A stretch of 64,000 nucleotides of DNA from an uncultured Chromatiaceae bacterium (GTDB lineage Bacteria; Pseudomonadota; Gammaproteobacteria; Tenderiales; Tenderiaceae): the NCBI GenBank assembly GCA_945787735.1, contig CALZIQ010000002.1, positions 1 to 64,000 of the forward strand. The letters are read 5' to 3'. Of the stretch, positions 1 through 64,000 are shown piece after piece. A program made the position numbers and the translations under genes. Below the pieces are notes generated by a model. It was not told the DNA's origin. It saw only the letters and a program-made list of their open reading frames with translations, and made no database searches. The stretch's first letter is position 1, and the number at the start of each line of letters is the position of its first letter.

Positions 1-495
1 CGCCAGCTCAAACGTGCACGCCTGGCAGGTTCCTCGACGCCGGGTTTGTCTTTTGACCCGGCAAATGAGTTGCAGGGCTTGGTAGGTATTTTGAAACAGA
101 TTTACGCCGATCAGAATTTGAATGTCAGTCTGGATATTCCGGCCGGCAAGCTATTTGCCGGCGATCGGGAAGATATGCTGGAGCTATTCGGTAACCTGCT
201 TGAGAACGCCTGCAAGTGGGCAAAACAGGAGGTGAGGCTGACAGTCTATGATGTACCGGGCTTGGTGGTGACGGTAGAAGATGATGGTCCAGGGTGTCCA
301 CCTGAATTACGTGCTCAGCTTGATCAACGTGGACACCGTCTCGATGAAGCAACCGCCGGCCACGGTCTTGGGCTTGCCATTGTGCGCGATATTGTCGAGT
401 ACTATCAGGGTTCGCTGGTGTTTGGCGAGTCAGAGTTGTTAGGCGGTTTCAAAGTAGATGTTGCTCTGCCCGGACGAATGAATCAGAACGGCTGA
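1..495 (+). CDS. PhoQ-type sensor histidine kinase, C-terminal part (5' end outside window)
   Basis: This is the catalytic ATP-binding domain of a two-component sensor kinase. The frame is open from base 1, so the sensor, membrane and His-containing parts lie upstream of the window. The visible part has an N box (NLLENACKW, near base 190), a G1 box (VEDDGPGCP) and a G2 box ([12 protein letters not shown]). The DNACK-like N box and the RGHRLD stretch between G1 and G2 resemble PhoQ more than general EnvZ-type kinases, so a PhoP/PhoQ-like envelope or Mg2+ sensor is likely, but the sensor domain cannot be checked. Its last 13 bases overlap the 3' end of the convergent rnt gene. Confidence 0.88.
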
Positions 496-1097
496 AGCCC
501 GTGCCAGGTGTTTACGATATTACAGAACAAGTCGGCAGTCTTTTCCGCGTCATAGATGGCTGAATGGGCCTGGTTGTTATCCCAGTCAAAATTGGCCTCC
601 TGCACAGCGCGGGCTAACACTGTCTGGCCGTAGGCAAGCGCGCCCAAGGTGGCGGTGTCGAACGTGCTGAAGGCATGGAAAGGATTTTTAACTTGAGTAC
701 GTTCCACCGCTGCTTTAATAAAGCCCAGATCAAAAAATGGATTGTGGCCCACTAGAATGGCGCGGCTGCAATCGGCGTTTTTCACCTCCTCGCGGATAGG
801 CGCAAAGACATGTTCCAGCGCCTCTTTTTCTTCCAGCGCCTCGCGGAACGGATGATGGGGGTCAATGCCAGTGAAGGCCAATGATGCCTTCTCCAGATTG
901 GCGCCGGGGAAAGGCGCAACATGGCAGGCGTGGGTGCGATCGCGATAGAGGTTGCCCTCTTCATCCATGCTTACCATGACGGCGGCGATTTCAAGCAGGG
1001 CGTCGGTTTCAGCATTGAAACCGGCCGTTTCAACATCGACGACAACAGGCAGGAATCCGCGAAAACGGTCGGCTATTCTAGGGTTCGATACATACAT
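483..1097 (-). CDS. rnt: Ribonuclease T
   Basis: RNase T is a DEDD-family 3'-5' exoribonuclease that trims the 3' ends of tRNAs and other stable RNAs. The 204-residue product has Exo I near residues 20-25 (VVDVETAG, first Asp/Glu pair), an Exo II-like stretch ([11 protein letters not shown]) and the Exo III end ([14 protein letters not shown]). The opening [19 protein letters not shown] is typical of RNase T and sets it apart from DnaQ and oligoribonuclease. Length fits the family (about 200-220). It converges with the upstream kinase gene with a 13-base overlap. Confidence 0.95.
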
Positions 1098-1130
1098 CTT
1101 GGTGTAGTTAACTTTCGTTTGAGAAAAAGA

Positions 1131-2195
1131 TTAAGCCTGTGTTTCTTCGTTTTTGACCAGTTGCCAGACCAGCTCGCCGCCAGCACGAAGTGGTACTACC
1201 ACATCATCACCAAAGGCAAATTCTTTTGGTACGGCCCATTCGCGCCGGGTTAGAGAAAGGGTTTGCTCGCTCACGGGCAGACCGTAAAACTGCGCTCCAT
1301 GACGTCCGGCAAAGCCATCCAGTTTGCCCAATGCGCCGATCGATTCAAATGCTTCGGCATACAATTCAATCGCAGCGAAGGCAGTATAAACGCCCGCGCA
1401 GCCGCAGTCGCTTTCTTTTGCGCCTCTGGCGTGGGGGGCGCTGTCGGTGCCGAGGAAAAACTTGGGATTGCCGCTAGTGGCGACTTCTAGCAGGGCCTGG
1501 CGGTGACGCTCGCGCTTAAGTACAGGCAGACAGTAGTGATGCGGGCGGATGCCGCCTACCAGCATGTCGTTGCGATTGAGCAACAGGTGGTGGGCGGTGA
1601 TAGTAGCGGCGATGCGCTCCGAGGCGAACAGCACAAAATCGGCTGCATCCTTGGTGGTGATGTGTTCAAACACGATGCGAAGATTGGGAAAGCGTTCAGT
1701 TAGCGGCGCCAGTTTCTGTTCGATAAAGGCCTTTTCCCGATCAAATACATCGATGTCTGGGGTAGTGACCTCGCCATGCACTAGCAGGGGAAGGTCCACT
1801 TCCTGCATCGCCGCCAGCGTGTCGTAGACCTTTTCCAGATCGGTGACGCCAGAATCCGAATTGGTGGTGGCACCGGCTGGATAGAGTTTGACGCCATGCA
1901 CAATTCCACTGGCCTTGGCCTTGCGGATTTCATCTGCCGGTGTGTTGTTGGTCAGATAGAGAGTCATCAGCGGCTCAAACTCGCTGCCTGCCGGGCGGGC
2001 AGCGAGAATGCGTTGGCGGTAGGCCTCAGCATCGGCAGTAGTGGTAATCGGGGGGAGTAGGTTGGGCATCACAATTGCGCGGCCAAACTGGGCGGCGACA
2101 TGGGGAACAGTAGTGGCTAGCGCGGCGCCATCGCGCAGGTGGATATGCCAGTCGTCCGGCCGGGTAATGGTGAGGTAATCCACAAATAACTCCAT
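1131..2195 (-). CDS. pyrC: Dihydroorotase
   Basis: This zinc amidohydrolase cyclises carbamoyl-aspartate to dihydroorotate in pyrimidine synthesis. The product starts [21 protein letters not shown], where HIH gives two zinc ligands. Other signatures are the carbamylated-Lys region ([12 protein letters not shown]), [20 protein letters not shown] and the catalytic-Asp motif [10 protein letters not shown]. The open frame extends 69 codons further upstream, but homology to class II PyrC (about 345-350 residues) begins at this Met. Nearby ATGs at 2213 and 2216 are alternatives, and none has a strong Shine-Dalgarno. The gene is transcribed towards rnt. Confidence 0.94.
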
Positions 2196-2341
2196 AGATG
2201 CTATGTGATTCATCATTATGCCATTGTTGGCGGCATTCTCGACGCGTCGTTTTGAAGTTGCTAAAATGACCCTCTTAAGTATGCGGGAATAGCCAAGTGT
2301 TAACAGGCCCTGGATACAGAATGTCTTAGGAGAGCCTGAGG

Positions 2342-2857
2342 TTGTTGAAAAGTTTATTCGTAAGTCTGCTGCTTGCTGGACTGTCGATACCGGTGATGGC
2401 ACAGAATTGCGACAAAAACGTTCCAGAAGCGACCCCCATGAGCCGTTTCAAACCGGCCGCGGACGGGATAATTACCGATACGAAAACTGGAAATGTTTGG
2501 CTCAGATGCCCAGTTGGCATGAAATGGGACGGTAGCTCTTGTGGTGGTAATAGTCTGAAATACACTTGGACTGAAGCAGTTGTTGAGATCGAGGAAATGA
2601 ATGCAAGAAAAACCGCTGGCCGAAGCGACTGGCGCCTGCCTAGAGTTGAAGAGCTGATCAGCATCGCCGAGCCGCGTTGTTTCAAACCTGCCATCAATCT
2701 TGACGTTTTCCCCTTCACGCCTGAATCCGGTTTCTGGACCGATACGCCTGTCGAGGGGGTTCAACCCCGGGCTTGGGTGGTCCATTTTCTTAATGGCAAA
2801 CAGTACATAGCGAATAAAAACCAGACGTGGCGAGTGCGTCTGATTGCTGGAAAATAG
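2342..2857 (+). CDS. Exported DUF1566 (Lcl C-terminal type) protein, copy 1
   Basis: The product is a 171-residue exported protein of unknown function. It has a cleavable signal peptide ([20 protein letters not shown], cut before QNCDK). The mature part carries DUF1566/Lcl C-terminal features: [18 protein letters not shown]-spaced residues, [11 protein letters not shown], and a final WRVRLI strand. Translation probably starts at TTG 2342 or TTG 2345, downstream of AGGAG at 2328-2332. It is a close paralogue of the next gene, of identical length. The family is widespread in proteobacteria without a defined role, so no function is assigned. Confidence 0.82.
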
Positions 2858-2978
2858 GTCCTTCTGGTGTCCAGTTTGTTGACGCTGGAATCGAATAGGC
2901 TAAAATGCGCCCCCTTTTGACGAAATTATTCCCGCCGGGCGGGGGTGCCATCTGCATCTGAAACTATGGGAAATCATT

Positions 2979-3494
2979 ATGTTGAGAACCTTGATCATTT
3001 CATTTCTACTCGGTAGCTTGGCGATGCCTGCAATGGCACAGAAATGCGACAGCAATAAGGCTGCGACAGCGCCTATGAGCCGCTTCAAAGACAGTGGTAA
3101 TGGCACTATCACGGATACCCAAACCAAATATGTCTGGTTGCGTTGTGCGCTGGGCATGCACTGGAACGGTACCACCTGTGAAGGCAAAACCCTGACCTAT
3201 GATTGGAATTCGGCTAACAATGTTATTGATGAGTTAAACGCTAAAAAGCTCGGTGGGCATAGCAATTGGCGTTTGCCAACCCAGGCAGAATTGCAGGGTA
3301 TCGTCGAGCAGCAATGTTTCAAACCGGCCATCAATCTTAAGGCCTTTCCATTTACGCCTGAATCCGGTTTCTGGACAGCGACTGTGTCACCAGGCTTCAA
3401 TCCGCGCGCTATGATCGTCCATTTTATCCATGGACAGGAGTACGTCGCCAATAAAAGCCAGGCCTGGCGCGTCAGGCCGATTGCCGACGAGTAG
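2979..3494 (+). CDS. Exported DUF1566 (Lcl C-terminal type) protein, copy 2
   Basis: This is the second member of a tandem pair, also 171 residues with a signal peptide ending AMA-QKCDS. It shares with copy 1 the TPMSRFK/APMSRFK start, the ITDT-x-T-VWLRC strand, WRLP-x-x-[23 protein letters not shown]-x-x-G-x-YxANK and the closing WRVRxIA. Four conserved cysteines in each copy suggest disulfides in the periplasm. Spacers differ, so this is an older duplication rather than an assembly repeat. A perfect 10-bp hairpin follows the stop codon. Confidence 0.84.
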   Translation: MLRTLIISFLLGSLAMPAMAQKCDSNKAATAPMSRFKDSGNGTITDTQTKYVWLRCALGMHWNGTTCEGKTLTYDWNSANNVIDELNAKKLGGHSNWRLPTQAELQGIVEQQCFKPAINLKAFPFTPESGFWTATVSPGFNPRAMIVHFIHGQEYVANKSQAWRVRPIADE

Positions 3495-3517
3495 TCTTCA
3501 ATTGTCATGACGCATAT

Positions 3518-3542
3518 AACGCCGGGCTGAATGCCCGGCGTT
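3518..3542 (+). terminator. Perfect 10-bp hairpin after the DUF1566 pair
   Basis: AACGCCGGGC at 3518-3527 and GCCCGGCGTT at 3533-3542 form a perfect 10-bp stem with a TGAAT loop. The following bases (TGCATTTA) give only a weak T-rich tail. It probably terminates transcription between the DUF1566 pair and truA. Confidence 0.7.
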
Positions 3543-3601
3543 TGCATTTACGGCCATGGGGATAGGGTAGAATGCCTGCTTTTGCAAGTGGAATACGAAG
3601 A

Positions 3602-4381
3602 ATGCGCATCGCTTTAGGGGTGGAATATGACGGCAGTGCCTTCTGCGGTTGGCAGTATCAGGAACACTCGCCATCGGTTCAGGAGTCTGTGGAAAAAGCC
3701 TTGTCTTCGGTGGCTGACCATCCCGTTCGAGTTGTGTGTGCCGGACGAACTGACACGGGTGTGCATGCGACTGAGCAGGTTATTCATTTTGATAGCGAAG
3801 CTGAGCGCAGCATGCGCTCCTGGGTGTATGGTGCCAATGCAAATCTGCCCAAGGAAGTCGTGATTCTCTGGGCGACACCGATCAGTGATGATTTTCATGC
3901 CCGTTTCGGCGCGATTCGGCGTCGTTATCGCTATGTGATTTATAGCCGTAATGTACGGCCCACCTTTCTCGCCCGGCGCACTGCCTGGAATTACCGACCA
4001 CTGGATGAAAATCGCATGGCCGAGGCCAGCCAATTTTTGCTGGGCGAACATGATTTTTCATCCTACCGTGCCATTGGCTGTCAGGCCAAAAGCCCGGTGC
4101 GTACCATTCACCAGTTAGACGTCAGCCGCAAACATGAGTTGATCTTTATTGATATCGAAGCCAATGCCTTTTTGCATCACATGGTGCGCAATATTGCTGG
4201 CGTGTTGATGGCAATCGGGGCGGGGGAGCGACCTGTGGAGTGGGCGAATGAGGTCTTGGAGCATCGCGATCGGACTTTAGGTGGGGTGACGGCGGCGCCG
4301 TCGGGATTGTATCTCACCCGGGTGACTTATCCTGATCAATTTGATTTGCCTCAAACTGACATTAGCGCTGCTATTTGGTGA
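3602..4381 (+). CDS. truA: tRNA pseudouridine(38-40) synthase
   Basis: TruA isomerises uridines 38-40 in the tRNA anticodon arm. The 259-residue product starts MRIALGVEYDGSAFCGWQYQ. It carries the catalytic Asp in CAGRTDTGVHA (about residue 55-60) and the C-terminal FLHHMVRNIAG and APSGLYL motifs of the family. Ten additional in-frame codons upstream have no homology, so ATG 3602 is preferred. In many gammaproteobacteria truA lies between fimV and trpF. Here trpF follows after two small genes, while fimV is at the far end of the window. Confidence 0.96.
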   Translation: MRIALGVEYDGSAFCGWQYQEHSPSVQESVEKALSSVADHPVRVVCAGRTDTGVHATEQVIHFDSEAERSMRSWVYGANANLPKEVVILWATPISDDFHARFGAIRRRYRYVIYSRNVRPTFLARRTAWNYRPLDENRMAEASQFLLGEHDFSSYRAIGCQAKSPVRTIHQLDVSRKHELIFIDIEANAFLHHMVRNIAGVLMAIGAGERPVEWANEVLEHRDRTLGGVTAAPSGLYLTRVTYPDQFDLPQTDISAAIW

Positions 4382-4499
4382 GCTTTTAGAAAGACCCTAC
4401 AAAATGTAAAAATATTTCTTGCAAATCCAAAAAACACGTATAGACTGTACATGTATAGGCAGTAAGGTTATTCGCTGCAGTGTTAGTGGAGTTAAATGC

Positions 4500-4595
4500 A
4501 TGGAGTGGGCATACGTTCAAATTGCATCTTTGGTGCTACTGGTCGGGCTGGTTGTATATGTCGGGTTGGCTGACTCAAGACTGAAACGACACTAA
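4500..4595 (+). CDS. 31-residue single-pass membrane protein, unknown
   Basis: A short frame encodes MEWAYVQIASLVLLVG, a hydrophobic run to about residue 24, and the charged tail DSRLKRH. The pattern is one transmembrane helix with a positive C-terminus, so probably N-out/C-in. GGAG at 4488-4491 sits 8 bases before the ATG, which favours real translation. A strong intrinsic terminator ends the unit about 80 bases later. I do not recognise the family. Conservation of the peptide in related genomes would be the key test. Confidence 0.6.
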   Translation: MEWAYVQIASLVLLVGLVVYVGLADSRLKRH

Positions 4596-4676
4596 CATGA
4601 GGTTTGCTCTAAAGGGGTTTCTGTCCTTATCCTCTCCCCCCTCCCCTCCTAGATAGGGCAGGAACCCTGGCAAAGA

Positions 4677-4710
4677 AAGGCCGTCTGAGAAGGCGGCCTT
4701 CTTCTTTTTT
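4677..4710 (+). terminator. Intrinsic terminator
   Basis: AAGGCCGTCT (4677-4686) pairs with AGGCGGCCTT (4691-4700) across a GAGA tetraloop, with one G-U pair, followed by CTTCTTTTTT. This is a classical rho-independent terminator. It ends the transcript of the 31-residue membrane protein and perhaps of truA. Confidence 0.9.
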
Positions 4711-4805
4711 GGGGCTAGTTTTCAAAGCAAAAACGCAATTTCATACTAAACTTATTAATGTAACAAACTGACTGTCCAGGTTTGATCATAGAGTGGAGGT
4801 GTGTT

Positions 4806-4982
4806 GTGAGCGATGTCAAGAAGTCCAACGAAGAGCATATTCATTGCGACGTTTGTATGAAGGAAATTCCAGCATCGGAGGCAAAAAATGCAGAAGCGTC
4901 TGACTACGTCGCTCATTTTTGTGGCCTCGACTGTTATGAAAAATGGATGAATAAGGCCAAGAAGGAGAAGGGTCCGGGCTGA
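4806..4982 (+). CDS. DUF3330-type small zinc-finger-like protein
   Basis: This 58-residue protein has paired cysteines (HCDVCMKEIP near residue 13 and HFCGLDCYEKW near residue 38), as in DUF3330 proteins, and probably binds zinc. A longer frame opens at 4782, but GGAGGT at 4795-4800 lies 5 bases before GTG 4806, which fits initiation there. The C-terminus is Lys-rich. It is monocistronic and separated from trpF by about 200 bases. No function is known to me. DUF3330 proteins occur in chromosomes and in mercury-transposon neighbourhoods, but there is no other sign of mobility here. Confidence 0.72.
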   Translation: MSDVKKSNEEHIHCDVCMKEIPASEAKNAEASDYVAHFCGLDCYEKWMNKAKKEKGPG

Positions 4983-5178
4983 TCATTCACGGTTTTTTTT
5001 AGAGGCTGGTAAGTAACTGGGGTGCGTAACTGTCGCCTGTATTGTATGGACAGAGTGCGTATTTAACTGATATGACTTTCTCTAGTTAGCCTTATTTGGT
5101 TTCTTCCGCGTAAGGTTATAAGGCGCTCCTAAGCACCGAAAATCTGGTAAGATTCCCCCTTTTTTCGGGATTACATGC

Positions 5179-5811
5179 ATGCGCACGCGGGTTAAAATCT
5201 GTGGCATTACCCGGCCTGAGGACGCTCGCGAAGCGGCGCGTTTGGGGGCGGATGCCATCGGTTTGGTGTTTTATGCCAAAAGCCCCCGTGCTGTTGATGT
5301 GAGTCGGGCGATGCAAATCTGTGCTGGTCTGTCACCTTTTGTGACAACAGTCGGTTTGTTTGTTGATCCAGTGCAGGAAGCGGTCGAGGAGTTGTTGGCT
5401 CAGGTATCACTAGATCTGATTCAGTTCCATGGCAATGAATCCCCAGAATTTTGTGCCCGATTCGGTCGCCCCTATCTCAAGGCCATTCGCATGCGAGAGG
5501 GCATTGATCTGGCAGCCGAGCATGAACGTTACCGTGAGGCAAGAGGTCTACTACTGGACACCTACCAGCCCGGATTGCCTGGCGGCACGGGCGAGTCCTT
5601 TGAGTGGGAGCGGGTGCCTTCCGAATTAGCGGGTTCGATTGTGCTGGCGGGCGGTTTGACGCCCCAAAATGTTGGTGCAGCAATCAAGCAGGTGCGACCC
5701 TATGCAGTCGATGTGAGCGGCGGCGTGGAGGCGAGTAAAGGAGTAAAGGATGCTGCCAAGATGGCGGCATTCATAGGAGAAGTGAAACGTGTCGAAAGTG
5801 AACCTACCTGA
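5179..5811 (+). CDS. trpF: Phosphoribosylanthranilate isomerase
   Basis: TrpF converts N-(5-phosphoribosyl)anthranilate to CdRP in tryptophan synthesis. The 210-residue TIM-barrel begins [16 protein letters not shown] with the catalytic Cys in KICG. It continues with [18 protein letters not shown], the catalytic-Asp strand [15 protein letters not shown], the phosphate-binding [10 protein letters not shown] and AVDVSGGVE. It is the first gene of trpF-trpB-trpA, and its end overlaps the trpB start by 23 bases, suggesting translational coupling. No attenuator-like Trp leader peptide was seen upstream. Confidence 0.96.
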
Positions 5812-6988
5812 CGCCAGCGGCCATTTTGGCCCCTACGGTGGCCGTTTTGTCGCGGAAACCTTGATGGAACCGCTGGATGAATTGACTGCGGCCTATGAGC
5901 GCTTGAAAAATGATGCCACCTTTCAGGCGGAATACGACGAGGATCTGGCCCATTATGTTGGCCGTCCGTCACCACTCTATTTTGCTGAGCGTTGGACCGA
6001 CATCCTTGGCGGTGCCAAGATCTATTTGAAACGTGAAGACCTGAATCACACCGGCGCCCACAAGATCAACAACACCATCGGTCAGGCATTGCTGGCCAAA
6101 CATCTGGGCAAGACCCGTATCATTGCTGAGACCGGTGCCGGTCAGCACGGCGTGGCTTCTGCCACCGTGGCCGCTCGTCTGGGGCTGGAGTGTGTGGTTT
6201 ATATGGGCGCAGAAGACGTCAAGCGCCAGGCCCTGAATGTCTATCGCATGAAACTGCTAGGTGCCGAAGTGGTGCCGGTGGAGTCTGGTTCCAAGACCCT
6301 AAAAGACGCCCTCAACGAGGCCATGCGCGACTGGGTCACTAACGTAGACAATACTTTTTACATTATCGGCACCGTGGCCGGGCCACACCCGTATCCGATG
6401 CTGGTGCGTGATTTTCAAGCCGTGATCGGTCGTGAGGCCAAGCACCAAGTTCTGGAAGCCGAAGGGCGCTTGCCCGATGCCTTAGTGGCTTGTGTCGGTG
6501 GAGGGTCCAACGCCATTGGGCTGTTCTATCCCTTTATCGAGGATGAGGCCGTCGCCATGTATGGCGTCGAGGGAGGCGGTGATGGTGTGGATACACCGCG
6601 TCATGCTGCGCCTCTGTGTGCGGGTCGTCCTGGTGTGTTGCATGGCAACCGGACCTATTTAGTTGAAGACGACAATGGTCAGATCATCGAGACTCATTCG
6701 GTCTCGGCCGGCTTGGATTATCCTGGTGTCGGTCCCGAGCATGCTTGGTTGAAAGACAGTGGCCGGGCCAGTTATGTCGCCGCCACCGATAGCGAAGCCT
6801 TACAGGCCTTCCATGATTTGACCCGTTTTGAAGGTATCATGCCTGCGTTGGAGTCCAGTCATGCGCTGGCTTACGCCACCAAGCTAGCGCCGCAAATGGA
6901 TAAGGACAAGATTATCGTCGTTAATCTTTCTGGCCGTGGTGATAAGGATATCCACACCGTTGCCGGGCTGGAGGGCATCAAGGTATGA
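5789..6988 (+). CDS. trpB: Tryptophan synthase beta subunit
   Basis: TrpB is the PLP enzyme that joins indole and serine to make tryptophan in the alpha2-beta2 complex. The 399-residue product has the PLP-lysine segment [15 protein letters not shown] (about residue 80-95), [20 protein letters not shown] for cofactor phosphate binding, and LSGRGDKD near the end. Translation starts at GTG 5789 inside the end of trpF, after AGGAG-like bases. The stop overlaps the trpA start (ATGA), as is usual for coupled synthesis of the two subunits. Confidence 0.98.
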
Positions 6989-7791
6989 GCCGCATTGCAC
7001 AACGATTTGTTGAATTAAAAGCGCAAAAGCGCAAGGCGCTGATTCCTTTTGTGACTGCTGGTGACCCGAATCCAAATGTCACTGTGCCGCTGCTGCACGC
7101 CATGGTTGAAGCCGGTGCTGACTTGCTCGAGCTGGGTGTGCCGTTTTCTGATCCCATGGCCGAGGGTCCTACCATCCAGAAAGCTTGCGAACGCGCCCTG
7201 GAACACGATGTCAGTCTGCATGATGTGTTGGCGATGGTGAAAGAATTTCGCCAAACCGATACCGACACACCTGTGGTTTTGATGGGATATATGAACCCGG
7301 TTGAGATCATGGGCTACGAAAACTTTGCCAGCGAAGCGAGTGATGCCGGCGTTGATGGTTTGTTAACGGTTGATATGCCACCAGAAGAGGCGGGTGATCT
7401 GCTGGCAGCCTTGAGTGAAGCGAGTATTGATCCCATCTTCTTACTGGCGCCGACGACTGTGGATGAGCGTATTGCTAAGGTCTGCGCTGCTGCCAGTGGT
7501 TTTGTATACTATGTTTCATTAAAGGGTGTGACCGGCGCCGCCAACCTGGATGTGGCTGCAGTGGCGCACAAGGTCGAGCAGATTCGCAAACATACTGATC
7601 TGCCGATTGGTGTGGGCTTTGGCATTCGCGATGCGGAGACTGCTCAACGCGTTTCCGCCGTTGCTGATGCCGTGGTGGTGGGCAGTGCAGTGGTGAACCG
7701 TGTGGCTGAAAATGCCGAGCAACCGGAAAAAATAAATGAGGCGGTGTGTAGTTTGTTGCGCGACATGCGCGCGGCCATGGATAAAGCCTAG
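6985..7791 (+). CDS. trpA: Tryptophan synthase alpha subunit
   Basis: TrpA cleaves indole-3-glycerol phosphate to indole, which is channelled to TrpB. The 268-residue TIM barrel shows the catalytic Glu in [16 protein letters not shown] (about residue 49, with Asp at 60), [24 protein letters not shown], the loop [13 protein letters not shown] and the phosphate site [10 protein letters not shown]. It overlaps trpB by four bases and is followed about 95 bases later by accD, as in Pseudomonas-type clusters. Confidence 0.98.
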
Positions 7792-7886
7792 CTATATAGT
7801 CCAAGGAGAGGGCAAAGTTTCTTTCCTTGAAATTACCTAAAATGGATGATGCCGCGACGCGGCTGATTGATGACAGGAAAAAACCA

Positions 7887-8750
7887 ATGAGTTGGTTCGA
7901 AAAACTTCTACCTACCCGAATTCGCACCGATGCTAGCAGTAAAAAATCCATCCCTGAAGGGCTGTGGACCAAGTGTGATGGCTGTGGTGCGGTGTTGTAT
8001 CGTACTGAGCTCGAGCGCAATGCCGATGTTTGCATGAAGTGTGAACATCACCACCGCATTGGTGCGCGCCGCCGTTTGGATCTGTTTCTGGATCAGGATG
8101 GGCGTGAGGAGATCGGCGCTGAATTGGAGCCGATCGATATCCTTAAATTCAAGGACAGCAAAAAATACAAAGACCGCCTTCTACTGGCGCAGAAGAATAC
8201 CGACGAGAGTGATGCACTCATTGCGATGAAAGGCTCGCTAAAAGGCCTGCCGCTGACGGCAGCTGCGTTTGAGTTCAGATTTATGGGTGGTTCTATGGGG
8301 TCGGTAGTGGGGGAACGCTTTGTTCGTGCCGCCAACATCAGTCTGCAAGAGCGCATCCCGTTTGTTTGTTTTTCTGCCAGTGGCGGCGCGCGTATGCAAG
8401 AGGCACTGTTCTCCCTGATGCAGATGTCCAAGACCAGTGCCGTGTTAGCAAAAATGAGCAAAGAGGGTATTCCCTTTATATCGGTATTGACTGATCCAAC
8501 CATGGGTGGCGTCTCGGCCAGCTTTGCCATGCTTGGCGATGTGAATGTGGCCGAGCCCAATGCCCTGATCGGCTTTGCCGGCCCGCGCGTAATCGAACAG
8601 ACCGTGCGCGAGACGCTGCCGGAAGGTTTTCAACGCAGCGAGTTTTTACTCGAACATGGTGCTATCGACATGATTGTCGGTCGTTTGGAAATGCGTGATC
8701 GCTTGGCTAGTCTGTTGGCTATTCTTAGCGACAAAACGCTCCAATCCTAA
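7887..8750 (+). CDS. accD: Acetyl-CoA carboxylase carboxyltransferase beta subunit
   Basis: AccD is half of the carboxyltransferase that makes malonyl-CoA for fatty acid synthesis, partnering AccA. The 287-residue product begins [13 protein letters not shown]. It has a four-cysteine zinc ribbon ([10 protein letters not shown] and [10 protein letters not shown]) followed by the crotonase-like carboxyltransferase core ([44 protein letters not shown]). The open frame starts at 7827, but GGA at 7876-7878 precedes ATG 7887, and homology starts there. folC follows 22 bases after the stop. Confidence 0.97.
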
Positions 8751-8772
8751 GAGGCCTCTTCGGCTTCATCAA

Positions 8773-10074
8773 ATGCGATTCAAAACGCTTGATGCATGGC
8801 TCTCCTGGCAGGAGGGTCTACATCCATCTGAAATTGATCTGGGCCTTGAGCGTGTTCGCACGGTATTACAGCGCCTCGGTCATGAGAAGTTCAGCTGTCC
8901 TGTTATTACCGTTGCCGGCACTAATGGCAAGGGCTCTTCGGTGGCCATGCTGGAGGCGATCTATTTAGCGGCGGGTTACCGCGTCGGTGCTTATACCTCC
9001 CCCCATTTGCTTAGCTACAAAGAGCGGGTGTGCATTAATGGCCTGCCGGTTAACGATCAGTCACTATGTGATGCCTTTGAAAACATCGACCAAGCCAGGG
9101 GCGAAACCTCGCTGACCTATTTTGAATTTGGCACTCTGGCGGCGATTGAGATCTTTGCCCGCGCTGATCTAGATGTGGTGATCATGGAGGTCGGCCTGGG
9201 GGGGCGGCTCGATGCGGTGAATGTGCTCGACGCTGACGTGGCTTTGATCACGCCGATTGCCCTGGATCATGCTGACTGGCTCGGCAATGACCGCGAGACT
9301 ATTGGCCGGGAAAAAGCAGGTATTATGCGCGGTGGTAGGCCGGTGGTTTGTGGCGATACCCATCCGCCTGTCAGTTTGCAGCAGGTGGCTGACGCGCTGG
9401 ACGCAAATATTTATCAAGCCGGGCGCGATTTTTCCTGGCAAGTGCAGGGTGAGCAATGGCGTTGGCGTGGTCCGGAACGTACCCGTGACGCCCTGCCGGA
9501 ACCGGCTCTGCGCGGCCGTTTTCAGCTTGATAATGCCGCCGCGGTACTGATGGTGACAGAATTGCTGGCTGGGCGTTTACCGTTGTCACAAGCCCATGTG
9601 CGCGAAGGGCTGGCCAATGCCAAGGTGGCGGGGCGTTTTCAGGTTGTGACGGGCGAGGTGCCGCTGATCCTGGATGTGGCCCACAATCCCCAGTCAGCCG
9701 AGGCACTGGCGGGCAATCTGGCGGCTTGGCCCATGCCCGGGCGTATATTCGCGCTTACTGCGATGATGGCGGACAAGGAAATAGATGCCATTTTTGCTGC
9801 CATGGCACCAGTGGTCGACCATTGGTGTCTCACCAGTGTGGATTTGCCCCGTGCCGCCAAGAAAGGGCAGCTGGCTGAAGTGTTGCGGGCGGTGGCGCCA
9901 ACAGCGCAATACGAGCTTTGTACCAGCGTGAAAGACGGCCTGCAGAAACTTGAGAAAGTTGTCCAAGCAAATGACCGTATTGTGGTGTTTGGCTCGTTTT
10001 ACACCGTGGCCGAGGCATTAGCATCAGACTATAATGCAGGCTTGTCTCCATCCGCACAACAGAAGGTAAATTGA
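8773..10074 (+). CDS. folC: Bifunctional folylpolyglutamate/dihydrofolate synthase
   Basis: FolC adds glutamate to dihydropteroate and to tetrahydrofolates. The 433-residue Mur-ligase-type enzyme has the P-loop TVAGTNGKGSSVA (about residue 47), the folate-binding YTSPHL, VIMEVGLGGRLDAVN, and LDVAHNPQSAEAL, where ADP-forming chemistry occurs. The frame reads further upstream inside accD, but ATG 8773 is where homology begins. It sits in the accD-folC-dedD order common in gammaproteobacteria. The stop TGA overlaps the ATG of the next gene. Confidence 0.96.
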   Translation: MRFKTLDAWLSWQEGLHPSEIDLGLERVRTVLQRLGHEKFSCPVITVAGTNGKGSSVAMLEAIYLAAGYRVGAYTSPHLLSYKERVCINGLPVNDQSLCDAFENIDQARGETSLTYFEFGTLAAIEIFARADLDVVIMEVGLGGRLDAVNVLDADVALITPIALDHADWLGNDRETIGREKAGIMRGGRPVVCGDTHPPVSLQQVADALDANIYQAGRDFSWQVQGEQWRWRGPERTRDALPEPALRGRFQLDNAAAVLMVTELLAGRLPLSQAHVREGLANAKVAGRFQVVTGEVPLILDVAHNPQSAEALAGNLAAWPMPGRIFALTAMMADKEIDAIFAAMAPVVDHWCLTSVDLPRAAKKGQLAEVLRAVAPTAQYELCTSVKDGLQKLEKVVQANDRIVVFGSFYTVAEALASDYNAGLSPSAQQKVN

Positions 10075-10688
10075 TGGATCAAGCGCATAAACAACGACTG
10101 GTCGGTGGGATTGTGTTGCTGGCACTGGGTTTGATTCTGGTGCCTACCATTCTCGATTTCAGTCAGGACGCGCCCGATCCCATGGCTGAGACTCGGTTCC
10201 CAGAATCACCCGACGTGATGAAGATGGCGGTGTTGCCGTTGGAAGTCTGGTCCGAGCCGGTTGACCCGCAAATCGACAATACAAACCGAATTGTTGAGAC
10301 ACCTACCCCGGTCAAACGCGAATCTTCCAAACCAGTCTCTGATGCAGTGGATAAACCGGCTGAGCCCAACGTCGAACAGAAACCTGTACAGGTGACTAAG
10401 GTTGAGCGAGCACCCAAACTAGAATCAGCGAAAAAACCAAGCGTATCAGAGGGCGCCAGTGCCTGGGTGGTTCAGGTGGCCAGTTTTTCGGATGAACCCA
10501 AGGCCTTTGCCTTGCGTGATCGCCTAAGGAAAGCCGGGCATCCCGCCTTTATCGAGCGCGGACGTAGTGATGGCGTGATATATCGGGTAAAGGTGGGGCC
10601 GGTATTGCAACGCAGTGAGGCAGAGCGCTTGAAAAAACAAGTGGATAAAGAGACCCGGCTTGATGGCTTGGTGATGAAATACCGTTGA
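10074..10688 (+). CDS. SPOR-domain inner-membrane protein, DedD-like
   Basis: The 204-residue protein has a short cytoplasmic start (MDQAHKQRLVGG), one transmembrane helix (about residues 10-28), and a Pro/Lys/Glu-rich linker. A C-terminal SPOR domain follows from about residue 128 (AWVVQVASFSD to the final DGLVMKYR). SPOR domains bind denuded septal peptidoglycan, so it should be a division-site protein like DedD. The position between folC and cvpA matches dedD in E. coli and Pseudomonas. It starts by TGATG overlap with folC. Confidence 0.9.
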   Translation: MDQAHKQRLVGGIVLLALGLILVPTILDFSQDAPDPMAETRFPESPDVMKMAVLPLEVWSEPVDPQIDNTNRIVETPTPVKRESSKPVSDAVDKPAEPNVEQKPVQVTKVERAPKLESAKKPSVSEGASAWVVQVASFSDEPKAFALRDRLRKAGHPAFIERGRSDGVIYRVKVGPVLQRSEAERLKKQVDKETRLDGLVMKYR

Positions 10689-10812
10689 CGATTGTTTAGT
10701 TCAGGAATGGCACAAGGTCTGATAAAATCGCCCCTTTCCGATTTGGGTGTGTATCTTGGTCTTTTTGAGTTCTGTGCGGTTTTTCTAATTCAGATGGACT
10801 GATTCGTTTTTG

Positions 10813-11313
10813 ATGAGCGGCATCGATTATTTAATTCTGGGCGTAATTGCGGTTTCTGCGACGATTGGTATTTGGCGAGGTTTCGTGCGCGAGGCTTTGT
10901 CATTGATTGTTTGGGTAGCGGCGTTTTGGTTGGCCTACACTTGGGCGTCTTCGCTGGAGGTTATGCTGGTCGATCTGCTTGCCGACCAAGCGGTGAGAGT
11001 GATCGTTTGTTTTATCGTGCTGTTTTTGCTGGTGCATATCGTTGGTTTTGTTATTTCGCGGCTATTATCGAGTCTGATCAAGTCAATCGGCTTGAAAGGA
11101 GTTGACCGTGTAGCGGGCGCTGGTTTTGGTTTTGTACGTGGGTTTGTTGCGGTGGCTGCACTGGTGTTGCTGGTCGAGATGACGCCGTTGACGCAAGAGG
11201 CGATGTGGCAGCAGTCTTTTATTGTGCCTATGTTTAAGGACGCAATGCAGTGGGCACAGCTGCAATACCCATTGGACAGTCTTGGCAGTGCGTTTGCCGC
11301 GGCAACAGATTGA
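10813..11313 (+). CDS. cvpA: CvpA family membrane protein
   Basis: The 166-residue protein has four predicted membrane segments: LILGVIAVSATIGIWRG, LSLIVWVAAFWLAYTWA, VIVCFIVLFLLVHIVGF and a segment around FVRGFVAVAALVLLV. In E. coli CvpA is required for colicin V production and contributes to envelope homeostasis. ATG 10813 follows a TTG that opens the frame three bases earlier. It precedes purF by 22 bases, the conserved cvpA-purF arrangement that in enterics belongs to the PurR regulon. No clear PurR box was identified here. Confidence 0.93.
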   Translation: MSGIDYLILGVIAVSATIGIWRGFVREALSLIVWVAAFWLAYTWASSLEVMLVDLLADQAVRVIVCFIVLFLLVHIVGFVISRLLSSLIKSIGLKGVDRVAGAGFGFVRGFVAVAALVLLVEMTPLTQEAMWQQSFIVPMFKDAMQWAQLQYPLDSLGSAFAAATD

Positions 11314-11335
11314 GTTGTGTTGAGAGGTCGAATCG

Positions 11336-12847
11336 ATGTGTGGTGTTATCGGAATAGTCGGTAAGAGTAATGTCAATCAGGCGCTTTATGATGGCCTGAC
11401 TGTGCTGCAGCATCGTGGCCAGGATGCTGCGGGTATTGTTACCTGCGACGGCGGTAAACTCTATCTGAGAAAAGACAACGGTCTGGTGCGTGATGTCTTT
11501 GCCACCGAGCATATGTTGAATCTGCGCGGTAATATGGGGGTGGGGCACGTGCGTTATCCCACCGCCGGTTGCTCCTCGTCAGCCGAGGCTCAACCCTTCT
11601 ATGTCAATTCCCCTTACGGCATCACGCTGGCCCACAACGGTAATCTGACCAATGCCGAAGAATTGAAGCGCGATCTCTATAATGAAGACCTGCGCCATAT
11701 GAATACCGACTCGGATTCAGAAGTGTTGTTGAATGTTTTAGCCCATGAGTTGCAGGTCCTGGGCAAGCTCAAGATTGATCACAACGATGTGTTCGAGGCT
11801 GTGAGTGCAGTGCATCGGCGCAGCCGTGGTGCCTATGCCGTGGTCGCCATGATCACAGGTTACGGTATTGTCGGCTTTCGCGATCCTAACGGGATTCGTC
11901 CAATTGTGTACGGCAAGCGAGAAACCGATAAGGGTACTGAATACATGATCGCGTCCGAGAGTGTAGCGCTTGATGCGCAGGGCTTTGAATTAATTGCTGA
12001 TCTTGAACCCGGCGAAGCAGTGTTTATTAGTTTGGATGGAAATTTGCACAAGAAGCAGTGTGCCGAGAACACCAAGTATTCAACTTGTATCTTTGAATAC
12101 GTCTACCTGGCCCGGCCTGATTCTATTATCGATGATGTGTTGGTCTATAAAGCACGTCTGCGTATGGGGGAATCTCTGGCGCAGAAAATCAAGCGTGAGT
12201 GGACCGATCAGGATATCAATGTGGTGATCCCAATCCCCGATACCAGTCGCACCTCAGCGCTGCAGTTGGCCAATGAACTGGGTGTGCTGTATCGCGAAGG
12301 ATTTATCAAAAATCGTTACATCGGCCGTACCTTTATCATGCCGGGACAAAAGCAACGAAAAAAATCTGTGCGTCAGAAATTGAATGCCATTGACCTCGAA
12401 TTCAGAGATAAAAATGTGCTGCTAGTGGATGATTCCATCGTGCGTGGTACGACATCACAGCAGATTATTCAGATGGCGCGTGAAGCAGGTGCGAAGAAAG
12501 TCTATTTTGCCTCGGCCTCTCCAGCAATTCGTCATGCCAATGTCTATGGCATCGATATGCCAGCCCCGGAAGAGCTGATTGCCTATGGCCGAACTGATGA
12601 CGAAGTAGCGCAGAAAATCGGTGCAGATAAAGTCATCTATCAGGATCTTGAGGATCTGATGGAGTCAGTACGCAAGCGCAACCCTGAGTTGGTGGATTTT
12701 GATACCTCGGTATTTGATGGCCGTTATGTGACCGGCGACGTGAATGAGGCTTACTTTGCCCGTCTGCAGGAGATTCGCAGTGACTCCGCCAAGGAAAAGC
12801 GCAACGGGCGAAATTCAGACATCATTGACTTGCATAATAATCCGTGA
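11336..12847 (+). CDS. purF: Amidophosphoribosyltransferase
   Basis: PurF makes phosphoribosylamine from PRPP and glutamine, the first step of purine synthesis. The 503-residue product starts MCGVIGIVG with the nucleophilic Cys at residue 2, without a long propeptide. The Ntn glutaminase part includes [18 protein letters not shown] and LAHNGNL. The phosphoribosyltransferase part has the PRPP-binding [14 protein letters not shown] (about residue 360). Length matches the E. coli enzyme. It ends just before the metZ riboswitch. Confidence 0.97.
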
Positions 12848-12887
12848 TTTGACAGGTTCTTCACCTTTCACTAAGATTCAGTTTAGT

Positions 12888-12940
12888 AGCGCCGATTTGA
12901 GCTCAGCTTGCGGGCGCGTAACAAATACTGCTAAAGAGAG
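12888..12940 (+). ncRNA. SAM-II riboswitch aptamer upstream of metZ
   Basis: The region matches the SAM-II (metA-motif) consensus as I know it: a P1 stem (GCGCC 12889-12893 with GGCGC 12913-12917), the conserved loop GATTTGA (12894-12900), GCTTGC (12906-12911), then TAACAAA and GCTAAAGAG (12930-12938), whose pairing with about 12902-12911 would form the pseudoknot P2. SAM binding to this fold normally lowers expression of methionine-synthesis genes, and the next gene is metZ. The class is best known from alphaproteobacteria and is less common in gammaproteobacteria. An Rfam RF00521 covariance search would settle it. Confidence 0.86.
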
Positions 12941-12945
12941 GCAAG

Positions 12946-12977
12946 CCTGCTTTAGTGAATGCTGAGCGGGTTTTTTT
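12946..12977 (+). terminator. Riboswitch-linked intrinsic terminator
   Basis: CCTGCTT (12946-12952) pairs with GAGCGGG (12964-12970), with two G-T pairs, around an 11-base loop, followed by seven T residues. It lies directly after the SAM-II aptamer and before the metZ ribosome site. CTTTAG at 12950-12955 is complementary to CTAAAG in the aptamer (12931-12936), so aptamer folding and the alternative hairpin compete for this arm. Confidence 0.82.
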
Positions 12978-13011
12978 GTGCCTGAAAGATAACAGGCCCT
13001 GGAGTAAAATA

Positions 13012-14199
13012 ATGAATAACGAATTCGAAGAATTTAATTTTGACACACTGGCGGTCAGGGCAGGGCAGGTGCGCACAGGTGAATCAGAGCAGTCTGAGCC
13101 GATCTTTCCCACCTCGAGCTATGTGTTTGGCAGTGCCGCCGAGGCCGCGGCGCGGTTTTCCGGTGAGCAGCCGGGGAACATCTATTCACGCTTTACCAAT
13201 CCTACTGTGCGTACTTTTGAAAAACGGTTGGCGGCACTTGAAGGTGGCGAGCGCTGCATAGCCACAAGTTCCGGCATGTCAGCCATTCTTTCAACTTTCA
13301 TGGCGCTTTTGAAAACTGGGGATCACGTCGTTTCATCCCGCGCCATCTTTGGTACTACCTCGGTGTTGTTAACGAATTACATGGCCAAATTCGGCGTTAA
13401 AACGACATTTGTGGATTTGACCAATCTGGATGGCTGGGCCAAAGCGATCAATACCAATACCAAGTTATTGTTTTTGGAAACGCCTTCGAACCCTTTGACC
13501 GAAGTCGCAGATATTCAGGCGCTGGCCGACTTGGCTCATCAGCACGGTTGTTTGTTGGTGGTGGACAACTGTTTCTGTACCCCTGCATTGCAACGTCCAC
13601 TAGAGCTGGGCGCGGATATCGTAATTCATTCCGCGACTAAATATCTTGACGGCCAGGGGCGTTGTATCGGTGGCGCAGTGGTTGGCAACGAAGATGTGGT
13701 TGGTAACGATGTTTATGGATTTTTGCGTACCGCCGGGCCAACCATGAGTCCATTCAATGCCTGGGTTTTCCTCAAGGGACTGGAGACCCTGCGTCTGCGC
13801 ATGGAAGCCCATTGCCGTAATGCCCAGCTATTGGCTGAATGGCTCGATGCACATCCCAAGATCAAACATGTTTATTACCCGGGCCTGGCCTCACATCCTC
13901 AGCATGCGTTGGCGGCCGAACAACAAAAAGGCTTTGGTGGCGTGCTCTCGTTTGAAGTGGAGGGTGTCAAAGACGCTGCATGGAAGGTGATCGATGCTAC
14001 ACGCATGATTTCTATTACCGCCAATCTGGGCGATACAAAATCGACCATCACTCATCCGGCCACCACTACACACGGTCGTTTGACACCGGAACAACGAGCC
14101 GATGCCGGTATTCGTGACAGTTTAGTAAGAGTTGCAGTTGGCTTGGAAGATATCGAAGACCTGAAAGCCGATCTTGATCGGGGACTGTCAAGACCGTAG
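13012..14199 (+). CDS. metZ: O-succinylhomoserine sulfhydrylase
   Basis: MetZ is a PLP enzyme that uses sulfide and O-succinylhomoserine to make homocysteine directly. The 395-residue product belongs to the Cys/Met-metabolism gamma family: PTSSYVFGSAAEAA, YSRFTNPTV, SSGMSAI, DNCFCTPALQRP, and the PLP lysine in HSATKYLDGQGRCIGG (about residue 205). The QGR loop is seen in MetZ. GGAG at 13001-13004 precedes ATG 13012, so the longer frame from 12955 is not used. The SAM-II element and terminator in its leader imply repression by S-adenosylmethionine. Confidence 0.94.
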   Translation: MNNEFEEFNFDTLAVRAGQVRTGESEQSEPIFPTSSYVFGSAAEAAARFSGEQPGNIYSRFTNPTVRTFEKRLAALEGGERCIATSSGMSAILSTFMALLKTGDHVVSSRAIFGTTSVLLTNYMAKFGVKTTFVDLTNLDGWAKAINTNTKLLFLETPSNPLTEVADIQALADLAHQHGCLLVVDNCFCTPALQRPLELGADIVIHSATKYLDGQGRCIGGAVVGNEDVVGNDVYGFLRTAGPTMSPFNAWVFLKGLETLRLRMEAHCRNAQLLAEWLDAHPKIKHVYYPGLASHPQHALAAEQQKGFGGVLSFEVEGVKDAAWKVIDATRMISITANLGDTKSTITHPATTTHGRLTPEQRADAGIRDSLVRVAVGLEDIEDLKADLDRGLSRP

Positions 14200-14206
14200 A
14201 TGTTGT

Positions 14207-15208
14207 TTATTTCGGGTTGCCTGTGTTTGATTGTTTTTCAGCATCGTTTTCGGCACTTCGATAGTTTTTAATCAGGTAGAGTGGCCGCTGTTTGGTCTCG
14301 TCAAAGAGTCGGCCCAGGTATTCGCCGAGTATTCCGATGCTGATCAGTTGTATTCCTCCCAGAAACAGCACCACAACCATCAATGATGGATAACCCGGAA
14401 TAGGATTTCCCCAGATCAGGGTGTCATAGATGATGTAAAGGCCGAACAGGAAGGCGCTCAAGGCGGTAAGCAAACCAAGGTAGCTGGCAAGGCGAAGTGG
14501 CGCAGTACTGAAAGAGGTGATGCCTTCAAGGGCGAAATTCCATAACCGCCAGTAATTCCATTTGCTTGTGCCGGCATGACGGGGTTTGCGATGGAAGTAG
14601 ATGGCTTTTTGGCGAAAACCAACCCACGAGAACAGGCCTTTCATAAAGCGATGCTGTTCGCGCAGCTGAATTACTGCATCAATGGCTGTTCTGCTCAATA
14701 GACGGTAGTCACCGGTATCTTCTGGGATTTTGATTTTAGCGACCCGTTGTATTGTCCGGTAAAACAGGTGAGAGCTGAATTTTTTGAGCCATGTCTCGCC
14801 TTCGCGAGACATGCGCTGGGCGTAGACCACGTCATATCCGTTCTGCCATTCACGTAGCATGTCGGCAATCAGTTCGGGCGGGTCTTGCAGATCGGTATCA
14901 ATAATGATGGCGGCATCGCCACGACAGTGATCCAGGCCGGCGGTGAGAGCAATCTCCTTGCCGAAGTTGCGACTGAGTTCAATGATTGAAATACGTGGGT
15001 CCAGTTTCTGAAATTCATTAATAATTTGTAATGAATTGTCATGACTACCATCATCGATGAAGATGATTTCGAAACGATGGGGCAAGAGATCCAGCGTTTC
15101 GCACAAGGTGTAATAAAACTCGTTCAGCACAACCTCTTCGTTAAAGACAGGGGCTATGATGGATATCAGTTTGGTCTTGTTCTTGTCGGTGTTGTTGTCG
15201 TTCATCAA
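14207..15208 (-). CDS. GtrB-like polyprenyl-phosphate glycosyltransferase
   Basis: The 333-residue family 2 glycosyltransferase has an N-terminal GT-A domain (SIIAPVFNEE, IIFIDDGSHDNS, SRNFGKEIALTAGLD, IDTDLQDPPE with DxD) and two C-terminal membrane helices (about residues 240-265 and 275-300) ending in GILGEYLGRLFDE. This is the architecture of GtrB/DPM1-like enzymes that charge undecaprenyl phosphate with a sugar from a nucleotide sugar. It overlaps the upstream membrane-protein gene by 4 bases (ATGA). No GtrA-type flippase is present nearby. Confidence 0.9.
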   Translation of the reverse strand: MMNDNNTDKNKTKLISIIAPVFNEEVVLNEFYYTLCETLDLLPHRFEIIFIDDGSHDNSLQIINEFQKLDPRISIIELSRNFGKEIALTAGLDHCRGDAAIIIDTDLQDPPELIADMLREWQNGYDVVYAQRMSREGETWLKKFSSHLFYRTIQRVAKIKIPEDTGDYRLLSRTAIDAVIQLREQHRFMKGLFSWVGFRQKAIYFHRKPRHAGTSKWNYWRLWNFALEGITSFSTAPLRLASYLGLLTALSAFLFGLYIIYDTLIWGNPIPGYPSLMVVVLFLGGIQLISIGILGEYLGRLFDETKQRPLYLIKNYRSAENDAEKQSNTGNPK

Positions 15209-17040
15209 TCTTTGATGTTTGCTTGATTAAGTGTTTTTCTTTCAATGTAAACCATAATTGGGTATGCCATCCAGAGTAACAGAATCGCCAATAGCAAACA
15301 GATGGCTGTCCAATTGGCAACGCTCAACCAGCCGGGTATTGAAAAGACGAAGGGTTGGTAGCTGACAAAGGCTTTTGCTTGTTCCACTTGTTGCACTGAG
15401 AAATGGTCGCCGGGTTTGCAGTTGTTTGCATCACCAAAAACATAGCAGGCAGGGTTCTTGAGATTGAAGTAACCATCTTTTACCCAAGATGCTTCGCCCG
15501 GAATAAGTGTGCCCCTGGGGAAGTGTTCAAGCCGGTAACCGAACAAGGGCTCATAGCAAAGTAATTGAGAGGCACCCTGCACAAGGGTGTTATTACGATA
15601 AGGTGGAATGGCTGGCTTGCCATGCTGATCCCGAAACATGGTGAGTTTGTTAATGACTTGAGCGTGATTAGTTTTCTTTGCTTCAGCATATCCATCGACG
15701 ATGGTGTCCGTTTTGTAAGACTGATTTGTGTAGTAGCTCCGTTCAACATTGAAGTTGATCATCACAACAGAAATAATGGCAATTGCGCTGATGTAAGGCA
15801 AGAAACGTTTTACATGTGATGTTTTTTCCAGCAGGATCATTGCAATCAAGATGAATATAGGGATGAAGGCGGAAAACCAACGTACTAGGGAGCTGCTGTC
15901 TTTAAGGATTGGTGTCTCTTTTAGCAAGGCATTCCAGTCAGGGGTGTAGATGTTGAGTGCCATCGGTATGCTTAGAACAAATGCCAGTACGCCTAATTGC
16001 AGCCAGGTACTTGTGTTTTGAGCCTTGATACAGGTTTTGATACCGCTGAAGTTTTTTATCAACAGTGCAGTGCTGACAATCATCACCAGCAAAGGAATAA
16101 AGGTGATGCCGTATTCAAACTCGTGTCTTGCCGGCGGCCATTGAACATTGGTCAGCAACTCGGTTGTGCTGGGCGAGGGTTGAAAAAACAGTATGTCAAA
16201 AACAAGCCTGAGCAGATCCCAGAGAGAGCCAGCCCCAGGCAGTAGATAGTCCGTGCGCTCAAAGTTGCTGACATACATGATTGATGGAGCCAGTTTTGGC
16301 AGTGCCAGGATGATGCTCAGTCCGCCTGCAATAACCATATTCAACCAGAAACGATGAACGTTTCCGTACATGAGGCCATGCAGTGTGCCAATGAAAATCA
16401 ATATCAGGATGACAGGCAGGATCAGGTGGATCATGCCCGAGTAGATCATGTAACCGAGTAAGAGGGTGGCAATGGAAAGACGCATTAGTGTCTTCAGATC
16501 AAAATATTTTGTCTGGTCGCCCTTGGGTAACAACAGAAAAGCGATCAAGGGTGTCAGCATAAAGGCGTGGTAAGTGAGATGGCCAATAACAATGCGGTGA
16601 GAAAAAAATCCGTTAAACATAAACAGAGCACCACCAAGCAAGGCCGTGGCGATAGCGGTTTTAAAGCCGATGCGTAACAGCAGATAAAAACCGGTAAATC
16701 CCAGGGCAGCGAAGACCAGCAGGGTAAGGTATGAAGCCGTGAGTGGATCGATAAAATATGTTAGCCACTGTGGCAAGGAGTAGTACAGGTTGATTGGGCT
16801 GGCGAATGCCGGTAGGCCGCCGCAAAAGGCAGGGGTGAACCACTCGGGTGTCAACGGACCGTTGTTAAGCTGCCAGTAATAACCATCCAACAGGGCGGGC
16901 AGGAAATAGGCATAGTCATGGCCTGCAGTGCCATTTTCGGTTGGAAAATAAGCAGAGAAGATCCAGTGGTAGCACAGTAGCAGAATGGCACCGCTGGCAG
17001 TGACTAGTATGAATTCGCCTGAGCGTGGGTTCAACTGCAT
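15205..17040 (-). CDS. Polytopic membrane protein, possible GT-C glycosyltransferase
   Basis: The 611-residue protein has roughly 12 hydrophobic segments and a short charged C-terminus. A conserved-looking acidic first periplasmic loop (GHDYAYFLPALLDG, about residue 40) and the overall layout resemble GT-C-fold enzymes, which take sugars from polyprenyl-phosphate carriers, and YfhO-like proteins. A large extracytoplasmic segment lies around residues 440-560. Its genetic coupling to the GtrB-like gene supports a role in transferring the lipid-linked sugar to an envelope acceptor. The acceptor is unknown and the family assignment is an inference. Confidence 0.7.
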   Translation of the reverse strand: MQLNPRSGEFILVTASGAILLLCYHWIFSAYFPTENGTAGHDYAYFLPALLDGYYWQLNNGPLTPEWFTPAFCGGLPAFASPINLYYSLPQWLTYFIDPLTASYLTLLVFAALGFTGFYLLLRIGFKTAIATALLGGALFMFNGFFSHRIVIGHLTYHAFMLTPLIAFLLLPKGDQTKYFDLKTLMRLSIATLLLGYMIYSGMIHLILPVILILIFIGTLHGLMYGNVHRFWLNMVIAGGLSIILALPKLAPSIMYVSNFERTDYLLPGAGSLWDLLRLVFDILFFQPSPSTTELLTNVQWPPARHEFEYGITFIPLLVMIVSTALLIKNFSGIKTCIKAQNTSTWLQLGVLAFVLSIPMALNIYTPDWNALLKETPILKDSSSLVRWFSAFIPIFILIAMILLEKTSHVKRFLPYISAIAIISVVMINFNVERSYYTNQSYKTDTIVDGYAEAKKTNHAQVINKLTMFRDQHGKPAIPPYRNNTLVQGASQLLCYEPLFGYRLEHFPRGTLIPGEASWVKDGYFNLKNPACYVFGDANNCKPGDHFSVQQVEQAKAFVSYQPFVFSIPGWLSVANWTAICLLLAILLLWMAYPIMVYIERKTLNQANIKD

Positions 17041-17059
17041 TGAGGACCTTGTAATGTTT

Positions 17060-17788
17060 TTATGTTGGCGACTTTAGCACAGCCAACAGGGAAACCCCGA
17101 ACGGTAACCGCGACCCCGGAATGAAGATTCTTTCACTCGCGAACAGCCGGGTTAGAACATGATTGATGGGCCGGGATGGCAAGTTAATTTCAGCCTCACT
17201 TTCACTCTTCCAGCGCTGGATGAATCTTGTCATGGCGATCAGCGGGAACAGCCAGGTATTAAAATAGCTGATGTATTCAAGCTCCAGGTCGGCCGCTTTG
17301 GCGGTTTGCTTTAGCTGGGTTGCCGTGTAACGCCGCTTATGGTGATGTGCTTCGTCATGAGGTCCCCACAATAGCTGAAATGCCGGCACAGTGAGCAAGA
17401 TACGGCCGCCTTCTGCCAGACGTGCATTTAGAGCTTCCAGACTGGCGCGGTCATCATCGATGTGTTCCAGCACATCAAGCAAGACGATTAGATCGAAACT
17501 ATTGGCGGGATGGGGAATTGTATCCGGTAGATGGCCAGGCAGGATTTCGCCGAGCTGGAGGCTGCTGGCATATTCTCTGGCATCATCATTCATCTCCATG
17601 CCTTTGACTTCGCCATATTGGTTCAGCATTGCCAAGTTGCCGCCTGTGCCGCAACCGGCGTCCAGGATGTGAGCTGCTTTGGGTAGTGACATTGATTGAA
17701 TCACCGATTCGACAATCCGACGGCGGCCAACAAACCACCAGTGCTCATTCTCCACCTCACGCATCTTTTGATAGATCTGCTTATCCAT
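17060..17788 (-). CDS. Class I SAM-dependent methyltransferase
   Basis: The 242-residue product has motif I (ILDAGCGTGGN, about residue 41), motif II-like FDLIVLLDVLEHIDDD, GRILLTVPAFQLLWGPHDEAH and a C-terminal hydrophobic patch (NTWLFPLIAMT). The opening MREVENEHWWFVGRRRIV is typical of methyltransferases found in polysaccharide and lipid-linked glycan clusters. It is the first gene of the minus-strand set leading to the membrane protein and GtrB-like enzyme. The substrate is unknown, possibly a sugar or lipid carrier. Confidence 0.85.
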   Translation of the reverse strand: MDKQIYQKMREVENEHWWFVGRRRIVESVIQSMSLPKAAHILDAGCGTGGNLAMLNQYGEVKGMEMNDDAREYASSLQLGEILPGHLPDTIPHPANSFDLIVLLDVLEHIDDDRASLEALNARLAEGGRILLTVPAFQLLWGPHDEAHHHKRRYTATQLKQTAKAADLELEYISYFNTWLFPLIAMTRFIQRWKSESEAEINLPSRPINHVLTRLFASERIFIPGSRLPFGVSLLAVLKSPT

Positions 17789-17926
17789 ATAGGGAAAGAC
17801 GTCTGCTCTGAGGTGTGTGGGTTGCCATGAAGGCAGAGATTATAACCATTTCATGATTCTGTGTAGAGGCCGATATATGTATGTCGGTCGTTGTTTTTGT
17901 TCATAAAATCTACAGAGGTCCACAGT

Positions 17927-18682
17927 TTGGAAAGCGCTTACGATTTGGTTGATTTGCAGGAGACACTTTACAGCTCCGCCAATCCCACCCGCCGTTGGCT
18001 GCATTGTATGCGGCGCGACTGGATAATTTCGGCCATGCAGCGCTATCAAGCAGCTGAGGCAAGGCAGGCATTGGAGATTGGGCCGGGTTCAGGTGTCTAT
18101 CTGCCGGAGCTGGCGCGTTTGTATCAGCAGGTGTATGCATCCGATATTGAAATGGCCTATCTTGAGAATGCCTGCCAACGTCTGAAGCACATATCCAATC
18201 TAAATATCAGGACCGATGATATAACAGATAGTCAGTTGCCGGCAGGGAGCTTCGATTTTATTCTCTGCACCGAAGTCATCGAGCATATCGAGGATTCGCA
18301 GCGTGCTTTGGCACAGATGTGGCGTCTGCTCCGGCCCGGCGGTGTATTGCTGCTGTCGACGCCACAGCGTTACAGTCCGCTTGAGCAGACAGCAAAGATC
18401 GCTTTTCTGCCCGGCATGATTCAATTGGTCAGGATGATCTACAATGAGCCGGTGATGGAAACCGGTCATATCAATTTGCTTACCGAGGTTGAACTCAGAC
18501 AGCAAATTGATGCCGCCGGCTTCACGGTTGCTGAGAGCCATAAAAGCGGGTTTTATATTCCGCTGGTGGCAGAGTTTCTCGGCAAAAGTGGTTTAAAGCT
18601 TGAGCAACTGCTGGAACAGAAAATCAATGGCGGTCGGATGGACTGGTTGCTCTGGACGCAGTACTTTGTGCTAACAAAATGA
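17927..18682 (+). CDS. Class I SAM-dependent methyltransferase
   Basis: The 251-residue protein has motif I (ALEIGPGSGVYLPEL), YASDIEMAYL, FDFILCTEVIEHIEDS and the later motif LRPGGVLLLSTPQRYSPLEQ, as in Methyltransf_11 proteins. The open frame begins at TTG 17891, but GAGG at 17915-17918 sits 8 bases before TTG 17927 (MESAYDLVDLQE), which is the better start. It is divergent from the other methyltransferase at 17060-17788, whose sequence is only distantly similar. The substrate is not evident. Confidence 0.83.
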   Translation: MESAYDLVDLQETLYSSANPTRRWLHCMRRDWIISAMQRYQAAEARQALEIGPGSGVYLPELARLYQQVYASDIEMAYLENACQRLKHISNLNIRTDDITDSQLPAGSFDFILCTEVIEHIEDSQRALAQMWRLLRPGGVLLLSTPQRYSPLEQTAKIAFLPGMIQLVRMIYNEPVMETGHINLLTEVELRQQIDAAGFTVAESHKSGFYIPLVAEFLGKSGLKLEQLLEQKINGGRMDWLLWTQYFVLTK

Positions 18683-18713
18683 TTTTCCAGAACAATCAAA
18701 TTAATAAATATTC

Positions 18714-19952
18714 ATGGCTGAGCAGAGTCAGATTCGTAAACATTTGCAAGAAATTTTCGCTGCCGCGCTGGCGAGCGTGGATGGGCGCGCCTGTGTGCGC
18801 AATGCTCTGCGGCAACATGAGTATTCCTCAGCGCATAATGTAATTGCCATCGGTAAAGCCGCCCCGGCAATGTTGCAGGGTGCGCTTGATGAACTCTCCT
18901 ATAAGATCAATCAAGGACTGCTAATCACCAAGCACGGCCATGCTGAGCTTGACGCTTTTCCAAAAAATATAAAACTAATTGAGGCCGGCCACCCCTGGCC
19001 CGACCAAGCCAGCCTTTCCGCGGGCAAAGCCTTGCTCGATTTCATCAAAGCCAGGCCTGCCGATAGTCAGCTGCTGTTTTTGATCTCAGGCGGAGCCTCC
19101 AGCCTCGTCGAAGTCTTGTCTGATGACATCTCGCTGGATGAGCTTCACAAGGTCAACGACTGGTTATTAGGCAGTGGTTTAGATATCCACGCTATGAACC
19201 ATGTGCGCAAAGCGATCTCATGCATTAAAGGGGGACGGTTGGCGCAACAGCTTGATGGTCGTCCGGCATTGGCCCTGTTGATCTCGGATGTGCCCGGTGA
19301 TGATCCAAGCACCATCGGTTCTGGTTTGTTGGTGGCGGAGATTCTGGAACAGACGGAAGCCCGCTTGGATTTGCCTGGCTGGATCGAAACCTTGATGCAA
19401 GCGGGTAAGCCAGCGCCGCAAGCGCATGATGACTGTTTTGATTCAATCAGCATCGAGATCATTGCCAGTCTGCGTGACGCCAAGCATGCGGCGGCGGAAA
19501 AAGGTCGCGCCCTCGGTTATGAGGTCTATGAGCATGCTGCGACATTGGGTGGCGATGCGGTCATGTTGGGGCGGCAATTGGCCTCCGAACTGCTGGCAGG
19601 TCCAGACGTTCTGCATGTCTGGGGCGGGGAAACCACGGTGCGCTTGCCAAAACAGCCGGGACGAGGCGGGCGTAATCAGCAGCTGGCCCTGGCCGCGGCG
19701 ATTGAGCTTGAGGGTGAGGAGAAGCTGGCCTTGCTCGCTGCCGGTACTGACGGCACGGACGGTCCTACCGATGATGCCGGTGCGCTGGTGGATGGGCAGA
19801 CGCTGGCGCGTGCTGAAGCGCAGGGGCTTGATGCGGAAACAGCGCTGAACCATGCCGACGCCGGTGCCTTCCTTGCCGCCAGTGGCGACCTGATCCAGAC
19901 AGGCCCGACTGGCACGAATGTGATGGACCTGATGCTTGGCCTGAAAGTCTGA
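18714..19952 (+). CDS. Glycerate 2-kinase (MOFRL family)
   Basis: The 412-residue product resembles class II glycerate kinases (GckA/TtuD, once called hydroxypyruvate reductase), which phosphorylate D-glycerate to 2-phosphoglycerate. Features are AIGKAAPAML near the start, the DUF4147 core with LLFLISGGASSL, MNHVRKAISCIKGGRLAQ and ISDVPGDDPSTIGSG. The C-terminal MOFRL domain has VWGGETTVRLP, GRGGRNQQLALAAA, AGTDGTDGPTDDAGA and GPTGTNVMDLML. It would feed glycerate from photorespiratory-type or glyoxylate metabolism into glycolysis. It starts 32 bases after the methyltransferase gene. Confidence 0.93.
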   Translation: MAEQSQIRKHLQEIFAAALASVDGRACVRNALRQHEYSSAHNVIAIGKAAPAMLQGALDELSYKINQGLLITKHGHAELDAFPKNIKLIEAGHPWPDQASLSAGKALLDFIKARPADSQLLFLISGGASSLVEVLSDDISLDELHKVNDWLLGSGLDIHAMNHVRKAISCIKGGRLAQQLDGRPALALLISDVPGDDPSTIGSGLLVAEILEQTEARLDLPGWIETLMQAGKPAPQAHDDCFDSISIEIIASLRDAKHAAAEKGRALGYEVYEHAATLGGDAVMLGRQLASELLAGPDVLHVWGGETTVRLPKQPGRGGRNQQLALAAAIELEGEEKLALLAAGTDGTDGPTDDAGALVDGQTLARAEAQGLDAETALNHADAGAFLAASGDLIQTGPTGTNVMDLMLGLKV

Positions 19953-20086
19953 TCATCGCTAGACAATTTTGTCGAAAAGCCGGCGGGCTTGCTCGAGCGA
20001 TCGTTCAGCGTAACAAAACAGTGATGGGATTAGGTGGAGGCTGCCCAGAGAAGCATCAAGTTTCACCAGGCAGCCATGTTGATGGG

Positions 20087-20758
20087 TTATTCAGTAATGG
20101 GGATCAGCGTTAGCTCTACGCGGCGATTGAGTGCGCGGCCTTCTTCTGTATTGTTGTCTGCGATAGGGCTCTTTTCGCCAAAACCGACTGTTTCAATACG
20201 TGCGGGTGTGATCTTTTTAGTGGCCAAATAGTCGGCAACAGCCCTGGCGCGGTCCTCCGAAAGTGTTTGATTATATGCGTCTGTGCCTCGGCTGTCGGTG
20301 TAGCCAGCAATGGCGATTATGGTTTGATTAAACTCTTCTAGTACTAGCGCGACTGAATCCAGAATCTCATAAAAATCAGATCTCAGATCACGGCCATTGG
20401 TGGGAAAAGTGATATTGCCTGGCATGATGAGATTAATGTTGTCGCCATCGCGTTCGACGCTAACGCCAGTGCTGCGTAATTGTTTTCTCAGTTTTGCTTC
20501 TTGCGTATCCATGTAATAGCCGACGCCGCCGCCGATAATGGCGCCTATGCCAGCGTCACGTAGCATTCGTTTTTTGCGTTCGCTGCTGCTTTTATCTTTG
20601 TTTGCCAAATAAGACAGGATGAGTGTGGTACCTGCCCCAATGCCTGCACCTTTGGCGGTGTTAGTGGTTTTTTTTTCGCCGGTGTAAGCGTCGAAGGTTG
20701 TACAGCCGCTGACCATCATTACGCTGGCAAGACTGATAGCAATAATTGATTTTTTCAT
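20087..20758 (-). CDS. OmpA-family lipoprotein (YiaD-like)
   Basis: The 223-residue product starts MKKSIIAISLASVMMVSGC, a lipoprotein signal with the lipidated Cys at residue 19. A glycine-zipper region follows (GAGIGAGTTLILS, GAIIGGGVGYYMD, about residues 37-80). A C-terminal OmpA peptidoglycan-binding domain comes next (NITFPTNGRDLRSDF, IAGYTDSRGTDAYNQTLSEDRA, GFGEKSPIADNNTEEGRALNRRVEL). It should anchor in the outer membrane and bind the cell wall. The 19 extra in-frame codons upstream lack homology, so ATG 20758 is used. Confidence 0.92.
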   Translation of the reverse strand: MKKSIIAISLASVMMVSGCTTFDAYTGEKKTTNTAKGAGIGAGTTLILSYLANKDKSSSERKKRMLRDAGIGAIIGGGVGYYMDTQEAKLRKQLRSTGVSVERDGDNINLIMPGNITFPTNGRDLRSDFYEILDSVALVLEEFNQTIIAIAGYTDSRGTDAYNQTLSEDRARAVADYLATKKITPARIETVGFGEKSPIADNNTEEGRALNRRVELTLIPITE

Positions 20759-21211
20759 AGTGTTAGGGTCCATCAGGTTAATTCGTGAACGGTTTAATTC
20801 TGTAGACGGTTGCATGAATTAGAAACCGAATATGTGAATATCCATGTTTGGATATGCTTCATCATTTTATTATATTCACATCAGCTATGCATGTGCGAGG
20901 TTGAAGTTTAATGAAATGTAAAACTAATGTGTCCTTAACGTGGTTTTTTTGGCATGTTTGCAGGGCCAGCATTTGCCAGTGCCTTACAGACTGGAATTTG
21001 TGTCTGCAGAAAATCAGGAAGTAGGGTGTCAGAGCAAGCCTGAACATGAGTTTTACTTGCTGATTTTAAAGAGAAAATCACAGGAGGGCGAAGGTCTGAC
21101 CCATGATTTAAACTGGTTGTCTGTATCAAACAGGGCCGACAGGAACGAATGTTGAGGATATAATGCAGAGCATAATAAAAGTGTGTTCAGAGCAGAGGGG
21201 TATCGGAACTC
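20759..21211. other. Divergent intergenic region, 453 bp
   Basis: This gap lies between the OmpA-type lipoprotein gene and the TPR protein gene and should hold both promoters. A GTG-initiated frame of 71 codons (20940-21155) has no recognisable features and no good ribosome site, so it is not called. The only structure noted is an AT-rich inverted repeat at 20832-20881. Confidence 0.6.
20832..20881. repeat. AT-rich inverted repeat upstream of the OmpA-type lipoprotein gene
   Basis: ATGTGAATAT (20832-20841) and ATATTCACAT (20872-20881) are perfect 10-bp inverted repeats. A smaller GAATATCC/GGATAT pairing lies inside the left half. It may be an operator or cruciform in the lipoprotein gene's leader. 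It lacks a T-run on either side, so it is unlikely to be a terminator. Confidence 0.4.
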
Positions 21212-22906
21212 ATGGCAAAGCAGGGTGGACTGGCCGCGACCAGAGCAAAGCAAAAAGCTGCTAAGTTGCTGAGCAGAAAAGATATTCACGCTGCTCGCGC
21301 GGCGTATCAAAAGGTCTGTGAACTGGCGCCGAATGACGCCAATGCCTGGCTGGCGCTGGGAGAAGTCAGCGGCATGATGCGTGACGTGCAGGGGGCGGAA
21401 AAGGCCTATCAGCAAGCCCTATCATTTAATCGTGACCTGCCTCAGGCACATCTTAATCTCGGCCGCCTGGCGGCTAGGCGCGGCCAGTGGCCGGTCGCTG
21501 AAGAGCATCAGCGAGCCCTTTTAGACCTGCAACCCAACAATCTGAGGACCTACCTCGAGTTGGGTGTGACTCTCGAAGGACAGGGCAAGCAGGACGAGGC
21601 AGAGTCAATCTATCGTCAGGCCCTATCCATGGATGATAGCCGTGCAGAGCTGCATGTTGCCTTGGGACGGGTGTTGCGAGAGCAAGGCCAGTTTGCCGAG
21701 GCAAAACCGTTAATTCAGCGAGCCTTACAAATTTCGCCTGATATGGCCCTCGGACACCTTGAAAAGGCACATCTACTGCGTCGGGAGAAAAAATATGAGG
21801 CGGCGCTTGAGGCCTATCAACAGTTTGGAAGGCTTGCCCCACAAGAACGACTGAGCTTTTTATCCAATTGTGGTGGTGTATTGGCTGAGCTGGAACGTAC
21901 CGAAGAGGCGCTAAGCTGCTACGACCAACTTGTTAAAGAGTTTCCTCAATCTGCGGATGCCCATCTTGCCCGTGCCATGCAGCTTTTGGTGTTGGGTCGG
22001 TTTGAAGAAGGCTTGCGCGAATATGAATGGCGCCGCGCCTCTGCCGAATGGCGCAATGGCGACAGAGGTTATTCCACCTTACAGCCCTTGTGGCAGGGAG
22101 AGCCCCTGCAGGGTGAGAAGATGTTGGTCTATGTCGAGCAGGGTTTTGGCGATACGCTCCAGTTTTGCCGTTATCTGCCCAAACTTGCTGAGATGGGCGC
22201 GACGGTGCACTTTCATTGTCAGCCCGAGTTATACGGCTTGTTGTCGAGTCTTGCCGGTGTGGCACAACTCGAGACCCGAGATTTTAACAAGGTCGATCCA
22301 AGTGGATTTGATTATTACGTTCCCATCATGAGCCTGCCCTATCTGTTGGATACAAATGCCGATAATATTCCTGCAGATACACCCTATTTGCAGGCCGACA
22401 GCGAACGAAAATCATATTGGCAGCAACGCCTGGCGCAAGGCAGTTTCAAGGTTGGAGTGGTCTGGGCCGGTTCTGGTGGGCATCTCAAAGACAAACGCCG
22501 TTCCCTCAATCTGTCTGAGTTGGCACCGTTGTCGGAGTTAAACAATATTGCCTGGTACAGTCTGCAAAAAGGCGCGGCTGAACAGCAGTTGGCGGATGAA
22601 GATTCAGTGTTGGAAATCACCAATCTATCAGCACAAATAAACGATTTTTCAGATACAGCCGCCATCATCGCCAATCTTGATCTGGTGATCAGTGTCGATA
22701 CGTCTGTTGCCCATCTGGCCGGAGCTTTGGGTGTTCCAGCCTGGGTGATGTTATTTAACGGTCCGGACTGGCGCTGGCAGCTAAAGCGCGAGGACAGCCC
22801 CTGGTATTCGACGCTGCGTTTATTCCGTCAGCCCCCCGGAGAAGAGTGGTCCACAGTGGTTGAATCCATTGCCACCGCCCTCAAAGAAACCGTAAACGAC
22901 GCCTAA
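21212..22906 (+). CDS. TPR protein with C-terminal GT9/GT41-like glycosyltransferase domain
   Basis: The 564-residue protein has about six or seven tetratricopeptide repeats in residues 15-260 (for example NAWLALGEVSG, QAHLNLGRLAARRGQWPVAEEH, AELHVALGRVLREQGQFAEA). A Rossmann-type region follows (MLVYVEQGFGDTLQFCRYLP, VGVVWAGSGGHLKDKRRSL, DLVISVDTSVAHLAGALG). TPR plus glycosyltransferase-like fusions are common in proteobacteria, and the C-terminal motif resembles heptosyltransferase/SPINDLY-type folds. No signal peptide is seen, so it should be cytoplasmic. The target is unknown. Confidence 0.82.
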   Translation: MAKQGGLAATRAKQKAAKLLSRKDIHAARAAYQKVCELAPNDANAWLALGEVSGMMRDVQGAEKAYQQALSFNRDLPQAHLNLGRLAARRGQWPVAEEHQRALLDLQPNNLRTYLELGVTLEGQGKQDEAESIYRQALSMDDSRAELHVALGRVLREQGQFAEAKPLIQRALQISPDMALGHLEKAHLLRREKKYEAALEAYQQFGRLAPQERLSFLSNCGGVLAELERTEEALSCYDQLVKEFPQSADAHLARAMQLLVLGRFEEGLREYEWRRASAEWRNGDRGYSTLQPLWQGEPLQGEKMLVYVEQGFGDTLQFCRYLPKLAEMGATVHFHCQPELYGLLSSLAGVAQLETRDFNKVDPSGFDYYVPIMSLPYLLDTNADNIPADTPYLQADSERKSYWQQRLAQGSFKVGVVWAGSGGHLKDKRRSLNLSELAPLSELNNIAWYSLQKGAAEQQLADEDSVLEITNLSAQINDFSDTAAIIANLDLVISVDTSVAHLAGALGVPAWVMLFNGPDWRWQLKREDSPWYSTLRLFRQPPGEEWSTVVESIATALKETVNDA

Positions 22907-22922
22907 CGGCGATCGCCAGATA

Positions 22923-23750
22923 ATGGCAAGTAACAGCCAACAGGCGCAAGACCTGTTTACTGCAGCGCAGATTTGCCTTGATGCTAGCGAGCCGGAAGAA
23001 AAGCTTCACCTGACTCAACACTATGCCCAGGCCTGGCGTGATGAAATACTTTCTCTTGATGCAGGCGCGCCACCTCAACCCATTAGTGAACCCGGTCGTC
23101 CGCTAAAACCAGAACTGGTGCCTCCGGGCGATGTACCCAAACGGGGTCTCGGCACAGCCGAAGGCCGCGCCGCTTTACTTCATGCCGTCACCCACATTGA
23201 ATTTAACGCCATCAATCTGGCTTGGGATGCGGTCTATCGTTTTCGCGATATGCCGTCTCAGTTCTATTCAGATTGGGTGAGGGTGGCGGACGAGGAGGCC
23301 TATCACTTTCAACTGTTGCGCCAACGTCTCAACGACATGGGATATGACTATGGTGATTTTGCTGCGCACAACGGCCTGTGGGATACGGCGCAAAAGACGG
23401 CTTTCGACCCCATGGTGCGCATGGCCTTGGTGCCGCGAGTGTTAGAGGCGCGTGGTTTGGATGTAACGCCAGGCATGATGAAACGTTTACGTCATGTCGG
23501 CGATATAGAATCAGTGTCGGCGTTGGAGATTATTCTGCGTGATGAAGTTGGCCATGTGGAAATTGGCTCGCGCTGGTTTAAATATTTTTGTGACCAGCGT
23601 GGCTTAAACATGGAGCAGACCTTTCGTGAACTCATCAGCCAGTATTTCGCCGGTCAATTGCGTGGTCCGTTTAATGATGAGGCTCGCATCAAGGCGGGGT
23701 TTAGCGAGGCCGAACTGCGGGCGCTTGAAGCAATGGATACAGGGGCGTAG
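22923..23750 (+). CDS. DUF455 ferritin-like protein
   Basis: The 275-residue product has the paired helices of a ferritin-like di-metal protein: HIEFNAINLAWDA (about residue 89), VADEEAYHFQLL, VPRVLEARGLDVTPGM and LRDEVGHVEIGSRWF. These give the E-x6-Y/E-x2-H type metal ligands. DUF455 proteins are soluble and their reaction is not established to my knowledge. It starts 17 bases after the TPR/glycosyltransferase gene and ends 38 bases before the hydrogenase beta subunit, so it could share a transcript with either. Confidence 0.86.
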   Translation: MASNSQQAQDLFTAAQICLDASEPEEKLHLTQHYAQAWRDEILSLDAGAPPQPISEPGRPLKPELVPPGDVPKRGLGTAEGRAALLHAVTHIEFNAINLAWDAVYRFRDMPSQFYSDWVRVADEEAYHFQLLRQRLNDMGYDYGDFAAHNGLWDTAQKTAFDPMVRMALVPRVLEARGLDVTPGMMKRLRHVGDIESVSALEIILRDEVGHVEIGSRWFKYFCDQRGLNMEQTFRELISQYFAGQLRGPFNDEARIKAGFSEAELRALEAMDTGA

Positions 23751-23787
23751 ACTCAAATCAAAAGGCCGTTAATGGAGATGGAGATCC

Positions 23788-24891
23788 GTGAATCACGCGT
23801 ACTTCTTGGCCAGAGAAAGTTTTCAGACGCTCATCGATGTATTGGGTTCTCAAGGATATCGTTGCCTTGCTCCTCAAGCGCGTGACGGTGCCATTGTCTT
23901 TGATGATCTCGATAATGTCTCTCAGCTTCCCGTTGGCGTGCATGACCAGCAAACGCCCGGCGCCTATCTATTAACACGCTCAGAATCTCAACGTTATTTT
24001 GCCTGGGCCAACGGCCCGCAGGCCCTCAAACCCTTACTGTTTTCACCGCGCGAGACTCTCTGGCGCGCCGAGCGTGATGCAGAGGGCAAACTTTCATTTG
24101 TGATAGCCAGCCCCAAGACTGAGAAAACTGCCGTGATCGGTGTGCGCAGTTGTGACCTGGCAGCCATGCGCATTCAGGATCAGGTTTTTCTTGAGCAGGA
24201 ATATAAAGACGATAGCTATCAGGCGCGGCGCGAAGCGCTATTCACCGTGGCGGTAAATTGCAGTCATCCAGCCGAGACCTGTTTCTGTGCTTCTACCGGG
24301 GATGGTCCTACGGCGAAATCAGGCTATGACTTGGTGCTGACTGAGCTGGATGAAGGCTTTCTGATCAATGCCGGTTCCGTCGCCGGAGAAGATGCCTTGA
24401 AGCAAATGCAGCTTGATCAGGTTTCGGATCAACAATATTTCGCTGCTGCTGAACAGGCCATACATGCGGCAGAAGTGCAAACACGCAAACTGCCAGCAAA
24501 AGTGAATGAAGTATTGCTCGATAATTTGGATCACGCACACTGGCAGGAAGTCGCCGAGCGCTGTCTTTCTTGTGCTAATTGCACCATGGTCTGTCCCACC
24601 TGTTTTTGTCACAAGGAAGTTGAGCAGCCAGAGTTAAATGGTGAAACCACTGAGCACTTGCGCGAGTGGGATTCCTGTTTCACCCAAGGCCACAGTTACA
24701 TCCATGGATTTGTCATTCGACAGGAAACAGAAAAACGCTATCGCCAATGGCTGACGCATAAACTGGCCACCTGGGTGCAACAATTCGGGAACAGTGGGTG
24801 TGTAGGCTGTGGCCGTTGCATCGCCTGGTGTCCGGCGGCGATTGATCTGACCGAAGAGGCCAATGCCATTGCGGAGACTCGTGATGATTAA
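23788..24891 (+). CDS. hyhB: Group 3b NiFe hydrogenase (sulfhydrogenase) beta subunit, iron-sulfur
   Basis: This electron-transfer subunit of cytosolic NAD(P)-linked hydrogenase passes electrons between the flavin subunit and the NiFe core. The 367-residue product has a conserved N-terminal region (IGVRSCDLAAMRIQDQVFL) and two ferredoxin-like clusters: CLSCANCTMVCPTCFC (about residue 255) and GCVGCGRCIAWCPAAID (about residue 337). Translation starts at GTG 23788 after GGAGATGGAGAT. The last 8 bases overlap hyhG. Confidence 0.9.
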   Translation: MNHAYFLARESFQTLIDVLGSQGYRCLAPQARDGAIVFDDLDNVSQLPVGVHDQQTPGAYLLTRSESQRYFAWANGPQALKPLLFSPRETLWRAERDAEGKLSFVIASPKTEKTAVIGVRSCDLAAMRIQDQVFLEQEYKDDSYQARREALFTVAVNCSHPAETCFCASTGDGPTAKSGYDLVLTELDEGFLINAGSVAGEDALKQMQLDQVSDQQYFAAAEQAIHAAEVQTRKLPAKVNEVLLDNLDHAHWQEVAERCLSCANCTMVCPTCFCHKEVEQPELNGETTEHLREWDSCFTQGHSYIHGFVIRQETEKRYRQWLTHKLATWVQQFGNSGCVGCGRCIAWCPAAIDLTEEANAIAETRDD

Positions 24892-25717
24892 TCCCTATCT
24901 ACCCTATGAAGCAGAAGTGGTGGAACGGATTCAAGAGTCGTCCACCATCTTCACTCTACGGCTGAAGTTTACCGATGATGAACAACATCAACGTTATAGT
25001 TTTGCCCCGGGCCAGTTCAATATGGTTTATCTGTATGGCGTGGGGGAGGTGCCAATCTCGATTGTGTCGGACCCAGGGGATGAACATTGCTATGACCATA
25101 CCATCCGTGTCGTCGGTCGGGTAACACGAGGCCTGGCGGAAGTAAAACAGGGGCAGCGGGTCGGCATTCGCGGACCCTTTGGTAGAGGTTGGCCGCTGGA
25201 CAAGGCCGAAGGGCGCGATGTGTTGATCGTTACCGGCGGCCTGGGCTGTGCGCCGGTGGTGTCGGTGATCAATTACATCATTAGCCGACGTGACCGCTTT
25301 GGTCGCTTGACTATCATGCAGGGTGTTAAGCATGCGGATGATTTGCTCTGGCGTGAGCGATACAAACTGTGGAGTCAAATGCCGGATACGAATGTAATCG
25401 TCGCGGCAGACACAGGTGGTAAACAGTGGCCCTGGCGTGTTGGGCCTGTGATTGCCATGTTCGATGAGCTGGAGCTTGTGCCGGCTGCAACTATTGCCAT
25501 GATGTGCGGGCCGGAAGGCATGATGCATGCCGCCATAAAACGTCTACTGGAGCTGGGTATGACGGACGAAATGTTGTTCATGAGTATGGAGCGCAACATG
25601 CAATGCGCCGTCGGCCATTGCGGCCATTGCCAGTATGGCGGGCAGTTTGTCTGCAAGGATGGCCCAGTGTTCGCCTACAATGAGATTAAAGATATATTTG
25701 GTAAGAAGGGATTTTGA
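24884..25717 (+). CDS. hyhG: Group 3b NiFe hydrogenase gamma subunit, FAD/NAD(P)-binding
   Basis: This 277-residue diaphorase subunit has a ferredoxin-reductase FAD domain (FAPGQFNMVYLYGVGEVPIS) followed by the NAD(P) domain (VTGGLGCAPVVSVINYI, MMCGPEGMMHAAI). A C-terminal [2Fe-2S] cysteine set follows (QCAVGHCGHCQ and FVCKDG). It exchanges electrons with NAD(P)H. ATG 24884 overlaps the end of hyhB. The frame opens at 24863, but those codons lie in hyhB and carry no homology. Confidence 0.92.
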   Translation: MINPYLPYEAEVVERIQESSTIFTLRLKFTDDEQHQRYSFAPGQFNMVYLYGVGEVPISIVSDPGDEHCYDHTIRVVGRVTRGLAEVKQGQRVGIRGPFGRGWPLDKAEGRDVLIVTGGLGCAPVVSVINYIISRRDRFGRLTIMQGVKHADDLLWRERYKLWSQMPDTNVIVAADTGGKQWPWRVGPVIAMFDELELVPAATIAMMCGPEGMMHAAIKRLLELGMTDEMLFMSMERNMQCAVGHCGHCQYGGQFVCKDGPVFAYNEIKDIFGKKGF

Positions 25718-25741
25718 TTTTTTCGGAAATCGGGGGTAGGT

Positions 25742-26146
25742 ATGAAAGAGTACAAGTTTGAAGAAGAGGAAACCTGGAAGCTGGCGCGCGAACTGGCCTG
25801 GGATGTGTATGGCATCACCAGCCGTGGCGCCTTTGAAACTGACCACCGAGTGCGCAACAGCGTGCGCGCTGCCAGCTTTGCCATTATGGCCAATGTGGCT
25901 GAAGGGGTAGAGCGTGGAGGTACATTGGAATTCGTCCATTACCTATCCAGGGCCAAAGATGCGATCGGTGAGTTGCAACAACAATTGATGAAAGTGCAAG
26001 AAAAGGGTTTTATTAATAGCACCACCCTGGCGCGCCTAGAAACGACGCTGGAGTCACTCGGTTGCATGATCAGCGGCTTGATGACCTCGATCAACCAGGA
26101 TTTTATTAACGCGGACAGTGTGAGTGTCAGTTATCAAGACGCCTAA
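25742..26146 (+). CDS. Four-helix-bundle protein (23S rRNA intervening-sequence/S23 type)
   Basis: The 134-residue protein shows family signatures: WKLARELAWDVYGIT, RNSVRAASFAIMANVAEGVERGG, FVHYLSRAKDAIGELQQQLMKVQEKGFI. Members of this family occur as 23S rRNA intervening-sequence proteins, as avd-like accessory proteins of diversity-generating retroelements, and as isolated chromosomal genes. Here it lies between the gamma and delta hydrogenase subunit genes on the same strand, and its end overlaps hyhS by 23 bases. No reverse transcriptase or variable repeat is nearby, so a retroelement role is unlikely. Confidence 0.85.
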   Translation: MKEYKFEEEETWKLARELAWDVYGITSRGAFETDHRVRNSVRAASFAIMANVAEGVERGGTLEFVHYLSRAKDAIGELQQQLMKVQEKGFINSTTLARLETTLESLGCMISGLMTSINQDFINADSVSVSYQDA

Positions 26147-26924
26147 CAAGCCAAGAATCGCCGTGCACAAGTTCAGCTCGTGCGATGGCTGCCAGCTTGC
26201 CTTGCTTAATCTGGGAGAGCCGCTATTAACCCTGGCCGAGCTGGTCGAGATTATTCACTTTGCTGAGGCGGGTCCGGTTGAGCCTGATGCCGAGATTGAT
26301 ATCGCCTTTGTCGAAGGCAGCATTACCACACCGGATGAAAAAGAACGCATCCAGCGTGTGCGCGCCAATAGTCGTTATCTGATCACGATTGGAGCCTGCG
26401 CCACTGCCGGTGGTTTGCAGGCGCTGCGCAATAATGCCAATGCCAGCGATTGGATGGCGGCGGTCTATCCTTCGCCTGAATTCATCGACACGCTAAGCAC
26501 TTCAACTGCTATTGCTGAACACGTGCGGGTTGATTTCGAATTGTGGGGTTGTCCTATTAACAGTCAACAAATTGTGGCGGTGGTGCGAGCCCTGCTGTTT
26601 GGTGTGACGCCTGTGAAAGAAAATGACAGCCTCTGCATGGAGTGCAAACGCCAAGGCAATGTCTGCGTGCTGGTGACGCAACAGCAAGCTTGCATGGGGC
26701 CGGTGACCCAGACCGGCTGTGGTGCCCTGTGTCCCAGCTTCGGGCGCGATTGCTATGGTTGCTATGGCCCCAAGGAAAATGCTAATGCCGATTCCCTGTC
26801 GCAGCGTTTTCAGGGCTTTGGTCTAATGCCAAAAGAGATCGCACGCAGGTTTCTGCTCATCAACAATCATGCCCCGGCGTTTGCCGAGGCGGGCCAAAAA
26901 GCGATAGAAGCCGAGCATGACTGA
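26124..26924 (+). CDS. hyhS: Group 3b NiFe hydrogenase small (delta) subunit
   Basis: The small subunit carries iron-sulfur clusters to the NiFe active site. The 266-residue product has the proximal-cluster start FSSCDGCQLALLNLG, then TIGACATAGGLQAL and further Cys groups (LCMECKRQGNVCV, ACMGPVTQTGCGALCP, FGRDCYGCYGP). There is no Tat signal, consistent with a cytosolic enzyme. The GTG 26124 start lies within the preceding four-helix-bundle gene. The stop overlaps the hyhL start. Confidence 0.92.
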   Translation: MSVIKTPNKPRIAVHKFSSCDGCQLALLNLGEPLLTLAELVEIIHFAEAGPVEPDAEIDIAFVEGSITTPDEKERIQRVRANSRYLITIGACATAGGLQALRNNANASDWMAAVYPSPEFIDTLSTSTAIAEHVRVDFELWGCPINSQQIVAVVRALLFGVTPVKENDSLCMECKRQGNVCVLVTQQQACMGPVTQTGCGALCPSFGRDCYGCYGPKENANADSLSQRFQGFGLMPKEIARRFLLINNHAPAFAEAGQKAIEAEHD

Positions 26925-28215
26925 GCTGCGTGATACCTCCATTCGAGTGCCGGTGTTGGCCCGGGTTGAGGGCGAAGGTGCGCTTGATCTTGAGATCCGT
27001 AAGGGCAAGATCGAAGCATTAAAATTGCGCATCTTTGAACCGCCGCGCTTGTTTGAAAAGTTTCTTGAAGGCCGGGGCTATGACGAAGTGCCGGACATTG
27101 TTGCACGCATCTGTGGCATCTGTCCGGTGGCTTATCAAATGAGTGCCGTGCATGCTATCGAACAGGTGTTTGAGTGTGATCCCGGACCTTGGGTTCGAGC
27201 TATGCGCAGGCTGCTTTATTGTGGTGAGTGGTTAGAGAGCCATAGTCTGCACATCCATTTGTTGGCGCTGCCTGATTTTCTCGGTTTTAGCGATGTCACC
27301 GCGATGGCAAAGCAGTATCCCGATGAAGTGAAACGTGGTCTGGCTCTACAGGAGATCGGTAATGCCCTGGTCCGTTTTCTGGGTGGGCGTTCAGTCCATC
27401 CGGTCGGGGTGCGTGTGGGGGGCTTTTACAAGGCGCCGTCTGCCAATGATGCCAAGGCGTTGTTACAAAACGTGCAGGCGCAACTGCCTAATGCCGAAGC
27501 GCTGTTGCGCTGGAGTGCAACACTTGACCTGCCTGATGCGCCTCAGCAGTTTGTCAGTTGCTCAATCAAACATGCAGCGGAATACCCGATGAACGAAGGC
27601 CGTATCGTCACCGATGTAGGGCATGATCTGGCGATTGATGCATTCGATCAACACTTCAAGGAGCATCAGGCGCCGCATTCTACTGCCTTCCATTGTCACC
27701 TCGATGGCAAACCTTATATGGTCGGTCCATTGGCGCGATTGAACCTACACTGGCAACAGCTACCTGATTCACTAAAAGCGTTGATGCGGGAGTGTGGTAT
27801 TCTATGGCCCAGCGCTAACATGTTTCATAGCCTCATCGCGCGGGCAGTAGAGATTTATTATGCCTTGCTTGAGGCATGTAGCATTCTTGAAAATTATTCA
27901 ATACCAGACAGCCCATATACAGAGGTCACGCCTAAGGCTGGGGTTGGTTATGGCTGCACCGAGGCGCCACGCGGCATGTTGTGGCATCGCTATGAGCTGA
28001 ATGATGTTGGCGAGATTATGCATTCCATCATCGTGCCGCCTACCAGCCAGAACCAGGCCAGGATAGAACAGGATCTGCATGACGATCTTCTAACGTTTGG
28101 TTTGAACAATTCGGACGATGCCCTGCGGCTGCGTGCCGAGACGGTGATTCGCAATTACGATCCCTGTATCTCCTGTTCAACCCACTTCCTCGATCTGCGT
28201 GTTAAACGCGACTGA
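26917..28215 (+). CDS. hyhL: Group 3b NiFe hydrogenase large (alpha) subunit
   Basis: The catalytic subunit holds the NiFe(CN)2CO site. The 432-residue product has the L1 motif RICGICPVAYQMSAVHAIE (about residue 65-83) and the C-terminal L2 motif DPCISCSTH, so all four metal-ligand cysteines are present. Nine residues (FLDLRVKRD) follow the L2 His and would need removal by a maturation protease. The enzyme should interconvert H2 and NAD(P)H, and related archaeal enzymes reduce sulfur. Assembly needs HypA-F, which are not in the window. Confidence 0.94.
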   Translation: MTELRDTSIRVPVLARVEGEGALDLEIRKGKIEALKLRIFEPPRLFEKFLEGRGYDEVPDIVARICGICPVAYQMSAVHAIEQVFECDPGPWVRAMRRLLYCGEWLESHSLHIHLLALPDFLGFSDVTAMAKQYPDEVKRGLALQEIGNALVRFLGGRSVHPVGVRVGGFYKAPSANDAKALLQNVQAQLPNAEALLRWSATLDLPDAPQQFVSCSIKHAAEYPMNEGRIVTDVGHDLAIDAFDQHFKEHQAPHSTAFHCHLDGKPYMVGPLARLNLHWQQLPDSLKALMRECGILWPSANMFHSLIARAVEIYYALLEACSILENYSIPDSPYTEVTPKAGVGYGCTEAPRGMLWHRYELNDVGEIMHSIIVPPTSQNQARIEQDLHDDLLTFGLNNSDDALRLRAETVIRNYDPCISCSTHFLDLRVKRD

Positions 28216-28605
28216 TGCACTGCCTCCAGCGCGGGTGTTGGGGGTTGGCTCTCCCTTTGGTCTGGATCAGATTGGCTGGCGTTTGCTTGAAGTCCTGCAA
28301 CAGTCGACACGCCTCATGCCTTATCTAAATAAACAGCTCATGTTGGAAGCCGTTGACTGGCCGGGTGTCAATTTGCTGCATTATTTTGATCAGGCGCAGT
28401 ATGTGCTGCTGTTGGATGCGGTGCTGGGTGATGATTGCCCTCTGGGTGAAGCTAGGTGTTATTCCATGATGAGGTTCAGCGTGCTGGGCGGCTCAATTCC
28501 AGTCATGGCTTTGGGGTGCAAGAGGCGCTTAGCCTGGCCAACACTCTGGGCCAGCTATCTAAAAACTTGGAGATTGTCAGTGTATCGGTTGGCGGCGATG
28601 CCTAG
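28199..28605 (+). pseudogene. Hydrogenase maturation protease, broken by a one-base frameshift
   Basis: The first frame (GTG 28199 onward) reads VLGVGSPFGLDQIGWRLLEVLQ, VDWPGVNLLHYF and YVLLLDAVLGDDCPLGE, the HycI/HoxW-type endopeptidase core. After about 28464 this frame loses similarity and runs on to 28630. Reading one frame over from TTCC/ATGATG gives HDEVQRAGRLNSSHGFG, then VQEALSLANTLGQL and stop at 28603-28605, the expected C-terminal half. Loss of one base (probably a C at 28464-28465) explains this. It may be a sequencing or assembly error, or a real null. The intact product would be about 135 residues. Confidence 0.85.
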
Positions 28606-28804
28606 CACACAAAAATCGACTGGAATGTAACTATTTCGGCGCTGGCCGTGTCTTTAGGAAAGTGAAATTAGTCACATTTGCGAGTGCATTTTGAGCAAAA
28701 GCGTGACGTATTAGCTGTTTCTGCTTGACCTTATTACAGTTTTTTAAAATTAATGTCGATAGTGTTATTGCGGAGACGGTAATTATATTTTTTGTAGGTG
28801 CTTT

Positions 28805-28951
28805 ATGAAAGTGACAATGACGAAAATTTGGATAGTGGCAGGGTTTTTGGCTGTGATCAGTATTGCCCAGGCAAGTCATGAAGAATCAGTCGAAAAAAAT
28901 CCGGCACAGCAACTGCTGGTTGACTCCAGTCCACACTTCAAGCAGAACTAA
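28805..28951 (+). CDS. 48-residue small exported protein, unknown
   Basis: The frame encodes MKVTMTKIWIVAGFLAVISI followed by AQA-SHEESVEKN, a clear signal peptide with cleavage after AQA. This leaves a mature peptide of about 25 residues ending PHFKQN. AGG at 28796-28798 lies 6 bases before the ATG. It stands alone between the hydrogenase operon and convergent ppsA, ending 9 bases before the ppsA stop. No family is recognised. Confidence 0.55.
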   Translation: MKVTMTKIWIVAGFLAVISIAQASHEESVEKNPAQQLLVDSSPHFKQN

Positions 28952-28960
28952 ACGCTTTTT

Positions 28961-31357
28961 TTATTTTTCAGCTCCCTCGTTCTCAATATCCAACACCACC
29001 TGCGTCATCCGGATCACGCTGTCGGGATTGAGCGAAATAGACTCAATACCCTGTTCGACTAGCCATTCGGTGATTTCCGGATAGTCTGATGGCGCCTGGC
29101 CGCAGATGCCCACATATTTGTTTTTGGCTTTACAGGCGTTTATCGCCATCTCGATCAATTTCAAGACCGCCGGGTTGCGTTCATCAAAGCCGCTAACAAT
29201 GCCTGAGTCGCGATCTACCCCAAGGGTTAGTTGGGTCAAGTCATTCGAGCCGATGGAAAAGCCGTCAAACAGTTCTAGAAAATCATCGGCGAGTAGGGCG
29301 TTGGCGGGGATCTCACACATCATGTAAATCTTTAAACCACTTTCACCGCGCGCCAGGCCTTGTTGCTGCATGACTGCCAGCACCTTTTGTGCTTCGTTCA
29401 CACTGCGAACAAATGGAATCATTAATGAAATGTTGTCTAGCCCCATCGTTTCACGTGCATATTTCATTGCCTCGCATTCAAGCGCAAAGGATTTTGCAAA
29501 TGCTTCTGAGGGATAACGGGAAGCACCACGAAAACCGATCATGGGATTCTCTTCTTTCGGTTCGAACTGTTCACCACCGATCAGCGAGGCATATTCATTG
29601 GATTTGAAATCGCTCATGCGCACGATCACCGGTTTAGGATAAAAGGCGGCGGCGATAGTGCCCACGCCTTCGGCAAGGCGCTGCACATAAAATTCCTTTG
29701 GTCCGGCGTAACCGGCGATGATGGGGTCGATTTTCGCTTTGATCTGTTCATCCATGCCGGCATAGTCGAGCAGGGCATGGGGATGAATGCGGATGCTGTT
29801 GATGATGAACTCCAGCCGCGCCAGACCAACACCCTCGTTGGGCAGCCGACAAGCTTCGAAGGCCTGCGAGGGATTGGCTAGATTCATCATGATGTGGGTC
29901 TTGGGGCGGGTCAGGGCATCAAGGTCGAGCTGTTGGCTATCAAACTGCTGTAGCCCTTCATAGACAATGCCGTCATCGCCTTCGGCGCAGCTGACCGTGA
30001 CCTGCTGATCATGACTGATGGCCTGGGTGGCATTACCGCAGCCGACGATGGCGGGGATGCCCAACTCACGTGCCACAATCGCTGCGTGACAGGTACGGCC
30101 GCCACGATTAGTGACAATGGCGGCGGCGATCTTCATTACCGGCTCCCAGTCTGGGTCGGTGATGTCGGTGACCAACACCTCGCCGGGTTTGAGGTTATGC
30201 ATGTCCGCCGCTTCGATAATCACACGGGTGCTACCGGCGGCGATCTTCTGACCCACACTCTTGCCGCGCGTCAGCACCGGCCCACGTGATTTTAGTTGGT
30301 AGACCTGGGCGTAACGGCTGTCGGCGCTGGACTGCACGGTTTCCGGTCGGGCTTGGAGGATGAACAGCTCGCCGGTCTCGCCATCGCGCGCCCATTCAAT
30401 ATCCATGGGGCGTGGTTGGCCTGCCTCTTTTGAATAATGTTCTTCGATGATCACAGCCTGTCGCGCCAGGCTCAGCACTTCTTCATCGTTGAGGGCGAAG
30501 CGATTGCGGTCTTCCTGTTTGACACGCACGTTGCGGGTCGAGTGGCCTGCCATCGGGTCTCGAGTGTAGATCATCTTGATCGCCTTCTCGCCTAGCTGCC
30601 GTTTTAGGATCGGTCGCTTGCCTTCAGCAAGTTTGGGTTTGTAGACATAAAACTCATCCGGGTTAACCGTGCCTTGCACCACGTTTTCCCCCAGGCCGTA
30701 GGCGGCGGTGATAAAGACGACATCGCGGAAACCAGTTTCGGTGTCAATGGTGAACATAACCCCAGAGGCGCCACAGTCGGCACGCACCATCTTTTGCACA
30801 CCGATGGATAGCGCCACGTCCATGTGATCAAAACCTTGATGGATACGATAAGAGATAGCCCGATCGGTAAACAGCGAGGCAAACACATGCTTGCAAGTCG
30901 CGATCAGATTGTGGCTGCCGCGAATGTTGAGATAGGTCTCTTGTTGGCCAGCGAAAGAGGCGTTGGGCAGGTCTTCGGCCGTGGCTGAGCTGCGTACGGC
31001 CACGTCGGTATGTTCACCATATTCCGCTTCGAGTTGTTGATAGGCCGCATCGATCTCATCGGCCAGGTCTTGTGGCATGTCGGCATGGTTGATCCAGCTG
31101 CGAATGCGTGAACCGGTGGTAGTCAGCGCGGTGATATCGTTGCTGTCTAATTCTTCCAATAGTTGTTTGATGCGTTCATGCAGATGATTGTGGTCTATGT
31201 AGTGTCGATAGGCCTCGGCTGTGGTGGCAAAGCCGTTAGGAACCTTCACTCCCTTGTTGGTCAGAGAGCTGTACATCTCACCCAGGGAGGCGTTCTTTCC
31301 ACCTACCAAGGGGATGTCATTGATGCCCAGTTGATCAAAACGTCGAATATAGCGCAT
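28961..31357 (-). CDS. ppsA: Phosphoenolpyruvate synthase
   Basis: PpsA makes PEP from pyruvate and ATP for gluconeogenesis. The 798-residue product has the N-terminal ATP-grasp domain (LVGGKNASLGEMYSSL, VRSSATAEDLPNASFAGQQET, KMVRADCGASGVMFTIDT), the swivelling phosphohistidine domain (GGRTCHAAIVARELGIPA) and the PEP/pyruvate-binding barrel (FIIN, GFRGASRYPSEAF, IGSNDLTQLTLGVDRDS, GICGQAPSDYPE). Length matches E. coli (792). It is monocistronic, convergent with the small exported protein and divergent from the ECF sigma gene. Confidence 0.97.
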   Translation of the reverse strand: MRYIRRFDQLGINDIPLVGGKNASLGEMYSSLTNKGVKVPNGFATTAEAYRHYIDHNHLHERIKQLLEELDSNDITALTTTGSRIRSWINHADMPQDLADEIDAAYQQLEAEYGEHTDVAVRSSATAEDLPNASFAGQQETYLNIRGSHNLIATCKHVFASLFTDRAISYRIHQGFDHMDVALSIGVQKMVRADCGASGVMFTIDTETGFRDVVFITAAYGLGENVVQGTVNPDEFYVYKPKLAEGKRPILKRQLGEKAIKMIYTRDPMAGHSTRNVRVKQEDRNRFALNDEEVLSLARQAVIIEEHYSKEAGQPRPMDIEWARDGETGELFILQARPETVQSSADSRYAQVYQLKSRGPVLTRGKSVGQKIAAGSTRVIIEAADMHNLKPGEVLVTDITDPDWEPVMKIAAAIVTNRGGRTCHAAIVARELGIPAIVGCGNATQAISHDQQVTVSCAEGDDGIVYEGLQQFDSQQLDLDALTRPKTHIMMNLANPSQAFEACRLPNEGVGLARLEFIINSIRIHPHALLDYAGMDEQIKAKIDPIIAGYAGPKEFYVQRLAEGVGTIAAAFYPKPVIVRMSDFKSNEYASLIGGEQFEPKEENPMIGFRGASRYPSEAFAKSFALECEAMKYARETMGLDNISLMIPFVRSVNEAQKVLAVMQQQGLARGESGLKIYMMCEIPANALLADDFLELFDGFSIGSNDLTQLTLGVDRDSGIVSGFDERNPAVLKLIEMAINACKAKNKYVGICGQAPSDYPEITEWLVEQGIESISLNPDSVIRMTQVVLDIENEGAEK

Positions 31358-31440
31358 GGCCTACCTGCCTTCTTTTCGTTTCCTGTTTCCTCCAATAATA
31401 GCCTTCCTGTTGCTCGAATGAAGTAATTTGTCGTTTGCGG

Positions 31441-31469
31441 GGAACCTTTTGTGAGCAGGTAGCGTGTAA
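31441..31469 (+). promoter_or_regulatory. Candidate ECF-type promoter
   Basis: GGAACC (31441-31446), a 17-base spacer and GTGTAA (31464-31469) resemble the RpoE-type GGAAC/TCTAA pattern. It lies about 105 bases before the sigma-factor start codon and could be an autoregulatory promoter. This rests only on pattern similarity. Confidence 0.33.
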
Positions 31470-31574
31470 GCAAGGATATCTCCCTGTCTGTCCCCTAGTT
31501 GCGTAATCCGATTTAAGCTTTGTTTAAGTTTCGCTTTCTAGCATGGAATCAGTAAAGCCATAGAGCGGAATATC

Positions 31575-32129
31575 ATGACAACTCTTTTCTCACGCTGGCG
31601 GAATAACCAAAGTGCATTTGAAGCGTTGGTGATGCCGCATGTCAACGGTCTTTACCGATTGGCGTACCACTATTGTGGTCAGCAATCGGATGCGGAGGAT
31701 CTGGTGCAAGAACTGTTGCTCAAGCTGATTCATCGCATTGAGGACATGCAAAAGGTAGAACGGTTGCGTCCTTGGTTGGCCAAAGCGCTTTATCACCTGT
31801 TTATCGATCGGCTTCGAAGCCAGCAGCGCAGCCCAATTGACGCGATGCAGCCAGAGCAGCTGGAAATCCTGCAAGAAGGGTCAGTTTCAGGTGAGAGCAG
31901 TGAACGGCTTGTTTTGATAGACAATATTGCCCGAGCGCTGCGCCAACTCAATCATGAACAACGCATGCTGGTGGTCATGCATGATGTGGAGAATTATACG
32001 CTAGCCGAGCTGGAATCGATTCTCGATACCCCTATCGGCACGCTCAAATCCCGCCTGCACCGGGCGCGGGCAAAATTGCGCCAGATTCTAACCGATGAAG
32101 GAACCAAATCCCTCTCAACAGCGTGTTAA
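31575..32129 (+). CDS. ECF (sigma-70 family) RNA polymerase sigma factor
   Basis: The 184-residue protein has region 2 (HVNGLYRLAYHYCGQQSDAEDLVQ, -10 binding) and region 4 (NHEQRMLVVMHDVENYTLAELESILDTPIGTLKSRLHRARAKLR, HTH for -35 recognition), without regions 1 and 3. That is the extracytoplasmic-function architecture. The next gene encodes a zinc-finger anti-sigma factor. No signature allows a precise ECF subgroup call. The GGAAC-type element upstream may be its own target. Confidence 0.93.
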   Translation: MTTLFSRWRNNQSAFEALVMPHVNGLYRLAYHYCGQQSDAEDLVQELLLKLIHRIEDMQKVERLRPWLAKALYHLFIDRLRSQQRSPIDAMQPEQLEILQEGSVSGESSERLVLIDNIARALRQLNHEQRMLVVMHDVENYTLAELESILDTPIGTLKSRLHRARAKLRQILTDEGTKSLSTAC

Positions 32130-32148
32130 TACTTGAGAGGATAACAAA

Positions 32149-32826
32149 ATGAATTGTGAACAAACGCAACAACGATTGGACGATTACCTGGATGGAGACC
32201 TCAACCTCAGGGAAGAGGCCGAGCTGCACGCTCATCTCGATCAGTGCAAGACATGTCGAGTGCGGGTGCGGCAGGCGGAAGAGGTCCTGACCGGTCTGAA
32301 GGTAGTGAAGGTTCCGGAGATGACGCCGGGCTTCGCTCATCAGGCCGTTCGCCAGGCAGCCAATCAGATCAAACCACGTTCACACCGCACAGCTTTTGTG
32401 GCGGGATTCAGTTCTGCTTTGGTGGCGGGGTTGGCCTTGGTGTTTGTCATTGCCGGTTTGTTGCCAGATCACAGCGATATCAGCACAGAAATGCTACCGC
32501 AGGTGGCAATTTCAGTTGAAACACCACAAACAGTCAATCTTGCCTTTGATCTTGCGAATGCAATTCAAAATGCCACTCTCAGTATCGATTTGCCAGAGCA
32601 TATCGAAGTGGTTGGGTTTCCCGGACTCAGACGCTTGTCTTGGCAAACAAATCTGACCCGGGGGCGCAATGTCTTGCCTTTGCCATTAAAAGGGGTTGCG
32701 CAGACAAACGGTGAATTGGTCGCCACGGTTGAGCATGATGGCAAGACCAAGAGCATTCGAATCAATGTGCGGGTTGATGAACAGCTGACGCCTAAAGCTG
32801 ATCTAGCCACGCTTAAATTGGTATAG
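32149..32826 (+). CDS. Zinc-finger (zf-HC2) anti-sigma factor, membrane-bound
   Basis: The 225-residue protein has an N-terminal zinc-associated anti-sigma domain: MNCEQTQQRLDDYLDGDL, then HAHLDQCKTC (His-x3-Cys-x2-Cys, about residue 28-37). One transmembrane helix follows near residues 84-103 (VAGFSSALVAGLALVFVIAG), then a periplasmic beta-rich domain of about 115 residues (LPEHIEVVGFPGLRRLSW). It should hold the sigma factor inactive until a periplasmic signal. The start is 19 bases after the sigma gene. Confidence 0.88.
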   Translation: MNCEQTQQRLDDYLDGDLNLREEAELHAHLDQCKTCRVRVRQAEEVLTGLKVVKVPEMTPGFAHQAVRQAANQIKPRSHRTAFVAGFSSALVAGLALVFVIAGLLPDHSDISTEMLPQVAISVETPQTVNLAFDLANAIQNATLSIDLPEHIEVVGFPGLRRLSWQTNLTRGRNVLPLPLKGVAQTNGELVATVEHDGKTKSIRINVRVDEQLTPKADLATLKLV

Positions 32827-32852
32827 ATTGCGGCATGAACAGGAGTTGTTTG

Positions 32853-33476
32853 GTGAAAAAGTTCAAATTGACAGCCGTTGTCGTTGCAATGTTGAGCCTG
32901 ACTGTACCCGTGCATGCGCGTGATTTTGATGATGACATCACGATTCAGGTTATTGAAGCCTTTGAAGATGAACGCAACGGGGAGGATGTCAGATTTATTG
33001 AGCTACCTGACATCAGGTCTCAGGAAGCGCATGAGGCGATGGAACGTGTGCAAGAGCGCCTACAAGAGCGTGAATGGGAATTAGAACGCGAGCATGAGCG
33101 TAATGAGCAGGATGAACATCTGGAAGAGCATGACCGCGATGAGCTTAAGGATGAGCACAGCGATGATGAACGTGATGACCTGGAAGATTCGCGTGATGAA
33201 AACGACCGTGACGAGTATCAGGAGTCCCGCGACGATATTGCCGACGATCTAGTTGATGAGCGAGATGAGATCAATGACGACCTGGGTGATGAGGTGCGTG
33301 ATGAATTGCTTGAAGACAGTCATAGCGAAAGCCAGGAGCTGCGTGACGATGTAAGCGAAGACGATCACGCAGAAGAATCCGAAGAAGAACGAGATGATCG
33401 AGATGAGTGGGATGATCATGAAGAGTCCGAGGATGAGAGAGACAATGAAACGTCTGAGGATGATGATCGTCGATGA
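32853..33476 (+). CDS. Highly acidic, charge-repeat exported protein, unknown
   Basis: The 207-residue product starts MKKFKLTAVVVAMLSLTVPV with signal cleavage after HA. From mature residue 50 onward it is almost entirely Asp, Glu, Arg and His in short irregular repeats (for example REHERNEQDEHLEEHDRDEL and DDERDDLEDSRDENDRDEY). It is probably extended or coiled-coil and could bind divalent cations. AGGAG at 32841-32845 sits 7 bases before GTG 32853, better than the ATG at 32835. It follows the anti-sigma gene closely, so it is likely in the sigma operon. I recognise no family. Confidence 0.78.
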   Translation: MKKFKLTAVVVAMLSLTVPVHARDFDDDITIQVIEAFEDERNGEDVRFIELPDIRSQEAHEAMERVQERLQEREWELEREHERNEQDEHLEEHDRDELKDEHSDDERDDLEDSRDENDRDEYQESRDDIADDLVDERDEINDDLGDEVRDELLEDSHSESQELRDDVSEDDHAEESEEERDDRDEWDDHEESEDERDNETSEDDDRR

Positions 33477-33532
33477 CTGCAATTGATTTATCTGCAAGTG
33501 GTCAGTTGTTTATGTCAATGGAAAAAAGCTGA

Positions 33533-34840
33533 ATGGAATTTGGGCTGACATTTTGCAATCTTTGCCTCTCGATGCTGATGGCGACTGCGTCGCTCGTGGT
33601 CTCGGCTGACACGCCCTTCGAGCGCGGTGTGAGCGCTTTTAAAGTGCAGAACTATCAGTCAGCGCTGGAATGGTTCAAACAGTCACGCAGGGAAGGCAAT
33701 GCTTCAGCGATTTTGGATTTTAATCTTGCTTCGAGTTACTACAAACTGGGGCGCTTGCCCGAGGCTAAACGCTATTACATCAAATCATCCAATAATAAAA
33801 ATTTAGCTGCGCTGAGTTATTACAATCTTGGCCTGATTGCCTTGAGTGTCAATGACAAACAGGCTGCCTATCAGGCCTTTCGCAGAAGTTTTGAAACTGC
33901 GCAGAATGATAGGCTCAAGTTTCTGGCGGCAAAACATCTTGATGAGTTGATGGCAGAGAACAAGGAAAAATCAGCGCCTGATGCTGTTTCTGGTTTTGTG
34001 AGTTTTGGTCTTGGCCATGACGATAATGTGGCCAATGTCAGCGACGATGTGACGACAGTCAGCAATAAGTCAGACACTTACTTGGATCTGTTCGGTATTG
34101 TCAATTATCAGCTCAGTGGTAGCCGGCGTGACGGCGTCTACTTGAAGGCAGGGCTGGTGCTGACACGCTATGATGATCTCACCCGCTACAATGAGAATAT
34201 GTTCAATCTCGGAATTTTTCTAACACAGCCGCTGGCGGATTGGAAAACGCGTCTCGGCTTGGTCTACTTTCATGACAGTCTTGATGGTGACTCATTTCAA
34301 CAGCGTACTGCTTTACAGTTGCGTGCGGATAAATACTATTCGAAAGGACAACGACTGAGGTTAAAGTACGAGTTAAGCCTTTATGATGATCTGGATGTGC
34401 GTTATGCCTATCTGAATGGTACACGGCAGCGCTTTACAATCGAGAATCGAAGTTATCTCAACAGGCATAGCTTACGTCTTGGTTACAGGTTGGAGACAAA
34501 TCAGCGAGACAATCTTGTGTCTGCGTCCAGCTTTTTCAGCTATTCACCCACACGCCAGAGTTTATATGGTTCATACGATTACATGTTTAGTGAGAAGTGG
34601 GGCGGGCAGTTGTCGGCTGAATATCGCGATAGTGATTATGAAGATGCCAATATCAGTGCTGGTACGAATCTCGGTGTGCAGCACGATAAACGTAGCCGCT
34701 ATGGCTTGACCGGAATCTACCGACTCAGTCGCGATAGCGAGTTGGAAATCGGTTGGCGTCATACCAATAATCGATCAAACATCAGTGCCGAGGTTTATGA
34801 CAGTAGTGAGGTGATGTTAGGTATTAGTCACTTTTTCTGA
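33533..34840 (+). CDS. Outer-membrane protein with TPR domain and C-terminal beta-barrel (Slam/DUF560-like layout)
   Basis: The 435-residue protein has a signal peptide (cleavage near VVSA-DT). A TPR-type alpha-helical domain covers about residues 28-145 (FERGVSAFKVQNYQSALEWF, ASSYYKLGRLPEAKRYY, LGLIALSVNDKQAAYQAF). Alternating hydrophobic strands run from about residue 150 to the terminal Phe (SFGLGHDDNVANVSD, GVYLKAGLVLTRYDD, YDSSEVMLGISHFF), as in outer-membrane barrels. The periplasmic TPR plus barrel layout recalls Slam lipoprotein-surface translocators, but the family is not proven. It is 56 bases after the acidic protein gene. Confidence 0.75.
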   Translation: MEFGLTFCNLCLSMLMATASLVVSADTPFERGVSAFKVQNYQSALEWFKQSRREGNASAILDFNLASSYYKLGRLPEAKRYYIKSSNNKNLAALSYYNLGLIALSVNDKQAAYQAFRRSFETAQNDRLKFLAAKHLDELMAENKEKSAPDAVSGFVSFGLGHDDNVANVSDDVTTVSNKSDTYLDLFGIVNYQLSGSRRDGVYLKAGLVLTRYDDLTRYNENMFNLGIFLTQPLADWKTRLGLVYFHDSLDGDSFQQRTALQLRADKYYSKGQRLRLKYELSLYDDLDVRYAYLNGTRQRFTIENRSYLNRHSLRLGYRLETNQRDNLVSASSFFSYSPTRQSLYGSYDYMFSEKWGGQLSAEYRDSDYEDANISAGTNLGVQHDKRSRYGLTGIYRLSRDSELEIGWRHTNNRSNISAEVYDSSEVMLGISHFF

Positions 34841-34862
34841 GCATTCTTCATTAAATGCTTAG

Positions 34863-35021
34863 GGAGCCTCTGATTAATTATGAACGGTTGCTATGCGGCC
34901 AAAATCTCCAGCTCCTGCGTTGCAAATCTTGGCAATAGTCTGGCTATTACCTGCGATTTGCGCCTTGAATCTGAAAATTTTGACTCACACATCATTCCAC
35001 CCATAGTTAATCAGAGGCTCC
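34863..35021. mobile_element. MITE-like element with 20-bp terminal inverted repeats and TTAG target duplication
   Basis: GGAGCCTCTGATTAATTATG (34863-34882) and its inverse at 35002-35021 match with one mismatch. TTAG flanks both ends (34859-34862 and 35022-35025), a 4-bp duplication of the YTAR type made by some IS5-group transposases. The interior holds further palindromes (GCAAATC...GATTTGC) and no frame of note, so it is a non-autonomous palindromic element of about 159 bp. Confidence 0.8.
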
Positions 35022-38668
<3,647 letters not shown>

Positions 38669-38677
38669 ACTAAACTG

Positions 38678-38704
38678 GGGCCGGATAATCTGGCCCTGTT
38701 TTAT
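38678..38704 (+). terminator. Intrinsic terminator after htpG
   Basis: GGGCCGGA (38678-38685) pairs with TCTGGCCC (38689-38696) across a three-base loop, with one G-T pair, followed by TGTTTTA. The T-tract ends one base before the hslR start codon, so the hairpin occupies the hslR ribosome-binding region. Confidence 0.75.
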
Positions 38705-38705
38705 T

Positions 38706-39104
38706 ATGTCCAGACAAGATTCCGAAACCGACACGATCCGCCTCGACAAATGGCTCTGGGCAGCACGCTTTTTCAAGACCCGCGGACTCGCTACCCAAGC
38801 TATTAACGGCGGTCATGTCCACCTGAATGGCTCACGAGTCAAACCCTCACGCACTATCAAACTGGATGATGAGGTGCGCATCAGAAAGAGCAGTGTCGAG
38901 TTTATTATTCATGTAAGAGGCTTGTCCGATAAACGAGGCCCCGCGCCTGTGGCACAGACGCTGTATGAAGAAACCGAAACCAGCCTGGCGCAACGCGAAA
39001 ACCAGAAACAGCAGCGAAGCCTGATGGCCGATGCAGGACCAAGGCCGGACAAGCGGCCGAGCAAGCGCGACCGGCGTCATATCATCCGTTTTAGGCGCGG
39101 CTAA
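38706..39104 (+). CDS. hslR: Heat-shock protein 15 (S4-domain RNA-binding)
   Basis: Hsp15 binds stalled 50S subunits carrying nascent chains and helps recycle them. The 132-residue product begins with the S4 domain (IRLDKWLWAARFFKTRGLAT, GHVHLNGSRVKPSR) and has the Hsp15-type tail (LYEETETS, then GPRPDKRPSKRDRRHIIRFRRG). There is no clear Shine-Dalgarno, and the htpG terminator hairpin abuts the ATG. In E. coli hslR belongs to a heat-shock operon with hslO, which is absent here. Confidence 0.92.
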   Translation: MSRQDSETDTIRLDKWLWAARFFKTRGLATQAINGGHVHLNGSRVKPSRTIKLDDEVRIRKSSVEFIIHVRGLSDKRGPAPVAQTLYEETETSLAQRENQKQQRSLMADAGPRPDKRPSKRDRRHIIRFRRG

Positions 39105-39290
39105 TCCTACTTGCTCTGTCGCACTCCGGACACAGATACCCTGTACTAAAATATAGATGCCAGATACACCATTAGTCCGGCGTATGCTTACACTTGATCT
39201 TCATATGGCATGGCTTGTGTTCTATGGTTGATACAAAAATCAGTTTGTTAGCGTACAAATTAGTCCATCTCAAAAAGTTTTCTGAAAAAC

Positions 39291-39317
39291 GATTAAACCG
39301 CTTGAATCGATTAAATC
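39291..39317. repeat. Three 9-base imperfect direct repeats upstream of the HTH-receiver gene
   Basis: GATTAAACC, GCTTGAATC and GATTAAATC follow one another head-to-tail 33 bases before the start codon of the HTH-receiver gene. Regularly spaced direct repeats are the sort of site that small MerR/BldC-like DNA-binding domains can use, so an autoregulatory operator is possible. Confidence 0.35.
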
Positions 39318-39349
39318 GATGTACTACTATGTTTTCACGGGAGAGCGCT

Positions 39350-39964
39350 ATGAATCGGAACAGTCATGATCGTGCCTACATGACCCCCAACGAGGTGGCT
39401 GAGCTGCTCATGGTCTCTCCCGTTACTGTTAGACAGTGGGCTCAGAAAAAATGGATCCACGCAATCAGCACCGCAGGCGGCCATCGCCGCTTTCTTCGAC
39501 ATAATGTAGAACAGTTTGCTCGTGAACGTGGCATGGAGCTGGTCTCCGATGGACCACCACGTGTGCTAGTCGTTGACGATAATCGTTCTTTTGCACGTTA
39601 TCTAGCTGATCTCTTGGCCAACCAACCCAACCCTGTGGATACAGAAACGGCGCATGACGGTTTTGATGCTGGCCGCAAGGTTTTGCAGTTTGCGCCGGAT
39701 ATAGTGCTGCTAGATTTAAAAATGCCGGGGATGGATGGGTTTTCGGTCTGTGAGCAGTTAAAACAAGACGACGTCACCAAACATATCCGTATTATTGCTA
39801 TGACCGGTTATTACACTCCTGATAACGAAACCCGAATTCTTGAGGCAGGTGCTGAGGCTTGCCTGGCCAAGCCCTTTGATAAAAGTGTTTTGCTGGATGT
39901 GATGGGGCTTGAGCAAGTGGTTGCAGAAGAAACGATGGCAGTTGCCGGGGGGCATGTCGGTTAA
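39350..39964 (+). CDS. Response regulator with N-terminal MerR/BldC-like HTH and C-terminal receiver
   Basis: The 204-residue protein has a winged-helix DNA-binding domain of excisionase/MerR type at about residues 8-55 (YMTPNEVAELLMVSPVTVRQW, AISTAGGHRRFLRHNVEQFA). A receiver domain follows from about residue 70 (RVLVVDDNRSFARYL, phospho-Asp in DIVLLDLKMPGMDGF, Thr in IAMTGY, Lys in CLAKPFD). DNA-binding first and receiver last is the reverse of the OmpR order. GGGAG at 39339-39343 supports ATG 39350. No kinase gene is adjacent, so it is an orphan. Confidence 0.88.
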   Translation: MNRNSHDRAYMTPNEVAELLMVSPVTVRQWAQKKWIHAISTAGGHRRFLRHNVEQFARERGMELVSDGPPRVLVVDDNRSFARYLADLLANQPNPVDTETAHDGFDAGRKVLQFAPDIVLLDLKMPGMDGFSVCEQLKQDDVTKHIRIIAMTGYYTPDNETRILEAGAEACLAKPFDKSVLLDVMGLEQVVAEETMAVAGGHVG

Positions 39965-40166
39965 CTTATGTAGTAGTTCGTTCTTGTTCCGTCACACCGC
40001 TCTAACTTTTCCTTCATAAAATTTATTCCAAAAAACTTCTACAGAATGAATCAAGGCCGGATAGATTCATTAGTTGCCTGCGCTGTTTTATATTTGGGCA
40101 ATTTGAATATGAGTTCGGTATACTTTCTTTACTAAAAATAAATCCTTTAAAGTTACGGGGTTAGAG

Positions 40167-41279
40167 ATGAGCGGTTACCAGGGGATTATGGATTACCAAC
40201 ACAAAACCACAGAATGCACGGGCGTGCTGGTATGCAATTTGGGTTCGCCCGATGCACCCACGCCAGCGGCGGTGCGCCGTTACCTGGGCGAGTTTTTATG
40301 GGATCCGCGCATCATCGAAATGTCACGGCCATTGTGGTGGTTGATCCTGCACGGCATCATTCTCCGTACTCGGCCGAAAAAATCGGCACGTGCGTATAAA
40401 TCTGTTTGGACTGACGAAGGGGCGCCTCTTCTTGTGATCTCCAAACGGCAGACCGAAGCACTGCGGCGTAGCTTGGAGACACGCATTGCCGGGCCAGTGC
40501 ACGTCGAAATGGCGATGCGTTACGGCAAGCCTTCTATTGCCAGCGCCCTTAAGCGGCTGCAACAGGCCAATGCCCGTCGTATTCTGGTGTTACCGCTCTA
40601 TCCGCAATATTCCGCCACTACCACGGCCTCGATTTTCGATGCAGTGATGGATGAAATTCAAACCTGGCGCTGGTTGCCCGAGATGCGCTATGTCAATCAC
40701 TATCACGATGATAAACTTTTTATCCGCTCCTTGGCTCACAGTATTCTTGATCACTTCAAGCGCGAGGGCAAACCACAAAAGCTGATCTTTTCCTTTCACG
40801 GTATGCCCAAACGCAATCTGCTCAACGGCGACCCCTATTTCTGCGAGTGTCATAAAACGGCTCGACTGGCGGCTATACAGCTGGGTTTGACTGATGGGCA
40901 GTGGATGGTTACTTTTCAGTCGCGTTTTGGCAAGCTCGAGTGGCTCAAGCCCTACACTGACAAAACGCTTGAGCAACTGCCAAAAGACGGCGTAAAAAAG
41001 GTAGCGATAGTGTGTCCGGCCTTTTCAGCCGACTGTCTTGAAACGCTCGAGGAAATCGAGGTCGAGAACAGGGAAATCTTTCTTAAAGCGGGGGGGGAAT
41101 CCTTCGGTTATATCCCTGCCCTGAACGATCGTCAGGATCATATCGAGGCCCTGACTGAATTGGCGCTGCGTCATATGCAGGGTTGGCCGGAGCTGGATTT
41201 AGAGTGGAATGCATCACAGGCCAGCCGTGAAGCTGAGGAACGTCTCGAGCTGGCCAGGGCCAAAGGTGCTAAGTTTTAA
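40167..41279 (+). CDS. hemH: Ferrochelatase
   Basis: HemH inserts Fe2+ into protoporphyrin IX. The 370-residue product shows GVLVCNLGSPDAPTPAAVRRYL, GAPLLVISKRQ, VLPLYPQYSATTTASIFD, the catalytic-His motif IFSFHGMPKRNLLNGDPY, WMVTFQSRFGKLEWLKPYT and ICPAF-like VCPAFSADCLETLEEI. Several Cys residues (CECHK, VCPAFSADC) may reflect an Fe-S type, but this is uncertain. An alternative start at Met 8 (MDYQ) exists. It converges with lpxH, with the stops overlapping by 4 bases. Confidence 0.95.
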   Translation: MSGYQGIMDYQHKTTECTGVLVCNLGSPDAPTPAAVRRYLGEFLWDPRIIEMSRPLWWLILHGIILRTRPKKSARAYKSVWTDEGAPLLVISKRQTEALRRSLETRIAGPVHVEMAMRYGKPSIASALKRLQQANARRILVLPLYPQYSATTTASIFDAVMDEIQTWRWLPEMRYVNHYHDDKLFIRSLAHSILDHFKREGKPQKLIFSFHGMPKRNLLNGDPYFCECHKTARLAAIQLGLTDGQWMVTFQSRFGKLEWLKPYTDKTLEQLPKDGVKKVAIVCPAFSADCLETLEEIEVENREIFLKAGGESFGYIPALNDRQDHIEALTELALRHMQGWPELDLEWNASQASREAEERLELARAKGAKF

Positions 41280-42001
41280 TTTCTTTTCAGGTTGCTGAGA
41301 CGGCATCCGGCTTCATCGCAGCGAAGACTGCTGTTTTGTGAATACCAGTCGCCCAACACAATACGTTGGGCGGGTTTGCCATCAATCTCCAGCACATGCA
41401 CCGCTGGACGATGAGTGTGACCGTGAATTAGCTGGGTCACACTGTGTTTTTGCATTGCCTCAATCACTGCTTGCGCGTTTACATCCATAATCTCGACCGA
41501 TTTATTTTGGTTTCGGCTCATGCTTTCGGTTCGGTACTGACGTGCAATTTGGATGCGTTGCTCCACACTCGCGGCCAAAAATTGTTGTTGCCATGCCGGA
41601 CTGCGCAGTTGAGTGCGAAACTGAATGTATTCTTCGTCATCTGTGCAAAGACTGTCGCCGTGCATTAATAGCGTCGGTGTGCCATGCAGGTCGATGACCA
41701 CAGGGTCATCGATCAGTTGGCAGCCGGTCATCGCTTCGAACTCCTTGCCCAACAGAAAGTCGCGGTTGCCGTGCATCACATACACCGGCAGACCGCTATC
41801 GCAGAGTCGTCGCAGGGCTTCCAGCACTGTGCGATGTTCAGTTTGCACTGCGTCATCGCCGATCCAGACTTCAAACAGGTCGCCCAGAATATATAGTGCC
41901 TCGTTACCAGGAGCCTCTGTTGCCAGAAACTCTACAAATCGCTGGCAAATCTGCGGGTATTCATCACCTAGATGAATGTCGGAAATAAACAGTGTGGCCA
42001 A
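41276..42001 (-). CDS. lpxH: UDP-2,3-diacylglucosamine diphosphatase
   Basis: LpxH cleaves UDP-2,3-diacylglucosamine to lipid X in lipid A synthesis. The 241-residue calcineurin-like phosphoesterase has the metal-ligand motifs ISDIHLGDEYP (residues 6-16), LGDLFEVWIGDD, MHGNRDFLLG, LMHGDSLCTDDEEY and LIHGHTHRPAVH, in the order seen in E. coli LpxH. It starts one base before the 3' end of ppiA, suggesting the two are co-transcribed. Confidence 0.95.
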   Translation of the reverse strand: MATLFISDIHLGDEYPQICQRFVEFLATEAPGNEALYILGDLFEVWIGDDAVQTEHRTVLEALRRLCDSGLPVYVMHGNRDFLLGKEFEAMTGCQLIDDPVVIDLHGTPTLLMHGDSLCTDDEEYIQFRTQLRSPAWQQQFLAASVEQRIQIARQYRTESMSRNQNKSVEIMDVNAQAVIEAMQKHSVTQLIHGHTHRPAVHVLEIDGKPAQRIVLGDWYSQNSSLRCDEAGCRLSNLKRN

Positions 42002-42002
42002 T

Positions 42003-42614
42003 TTATTGCCCGTTGGTTTCTTCAGCGGGCTCGTTTTGGTTTTTTACGACGAGTGTAGTGGTATGGATGGTGACAGGCTCAACTGGCACATCGCGGAACA
42101 TGCCCCTGTTATCGGTAGCCACTACACGGATCTTATCGACAGTCTCCATGCCCTCGATCACCTTGCCAAACACGGCATAGCCCCAGCCGCGCAGATTGGG
42201 CGCGCTGTAATTAAGAAAATCATTGTCGACAGTGTTGATGAAAAACTGCGCTGTGGCGGAATTAGGATCCTGGGTACGTGCCATGGCGATGCTGCCACGC
42301 ACGTTTTTCAGTCCGTTATCGGCTTCATTTTTGATCGGAGCGCGGGTATCTTTCTTTTTCAGCTGTGCATCAAAACCACCGCCCTGGATCATGAAGTCAC
42401 TGATCACACGGTGAAAAATAGTGCCGTTATAAAAGCCGTCTTCGACATATTTAATGAAATTAGCCACTGTGTTGGGAGCGGCCTTGGCATCGAGCTGCAG
42501 CACGATATTGCCGTGACTGGTTTCCACTTTAACGATGGGCGCATCGGATGCGGAGGCGATCTGCACCATCAAGCTGGCGCTAAAGATCAAAATGGTGGTG
42601 ACAAACTTTTTCAT
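42003..42614 (-). CDS. ppiA: Periplasmic cyclophilin-type peptidyl-prolyl isomerase
   Basis: The 203-residue product has a signal peptide ([20 protein letters not shown], cleavage near SAS-DAP). A compact bacterial cyclophilin domain follows ([81 protein letters not shown]). The catalytic Arg is in FHRV. The signal peptide points to the periplasmic PpiA type rather than cytosolic PpiB. GGGGA precedes ATG 42614. It is divergent from cysS and followed directly by lpxH. Confidence 0.92.
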
Positions 42615-42794
42615 GCTGATTCCCCGTAACTCAAAACAAAGGCCCAATGATATCGGTTTGGGAGGCTGAGAAAAAGGATAAGCTTCAATTATCAGTTGCT
42701 GTTTGTGGCGAAACTTAACAAACCGGAATTTTTGCACTAGTTCCGCTAAAATGGCCGCCTGACTGAATTCGGATGCAGGTAAAGGCGCCAGGCG

Positions 42795-44180
42795 ATGTTG
42801 CAAGTATTCAATAACCTAAGCAATAAAAAGGAAGTATTTAAGCCCATCAAGCCGGGCAAAGTGGGTATGTATGTCTGCGGGATGACCGTATATGACTACT
42901 GTCACGTCGGCCATGCCCGCGTGTTGGTTGTGTTCGACATGATCGCCCGTTATTTGCGTTATTCCGGCTATGAGGTCACTTATGTGCGCAATATTACCGA
43001 TATCGATGACAAGATCATCAATCGTGCCAACGAAAACGGTGAGAGCATCGACAACCTGACGGGTCGCTTTATAGAAGCCATGCACGAGGATGCCGCGGCG
43101 CTGGGTGTTCTGCCGCCAGATCAGGAACCCAAGGCCACCACCTCCATGGATCAGATCATCGCTATGATTATCGCTTTGGTGGACAAGGGACTTGCCTACG
43201 CCGCCGACAACGGCGATGTTTATTACGATGTCAGCAAATTTGACGGTTACGGCAAGCTGTCAGGTAAAAAGATCGAAGATCTGCGTGCCGGTGAGCGTGT
43301 TGCAGTGGGTGAGGGCAAAGATGACCCGCTCGATTTTGTATTATGGAAAGCAGCTAAGCCAGATGAGCCGAGTTGGGAATCGCCCTGGGGGGCTGGGCGT
43401 CCTGGCTGGCATATCGAGTGCTCAGCCATGTCGACACACTGTCTTGGTGATCACTTCGACATCCATGGTGGCGGTCTGGATCTGCAGTTTCCCCATCACG
43501 AAAACGAGATCGCCCAGAGTGAAGGGGCGACCGGCTGTCAGTTCGTCAATTATTGGATTCACAACGGTTTTGTCCAGATAAAGGAAGAAAAGATGTCCAA
43601 GTCGCTGGGTAACTTTTTTACCTTGCGCGAAGTCTTGAAGCAATATGCCCCCGAAGTGATGCGCTATTTCATCCTGGCGAGCCACTATCGCAGCCCGCTG
43701 AATTACTCTGATCAAAACCTCGACAGTGCCAAAGCGGCATTGGAACGTTTTTACACTGCCCTGCGTGGTACGGAAGTGACTGAGGTCGCTGATGGTGGTG
43801 AATATGAGGCGCGTTTCCGCAAGGCGATGGACGATGATTTCAACACCGCCGAGGCACTTGCTGTGTTATTTGATCTTGCCAATGTCCTGAATAGAGCCAA
43901 GGCAGATGGCAATGCCGAACTAGCTGGCCAACTTGCCGGGCAATTGCAATATCTCGCTGGTGTTCTCGGCCTACTGCAGGACGATGCCGAAGCATTCCTG
44001 AAAGGCAGTGGTGTTGCTGGCGGTCTAACTGATATGGAAATTGATGGCCTAATTGAACAGCGCAACACGGCGAAAAAAGACAAAAATTGGGCCGAGGCTG
44101 ATCGCATTCGCGACGAGTTACAGGCACAAGGCATTACTCTGGAGGACGGCGCTGGCGGCACCACGTGGCGGCGAGGCTGA
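42795..44180 (+). CDS. cysS: Cysteinyl-tRNA synthetase
   Basis: CysRS charges tRNA-Cys. The 461-residue product has the zinc ligand Cys and HIGH-like motif in [16 protein letters not shown] (about residue 28-43), [45 protein letters not shown] and the KMSKS motif in [12 protein letters not shown] (about residue 265). The C-terminal helical domain is present. A strong terminator follows 20 bases after the stop codon. Confidence 0.97.
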
Positions 44181-44200
44181 CAGGTAACAAAAAAATAGAT

Positions 44201-44224
44201 AAAGCCGCCTTTGGGTGGCTTTTT
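44201..44224 (+). terminator. Intrinsic terminator after cysS
   Basis: AAAGCCGCC (44201-44209) pairs with GGTGGCTTT (44214-44222) across TTTG, with one G-T pair, and runs into a T tract. It separates cysS from the glrK operon. Confidence 0.88.
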
Positions 44225-44277
44225 AAATTGCAGTGATGGCACTAAGCTTTACTGAGAAGCGTGCCGTGCAGGGAAGC

Positions 44278-45717
44278 ATGAAAATTTTCCGACCAAAATC
44301 CATCCTTCAGTTAATCCTGATTGGTTTTGCCGTAGTGGCTTTGCCTCTGATTGTTGCATTAATTTATGCCGCGGTATCGGTGGATAGGTTGGCGGCGCAG
44401 AGCCAGCAATTGATCTCAGATGCCGTCAGGGCCACGGAGGGGGGGCGCGTGCTTGTTGACCAGATCACGGAAATGGAGCGTAATCTGCGCCAGTATCAGG
44501 TGTTGGGTGATGAGAAACTGCTACATGTCTATGAGGATAATCGTGCTGTGTTTAGCGAAACGCTGACAAGTTTGAGTCTGTTGCCACTGCCTGATTCATT
44601 GCGTCATCTTTCTAATCATCTGACTGAGGAAGAGGCGGGGTTTTATGCCGGCCTTCCTGATGACCAGGCCGCGCTGAAAAAGATCAAGGTTTCCGCGTCC
44701 TTCGAGCAACTCGCCAACCAGGCGCGTCAGATCGTGGTATTGAGTCAACGTCTGATAGATGAAGAAGTGGAAAAGAGTCTGGAATCGGCCCAACAAGCTA
44801 GACGCAATCTTTTCTGGCAGGCCTCGACATTAGTCCCGGTGGTGTTGTTGTTACTGGCGTTTGTCGTAATTTTGATCAGGCAGCCCTTGCGGCGTCTAGA
44901 TGAGGCCATTCGTCGTCTGGGCGGAGGTGACTTTTCGGTTGCGTTGAAACTTGAAGGGCCGCGCGATCTCGAACAGCTGGGTGAACGTCTTGACTGGATG
45001 CGCATACGCATGATGGAAGTTGAAGAGGATAAAAAACGTTTTTTGCGCCATATCTCTCACGAACTGAAAACACCCCTGACTACGATTCGTGAAGGTTCGG
45101 AATTGTTGGTTGAAGAGATTCCCGGCATGTTGACCAAACAGCAACGTGAGATTGTTGAGTTGTTGCACCATAACGGTGTGCAATTGCAAAAACTGATAGA
45201 GGATCTACTCGATTACAATGCCGCCACACGAAACCCGGGACTGAACCTACAGCGCCTGCGCCTGGATAAGCTGGTCGATGCAGTGATTGATGAATATAAG
45301 GTTGCGGTGATGGCAAAGCGGTTGTGGTTTGAGGTTGATCTGGCCGAGGTTACTCTGGTAGCTGATGCCGAAAAGTTGCGGATTATTATGGATAATTTAC
45401 TGTCAAACGCCGTCAAGTTTTCACCCAATCAAGGAAGAATTAAAATTAAGTTGTGTCGTGATGAAATGGATGCCGTGCTTGATGTTCAGGACCAGGGGCC
45501 GGGGATATCATTTGAGCAGCGAGAGAAAATTTTCGATGCCTTCTACCAGGGTTCTGCACCCTATACTGGCCATGTTAGCGGTACAGGACTGGGGTTGTCG
45601 ATAGTTCGCGAATACCTGCATGTGCATGACGGCACGATTGAGGTTGTCAACGATGGTGGAGAGGGAGCGCATCTGCGCGTGCGACTGCCATTGCAACAGG
45701 AGTTGGAATCAGAATGA
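44278..45717 (+). CDS. glrK: GlrK (QseE)-type sensor histidine kinase
   Basis: The 479-residue membrane kinase has TM1 (SILQLILIGFAVVALPLIV), a periplasmic helical sensor of about 140 residues (AATEGGR, MERNLRQYQVLGDEKLL), and TM2 (STLVPVVLLLLAFVVILI). A HAMP-like linker, the H box RHISHELKTPLTTIREGSEL (phospho-His) and the ATPase domain (NLLSNAVKF, VQDQGPGIS, GTGLGLSIV) follow. The H box and sensor layout match E. coli GlrK. With qseG and glrR it forms the known envelope-stress system that activates sigma-54 transcription. The start is set at ATG 44278 by homology. Confidence 0.92.
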   Translation: MKIFRPKSILQLILIGFAVVALPLIVALIYAAVSVDRLAAQSQQLISDAVRATEGGRVLVDQITEMERNLRQYQVLGDEKLLHVYEDNRAVFSETLTSLSLLPLPDSLRHLSNHLTEEEAGFYAGLPDDQAALKKIKVSASFEQLANQARQIVVLSQRLIDEEVEKSLESAQQARRNLFWQASTLVPVVLLLLAFVVILIRQPLRRLDEAIRRLGGGDFSVALKLEGPRDLEQLGERLDWMRIRMMEVEEDKKRFLRHISHELKTPLTTIREGSELLVEEIPGMLTKQQREIVELLHHNGVQLQKLIEDLLDYNAATRNPGLNLQRLRLDKLVDAVIDEYKVAVMAKRLWFEVDLAEVTLVADAEKLRIIMDNLLSNAVKFSPNQGRIKIKLCRDEMDAVLDVQDQGPGISFEQREKIFDAFYQGSAPYTGHVSGTGLGLSIVREYLHVHDGTIEVVNDGGEGAHLRVRLPLQQELESE

Positions 45718-46238
45718 TGAGTCGACGACAGGGATTGTCAATTGGGTTGGTGCTGATCGCGCTGATCACTGGCGGCTGTACCAAACTGTATACTGAGTTG
45801 CCACCGCCCCCCGTGGTTGTAGCGCCTGAGCCGGTGTTAGTATTTATTCCTGAATCTGAGGGAATTCTAGATTATTTTTATGGCATTCAACACTGGCAGC
45901 TCGAGGATGTAAATTCTCACTTATCGGAATTGGAAAAGGCGTATGCTACACAGCCAGACGAGGCTTTGCGCCTGCGCTTGGCTATTGTGCTCGGTTTTGG
46001 GCGTTGCGCAGAATGTAAGCCAGCTCGGGCGATGAACTTGTTCAAGGAAGTCCGCGATACGGCGGATGATGGGGCATCTGTGGTGCTGGCGGATCTTTGT
46101 ATTGATCTGCTCGAAGCCAGGTCTAGCATCGCTGCCACAAATAAGCAGCTGGTCAAGGAACAACAAATAGTTAAGGAACTGCAGCAGAAACTGAATGCCT
46201 TAACCTTGATTGAAGAAAGTTTGCATCAGCGCGAATAA
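45714..46238 (+). CDS. qseG: QseG-like outer-membrane lipoprotein
   Basis: The 174-residue protein starts MMSRRQGLSIGLVLIALITG followed by GCTKLY, a lipobox with the lipidated Cys at about residue 22. After a Pro/Val-rich linker come helical repeats (YFYGIQHWQLEDVNSHLSEL, ALRLRLAIVLGFGR) and a C-terminal coiled coil (VKEQQIVKELQQKLNAL). Lying between glrK and glrR, it corresponds to QseG, which in E. coli binds GlrK to tune its kinase activity. The ATG overlaps the glrK stop (ATGA). Confidence 0.8.
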   Translation: MMSRRQGLSIGLVLIALITGGCTKLYTELPPPPVVVAPEPVLVFIPESEGILDYFYGIQHWQLEDVNSHLSELEKAYATQPDEALRLRLAIVLGFGRCAECKPARAMNLFKEVRDTADDGASVVLADLCIDLLEARSSIAATNKQLVKEQQIVKELQQKLNALTLIEESLHQRE

Positions 46239-46260
46239 TCAGCGCATTAAGAGGGTTTGT

Positions 46261-47610
46261 ATGAATACAGCCAGGGTAATGGTGGTTGATGATGATCAAG
46301 GGTTACTGCGTTTGATGTCCATGCGTCTCGAGGCGGCGGGTTATAAGCCGTTGCCCGCGTCCAGTGGTGAGCAGGCGCTGGCGCAATTACCGGTGCTGCG
46401 GCCGCAGGTAGTGATTACAGATTTGCGCATGGAAGGCATGGATGGCATGGCTCTATTTAGTGCGATTCATGAACGTAACCCATCTTTGCCGGTGATTATG
46501 ATGACGGCCCACGGCACTATTCCGGATGCAGTTAGCGCCACCAGCCAAGGGGTGTTTGGATTTTTGACCAAGCCACTTGATAGTAAATATCTGTTGGAGC
46601 TGGTCAAGCAGGCCGTCGCGCTGAGCGGAGAGCCTTCCCAGAATCATGAACAGGATGAAACCAGCGCCTGGTGTCGAGAGATTGTGACGCGCAGCCCGGT
46701 GATGGAAGAGCTGCTAAGCCAATCACGCATGATCGCAGCCTCTGATGTCAGTGTCTATATCCATGGTGAAAGTGGCAGCGGCAAGGAGCTTTTGGCTCGC
46801 GCCATTCACAATGCCAGTCCGCGCGCAGACAAGCCCTTTATTGCCGTTAATTGCAGCGCCATTCCGGAACAGCTGCTTGAGTCTGAGCTGTTCGGTCATC
46901 GCAAAGGTGCCTTTACCGGCGCGACGCATGATCACAAGGGGCTGTTTCAGGCGGCCCATGGCGGCACCTTGTTTCTGGATGAGATTGGCGACATGCCACC
47001 TGCCTTCCAGGCCAAACTACTCAGAGCCTTGCAGGAACACCATGTGCGTCCGGTGGGAGCGGTTGAATCCGTTGAGATAGATGTGCGCATGATCTCGGCT
47101 ACGCATCGTGATCTTGAGCGGGCGATTGAGAGCGGTGAGTTTCGTGAAGACCTCTATTATCGACTCAATGTGGTGGCGCTGGAAATGCCGTCTCTGGGCG
47201 AGCGGCGCGAAGATATTTCTCTATTGGCTAACCATTTTCTGCAAAAACTGCGCGACAAGAATAAGAAAAATGTGAAGGGTTTTGCCTCGGAGGCGATCGA
47301 GATGTTGTTGCAGGCCCCCTGGCCCGGCAATGTGCGTCAGCTTTACAACGTGGTTGAACAAGCGTTTGTATTGGCAACTACGTCTATCATCCCGGCTCCC
47401 TTGGTGCAACGTGCCTTGCGCAGCAAACGTATGGAAATCATTCCTTTCGCCGAGGCGAGACAAAACTTTGAACGTGACTACCTGACCAAGCTACTACGCA
47501 GCACCAATGGCAATGTGACCCAGGCAGCACGACTTGCGCAACGCAATCGTACAGAGTTTTATAAATTGTTGAACAAATACCATCTCGCACCTGCGCTGTT
47601 TAAGGAATAA
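46261..47610 (+). CDS. glrR: GlrR-type sigma-54-dependent response regulator
   Basis: The 449-residue protein has a receiver domain (VMVVDDDQGLLRLM, phospho-Asp in VVITDLRMEGMDGM, KPLD). An AAA+ sigma-54 activation domain follows (Walker A GESGSGKELLARAI, sigma-54 contact loop GAFTGA, Walker B GTLFLDEIGDM, R-finger region), then a Fis-type HTH at the end (NGNVTQAARLAQRNRTEFYKLL). In E. coli GlrR activates glmY and rpoE from sigma-54 promoters through TGTC-N10-GACA sites. ATG 46261 follows GAGGG. Such a site lies just after this gene. Confidence 0.94.
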   Translation: MNTARVMVVDDDQGLLRLMSMRLEAAGYKPLPASSGEQALAQLPVLRPQVVITDLRMEGMDGMALFSAIHERNPSLPVIMMTAHGTIPDAVSATSQGVFGFLTKPLDSKYLLELVKQAVALSGEPSQNHEQDETSAWCREIVTRSPVMEELLSQSRMIAASDVSVYIHGESGSGKELLARAIHNASPRADKPFIAVNCSAIPEQLLESELFGHRKGAFTGATHDHKGLFQAAHGGTLFLDEIGDMPPAFQAKLLRALQEHHVRPVGAVESVEIDVRMISATHRDLERAIESGEFREDLYYRLNVVALEMPSLGERREDISLLANHFLQKLRDKNKKNVKGFASEAIEMLLQAPWPGNVRQLYNVVEQAFVLATTSIIPAPLVQRALRSKRMEIIPFAEARQNFERDYLTKLLRSTNGNVTQAARLAQRNRTEFYKLLNKYHLAPALFKE

Positions 47611-47614
47611 ATGC

Positions 47615-47632
47615 TGTCGCTGATTGGCGACA
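47615..47632 (+). promoter_or_regulatory. Exact GlrR-type binding site (TGTC-N10-GACA)
   Basis: TGTCGCTGATTGGCGACA begins 5 bases after the glrR stop codon and fits the TGTC-N10-GACA consensus described for E. coli GlrR. It is also a 6-bp inverted repeat. A second, imperfect candidate (TGTC-N10-AACA) lies at 47682-47699. Both are upstream of the sigma-54 promoter at 47786-47801, where enhancer sites are expected. The inverted repeat could instead be an mRNA hairpin, but no T-tract follows. Confidence 0.7.
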
Positions 47633-47785
47633 CGGAAAATCATCTTCTTATCAATTGGTTATGTGTAAATCAGGGGTTTCCTGTCGTCAGAGGGCAACAG
47701 ATTAGCCCTGGTTTCCATGCTGTCTTTATGAGTCTTTTCTCTAAAGTACTTTTAACTCCCTGTTTAATAAGCACTGGCCATTCGG

Positions 47786-47801
47786 TGGCATGACTATTGC
47801 T
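47786..47801 (+). promoter_or_regulatory. Sigma-54 (RpoN) promoter
   Basis: TGGCATGACTATTGCT matches the -24/-12 consensus TGGCACG-N4-TTGCW with one mismatch and has the invariant GG-N10-GC spacing. Transcription would start near 47812. The spacing and the GlrR-type site upstream make a GlrR-controlled promoter likely. Confidence 0.75.
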
Positions 47802-47949
47802 CGTGCTATTGAGCACGGTTGATGGTGTCAGGCTGCTTTGGGCTTCTGTTATCAATCGGTTGGGGAAATGGCTGCTACTTCCTGCTAAACGATTTTGGTT
47901 GGCAGGTATCAAGTGATTTTTTTATTCATATGACAAAGGATTGATCAAA
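47802..47949 (+). other. Leader or small-RNA region after the sigma-54 promoter
   Basis: About 140 bases separate the predicted start site (near 47812) from the acyltransferase start. They contain a possible hairpin (CCTGC/GCAGG, about 47882-47907) and a T7 run near 47918-47924, but no convincing terminator. In E. coli the GlrR target next to this operon is the small RNA GlmY, so this stretch may encode a small RNA or be the 5' leader of the acyltransferase mRNA. No GlmY-like sequence was recognised. Confidence 0.4.
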
Positions 47950-48726
47950 TTGGATACATTTTCGAACTTGTTTCAGCAGAATTTTGAGATCGTCAAGGCA
48001 GTGAGCCCTAGTTTGATTGACGAAGCCTACAAACTGAGATACCAGGTTTACTGTGAAGAAAAGGGTTATGAAGATGCAACCCGCTACCCAGACGGGCGTG
48101 AGATTGATGAATATGACAATCGTGCCGTTCACAGCCTGGTAAGGCATCGCCATAGTGGTATTTATGTGGGGGTGGTTAGATTGGTGTTGCCGCAACTTTC
48201 CGGTGTCGATTGTATGCTGCCGACAGAAGAGCATTGTGGATTAAACCTGGCAGAATCCCATCCGCGTTTAGCCAAATTGTCTAGGTATTCGGTTGGTGAG
48301 ATTTCCCGTTTTTCTGTCTCAAAAGTATTTCGCCGTCGCATCGCAGAAGAAGGGCTTATCTGGGGTGTATGCCAGGATGGCGAAAGTTACAATTCAAATT
48401 TTTTCCCAGGATATGACCGGCGACATTTACCGATGATTACCCTTGGTTTAATTTCTGCCGTGTTTAGCATGGCTGCCGAGCATGGTCTTGAGTATTGCTA
48501 CGCGGCAATGGAGCCAACACTGCTAAGGTTGTTAAAGCGTTTTGGTATCAACTTTCAGGCCCTGTCTATGCCAGTTGACTATCATGGCATGAGGGTGCCT
48601 GCGGTTATTCAAGCGAAGGATATATTCAAGGCCATGCATGAACATCCCGAGTTACGTGATATTGCCGCAGGATATCTCTCCGGTGATCAGGATGATTATT
48701 CCCAAAATCAGCGTGTTGCCGTCTAA
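47950..48726 (+). CDS. PEP-CTERM/exosortase-associated acyltransferase (GNAT-like)
   Basis: The 258-residue product resembles the TIGR03694 family of N-acyltransferases linked to exosortase systems. Features are FEIVKAVSPSLIDEAYKLRYQVYCEEKGYED (in two parts, about residues 10-40), EIDEYDNRAVHSLVRH, EISRFSVSKVFRRR and YCYAAMEPTLLRLLKRFGI. It is related to autoinducer-synthase-like GNAT proteins. AAGGA at 47936-47940 lies 9 bases before TTG 47950, better than TTG 47941. No exosortase or PEP-CTERM substrate is in the window. A sigma-54 promoter precedes it. Confidence 0.85.
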   Translation: MDTFSNLFQQNFEIVKAVSPSLIDEAYKLRYQVYCEEKGYEDATRYPDGREIDEYDNRAVHSLVRHRHSGIYVGVVRLVLPQLSGVDCMLPTEEHCGLNLAESHPRLAKLSRYSVGEISRFSVSKVFRRRIAEEGLIWGVCQDGESYNSNFFPGYDRRHLPMITLGLISAVFSMAAEHGLEYCYAAMEPTLLRLLKRFGINFQALSMPVDYHGMRVPAVIQAKDIFKAMHEHPELRDIAAGYLSGDQDDYSQNQRVAV

Positions 48727-48734
48727 CTAATTGT

Positions 48735-48770
48735 ACCGGCAGCAGCGGGTTGCTGTCGGTCTGCCTTTTC
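48735..48770 (+). terminator. Likely terminator after the acyltransferase gene
   Basis: ACCGGCAGCA (48735-48744) pairs with TGCTGTCGGT (48751-48760), with one G-T pair, across GCGGGT. CTGCCTTTTC follows, a short T tract. It lies 8 bases after the stop codon. Confidence 0.65.
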
Positions 48771-48850
48771 ATGATGGCGCTCAAGTGCGTTATCATTCCA
48801 ATTCGATTACTATCCCTCTTGCTTGTTGTTAGTTACAAGAGGAATAGCCC

Positions 48851-49636
48851 TTGGTATCACAAGACCGCAATTTCGATGATCTAAGTCAGCGTTTTGCCCG
48901 CAATATCTATGGTAGTGCCAAGGGTGAAATCCGTCTGGCTATTGTGTGGCAACATCTTCTGAAAGCCTTACCCCAGATAAACGCTGATCGTCATTTACGC
49001 ATTTTGGATGCAGGTTGTGGTTTTGGTCAGATGGGCTTACGTCTTGCCGATCTTGGACACACCTTAGTGCTGAATGATCTTTCTGAAAATATGTTGTCTG
49101 TGGCACGTGAACAATTTTCACAACAACAGCCCCAGGCAAATGTGGATTTCCTGCATCTGCCTGTACAGGCATTATCAGTCGATGAGTTGGGGCAGTTCGA
49201 CCTGGTATTGTTTCATGCTGTGTTGGAATGGCTGGCACAGCCAAAACAGACACTGAAAAAATTGCTTGGTCTGATCAAGCCCGGTGGACATCTGTCACTC
49301 ATGTTTTATAACCGCGATGCCTTGGTCTTTCGTAACCTGATTCGTGGAAACTGGCGCAAGGTGGAGAGTGGTGTGCTGCAGGGTGAGGAAGGTGGTCTCA
49401 CTCCTTACCACCCGCTAAGCTTGCAAGAGGTTGAAGGCTGGCTGCAAGAGTGGCGCATGCCCGTGCTGAGTCATGCCGGTGTGCGGGTGATTTATGATTA
49501 TATGGAAAAGCGACTGCGTGACAGCCGGCCGCTAGAAGAAACTGTGCGAGTCGAAATGGAATATGCCTGCCAGGAGCCATACCTGCATCTGGGGCGTTAC
49601 CTGCATGTAGTGACCGAGAAACGCGGAGCTCAGTGA
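48851..49636 (+). CDS. cmoM: tRNA cmo5U methyltransferase CmoM
   Basis: CmoM methylates carboxymethoxyuridine-34 of tRNA to the methyl ester. The 261-residue product begins VSQDRNFDDLSQRFARNIYG, close to the E. coli protein (QDRNFDDIAEKFSRNIYG). It has LDAGCGFGQMGL, LVLFHAVLEWLAQP, LSLMFYNRDAL, GVRVIYDYM and the ending QEPYLHLGRYLHV. Initiation at TTG 48851 is supported by AAGAGGA at 48837-48843. The old name is smtA. A small membrane-protein gene overlaps its stop. Confidence 0.93.
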   Translation: MVSQDRNFDDLSQRFARNIYGSAKGEIRLAIVWQHLLKALPQINADRHLRILDAGCGFGQMGLRLADLGHTLVLNDLSENMLSVAREQFSQQQPQANVDFLHLPVQALSVDELGQFDLVLFHAVLEWLAQPKQTLKKLLGLIKPGGHLSLMFYNRDALVFRNLIRGNWRKVESGVLQGEEGGLTPYHPLSLQEVEGWLQEWRMPVLSHAGVRVIYDYMEKRLRDSRPLEETVRVEMEYACQEPYLHLGRYLHVVTEKRGAQ

Positions 49637-49800
49637 TGGGCATGCTATTGGCCTTGCTGGTGTTTGGTGTAAGTGCGTTTGTTTGCCATCACCTGGCCGG
49701 TAAGCGTGGTTTGAAACCCGTATTTTGGGGTGTGCTGGGGTTTCTCTTTGGTCCCTTGGTGATACTTGTTGTGCTCTTTGCTAAGCCTGCGAAACATTAG
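49636..49800 (+). CDS. 54-residue two-helix membrane protein, unknown
   Basis: The frame starts by TGATG overlap with cmoM, implying translational coupling. The peptide has TM1 (MLLALLVFGVSAFVCHHLA), a short basic loop (GKRGLKP) and TM2 (VFWGVLGFLFGPLVILVVLF), ending in a Lys-rich tail. The G-x-N/K-P-x-FWG-x-x-G-x-x-FGP pattern resembles other small uncharacterised membrane proteins of proteobacteria. The function is unknown. Confidence 0.7.
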   Translation: MGMLLALLVFGVSAFVCHHLAGKRGLKPVFWGVLGFLFGPLVILVVLFAKPAKH

Positions 49801-50042
49801 CTGGTCGTCGGGTAAAAAATACTGCAAAACGGCATAGCAGATATACTCTGCATACTTCATTGAAATGTTTGGCTCGCTCGAGAAATGGCGCTGGAATGAG
49901 GCTTGCGTGATTAATTCTCATGATGTGACTATAGTTACAATAAGACCTTGTCCCTGATGGACAAATAAATAACAGAGGCTTGGTCTGATTTTGAAATAGG
50001 CTACGTTTTTGATGCTAGCAACTCGTATGCTAAGGAGGAAAA

Positions 50043-50357
50043 GTGAAGCGCCTTGCTTTAATGCTGATTCTCGCAGTTGTCTTTTCACCTCTGGTGGTGC
50101 ATTCCGCTTCATTGGGTAAATATTCTGACCCCCCTGTACCTGCAAGTCCGGAGCGATATGTTCAACCCGGGCAGGTTAAGCAACGTCTAAATCAAAAAAT
50201 GGAGGAGGCTATCGAGCGTCTGAATGCTATGCCGTCAGAGGAAAGAAAAAAATGGATTCACTATTATGTGTTGAAAATGCAGGCGGCACAAAAAAAGGGT
50301 AACTATCTGGAATCCGGCTACTACAGCGGCATTCTAGCTGGGGTTGGTGTGGAGTAG
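50043..50357 (+). CDS. Small exported protein, unknown
   Basis: The 104-residue protein has a signal peptide (MKRLALMLILAVVFSPLVVH, cleavage near HSA-SLG), a Pro-rich mature start (YSDPPVPASPERYVQPGQ) and a helical middle (LNQKMEEAIERLNAMPSEER). AAGGAGG precedes the GTG start, a very strong ribosome site. It is followed by another unknown gene after 9 bases, and the two are probably co-transcribed. No family is recognised. Confidence 0.72.
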   Translation: MKRLALMLILAVVFSPLVVHSASLGKYSDPPVPASPERYVQPGQVKQRLNQKMEEAIERLNAMPSEERKKWIHYYVLKMQAAQKKGNYLESGYYSGILAGVGVE

Positions 50358-50366
50358 GGAGGTGTG

Positions 50367-50855
50367 ATGAAAAAGCTGATGTTGATTCTTCTAATGGTGT
50401 TGGTCCCTTGTTATGCCATCGCTGATGAAATTGCTGATGCCAACAAGGAGCATCAGCTTGCTTTGCCCGATGACCCAGAAGAATTTGCAGATCTTGATTT
50501 CGATAATTTAATCAATGATATCGCAGACTCACAAAGCATGATTGACAAGTCGAAGCAAACGCTTGAACGGATTGAAAATGAGTTCTGGTATGTCATCGTG
50601 TTGGCTTGTCTGAGCGTTATTTCGTTATTGATTGTGCTTCACTATTTAAAGCTCAGGCAGGATGCAGCCCCGAGGGACTTTGTCAGTGCGGCAGGATTGT
50701 CGATGATAATTTTTGGCACGATTATTTTAGTGTTGATCGTTGATACCTCAGAACAGCTTACTGCTGCCATCGGAATCTTGGGGGCTATTGCGGGTTACCT
50801 GTTTCGGACTGCACAAGAAGGTAGCAGGGAGAAAAATTTACAGCAGGAGCCATGA
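50367..50855 (+). CDS. Inner-membrane protein with signal peptide, unknown
   Basis: The 162-residue protein has an N-terminal signal (MKKLMLILLMVLVPCYAIA). A short acidic periplasmic part follows (DDPEEFADLDFDNLINDIAD) with a helical stretch to about residue 70. Two or three membrane segments come next (FWYVIVLACLSVISLLIVLH, LSMIIFGTIILVLIVD, LTAAIGILGAIAGYLF) and a polar tail. GGGAGGT precedes the start. It pairs with the small exported protein just upstream. No domain is recognised. Confidence 0.72.
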   Translation: MKKLMLILLMVLVPCYAIADEIADANKEHQLALPDDPEEFADLDFDNLINDIADSQSMIDKSKQTLERIENEFWYVIVLACLSVISLLIVLHYLKLRQDAAPRDFVSAAGLSMIIFGTIILVLIVDTSEQLTAAIGILGAIAGYLFRTAQEGSREKNLQQEP

Positions 50856-50864
50856 CAAAGCTGA

Positions 50865-51320
50865 TCACATTAACGAAATGGGTTTTTCATGTGTGACTGT
50901 AGAGTTTTTCGCAAGCAAGGTTTGTCGCTCCAGAATGTCGGCAAGCGTAAACACAGACAACACTTCCATAAAGCTGTCGTGAGCGCGGTGCAGCAAATGT
51001 TCAAGCACACAGTCTGATTCCAGCATGCAGGTGCTGCCTGTATCAAAGCATTCCACCAACGCCATGTTTTTCTCGGTCTCTCTCACCACATCGGCGATGA
51101 AAATTTTATTGGCTGGAACACCGAGCATGAGTCCACCGCTTCTGCCCCGCGTAGAGTGAATAAAGCCAGCAACGGACAGCGTATGCACAATCTTCATTAA
51201 ATGGTTGCGAGAGATGTGGTAGTGGCGGCTGATATCATCAATGGTGACGCGTTTATCATTATGCTGGCCGAGATAAATCAGTACCCGCAAGGCATAATCG
51301 GTAAATTTTGTAAGTTGCAT
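50865..51320 (-). CDS. nsrR: Rrf2-family regulator, NsrR type
   Basis: The 151-residue protein has the Rrf2 winged helix (MQLTKFTDYALRVLIYLGQH, ISRNHLMKIVHTLSVAGFI, RGRSGGLMLGVPA). Three cysteines in the order C-x6-C-x5-C (about residues 91-105, ECFDTGSTC then ESDC) should hold an Fe-S cluster. The DYALRVLIYL start, NHLMKIVH recognition helix and cysteine layout fit NsrR, the nitric-oxide-sensing repressor. IscR-type proteins have different Cys spacing. Its targets are not evident in the window. Confidence 0.85.
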   Translation of the reverse strand: MQLTKFTDYALRVLIYLGQHNDKRVTIDDISRHYHISRNHLMKIVHTLSVAGFIHSTRGRSGGLMLGVPANKIFIADVVRETEKNMALVECFDTGSTCMLESDCVLEHLLHRAHDSFMEVLSVFTLADILERQTLLAKNSTVTHEKPISLM

Positions 51321-51500
51321 GCTTGTGTTCTAAACCCCGCTTTAATCGCTTGCCCTTAGAACATGGATTTAAATTACATTATTTCCGTGCCGAGCGAAAG
51401 CCACACTAAGCAATATTTTTTTTAAACAGGGAGATGACGCAGTCGCAAAGCTGCAATAACGCAGTGCAATGCTCATGAATTTTTAATCGATCAGCGTGGA

Positions 51501-52358
51501 TTAGCTGTTGTGCAAACTCTCAGCTACGTAGAGGGTGTTTTGTAACAGGGTGGCAATGGTCATCGGGCCAACACCGCCAGGCACGGGGGTAATCCAGCTG
51601 GCGTTTTGCACAGCGGATTCGAATTCCACATCACCCACCAATTTACCGTTGTCGAGGCGGTTGATGCCAACATCGATGACAATGGCGCCGGGTTTAATCC
51701 AGTCGCCTGGAATGAAGTTGGGTTTACCCACGGCCACCACCACCAGATCAGCACGGCGCACATGGCCTTCCAGATTTTTGGTAAAGCGGTGGCAAGTAGT
51801 GACGGTGCAGCCAGCCAATAATAACTCTAGCCCCATCGGGCGGCCGACGATGTTGGAGGCACCCACGATCACCGCTTCCATACCGCGAATATCTTCACCA
51901 GTGTGTTCCAGCAGGGTCATCACGCCATAGGGCGTGCAGGGGCGCAGTTGTGGAATGCGCTGGACCAGGCGGCCGACGTTGTAGGGGTGAAAGCCGTCCA
52001 CGTCCTTGTCCGGGTGAATGCGATCAACCACCACTTCAGAATCGATATGCTGCGGCAAGGGCAGTTGCACCAGAATGCCGTCAATCTCATCATCATTGTT
52101 GAGTTGGTCGATAATACCCAGGAGTTCCTCTTGAGAGGTCTCTGCCGGAAGGTCGAAGGATTTGGAGACAAAGCCCACCTCGGCGCAGGACTTGCGCTTG
52201 TTTTTGACGTAGACCTGTGAGGCGGCATCTGAACCCACCAGTACCACAGCCAGCCCCGGGGCTCGTTCGCCCTTGGCAAGACGGTGATCGACGCGCTGTT
52301 TGACGTTTTGGCGGACTTCGGCGGCGATGGCCTTGCCATCAATGATCTTGGCTGTCAT
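51501..52358 (-). CDS. folD: Bifunctional methylenetetrahydrofolate dehydrogenase/cyclohydrolase
   Basis: FolD interconverts 5,10-methylene- and 10-formyl-THF. The 285-residue product has the folate site with catalytic Lys ([18 protein letters not shown], about residue 50-60), [15 protein letters not shown], the [14 protein letters not shown] loop, the NADP motif [17 protein letters not shown] and the closing [19 protein letters not shown]. Met 5 of the open frame (ATG 52358) is the better start by homology. It is monocistronic, upstream of nsrR on the same strand. Confidence 0.97.
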
Positions 52359-52558
52359 GGTCGGGTCCAAATTCCCATGCTGGAAAAGCGGCCAAGGATA
52401 CCAGATATGGCGCGCTGGCTGAACGGGTAACCCCGCCGGTATCAGGTCTATGGGCCTTGTAGGCGAGAAGTGATATGAAGTTTTGCAAGATGTTCGGGAT
52501 ATTTTTGTGATATTTGGGTCTTAACATGAAGGCGTGTCAAACAAGTCGGAGAAGTTCA

Positions 52559-53155
52559 ATGCAATTTTCAAAGAATGGAATTTTCCTGTGGGCAGCTATT
52601 ACGCTGCTGATTTCGCTGCCGGCTCGGGCCGAAGTAGAGAGTGCAATTTTCGCCGGCGGTTGTTTTTGGTGTGTGGAAAGTGATTTCGACAAGGTCGAAG
52701 GTGTGCTTGGCACCACCTCGGGCTACATTGGTGGCCAGTTGAAAAATCCTAGTTACAAGCAAGTTTCGAGAGGTGGCACCGGTCACACCGAAGCAGTAAA
52801 AATTGATTTCAATCCGGAGCAGGTCAGCTATCGTGAATTGGTGGATCATTTTTGGCGCACCATCGATCCGACGGTGAAAAACCGTCAGTTCTGCGATCAC
52901 GGCGACCAGTATCGTACCGGTATCTTTTATCTGGATGAGGCGCAGCACAACGCTGTTCTGGCGTCTAAAGCGGCCGTCGAAAAGAGCAAATCGTTTAAAC
53001 AGCCTATCGTCACCGAGATCACTCAGGCGAGTGAGTTCTATCCAGCCGAGGAGTACCACCAGGACTACCACAATAAAAACCCGATTCGCTACAAGTACTA
53101 TCGATGGAATTGTGGCCGCGATCAGCGCTTGGCTGAATTGTGGGATAAGGGCTGA
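52559..53155 (+). CDS. msrA: Exported peptide methionine sulfoxide reductase MsrA
   Basis: MsrA reduces methionine S-sulfoxide. The 198-residue product has a signal peptide (FLWAAITLLISLPARA, cleavage before EVES), the catalytic motif FAGGCFWCVESDFDK (about residue 30), GYIGGQLKNPSYKQV, GHTEAVKIDF, DQYRTGIFYLDE and YHQDYHNKNP. The signal suggests repair of oxidised periplasmic proteins rather than the cytosolic role of E. coli MsrA. GGAGA precedes ATG 52559. Its stop abuts the stop of the convergent ABC permease gene. Confidence 0.93.
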   Translation: MQFSKNGIFLWAAITLLISLPARAEVESAIFAGGCFWCVESDFDKVEGVLGTTSGYIGGQLKNPSYKQVSRGGTGHTEAVKIDFNPEQVSYRELVDHFWRTIDPTVKNRQFCDHGDQYRTGIFYLDEAQHNAVLASKAAVEKSKSFKQPIVTEITQASEFYPAEEYHQDYHNKNPIRYKYYRWNCGRDQRLAELWDKG

Positions 53156-54364
53156 TTATTCGTGACGCAAGGCTTCGATGGGATCGAGCCTTGCCGCTTT
53201 GCGTGCTGGGAAATAACCAAACACTACCCCCACCAGGGCTGAGAACAAAAAGGCGAGTAAGATAATGCCGCCATCTAGAATCAACGGTACCTTGAGCAGC
53301 CCCGCCAGGAATGATGAGGTGGTGAGTGCTAAGAGAATGCCGATGACGCCACCTACCGAAGACAGCACCACCGCCTCCACCAAAAACTGACGTTGTACAT
53401 CACGCTCCAGTGCGCCGATAGCCAGACGGATGCCAATCTCGCGCGTGCGTTCGGTTACCGACACCAGCATGATATTCATGATGCCAATGCCGCCCACCAC
53501 CAAGCTCACTGCTGCCACCGCGCCCAGCAGTGAGGTCATGACCTCGGTTGTGCCGGTCATGGTGCGGGCAATCTCTTTCATATCGATAATGCTGAAATCG
53601 TCCTCATCACTGGGGCTGATGTGACGTCGCTCGCGCATCAACAGCTGCATATCTCGTTTTGCCTTGGCAGTGCCGGCCGCTTCATGGGCAGAGAGATAGA
53701 TGTGACTGATTGCCTGTGAGCCGGAGATCAGGCGCCAGTGGGCGCGTAGCGGCATGAGCACAACATCATCTTGATCCGACCCCATGGCCGACTGACCTTT
53801 GCTAGCGAGCACGCCGATGACCTGGCAAGCAATTTTACCCAGACGGATGGTTTCCCCCAACGGGTTCTGATAGCCGAATAACTCACGCCGCAGGGTTTCA
53901 CCCATCAGACAGACAGGCGCACCGGCACGCTGCTCGCTTTCACTCATTGTGCGCCCGGCAGCCAGGCTCCAGTTACGCACAGTGAGGTAGTCGTTTTCTA
54001 TACCGCTGACGCTAGTGGTCCAGTTGTTATTACCATAAACCACGGTGAGTGCCTTGTTGTTGTAACCCGAGGCGGCGGCGATGGCGGGCAGCTCTTGTCG
54101 CAGTGCTTGGGCATCTGCCAGCTCCAGCGGTTTGGCGGCGCCGCGCGAGCCGCGTACAAAACGCTGGCCGGGACGCAGAATCAACATGTTACTGCCCAGG
54201 CTTTCTATCTGGGCGCTGATCTTGGCAGTGGTGCCGTTGCCGATGGTCACCATGGTAATGACCGAGGCGACGCCGATGATGATGCCGAGCATGGTCAGGG
54301 ACGAGCGTAATAAGTTACGCCGGATCTCGCGTAAGGCTAACGTAAGCGTGCTCCACCACATCAA
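53156..54364 (-). CDS. MacB/FtsX-type ABC transporter permease
   Basis: The 402-residue protein has an N-terminal TM helix (RNLLRSSLTMLGIIIGVASVI), a periplasmic MacB core domain (about residues 45-260, GSNMLILRPGQRF, GYQNPLGETIRL, QSAMGSDQDDVVLMPL) and three C-terminal TM helices (AVAAVSLVVGGIGIMNIMLV, VVLSSVGGVIGILLALTTS, LLAFLFSALVGVVFGYFPAR). The closing KAARLDPIEALRHE is typical. In this operon ATPase and permease are separate polypeptides. It overlaps the ATPase gene by 4 bases. Confidence 0.92.
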   Translation of the reverse strand: MMWWSTLTLALREIRRNLLRSSLTMLGIIIGVASVITMVTIGNGTTAKISAQIESLGSNMLILRPGQRFVRGSRGAAKPLELADAQALRQELPAIAAASGYNNKALTVVYGNNNWTTSVSGIENDYLTVRNWSLAAGRTMSESEQRAGAPVCLMGETLRRELFGYQNPLGETIRLGKIACQVIGVLASKGQSAMGSDQDDVVLMPLRAHWRLISGSQAISHIYLSAHEAAGTAKAKRDMQLLMRERRHISPSDEDDFSIIDMKEIARTMTGTTEVMTSLLGAVAAVSLVVGGIGIMNIMLVSVTERTREIGIRLAIGALERDVQRQFLVEAVVLSSVGGVIGILLALTTSSFLAGLLKVPLILDGGIILLAFLFSALVGVVFGYFPARKAARLDPIEALRHE

Positions 54365-55035
54365 CTTAGATCCTGTTGAATGGTGCCGTCGAGAAAGTGT
54401 ACAACGCGTCGGGCGTAGTTTGCGATATCGGCTTCGTGAGTGACCATGATCACCGTCAGGCCCCGCTCGCGGTTGAGTGAGGTGAGCAGCTCCATGATTT
54501 CGTGACCGCGGGCGCTGTCCAGGTTGCCGGTGGGCTCATCTGCCAGCAGTACTGCCGGGTTAGTGATCAGGGCGCGGGCGATGGCAACGCGTTGTTGCTG
54601 GCCGCCGGAGAGTTCCGCCGGGGTGTGGTGTTCGCGACCTTCCAGACCCACGGCCGCCAGCGCGGCACGGGCTTGTTCATGACGCTCGCGTTTGGCTGTT
54701 TTGCGGTAGACCAAAGGGAGTTCTACGTTTTCCAGTGCCGTGGTGCGTGCCAGCAGGTTAAAGCCCTGAAAGACAAAACCGATGAAATGACGACGTAGCA
54801 GGGCGCGTTGGTTGCGGCTTAAGTCTGCGACGGCCGTGCCCTGAAACAGATATTCACCCTGGCTGGGGCTGTCGAGGCAGCCAAGGATGTTCATGCAGGT
54901 GGATTTGCCCGAACCGCTCGGGCCCATCATGGCGACGAACTCACCTTCGTTTATGGTCAAGTCAACGTTGTGAAGCGCCTGTACACTTGCCGTGCCCTTA
55001 CCGTAAATTTTGTTCAGTTGGTGTAGCTCAATCAT
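54361..55035 (-). CDS. ABC transporter ATP-binding protein (MacB/LolD type)
   Basis: The 224-residue ATPase has the Walker [19 protein letters not shown] (about residue 38), Q-loop [10 protein letters not shown], signature [15 protein letters not shown], Walker [13 protein letters not shown] and H-loop VTHE. The NILGCLD and GNLDS stretches are typical of the MacB/LolD group, which work mechanically on periplasmic substrates. It is the middle gene of adaptor-ATPase-permease. Confidence 0.95.
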
Positions 55036-56285
55036 CGAGGCCCGCCTGCCACATCCACCAGCACAGCCACGCCGGGTTCTAGTTCATCGGAGAGGAGTTG
55101 CGTCATGCGGCCATCGCTGGCACCGGTGCTGACTTCGATGACAGCGGGTTGTCCGTCGCGTTCGACCCAGACCTGTTTGATCTTGCCGTTTCGCGTACCT
55201 TGGTTGCGTTGACGTGAGCCCCAGCGGGGGAAGAGCTGGTCCATGAATCCGGTTTGTTCATTGCTCTGAGATTGCGGTGGCACAAAACGCAGGGCGGCAT
55301 TGGGGACTAACAATGCATTGTCGATCTGCTGCACGATGATCTCGGCGGTGGCAGTCATGCCGGGGCGCAATAACATCGCTTCATTATCCAGCGACAAAAC
55401 GGTTTCATAGCTGACCACGCCGCCTTCAGTCATCGGTGCCAACCGTACCTGTGTGATCTCAGCCGGAAAGATTTGATCGCTATAAGCATCAACACTAAAG
55501 CTGGCCGACTGGCCTTTACGCACCTTGCCGATGTCGGCTTCGTCCACCGCTACACTGAGTTCCATCTGAGTCAGGTTCTCGGCTAGGATGAACAGCACGG
55601 GTGCTTGCAGTGAGGCGGCCACTGTCTGGCCAGGTTCGATCTGGCGTTTGAGCACAATGCCGTTAATCGGCGAACGAATCACGGCCTTGGCAAGCCGCGT
55701 CTGTTCCACATCCAGCGTGGCCTTGGCCTGGGATACTTGAGCCTTGGCGCTGGCCTGATCGGCATTGGCGCGGGCGAAACCGGCCTGGGCGGCGTCCAGA
55801 TCCTGAGGTGGGCAGAGCCCCTGTTTTGACAGGGTTTGGCAACGCTTCAGTTTCAGTTGGGTCTCGAGCACTGTGGCGGCCGCCTGTTCCACTCCTGCTT
55901 TAGCCACCTCGAGGGCGGCACGGGCCTGCACTACACGGGCCTGTTGTTCGTCGGTGTTGAGGCGTGCCAATACTTGGCCTATTTTGACGCGGTCGTTGAA
56001 ATCTACCAGCACCCTGTCGATGGTGCCTGATATTTCGCTGCCCACTTCAACCTGGTTAAGCGGTTCCAGGCTGCCGGTAGCGGTAACGGTGACAGTTAGA
56101 TCGCCGCGACTCACTTCGGCAGTGATGAATTGCAGGGTTTGTTTGTCATTGTTGCCTGGTAGCATCAGCCAGGTGATGATCACTGCGCCTATGATTAGTA
56201 TTGCGATGAGCTTGCCGCGACGGCGGGGGCGCTCCTGGGCCATGATCTGTTGGATCTCGCCGGTATCTTGTTTGGGGTTGGGCAT
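55032..56285 (-). CDS. MacA-like periplasmic adaptor (membrane fusion protein)
   Basis: The 417-residue protein has a signal anchor (LIAILIIGAVIITWLML, about residues 24-40). The lipoyl/barrel-sandwich halves (GSLEPLNQVEVGSEISGTID, VIRSPINGIVLKRQIEPGQ) flank an alpha hairpin (about residues 110-195, rich in Ala/Gln), followed by beta-barrel and membrane-proximal domains. It would link the MacB-like transporter to an outer-membrane TolC-type channel, which is not in the window. Substrates could be macrolides, peptides or lipids. It is the first gene of the minus-strand operon. Confidence 0.92.
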   Translation of the reverse strand: MPNPKQDTGEIQQIMAQERPRRRGKLIAILIIGAVIITWLMLPGNNDKQTLQFITAEVSRGDLTVTVTATGSLEPLNQVEVGSEISGTIDRVLVDFNDRVKIGQVLARLNTDEQQARVVQARAALEVAKAGVEQAAATVLETQLKLKRCQTLSKQGLCPPQDLDAAQAGFARANADQASAKAQVSQAKATLDVEQTRLAKAVIRSPINGIVLKRQIEPGQTVAASLQAPVLFILAENLTQMELSVAVDEADIGKVRKGQSASFSVDAYSDQIFPAEITQVRLAPMTEGGVVSYETVLSLDNEAMLLRPGMTATAEIIVQQIDNALLVPNAALRFVPPQSQSNEQTGFMDQLFPRWGSRQRNQGTRNGKIKQVWVERDGQPAVIEVSTGASDGRMTQLLSDELEPGVAVLVDVAGGPR

Positions 56286-56356
56286 GAATTATTCTGCGCT
56301 GTGATTTTTGTTTGATGATGAACTATGCGTGGCTGTTGCTCAATATGTTCAATGCG

Positions 56357-57211
56357 TTATTGACATGCTTTTATAAACGCCAGCGCCGCATTTGAGAGTG
56401 TGCGCTGTGGGTGATGCACAATACCCAGTCTTCGTTCGACCACGATATGTCGGCCCTGTTCAGGGCGTAATTCTTCTTCGAGCATGTTGTCGGGCAGCAG
56501 GCTCCAGCCCAGGCCGACTGAGACCAGCATCTTGATAGTCTCGAGGTAATGGGTTTCCAGTTTTGTTTCCAGCTGACCGACGGCCAATTTTTTGTCAATC
56601 AGCTCGCGCGTGTAGGTACCTCGACCGGGCAAGATGGCGGGGTAACGCGCCATGATTTTGGGCGTAATTTTGGTTTGCTTACTTAGGGCATGTTCAGGGC
56701 TGGCGGCCAGTACCAGGCGATCGGTCCAGACTTCAATCAACGTTAGCGCTGTGCTGTTTGGTGGTGGCAGGGTGACGATAGCGAGTTCTAGCTCACCTTG
56801 TTCCACAGCGCGGCAGGCCATTTCCGAATCCATAAAACTCAGATCCAATTGCACTTTGGCATGCTGCCGGATGAATGTGTGCAGTACCGACGGCAAGCGG
56901 TGCAGACTGATGTGGTGGCTGGTGGCCATTTTGAGCGGGCCGCTAATCTCGCCGCTGAGGTTGTGGATTGCGCGGCGGCTGTCTTCCAGTTCGGTAATGA
57001 TGCGTCGGGCGTGGCCCTGCAAGGTGCGGCCGGCTTCGGTGAGGCTGATCTGGCGGCCGATACGATCGAACAGGCGGGTGTCGAGCTGGTTTTCCAGGGC
57101 GGCGATGCGTTTGCTCACCGCCGGCTGGGTCAGGTGCAGTGCTTCTGCCGCACGCGAAAAGGAGGCGTGCTGGGCAACGGTCAGAAAGGCGTGCAAGTCT
57201 TCCGTGTTCAT
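56357..57211 (-). CDS. LysR-family transcriptional regulator
   Basis: The 284-residue protein has the LysR HTH (LHAFLTVAQHASFSRAAEAL, LTQPAVSKRIAALENQLDTRLFDR) and an effector-binding domain (SGEISGPLKMATSHHISLHR, LELAIVTLPPP, SVGLGWSLLPDNML). It is divergent from leuC, and a perfect palindrome lies 12 bases before its start codon, so it probably regulates itself and leuCDB. The co-inducer could be a leucine-pathway intermediate by analogy with other LysR/leu arrangements, but this is an inference. Confidence 0.93.
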   Translation of the reverse strand: MNTEDLHAFLTVAQHASFSRAAEALHLTQPAVSKRIAALENQLDTRLFDRIGRQISLTEAGRTLQGHARRIITELEDSRRAIHNLSGEISGPLKMATSHHISLHRLPSVLHTFIRQHAKVQLDLSFMDSEMACRAVEQGELELAIVTLPPPNSTALTLIEVWTDRLVLAASPEHALSKQTKITPKIMARYPAILPGRGTYTRELIDKKLAVGQLETKLETHYLETIKMLVSVGLGWSLLPDNMLEEELRPEQGRHIVVERRLGIVHHPQRTLSNAALAFIKACQ

Positions 57212-57222
57212 TTCTGAATTCT

Positions 57223-57237
57223 ATTCCAAATTGGAAT
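57223..57237. promoter_or_regulatory. Candidate LysR operator between the regulator and leuC
   Basis: ATTCCAAATTGGAAT is a perfect 15-base palindrome containing a T-N11-A LysR-box pattern. It lies in the divergent 114-base gap, near the regulator's start, where an autorepression site is expected. Confidence 0.6.
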
Positions 57238-57325
57238 GAATTACATGAAAATTATGAATTGGAGTTATTTTTCCGCCGGGTCTAAGATGCTACACATTGT
57301 AGTGAAATAAAGAAGGAGAATCGCC

Positions 57326-58741
57326 GTGGCCGGCAAGACCTTATACGACAAATTATGGGACGCCCACGTGGTGCGTCAGAGTGATGATGGTAGTTGTTTA
57401 ATCTATATCGATAGGCAGTTGGTGCACGAAGTCACTTCGCCCCAGGCCTTCGAAGGCCTGCGCCTGGCACAGCGTAAGCCATGGCGCACAGATGCGAATC
57501 TGGCGACACCGGATCATAACGTGCCCACTACGGGTCAGGCGGCCGGGGTTGAAGGCATTGCTGATCCGATCTCTAAGCTGCAGGTGCAGACCTTGGATGC
57601 CAATTGCACCGAATTTGGTATCACCGAATTCAAGATGAACGACCCACGTCAGGGCATAGTGCATGTGGTCGGGCCGGAGCAGGGTGCGACATTGCCGGGC
57701 ATGACGGTAGTCTGTGGTGATTCCCATACCTCAACTCATGGTGCTTTGGGTGCCTTGGCGCACGGTATTGGCACCTCTGAGGTGGAGCACGTACTGGCGA
57801 CCCAGTGCCTGATCCAGAAGAAATCGAAGAACATGCTGATTAAGGTAAATGGCCATGTCGGTGCGGGTGTAACCGCCAAGGACATTGTGCTGGCAATCAT
57901 CGGCAAGATTGGCACTGCTGGCGGTACCGGTTATGCCATTGAGTTTGCCGGTGAGGCGATTCAGGCATTGTCAATAGAAGGCCGCATGACTGTTTGTAAT
58001 ATGGCCATCGAAGGCGGTGCTCGCGCCGGCATGGTGGCGGTGGATGACAAGACGATTGAATACGTCAAGGGCCGTCCTTATGCGCCGTCTGAAGATCAAT
58101 GGGAAACAGCAGTGGCCGCTTGGCGTGATTTACACAGTGATGCCGGTGCTAAGTTCGATGCACTAGTGGAATTGAACGCTGCCGACATTCAGCCGCAAGT
58201 CACCTGGGGTACTTCACCCGAGATGGTTGTGCCAGTGGGTGACAAAGTGCCTAACCCTGCTAACGAAGCGGATGCGGTCAAACGCACCGGCATGCAAAAG
58301 GCATTGGCCTATATGGGGCTTGAAGCGAATACACCTATCGATGAGATTGCCGTGGACAAGGTCTTCATCGGTTCGTGCACCAATTCGCGCATTGAAGACA
58401 TGCGTGCCGCGGCGGAAGTGGCTAAAGGCCGTAAAGTGGCCGGCAGCGTTAAATTAGCCATGGTGGTGCCGGGTTCTGGGTTGGTGAAAAAACAGGCAGA
58501 AGCAGAAGGCTTGGACAAGATTTTTACTGAAGCCGGTTTTGAATGGCGCGAGCCGGGCTGCTCCATGTGTCTGGCCATGAACGCCGACCGCCTGGAGCCG
58601 GGCGAGCGTTGCGCTTCGACCTCGAATCGTAATTTCGAAGGGCGTCAGGGGCAAGGTGGCCGTACCCATTTGGTTAGTCCAGCGATGGCAGCAGCGGCGG
58701 CGATTGCCGGTCACTTTACCGATGTGCGTGAGTTAGGATAG
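57326..58741 (+). CDS. leuC: 3-isopropylmalate dehydratase large subunit
   Basis: LeuC with LeuD isomerises 2- to 3-isopropylmalate through a [4Fe-4S] aconitase-type site. The 471-residue product has [32 protein letters not shown], the first cluster Cys in [16 protein letters not shown] (about residue 350) and the other two in [15 protein letters not shown], then [26 protein letters not shown] precedes the GTG start. It is the first gene of leuCDB-asd. Confidence 0.97.
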
Positions 58742-58753
58742 GGGGAGCGAGTT

Positions 58754-59389
58754 ATGGAAAAGTTTGTCACATTAAACGGTATGGTTGTGCCCTTGGATAG
58801 GCCTAATGTCGATACCGACGCCATCATTCCTAAACAGTTTTTGAAGTCGATCAAACGTTCTGGTTTTGGTCCTAATCTGTTTGATGAGTGGCGTTATCTC
58901 GATCATGGTGAGCCGGGTATGGACAACAGCACGCGGCCGCTGAATCCTGAGTTTGTTTTGAATCAGGCGCGTTATGAGGGTGCACAGGTGTTGCTCGGGC
59001 GTGACAATTTCGGTTGCGGTTCATCGCGTGAGCATGCGCCTTGGGCGCTGGAAGATTATGGCTTTCGTTGCATCATCGCGCCTAGCTTTGCCGACATCTT
59101 CTACAACAATTGTTTCAAGAACGGCATTCTGCCCATAGTGTTGGATGCAAGCATCGTGGATCAATTGTTTAAGGAAACTGAGGCGAGCGAGGATTATCAG
59201 CTGAGTGTGGATTTGCCTGAGCAAAAAGTAACCACACCATCAGGTGAATCGTTTGCATTTGAGGTGGATGAATTTCGCAAATATTGTTTGCTGAATGGCC
59301 TCGATGATATCGGTCTTACCCTGCAGCATGTGGATGACATTAAGGCTTACGAAGAAAAACGCAAAGCCGAAGCGCCCTGGTTGTTTTAA
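58754..59389 (+). CDS. leuD: 3-isopropylmalate dehydratase small subunit
   Basis: LeuD forms the swivelling domain that completes the isopropylmalate isomerase. The 211-residue product has [68 protein letters not shown] and [20 protein letters not shown]. It starts 12 bases after leuC. A terminal-inverted-repeat element separates it from leuB. Confidence 0.97.
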
Positions 59390-59396
59390 AAATATA

Positions 59397-59518
59397 TGTA
59401 GGGTGGGTTAGCGCAGCGTAACACACCGAGCTGTGCCGATAGGCACTCAACAATGATTTTGTTGCTGTGCAACGCTGTGGTGGGTGATGACGAAAAAACG
59501 TGTCTAACTCACCCTACA
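59397..59518. mobile_element. 122-bp element with 15-bp terminal inverted repeats between leuD and leuB
   Basis: TGTAGGGTGGGTTAG (59397-59411) and CTAACTCACCCTACA (59504-59518) are inverted with one mismatch. The GTAGGGTGGGTTAGCGCAGCGTAAC-type end is a motif seen in dispersed repeats of many bacterial genomes. The interior is not coding in a recognised way. No clear target duplication is seen. It lies inside the leu transcription unit, and its RNA could form a long hairpin. Confidence 0.72.
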
Positions 59519-59545
59519 TTTACACATGAGTTTGAGAGAAAAAAG

Positions 59546-60619
59546 ATGACAAAGAAAATTGCAGTTCTGCCTGGTGATGGCATTGGTCCAGAGATCGTTC
59601 GTGAAGCGGTCAAGGTGTTAGAAGCGCTAAAGGCCAATCATGGTCTGGATATCGAAATGACTGAAGGCACCATCGGTGGCGCTGGTTATGATGCGGCGGG
59701 TGATCCTTTGCCAGCAGAAACGCTTGAACTGGCCAAGGCCTCTGATGCCGTACTACTGGGCGCTGTCGGTGGCCCACAGTACGACAGCCTGGATCGTCCT
59801 TTGCGTCCTGAGCGTGGCCTGTTGCGCATTCGTAAAGAGCTTAACTTGTTCGGTAATCTGCGTCCTGCGCTGCTCTATCCAGAACTGGCAGAGGCCTCTA
59901 CGCTGAAACCTGAAGTGGTTTCAGGTTTAGATATCATGATCGTGCGTGAATTGACAGGTGATATCTACTTCGGTCAGCCGCGCGGCATCGAAGAGCGCAA
60001 CGGAGAGCGCGTTGGATTCAATACCATGGTGTATTCAGAATCTGAAATCCGTCGTGTGGCCGACATGGCCTTCCAGATCGCGATGAAGCGCGATAAAAAA
60101 CTCTGTTCGGTGGAAAAGGCCAATGTGCTCGAGTGCAGCGAGCTGTGGAAAGAAATCGTTATCGAGGTCAGCAAGGACTACCCAGAGGTAGAGTTGAGTC
60201 ACATGTATGTGGACAACGCCGCCATGCAGTTGGTGCGGGCACCAAAGCAGTTTGATGTGATCGTGACCGGTAATATCTTCGGCGACATTTTGTCCGACGC
60301 GGCCTCAATGCTGACGGGTTCTATTGGCATGCTGCCATCAGCCTCGCTGGATGAAAAGAATAAGGGTATGTACGAGCCGATTCACGGTTCTGCACCGGAC
60401 ATTGCCGGAAAAGATATCGCCAATCCGTTGGCGACAATCCTGTCTGTCTCGATGATGTTGCGTTACACTTTTGCAGATGAGGCGCAAGCGCAGCGTGTCG
60501 ATGATGCTGTGGCTAAGGTTTTGGCGGATGGTTATCGCACTGTGGACATCTACTCGGAAGGGACGAAGAAGGTGTCCTGCTCTGAGATGGGTGATGCAGT
60601 CGTCGCTGCATTGTCTTAA
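59546..60619 (+). CDS. leuB: 3-isopropylmalate dehydrogenase
   Basis: LeuB oxidatively decarboxylates 3-isopropylmalate with NAD+. The 357-residue product begins [18 protein letters not shown], with [81 protein letters not shown] and the NAD-binding [17 protein letters not shown]. The frame opens upstream in the repeat element, but ATG 59546 is fixed by homology. Confidence 0.97.
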
Positions 60620-60639
60620 TAGTTTTGAGGGATAAACAA

Positions 60640-61752
60640 ATGAAACGAGTAGGATTGATCGGATGGCGCGGCATGGTCGGTTCAGTGCTGATGCAACGCA
60701 TGCGCGAAAACAACGATTTTGCCGATATCGAGCCGGTGTTTTTCACCACCTCACAGGCCGGTCAGCCTGGCCCCGATGTAGGCAAGGATGTGCCGGCGCT
60801 GAAAGATGCAAAAAGCATCGACGAGCTAAAGACGATGGATGTCATCATCTCTTGTCAGGGCGGTGACTACACCAAAGAGATCTATGCGCCGTTACGTGCC
60901 GCTGGCTGGAATGGCTACTGGATCGATGCTGCTTCGGCCCTGCGCATGAAAGATGATTCGATTATCGTGCTTGATCCGGTCAACAAGGACGTGATCAAGG
61001 ATGGTTTGGCGAACGGCGTTAAAACCTACGTGGGTGGTAACTGCACCGTCAGCCTGATGTTGATGGCTATCGGTGGACTGTTTGAAAAAGGTCTGGTGGA
61101 GTGGATTACGCCGATGACTTATCAGGCTGCATCCGGTGCCGGAGCGCGCAACATGCGTGAGTTGATTCAGCAGATGGGTGCCGTCAATGCTAATGTCGAG
61201 TCACTGTTGAATGATCCTGCTTCTGCCATCCTGGAAATCGATAAAAACACAGCTGAATTCATTCGTTCTGCTGATTATCCGACTGAGTCTTGGCCGGTGC
61301 CCCTGGCTGGTTCACTGATTCCATGGATCGATGTACCGCTTGAGTCCGGTCAGAGCAAGGAAGAGTGGAAGGCCCAGGTTGAGACCAACAAGATCCTCGG
61401 TCGCAGTGATAACCCAGTGCCGATTGATGGGCTTTGTGTGCGCATTGGTGCCATGCGTTGTCACTCTCAGGCCTTGACCATCAAGCTGACCCAGGACGCG
61501 CCGCTGGATGAAATCAGCGACATCATTGCCAGCCATAACGACTGGGTCAAGGTCGTGCCGAACGAGCAGCAGGTTACGATGACAGATCTTACTCCGGCTG
61601 CTGTGACCGGCACCTTGACGGTTCCAGTTGGACGGATGCGTAAGCTGAGCATGGGTAATGACTACCTGTCGGCCTTCACAGTGGGGGATCAGTTGCTGTG
61701 GGGTGCGGCGGAGCCGCTGCGCCGTATGTTGCGCATTCTGCTCGAGGATTGA
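60640..61752 (+). CDS. asd: Aspartate-semialdehyde dehydrogenase
   Basis: Asd reduces aspartyl phosphate to aspartate semialdehyde for lysine, threonine, methionine and diaminopimelate. The 370-residue product has the nucleotide-binding start [20 protein letters not shown], the active-site Cys in [18 protein letters not shown] (about residue 135), [15 protein letters not shown], and the catalytic His region [16 protein letters not shown]. It is the gram-negative E. coli type. GAGGGA precedes ATG 60640. Confidence 0.97.
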
Positions 61753-61758
61753 TGCTGA

Positions 61759-62781
61759 ATGAGCAAGATGTATAAGGTCGCTGTGGTAGGCTGCGACACA
61801 CTGGTCGGTGAAGCCATCCTGACGCTGCTGGAAGAACGTGAATTTCCGCTTGAATCTATTCATGCGGTATCAGACAACGCCGGTGGACGGGTCGCTTTTA
61901 AAGAGCGCCATTTGAAAGTCGAACCGCTGGCGAAGTTTGATTTTTCACAGGTTGAGCTGGCCTTCTTTTGTGTTGATGAGGCGCTGGCGGAAGAGTTTGC
62001 CCCGAAGGCGGCAGAGGCGGGCTGTGTGGTGATTGATGATAGCCCCTGTTTTCGTCTGGAGGAGGATGTGCCGCTGGTGGTAGCCGAAGTCAATCCTGAG
62101 ACGATTGCCGATTACGCAAAACAGAACATCATCGCCAATCCCGGTACCAACGCCACGCTGCTTACTACCGTGCTTAAACCATTGCATGATGTTGCCGGTA
62201 TTGCACACATCAATGTTGTGACACTGCAGGCGGTCTCGGGCAAAGACAAAGCTGGTGTGGAAGAGTTGGCTAAGCAATCTTCGGCTATCTTTAATTTAAA
62301 GCCCATTGAGAGTGAAGTTTTTGAGAAGCAGATCGCATTTAATATCTTGCCCCAGATTGGTGCTATCCTAGATGACGGTTATAGTCGGGAAGAGGTCAAG
62401 CTAACGTGGGAAGCGGCCAAAATCTTTGCCCGGAAAGAGCTGCCTGTCAGCGCCACATGCATTCGTGTGCCTGTTTTTCATGGCCACGCGATGGTGGTGA
62501 ATCTTGAAACAGAGCAGCCCATAACTGTGGAGCGGGCCAGGGAGTTGCTCGAGAATGCAGCCGCTGTCAGATTGATGTTAGATGATATTCCCACCCCTGT
62601 GACCGACGTGGCTGGTGAAGATGTAGTTTTTGTTGGCCGATTGCGCCAAGACTCGTCGCATGTCAAGGGTTTAGATTTATGGCTTGTCGCCGATAATGTA
62701 CGAAAGGGGGCCGCTCTTAATAGTGTCCAGATAGCAGAAATTCTGATAAAACAATATTTGAACCGAGTATCAGGGAAGTGA
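61759..62781 (+). CDS. Asd-like protein lacking the catalytic cysteine (USG-1 type)
   Basis: The 340-residue protein is homologous to aspartate-semialdehyde dehydrogenase: KVAVVGCDTLVGEAILTLLE, then VVIDDSPCFRLEEDVPLVVAEVNPE (in two parts) and SATCIRVPVFHGHAMVV. Where active enzymes have ANPNCST, this protein has ANPGTNAT, so the nucleophilic Cys is replaced, probably by Thr. This is how USG-1 proteins next to asd and fimV differ in Pseudomonas and enterics. It is probably not an active Asd. The role is unknown. It starts 6 bases after asd. Confidence 0.86.
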   Translation: MSKMYKVAVVGCDTLVGEAILTLLEEREFPLESIHAVSDNAGGRVAFKERHLKVEPLAKFDFSQVELAFFCVDEALAEEFAPKAAEAGCVVIDDSPCFRLEEDVPLVVAEVNPETIADYAKQNIIANPGTNATLLTTVLKPLHDVAGIAHINVVTLQAVSGKDKAGVEELAKQSSAIFNLKPIESEVFEKQIAFNILPQIGAILDDGYSREEVKLTWEAAKIFARKELPVSATCIRVPVFHGHAMVVNLETEQPITVERARELLENAAAVRLMLDDIPTPVTDVAGEDVVFVGRLRQDSSHVKGLDLWLVADNVRKGAALNSVQIAEILIKQYLNRVSGK

Positions 62782-62899
62782 TTATTGGTTGTTTTGTGAA
62801 CAAAAGCCGGATGTCTGGTCGTGTTCAAAAAAAATTAACTAAATATTCAAAATAACCGAACGATAGCCGTTATACAGTATGGCTGGATGTTGAGATAGG

Positions 62900-64000
62900 A
62901 TGAAAACCAGGATCGGGAAATTGAGTAAGGGATTCAAAAAACGTCGATTAGCAATAGCATTAAGCACTTGGATGATGGCAGCATCAAGCCTTGTTCATGC
63001 CCTTGGTATGGGAGAGATTGAGGTTAGTACTTCCCTCAATGAGCCTCTTAACGCGAAAATCAAACTTTTTTCTGCATCTTCGGAAGAATTAAGCAGCTTG
63101 GCTGTCAAAATGGCCTCTCAGGATGCTTTTAATCGCATGGGGATCGAGCGTTTACCTGTGTTGCGCGATCTTGAGTTCGAGCTAGTCAGTTCTGGGGCAG
63201 GCTCACCTTATATACAAGTCATATCATCCAGAGCCATCAAGGAACCCTTTCTAGATTTTATTCTTACCATCAACTGGGCCAGCGGCCAGATGATGCGTGA
63301 GTACACATTATTGCTTGATCCCCCTGTTTTTGAAAAAGATCAACAAGTTGGCCGCATTAGTGCAGCCACAACCCAGCCGGCAAAAGTGGTAAGGGAGCAG
63401 CCCGCTGTTTCAACCGCACGGCCGCGCGTAGCATCACCTGGAAGTTATGGTCCTACTAGCCGGAAAGATACTCTCTGGACTGTGGCACAGGATATGCGTC
63501 CTGACAGGTCGGTGAGTGTGCCGCAGATGATGATCGGTTTGCTGAAAAAAAATCCAGAAGCATTTGATAATAACAACATTAATAATCTCAAAGCGGGATA
63601 CATTCTGCGTTCGCCGGAAATGGAGGTTATTACAGAATTAAGCAAGCAGCAGGCAGCTGCTGAGTCTAATCGCCAGTATCAGGACTGGTTAGCGAACAAA
63701 GGTAAGGCGGCACCGTCAGCGGCGGGCCAACAACAGCGTGTTGCGGCTGCGCCATCTGCTGCCGAAACGACAAGCAGCAAGCCTGCTGCAGCCCCTGCGG
63801 TGGCTGAAAAAACCTCGACTGGGGCTCGGTTGCAGCTCTTGACGCCTGACGAGGAGGCCAAAATTCGCACTGGCGTTGGCTCGGGCAGTTCAGACGAGTC
63901 CATCGAAGTGCTGCAGCGGCAGCTGTCGGTGGCATTGGAATCTGCAGAAGCTGGTCGCCAGGAAAATTCTGATTTGCGCATGCGTCTCGAAGAGCTGGAA
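62900..64000 (+). CDS. fimV: FimV-like peptidoglycan-binding polar protein (3' end outside window)
   Basis: The frame is open to the window edge (367 codons). After a basic start (MKTRIGKLSKGFKKRRLAIA) comes a signal-like helix ending SSLVHA. The conserved FimV N-terminal domain follows (LGMGEIEVSTSLNEPLNAKI, FELVSSGAGSPYIQVISS, REYTLLLDPP), then a LysM-like region (GPTSRKDTLWTVAQDMRPD, NINNLKAGYILRSP). An Ala/Pro linker and the start of a coiled coil (VLQRQLSVALESAEAGRQE) come next. FimV is a polar hub needed for type IV pilus twitching. AGGA lies close to ATG 62900. The C-terminal TPR/FimV_C part is not seen. Confidence 0.92.
   Translation, partial: MKTRIGKLSKGFKKRRLAIALSTWMMAASSLVHALGMGEIEVSTSLNEPLNAKIKLFSASSEELSSLAVKMASQDAFNRMGIERLPVLRDLEFELVSSGAGSPYIQVISSRAIKEPFLDFILTINWASGQMMREYTLLLDPPVFEKDQQVGRISAATTQPAKVVREQPAVSTARPRVASPGSYGPTSRKDTLWTVAQDMRPDRSVSVPQMMIGLLKKNPEAFDNNNINNLKAGYILRSPEMEVITELSKQQAAAESNRQYQDWLANKGKAAPSAAGQQQRVAAAPSAAETTSSKPAAAPAVAEKTSTGARLQLLTPDEEAKIRTGVGSGSSDESIEVLQRQLSVALESAEAGRQENSDLRMRLEELE

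Follow-up and report, generated by a model that had tools for sequence, protein, structure and literature searches.

The 90 nt at positions 12888 to 12977 of the window (the whole 64,000-nt stretch of Chromatiaceae DNA that we analyzed) raise the question of whether they form a SAM-II riboswitch that controls the gene downstream of them. We conclude that they very probably act as a SAM-II riboswitch that represses metZ through transcription termination. These 90 nt accommodate an aptamer, an antiterminator, and a terminator whose U-run comprises seven T; a promoter-like site flanks them upstream and metZ downstream (Table 1). The scores that identify purF and metZ both exceed NCBIfam cut-offs. 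The promoter-like site is 11 nt from P1 (12889), and this placement is the position described for SAM-II promoters by Corbino et al. (PMC1273637); at least 8 of 12 promoter matches were found in 108 of the 123 related leaders described below, mostly 6 to 11 nt 5' of P1. All the letters and coordinates given for positions 12888 to 12977 in the original prediction (P1, GATTTGA, CTCAGC, GCTTGC, CTAAAG, CTTTAG, GCTGAG, the terminator arms, and T7) were verified. The core of its reading, an aptamer with an antiterminator and a terminator, is supported by our analysis, whereas its claim of rarity is not, and a second pairing that it proposed fares less well than the first.

Table 1. Features of the purF-metZ region, in window coordinates
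Feature	Positions	Strand	Sequence or pairing	Remarks
purF, amidophosphoribosyltransferase, upstream neighbor	11336–12847	+		TIGR01134, 520 bits (cut-off 350)
Sigma-70-like promoter	12849–12877	+	TTGACA-17 nt-TAAGAT	10/12 consensus matches
P1 5' strand	12889–12893	+	GCGCC	P1 present in 71/71 aligned leaders (the leader finder itself demanded at least 4 P1 pairs)
SAM-II core loop	12894–12900	+	GAUUUGA	Same as RF00521 consensus; GATTTG invariant in 71 leaders
P2 pseudoknot 5' strand	12902–12911	+	CUCAGCUUGC	Partner 12930–12940
P1 3' strand	12913–12917	+	GGCGC	
P2 pseudoknot 3' strand	12930–12940	+	GCUAAAGAGAG	Includes predicted SAM-site nucleotides; GCTAAAG invariant in 71 leaders
Antiterminator hairpin	12930–12956	+	GCUAAAG/CUUUAGU (12930–12936/12950–12956) and AGG/CCU (12939–12941/12946–12948)	−8.3 kcal/mol
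Terminator hairpin	12946–12970	+	12946–12956 with 12961–12970	−12.4 kcal/mol
Terminator U-run	12971–12977	+	T7	
Probable Shine-Dalgarno	13001–13004	+	GGAG	Far 3' of terminator
metZ, O-succinylhomoserine sulfhydrylase, predicted regulated gene	13012–14199	+		NF006003, 714 bits (cut-off 522); TIGR01325, 596 bits (cut-off 510)

At curated cut-offs, Rfam returned no RNA match in the whole 64-kb window. The search for RF00521 that the original prediction had called for ranked RF00521 as the best family by E-value, with a match to the whole model at positions 12879 to 12951 (E = 3.8e-5), but the score of 30 bits falls short of the curated cut-off of 36. The motifs GAUUUGA, GCUUGC, and GCUAAAGAG in the window are those of the RF00521 consensus. 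Other RF00521 copies in the same class score up to 48 bits, and all 11 genomes examined from the window's GTDB family (11/11) contain a sub-threshold RF00521 match. Given these sub-threshold matches throughout the family, we built a new covariance model, R1, from 56 leaders (alignment A2), all of them from outside the window's family. On the window, R1 recovered exactly positions 12888 to 12977, with a score of 96.2 bits (E = 5.9e-21). By both models, the match greatly exceeds what chance would give. On the source genome, R1 found a single copy and no further match at E ≤ 1. A second R1 match in the window, at 28661 to 28747 (14.6 bits, E = 0.13), was treated as chance.

Leaders were collected from two sources, MetZ relatives and class genomes with an RF00521 match; once near-duplicates had been removed, 123 remained, and a U-run lies within 130 nt in 103 of them. 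The leader consensus reads GCGCC-GAUUUGA-N-UCAGCUUGCGGGCGC-N-AAAU-N-C-N-GCUAAAG(C/A)GA in the aptamer and CCUGCUUUAGC-loop-GCGGG-U7 after it. The pair immediately outside P1, which is unformed in the window, covaries in relatives (87/116, compared to a shuffled mean of 48). Inside the P1 loop, GAUUUGA is accompanied by GCTTGC at 12906 to 12911, and the five core pairs of the P2 pseudoknot between the loop and GCUAAAG are retained in 65 to 71 of the 71 leaders. Taken together, pseudoknot and P1 are 93% paired across leaders, which was unmatched by any shuffle. Judging from its core nucleotides, its pseudoknot, and its methionine gene context, the window element is almost certainly a SAM-II riboswitch, with SAM as the presumed ligand.

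The antiterminator hairpin occupies the 5' arm of the terminator, and positions 12930 to 12936 within it also belong to the 3' strand of P2. At the sequence level, the antiterminator and terminator pairings are mutually exclusive, and the antiterminator competes with the pseudoknot strand. The alternative fold that had been predicted, CTAAAG (12931 to 12936) with CTTTAG (12950 to 12955), proved to be conserved: a complement of GCUAAAG, with G-U pairs allowed, occurs between the aptamer and the U-run in 71 of the 103 non-redundant leaders. This count is the top of 420 permutations of the word (permutation mean 2.6), and some of the runners-up read the same block out of register; a mono-shuffle control gave a mean of 1.0 and a maximum of 6. 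In approximately 30% of leaders the complement is not intact; one group of these has CTTTCG. Most relatives form the same antiterminator hairpin, often longer, with energies down to about −20 kcal/mol. One pair is a U-G wobble instead of U-A in 15 of the 71 leaders; therefore, the pairing outlasts sequence change. We sought covariation beyond chance for the antiterminator helix in the leader alignment and found none, because the aptamer strand of this helix is invariant. The evidence for the antiterminator is therefore conservation of the opposite strand.

The arms of the terminator are CCTGCTT (12946 to 12952) and GAGCGGG (12964 to 12970). Across the alignment, 94% of cells in the terminator helix are paired, with seven double-change cells, a number reached by 0 of 500 shuffles; this helix, unlike that of the antiterminator, does show covariation. 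A simple terminator scan of the locus reported no terminator, probably because the stem has a bulge and mismatches; folding does find one. The single-sequence folding energy is unremarkable (z = 0.24) and is evidence neither for nor against the element. When growing transcripts were folded free of pseudoknot and ligand, the probability of the antiterminator was 0.89 to 0.99 for 3' ends from 12956 to 12968, and that of the terminator was about 1 from 12972, with its 3' arm out. At equilibrium, the full-length transcript favors the terminator over the antiterminator with or without the aptamer strand; therefore, the ON state must be kinetic. When polymerase reaches the U-run, its footprint still hides about ten bases at the 3' end of the transcript, so the antiterminator would be the favored fold at this point unless SAM holds 12930 to 12940 in the pseudoknot. 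Just 3' of the U-run lies a conserved UGCC(C/U)G (12978 to 12985 in the window), with TGCC no more than 12 nt away in 65 of the 103 leaders. Its possible pairing partners are GCGGG in the 3' arm of the terminator and GCGGGCG in the P1 strand.

In the mechanism we propose, transcription would start just 5' of P1. With abundant SAM, the aptamer would fold and SAM would lock GCUAAAGAGAG (12930 to 12940) into P2 with CUCAGCUUGC (12902 to 12911), leaving CCUGCUUUAGU (12946 to 12956) free to pair with GCUGAGCGGG (12961 to 12970); with U7, transcription would then end. When SAM is scarce, 12930 to 12941 would pair with 12946 to 12956 upon emergence, and the resulting antiterminator would hold the terminator 5' arm during passage of the U-run, allowing metZ to be read. 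Conservation, folding, and gene context all lend good support to the core of this reading, in which a SAM-II aptamer and a competing antiterminator make up a predicted OFF switch for metZ; SAM as the ligand, use of the promoter, and kinetic competition are what we infer. For the second predicted pairing, between CTCAGC (12902 to 12907, within the P2 5' strand) and GCTGAG (12961 to 12966), the letters are present and support for the pairing is weak. Of 101 leaders, 31 contain GCTGA, the most frequent of 60 permutations, although part of this frequency is explained by the stem of the terminator itself (UAGC/GCU). The pairing may help hold the terminator 3' arm, but our model does not depend on it.

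It is improbable that the aptamer is genuine but chiefly translational, with the hairpin and U7 forming a passive terminator that lowers metZ expression. Such an arrangement is reported for Sinorhizobium meliloti metA, where, as PMC9373788 describes it, a terminator 3' of a translational SAM-II aptamer is predicted to be unaffected by SAM binding. Here, however, GGAG (13001 to 13004) sits >20 nt past the U-run and outside the aptamer, and a passive terminator would not need its 5' arm conserved as the complement of an aptamer strand. Less probable again is that the same switch responds to a ligand other than SAM, such as a SAM relative: another SAM class offers a precedent for ligand switching, in the spermidine riboswitch that PMC10853860 describes as a close variant of a SAM aptamer, but the core nucleotides of the window element match SAM-II and the genes downstream serve methionine and SAM supply. 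We give least credence of all to a hairpin that is merely the purF intrinsic terminator beside aptamer-like letters left as a decayed remnant, given that, despite its position about 100 to 130 nt 3' of the purF stop codon, a promoter-like site separates purF from the aptamer and the entire 90-nt unit is kept before metZ in families with differing upstream DNA.

With the sensitive model R1, the predicted SAM-II terminator switch appears in 174 of the 369 class genomes sampled, where RF00521 yields 118 at E = 0.001 and 30 over its curated cut-off. The GTDB class takes in former betaproteobacteria. These counts contradict the original claim that such an element is uncommon in a gammaproteobacterium, and both SAM-II with terminators and SAM-II in gammaproteobacteria had already been reported between 2005 and 2007 (PMC1273637, PMC2258182). 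A MetZ-like gene is next in 101 of the 123 leaders, a sample partly drawn by MetZ; the class search, for which MetZ was not used, contributed 84 leaders, and a MetZ-like gene follows 62 of these but not the other 22. Downstream genes other than MetZ include MetK, MetF, MetX, and MetN, with names read from translated N-termini.

Several leaders depart from this layout. SAM-II elements lie directly 5' of metK (SAM synthetase, from its translated N-terminus) in L101, L120, L140, L152, L167, L177, L178, and L183; metK is not named as a SAM-II target in the consulted part of PMC4239095. Tandem SAM-II-like aptamers occur in L103, L112, L122, L134, L199, L234, and L235, with the second copy located after the first terminator and following the pattern GATTT(A/G)...(A/C)TTGC...CTAA. 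In L112, L122, and L199, this second copy has a distinct shared loop, GATTTAAG...ACAACTTGC. We do not regard tandem SAM-II as a novelty, since 44 are already published (PMC9481103). In L250 (about 1500 to 1590), P1 and GCUAAAG of a SAM-II variant are separated by an inserted segment about as large as a hairpin.

Overall, the window element belongs to a known class, SAM-II, and is a widespread, under-annotated gammaproteobacterial form of it, with ligand and switching as predicted above. According to Leyn et al. (PMC4239095), several gammaproteobacterial groups lack MetJ, and SAM_alpha is reported in alphaproteobacteria only. As of 2022, effects of SAM-II on gene expression were described as scarcely studied (PMC9373788), and the conserved antiterminator offers a compact SAM-II transcription switch that is open to direct testing.

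The window element shares P1, GAUUUGA, GCUUGC, the GCUAAAG 3' strand, and an H-type pseudoknot with RF00521 SAM_alpha (Corbino 2005, PMC1273637), as well as a promoter just 5', a terminator 3', and methionine genes. SAM-II aptamers with terminators were described in that 2005 study, in which the Agrobacterium tumefaciens metA SAM-II bound SAM with micromolar Kd and discriminated against SAH (PMC1273637); in 2007, SAM-II was reported from gammaproteobacteria, and its alpha- and betaproteobacterial copies were described as mostly accompanied by terminators (PMC2258182). The closest counterpart by gene is the S. meliloti metZ SAM-II riboswitch, the source of sRNA RZ, which, as PMC9373788 presents it, has the same gene, aptamer class, and predicted SAM-induced Rho-independent terminator but belongs to an alphaproteobacterium. 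Alphaproteobacterial SAM-II copies have a long GC-rich P2 extension, whereas the window copy has a short P2 end, and its RF00521 score of 30 bits compares with up to 90 for the best other-class copies. A terminator 5' arm complementary to GCUAAAG, found in 71 of 103 leaders here, occurs in 1 of 29 alphaproteobacterial-type leaders, in which the antiterminator, by a crude automatic analysis, more often uses the P2 extension and some core bases. We rejected the idea that the alphaproteobacterial antiterminator is wholly different: in several such leaders, the antiterminator also draws on the P2 3' strand, together with a few core bases, and the difference is therefore one of degree.

On balance, we slightly favor the view that the window element represents a separate SAM-II subtype of gammaproteobacteria, characterized by a short P2 and by a switch in which the ligand-binding strand itself is sequestered. 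Such a subtype would occur in about half of the class genomes sampled, would mostly be missed at the Rfam cut-off, and might also explain two published elements, RF02424 and metXZ. RF02424 (Bp2_287) aligns to window positions 12856 to 12976 on the minus strand. It is filed as an antisense-strand sRNA without a riboswitch label, and this Burkholderia 'sRNA' was placed 5' of metZ and metX by its authors (PMC3521395). Given this location and the SAM-II element found on the opposite strand at 20 of the 20 RF02424 match loci that we fetched (L232 to L251), RF02424 looks antisense to SAM-II leaders and is probably mis-stranded and misfiled. The betaproteobacterial 'metXZ' element, as Leyn et al. describe it (2014, PMC4239095), combines a pseudoknot and a terminator before metX or metZ and is thought to be antiterminator-based; it was published as a new orphan element. 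Likened by description, the orphan 'metXZ' element may be SAM-II, a lead that would bring it into the same class as the leader of metZ in the window.
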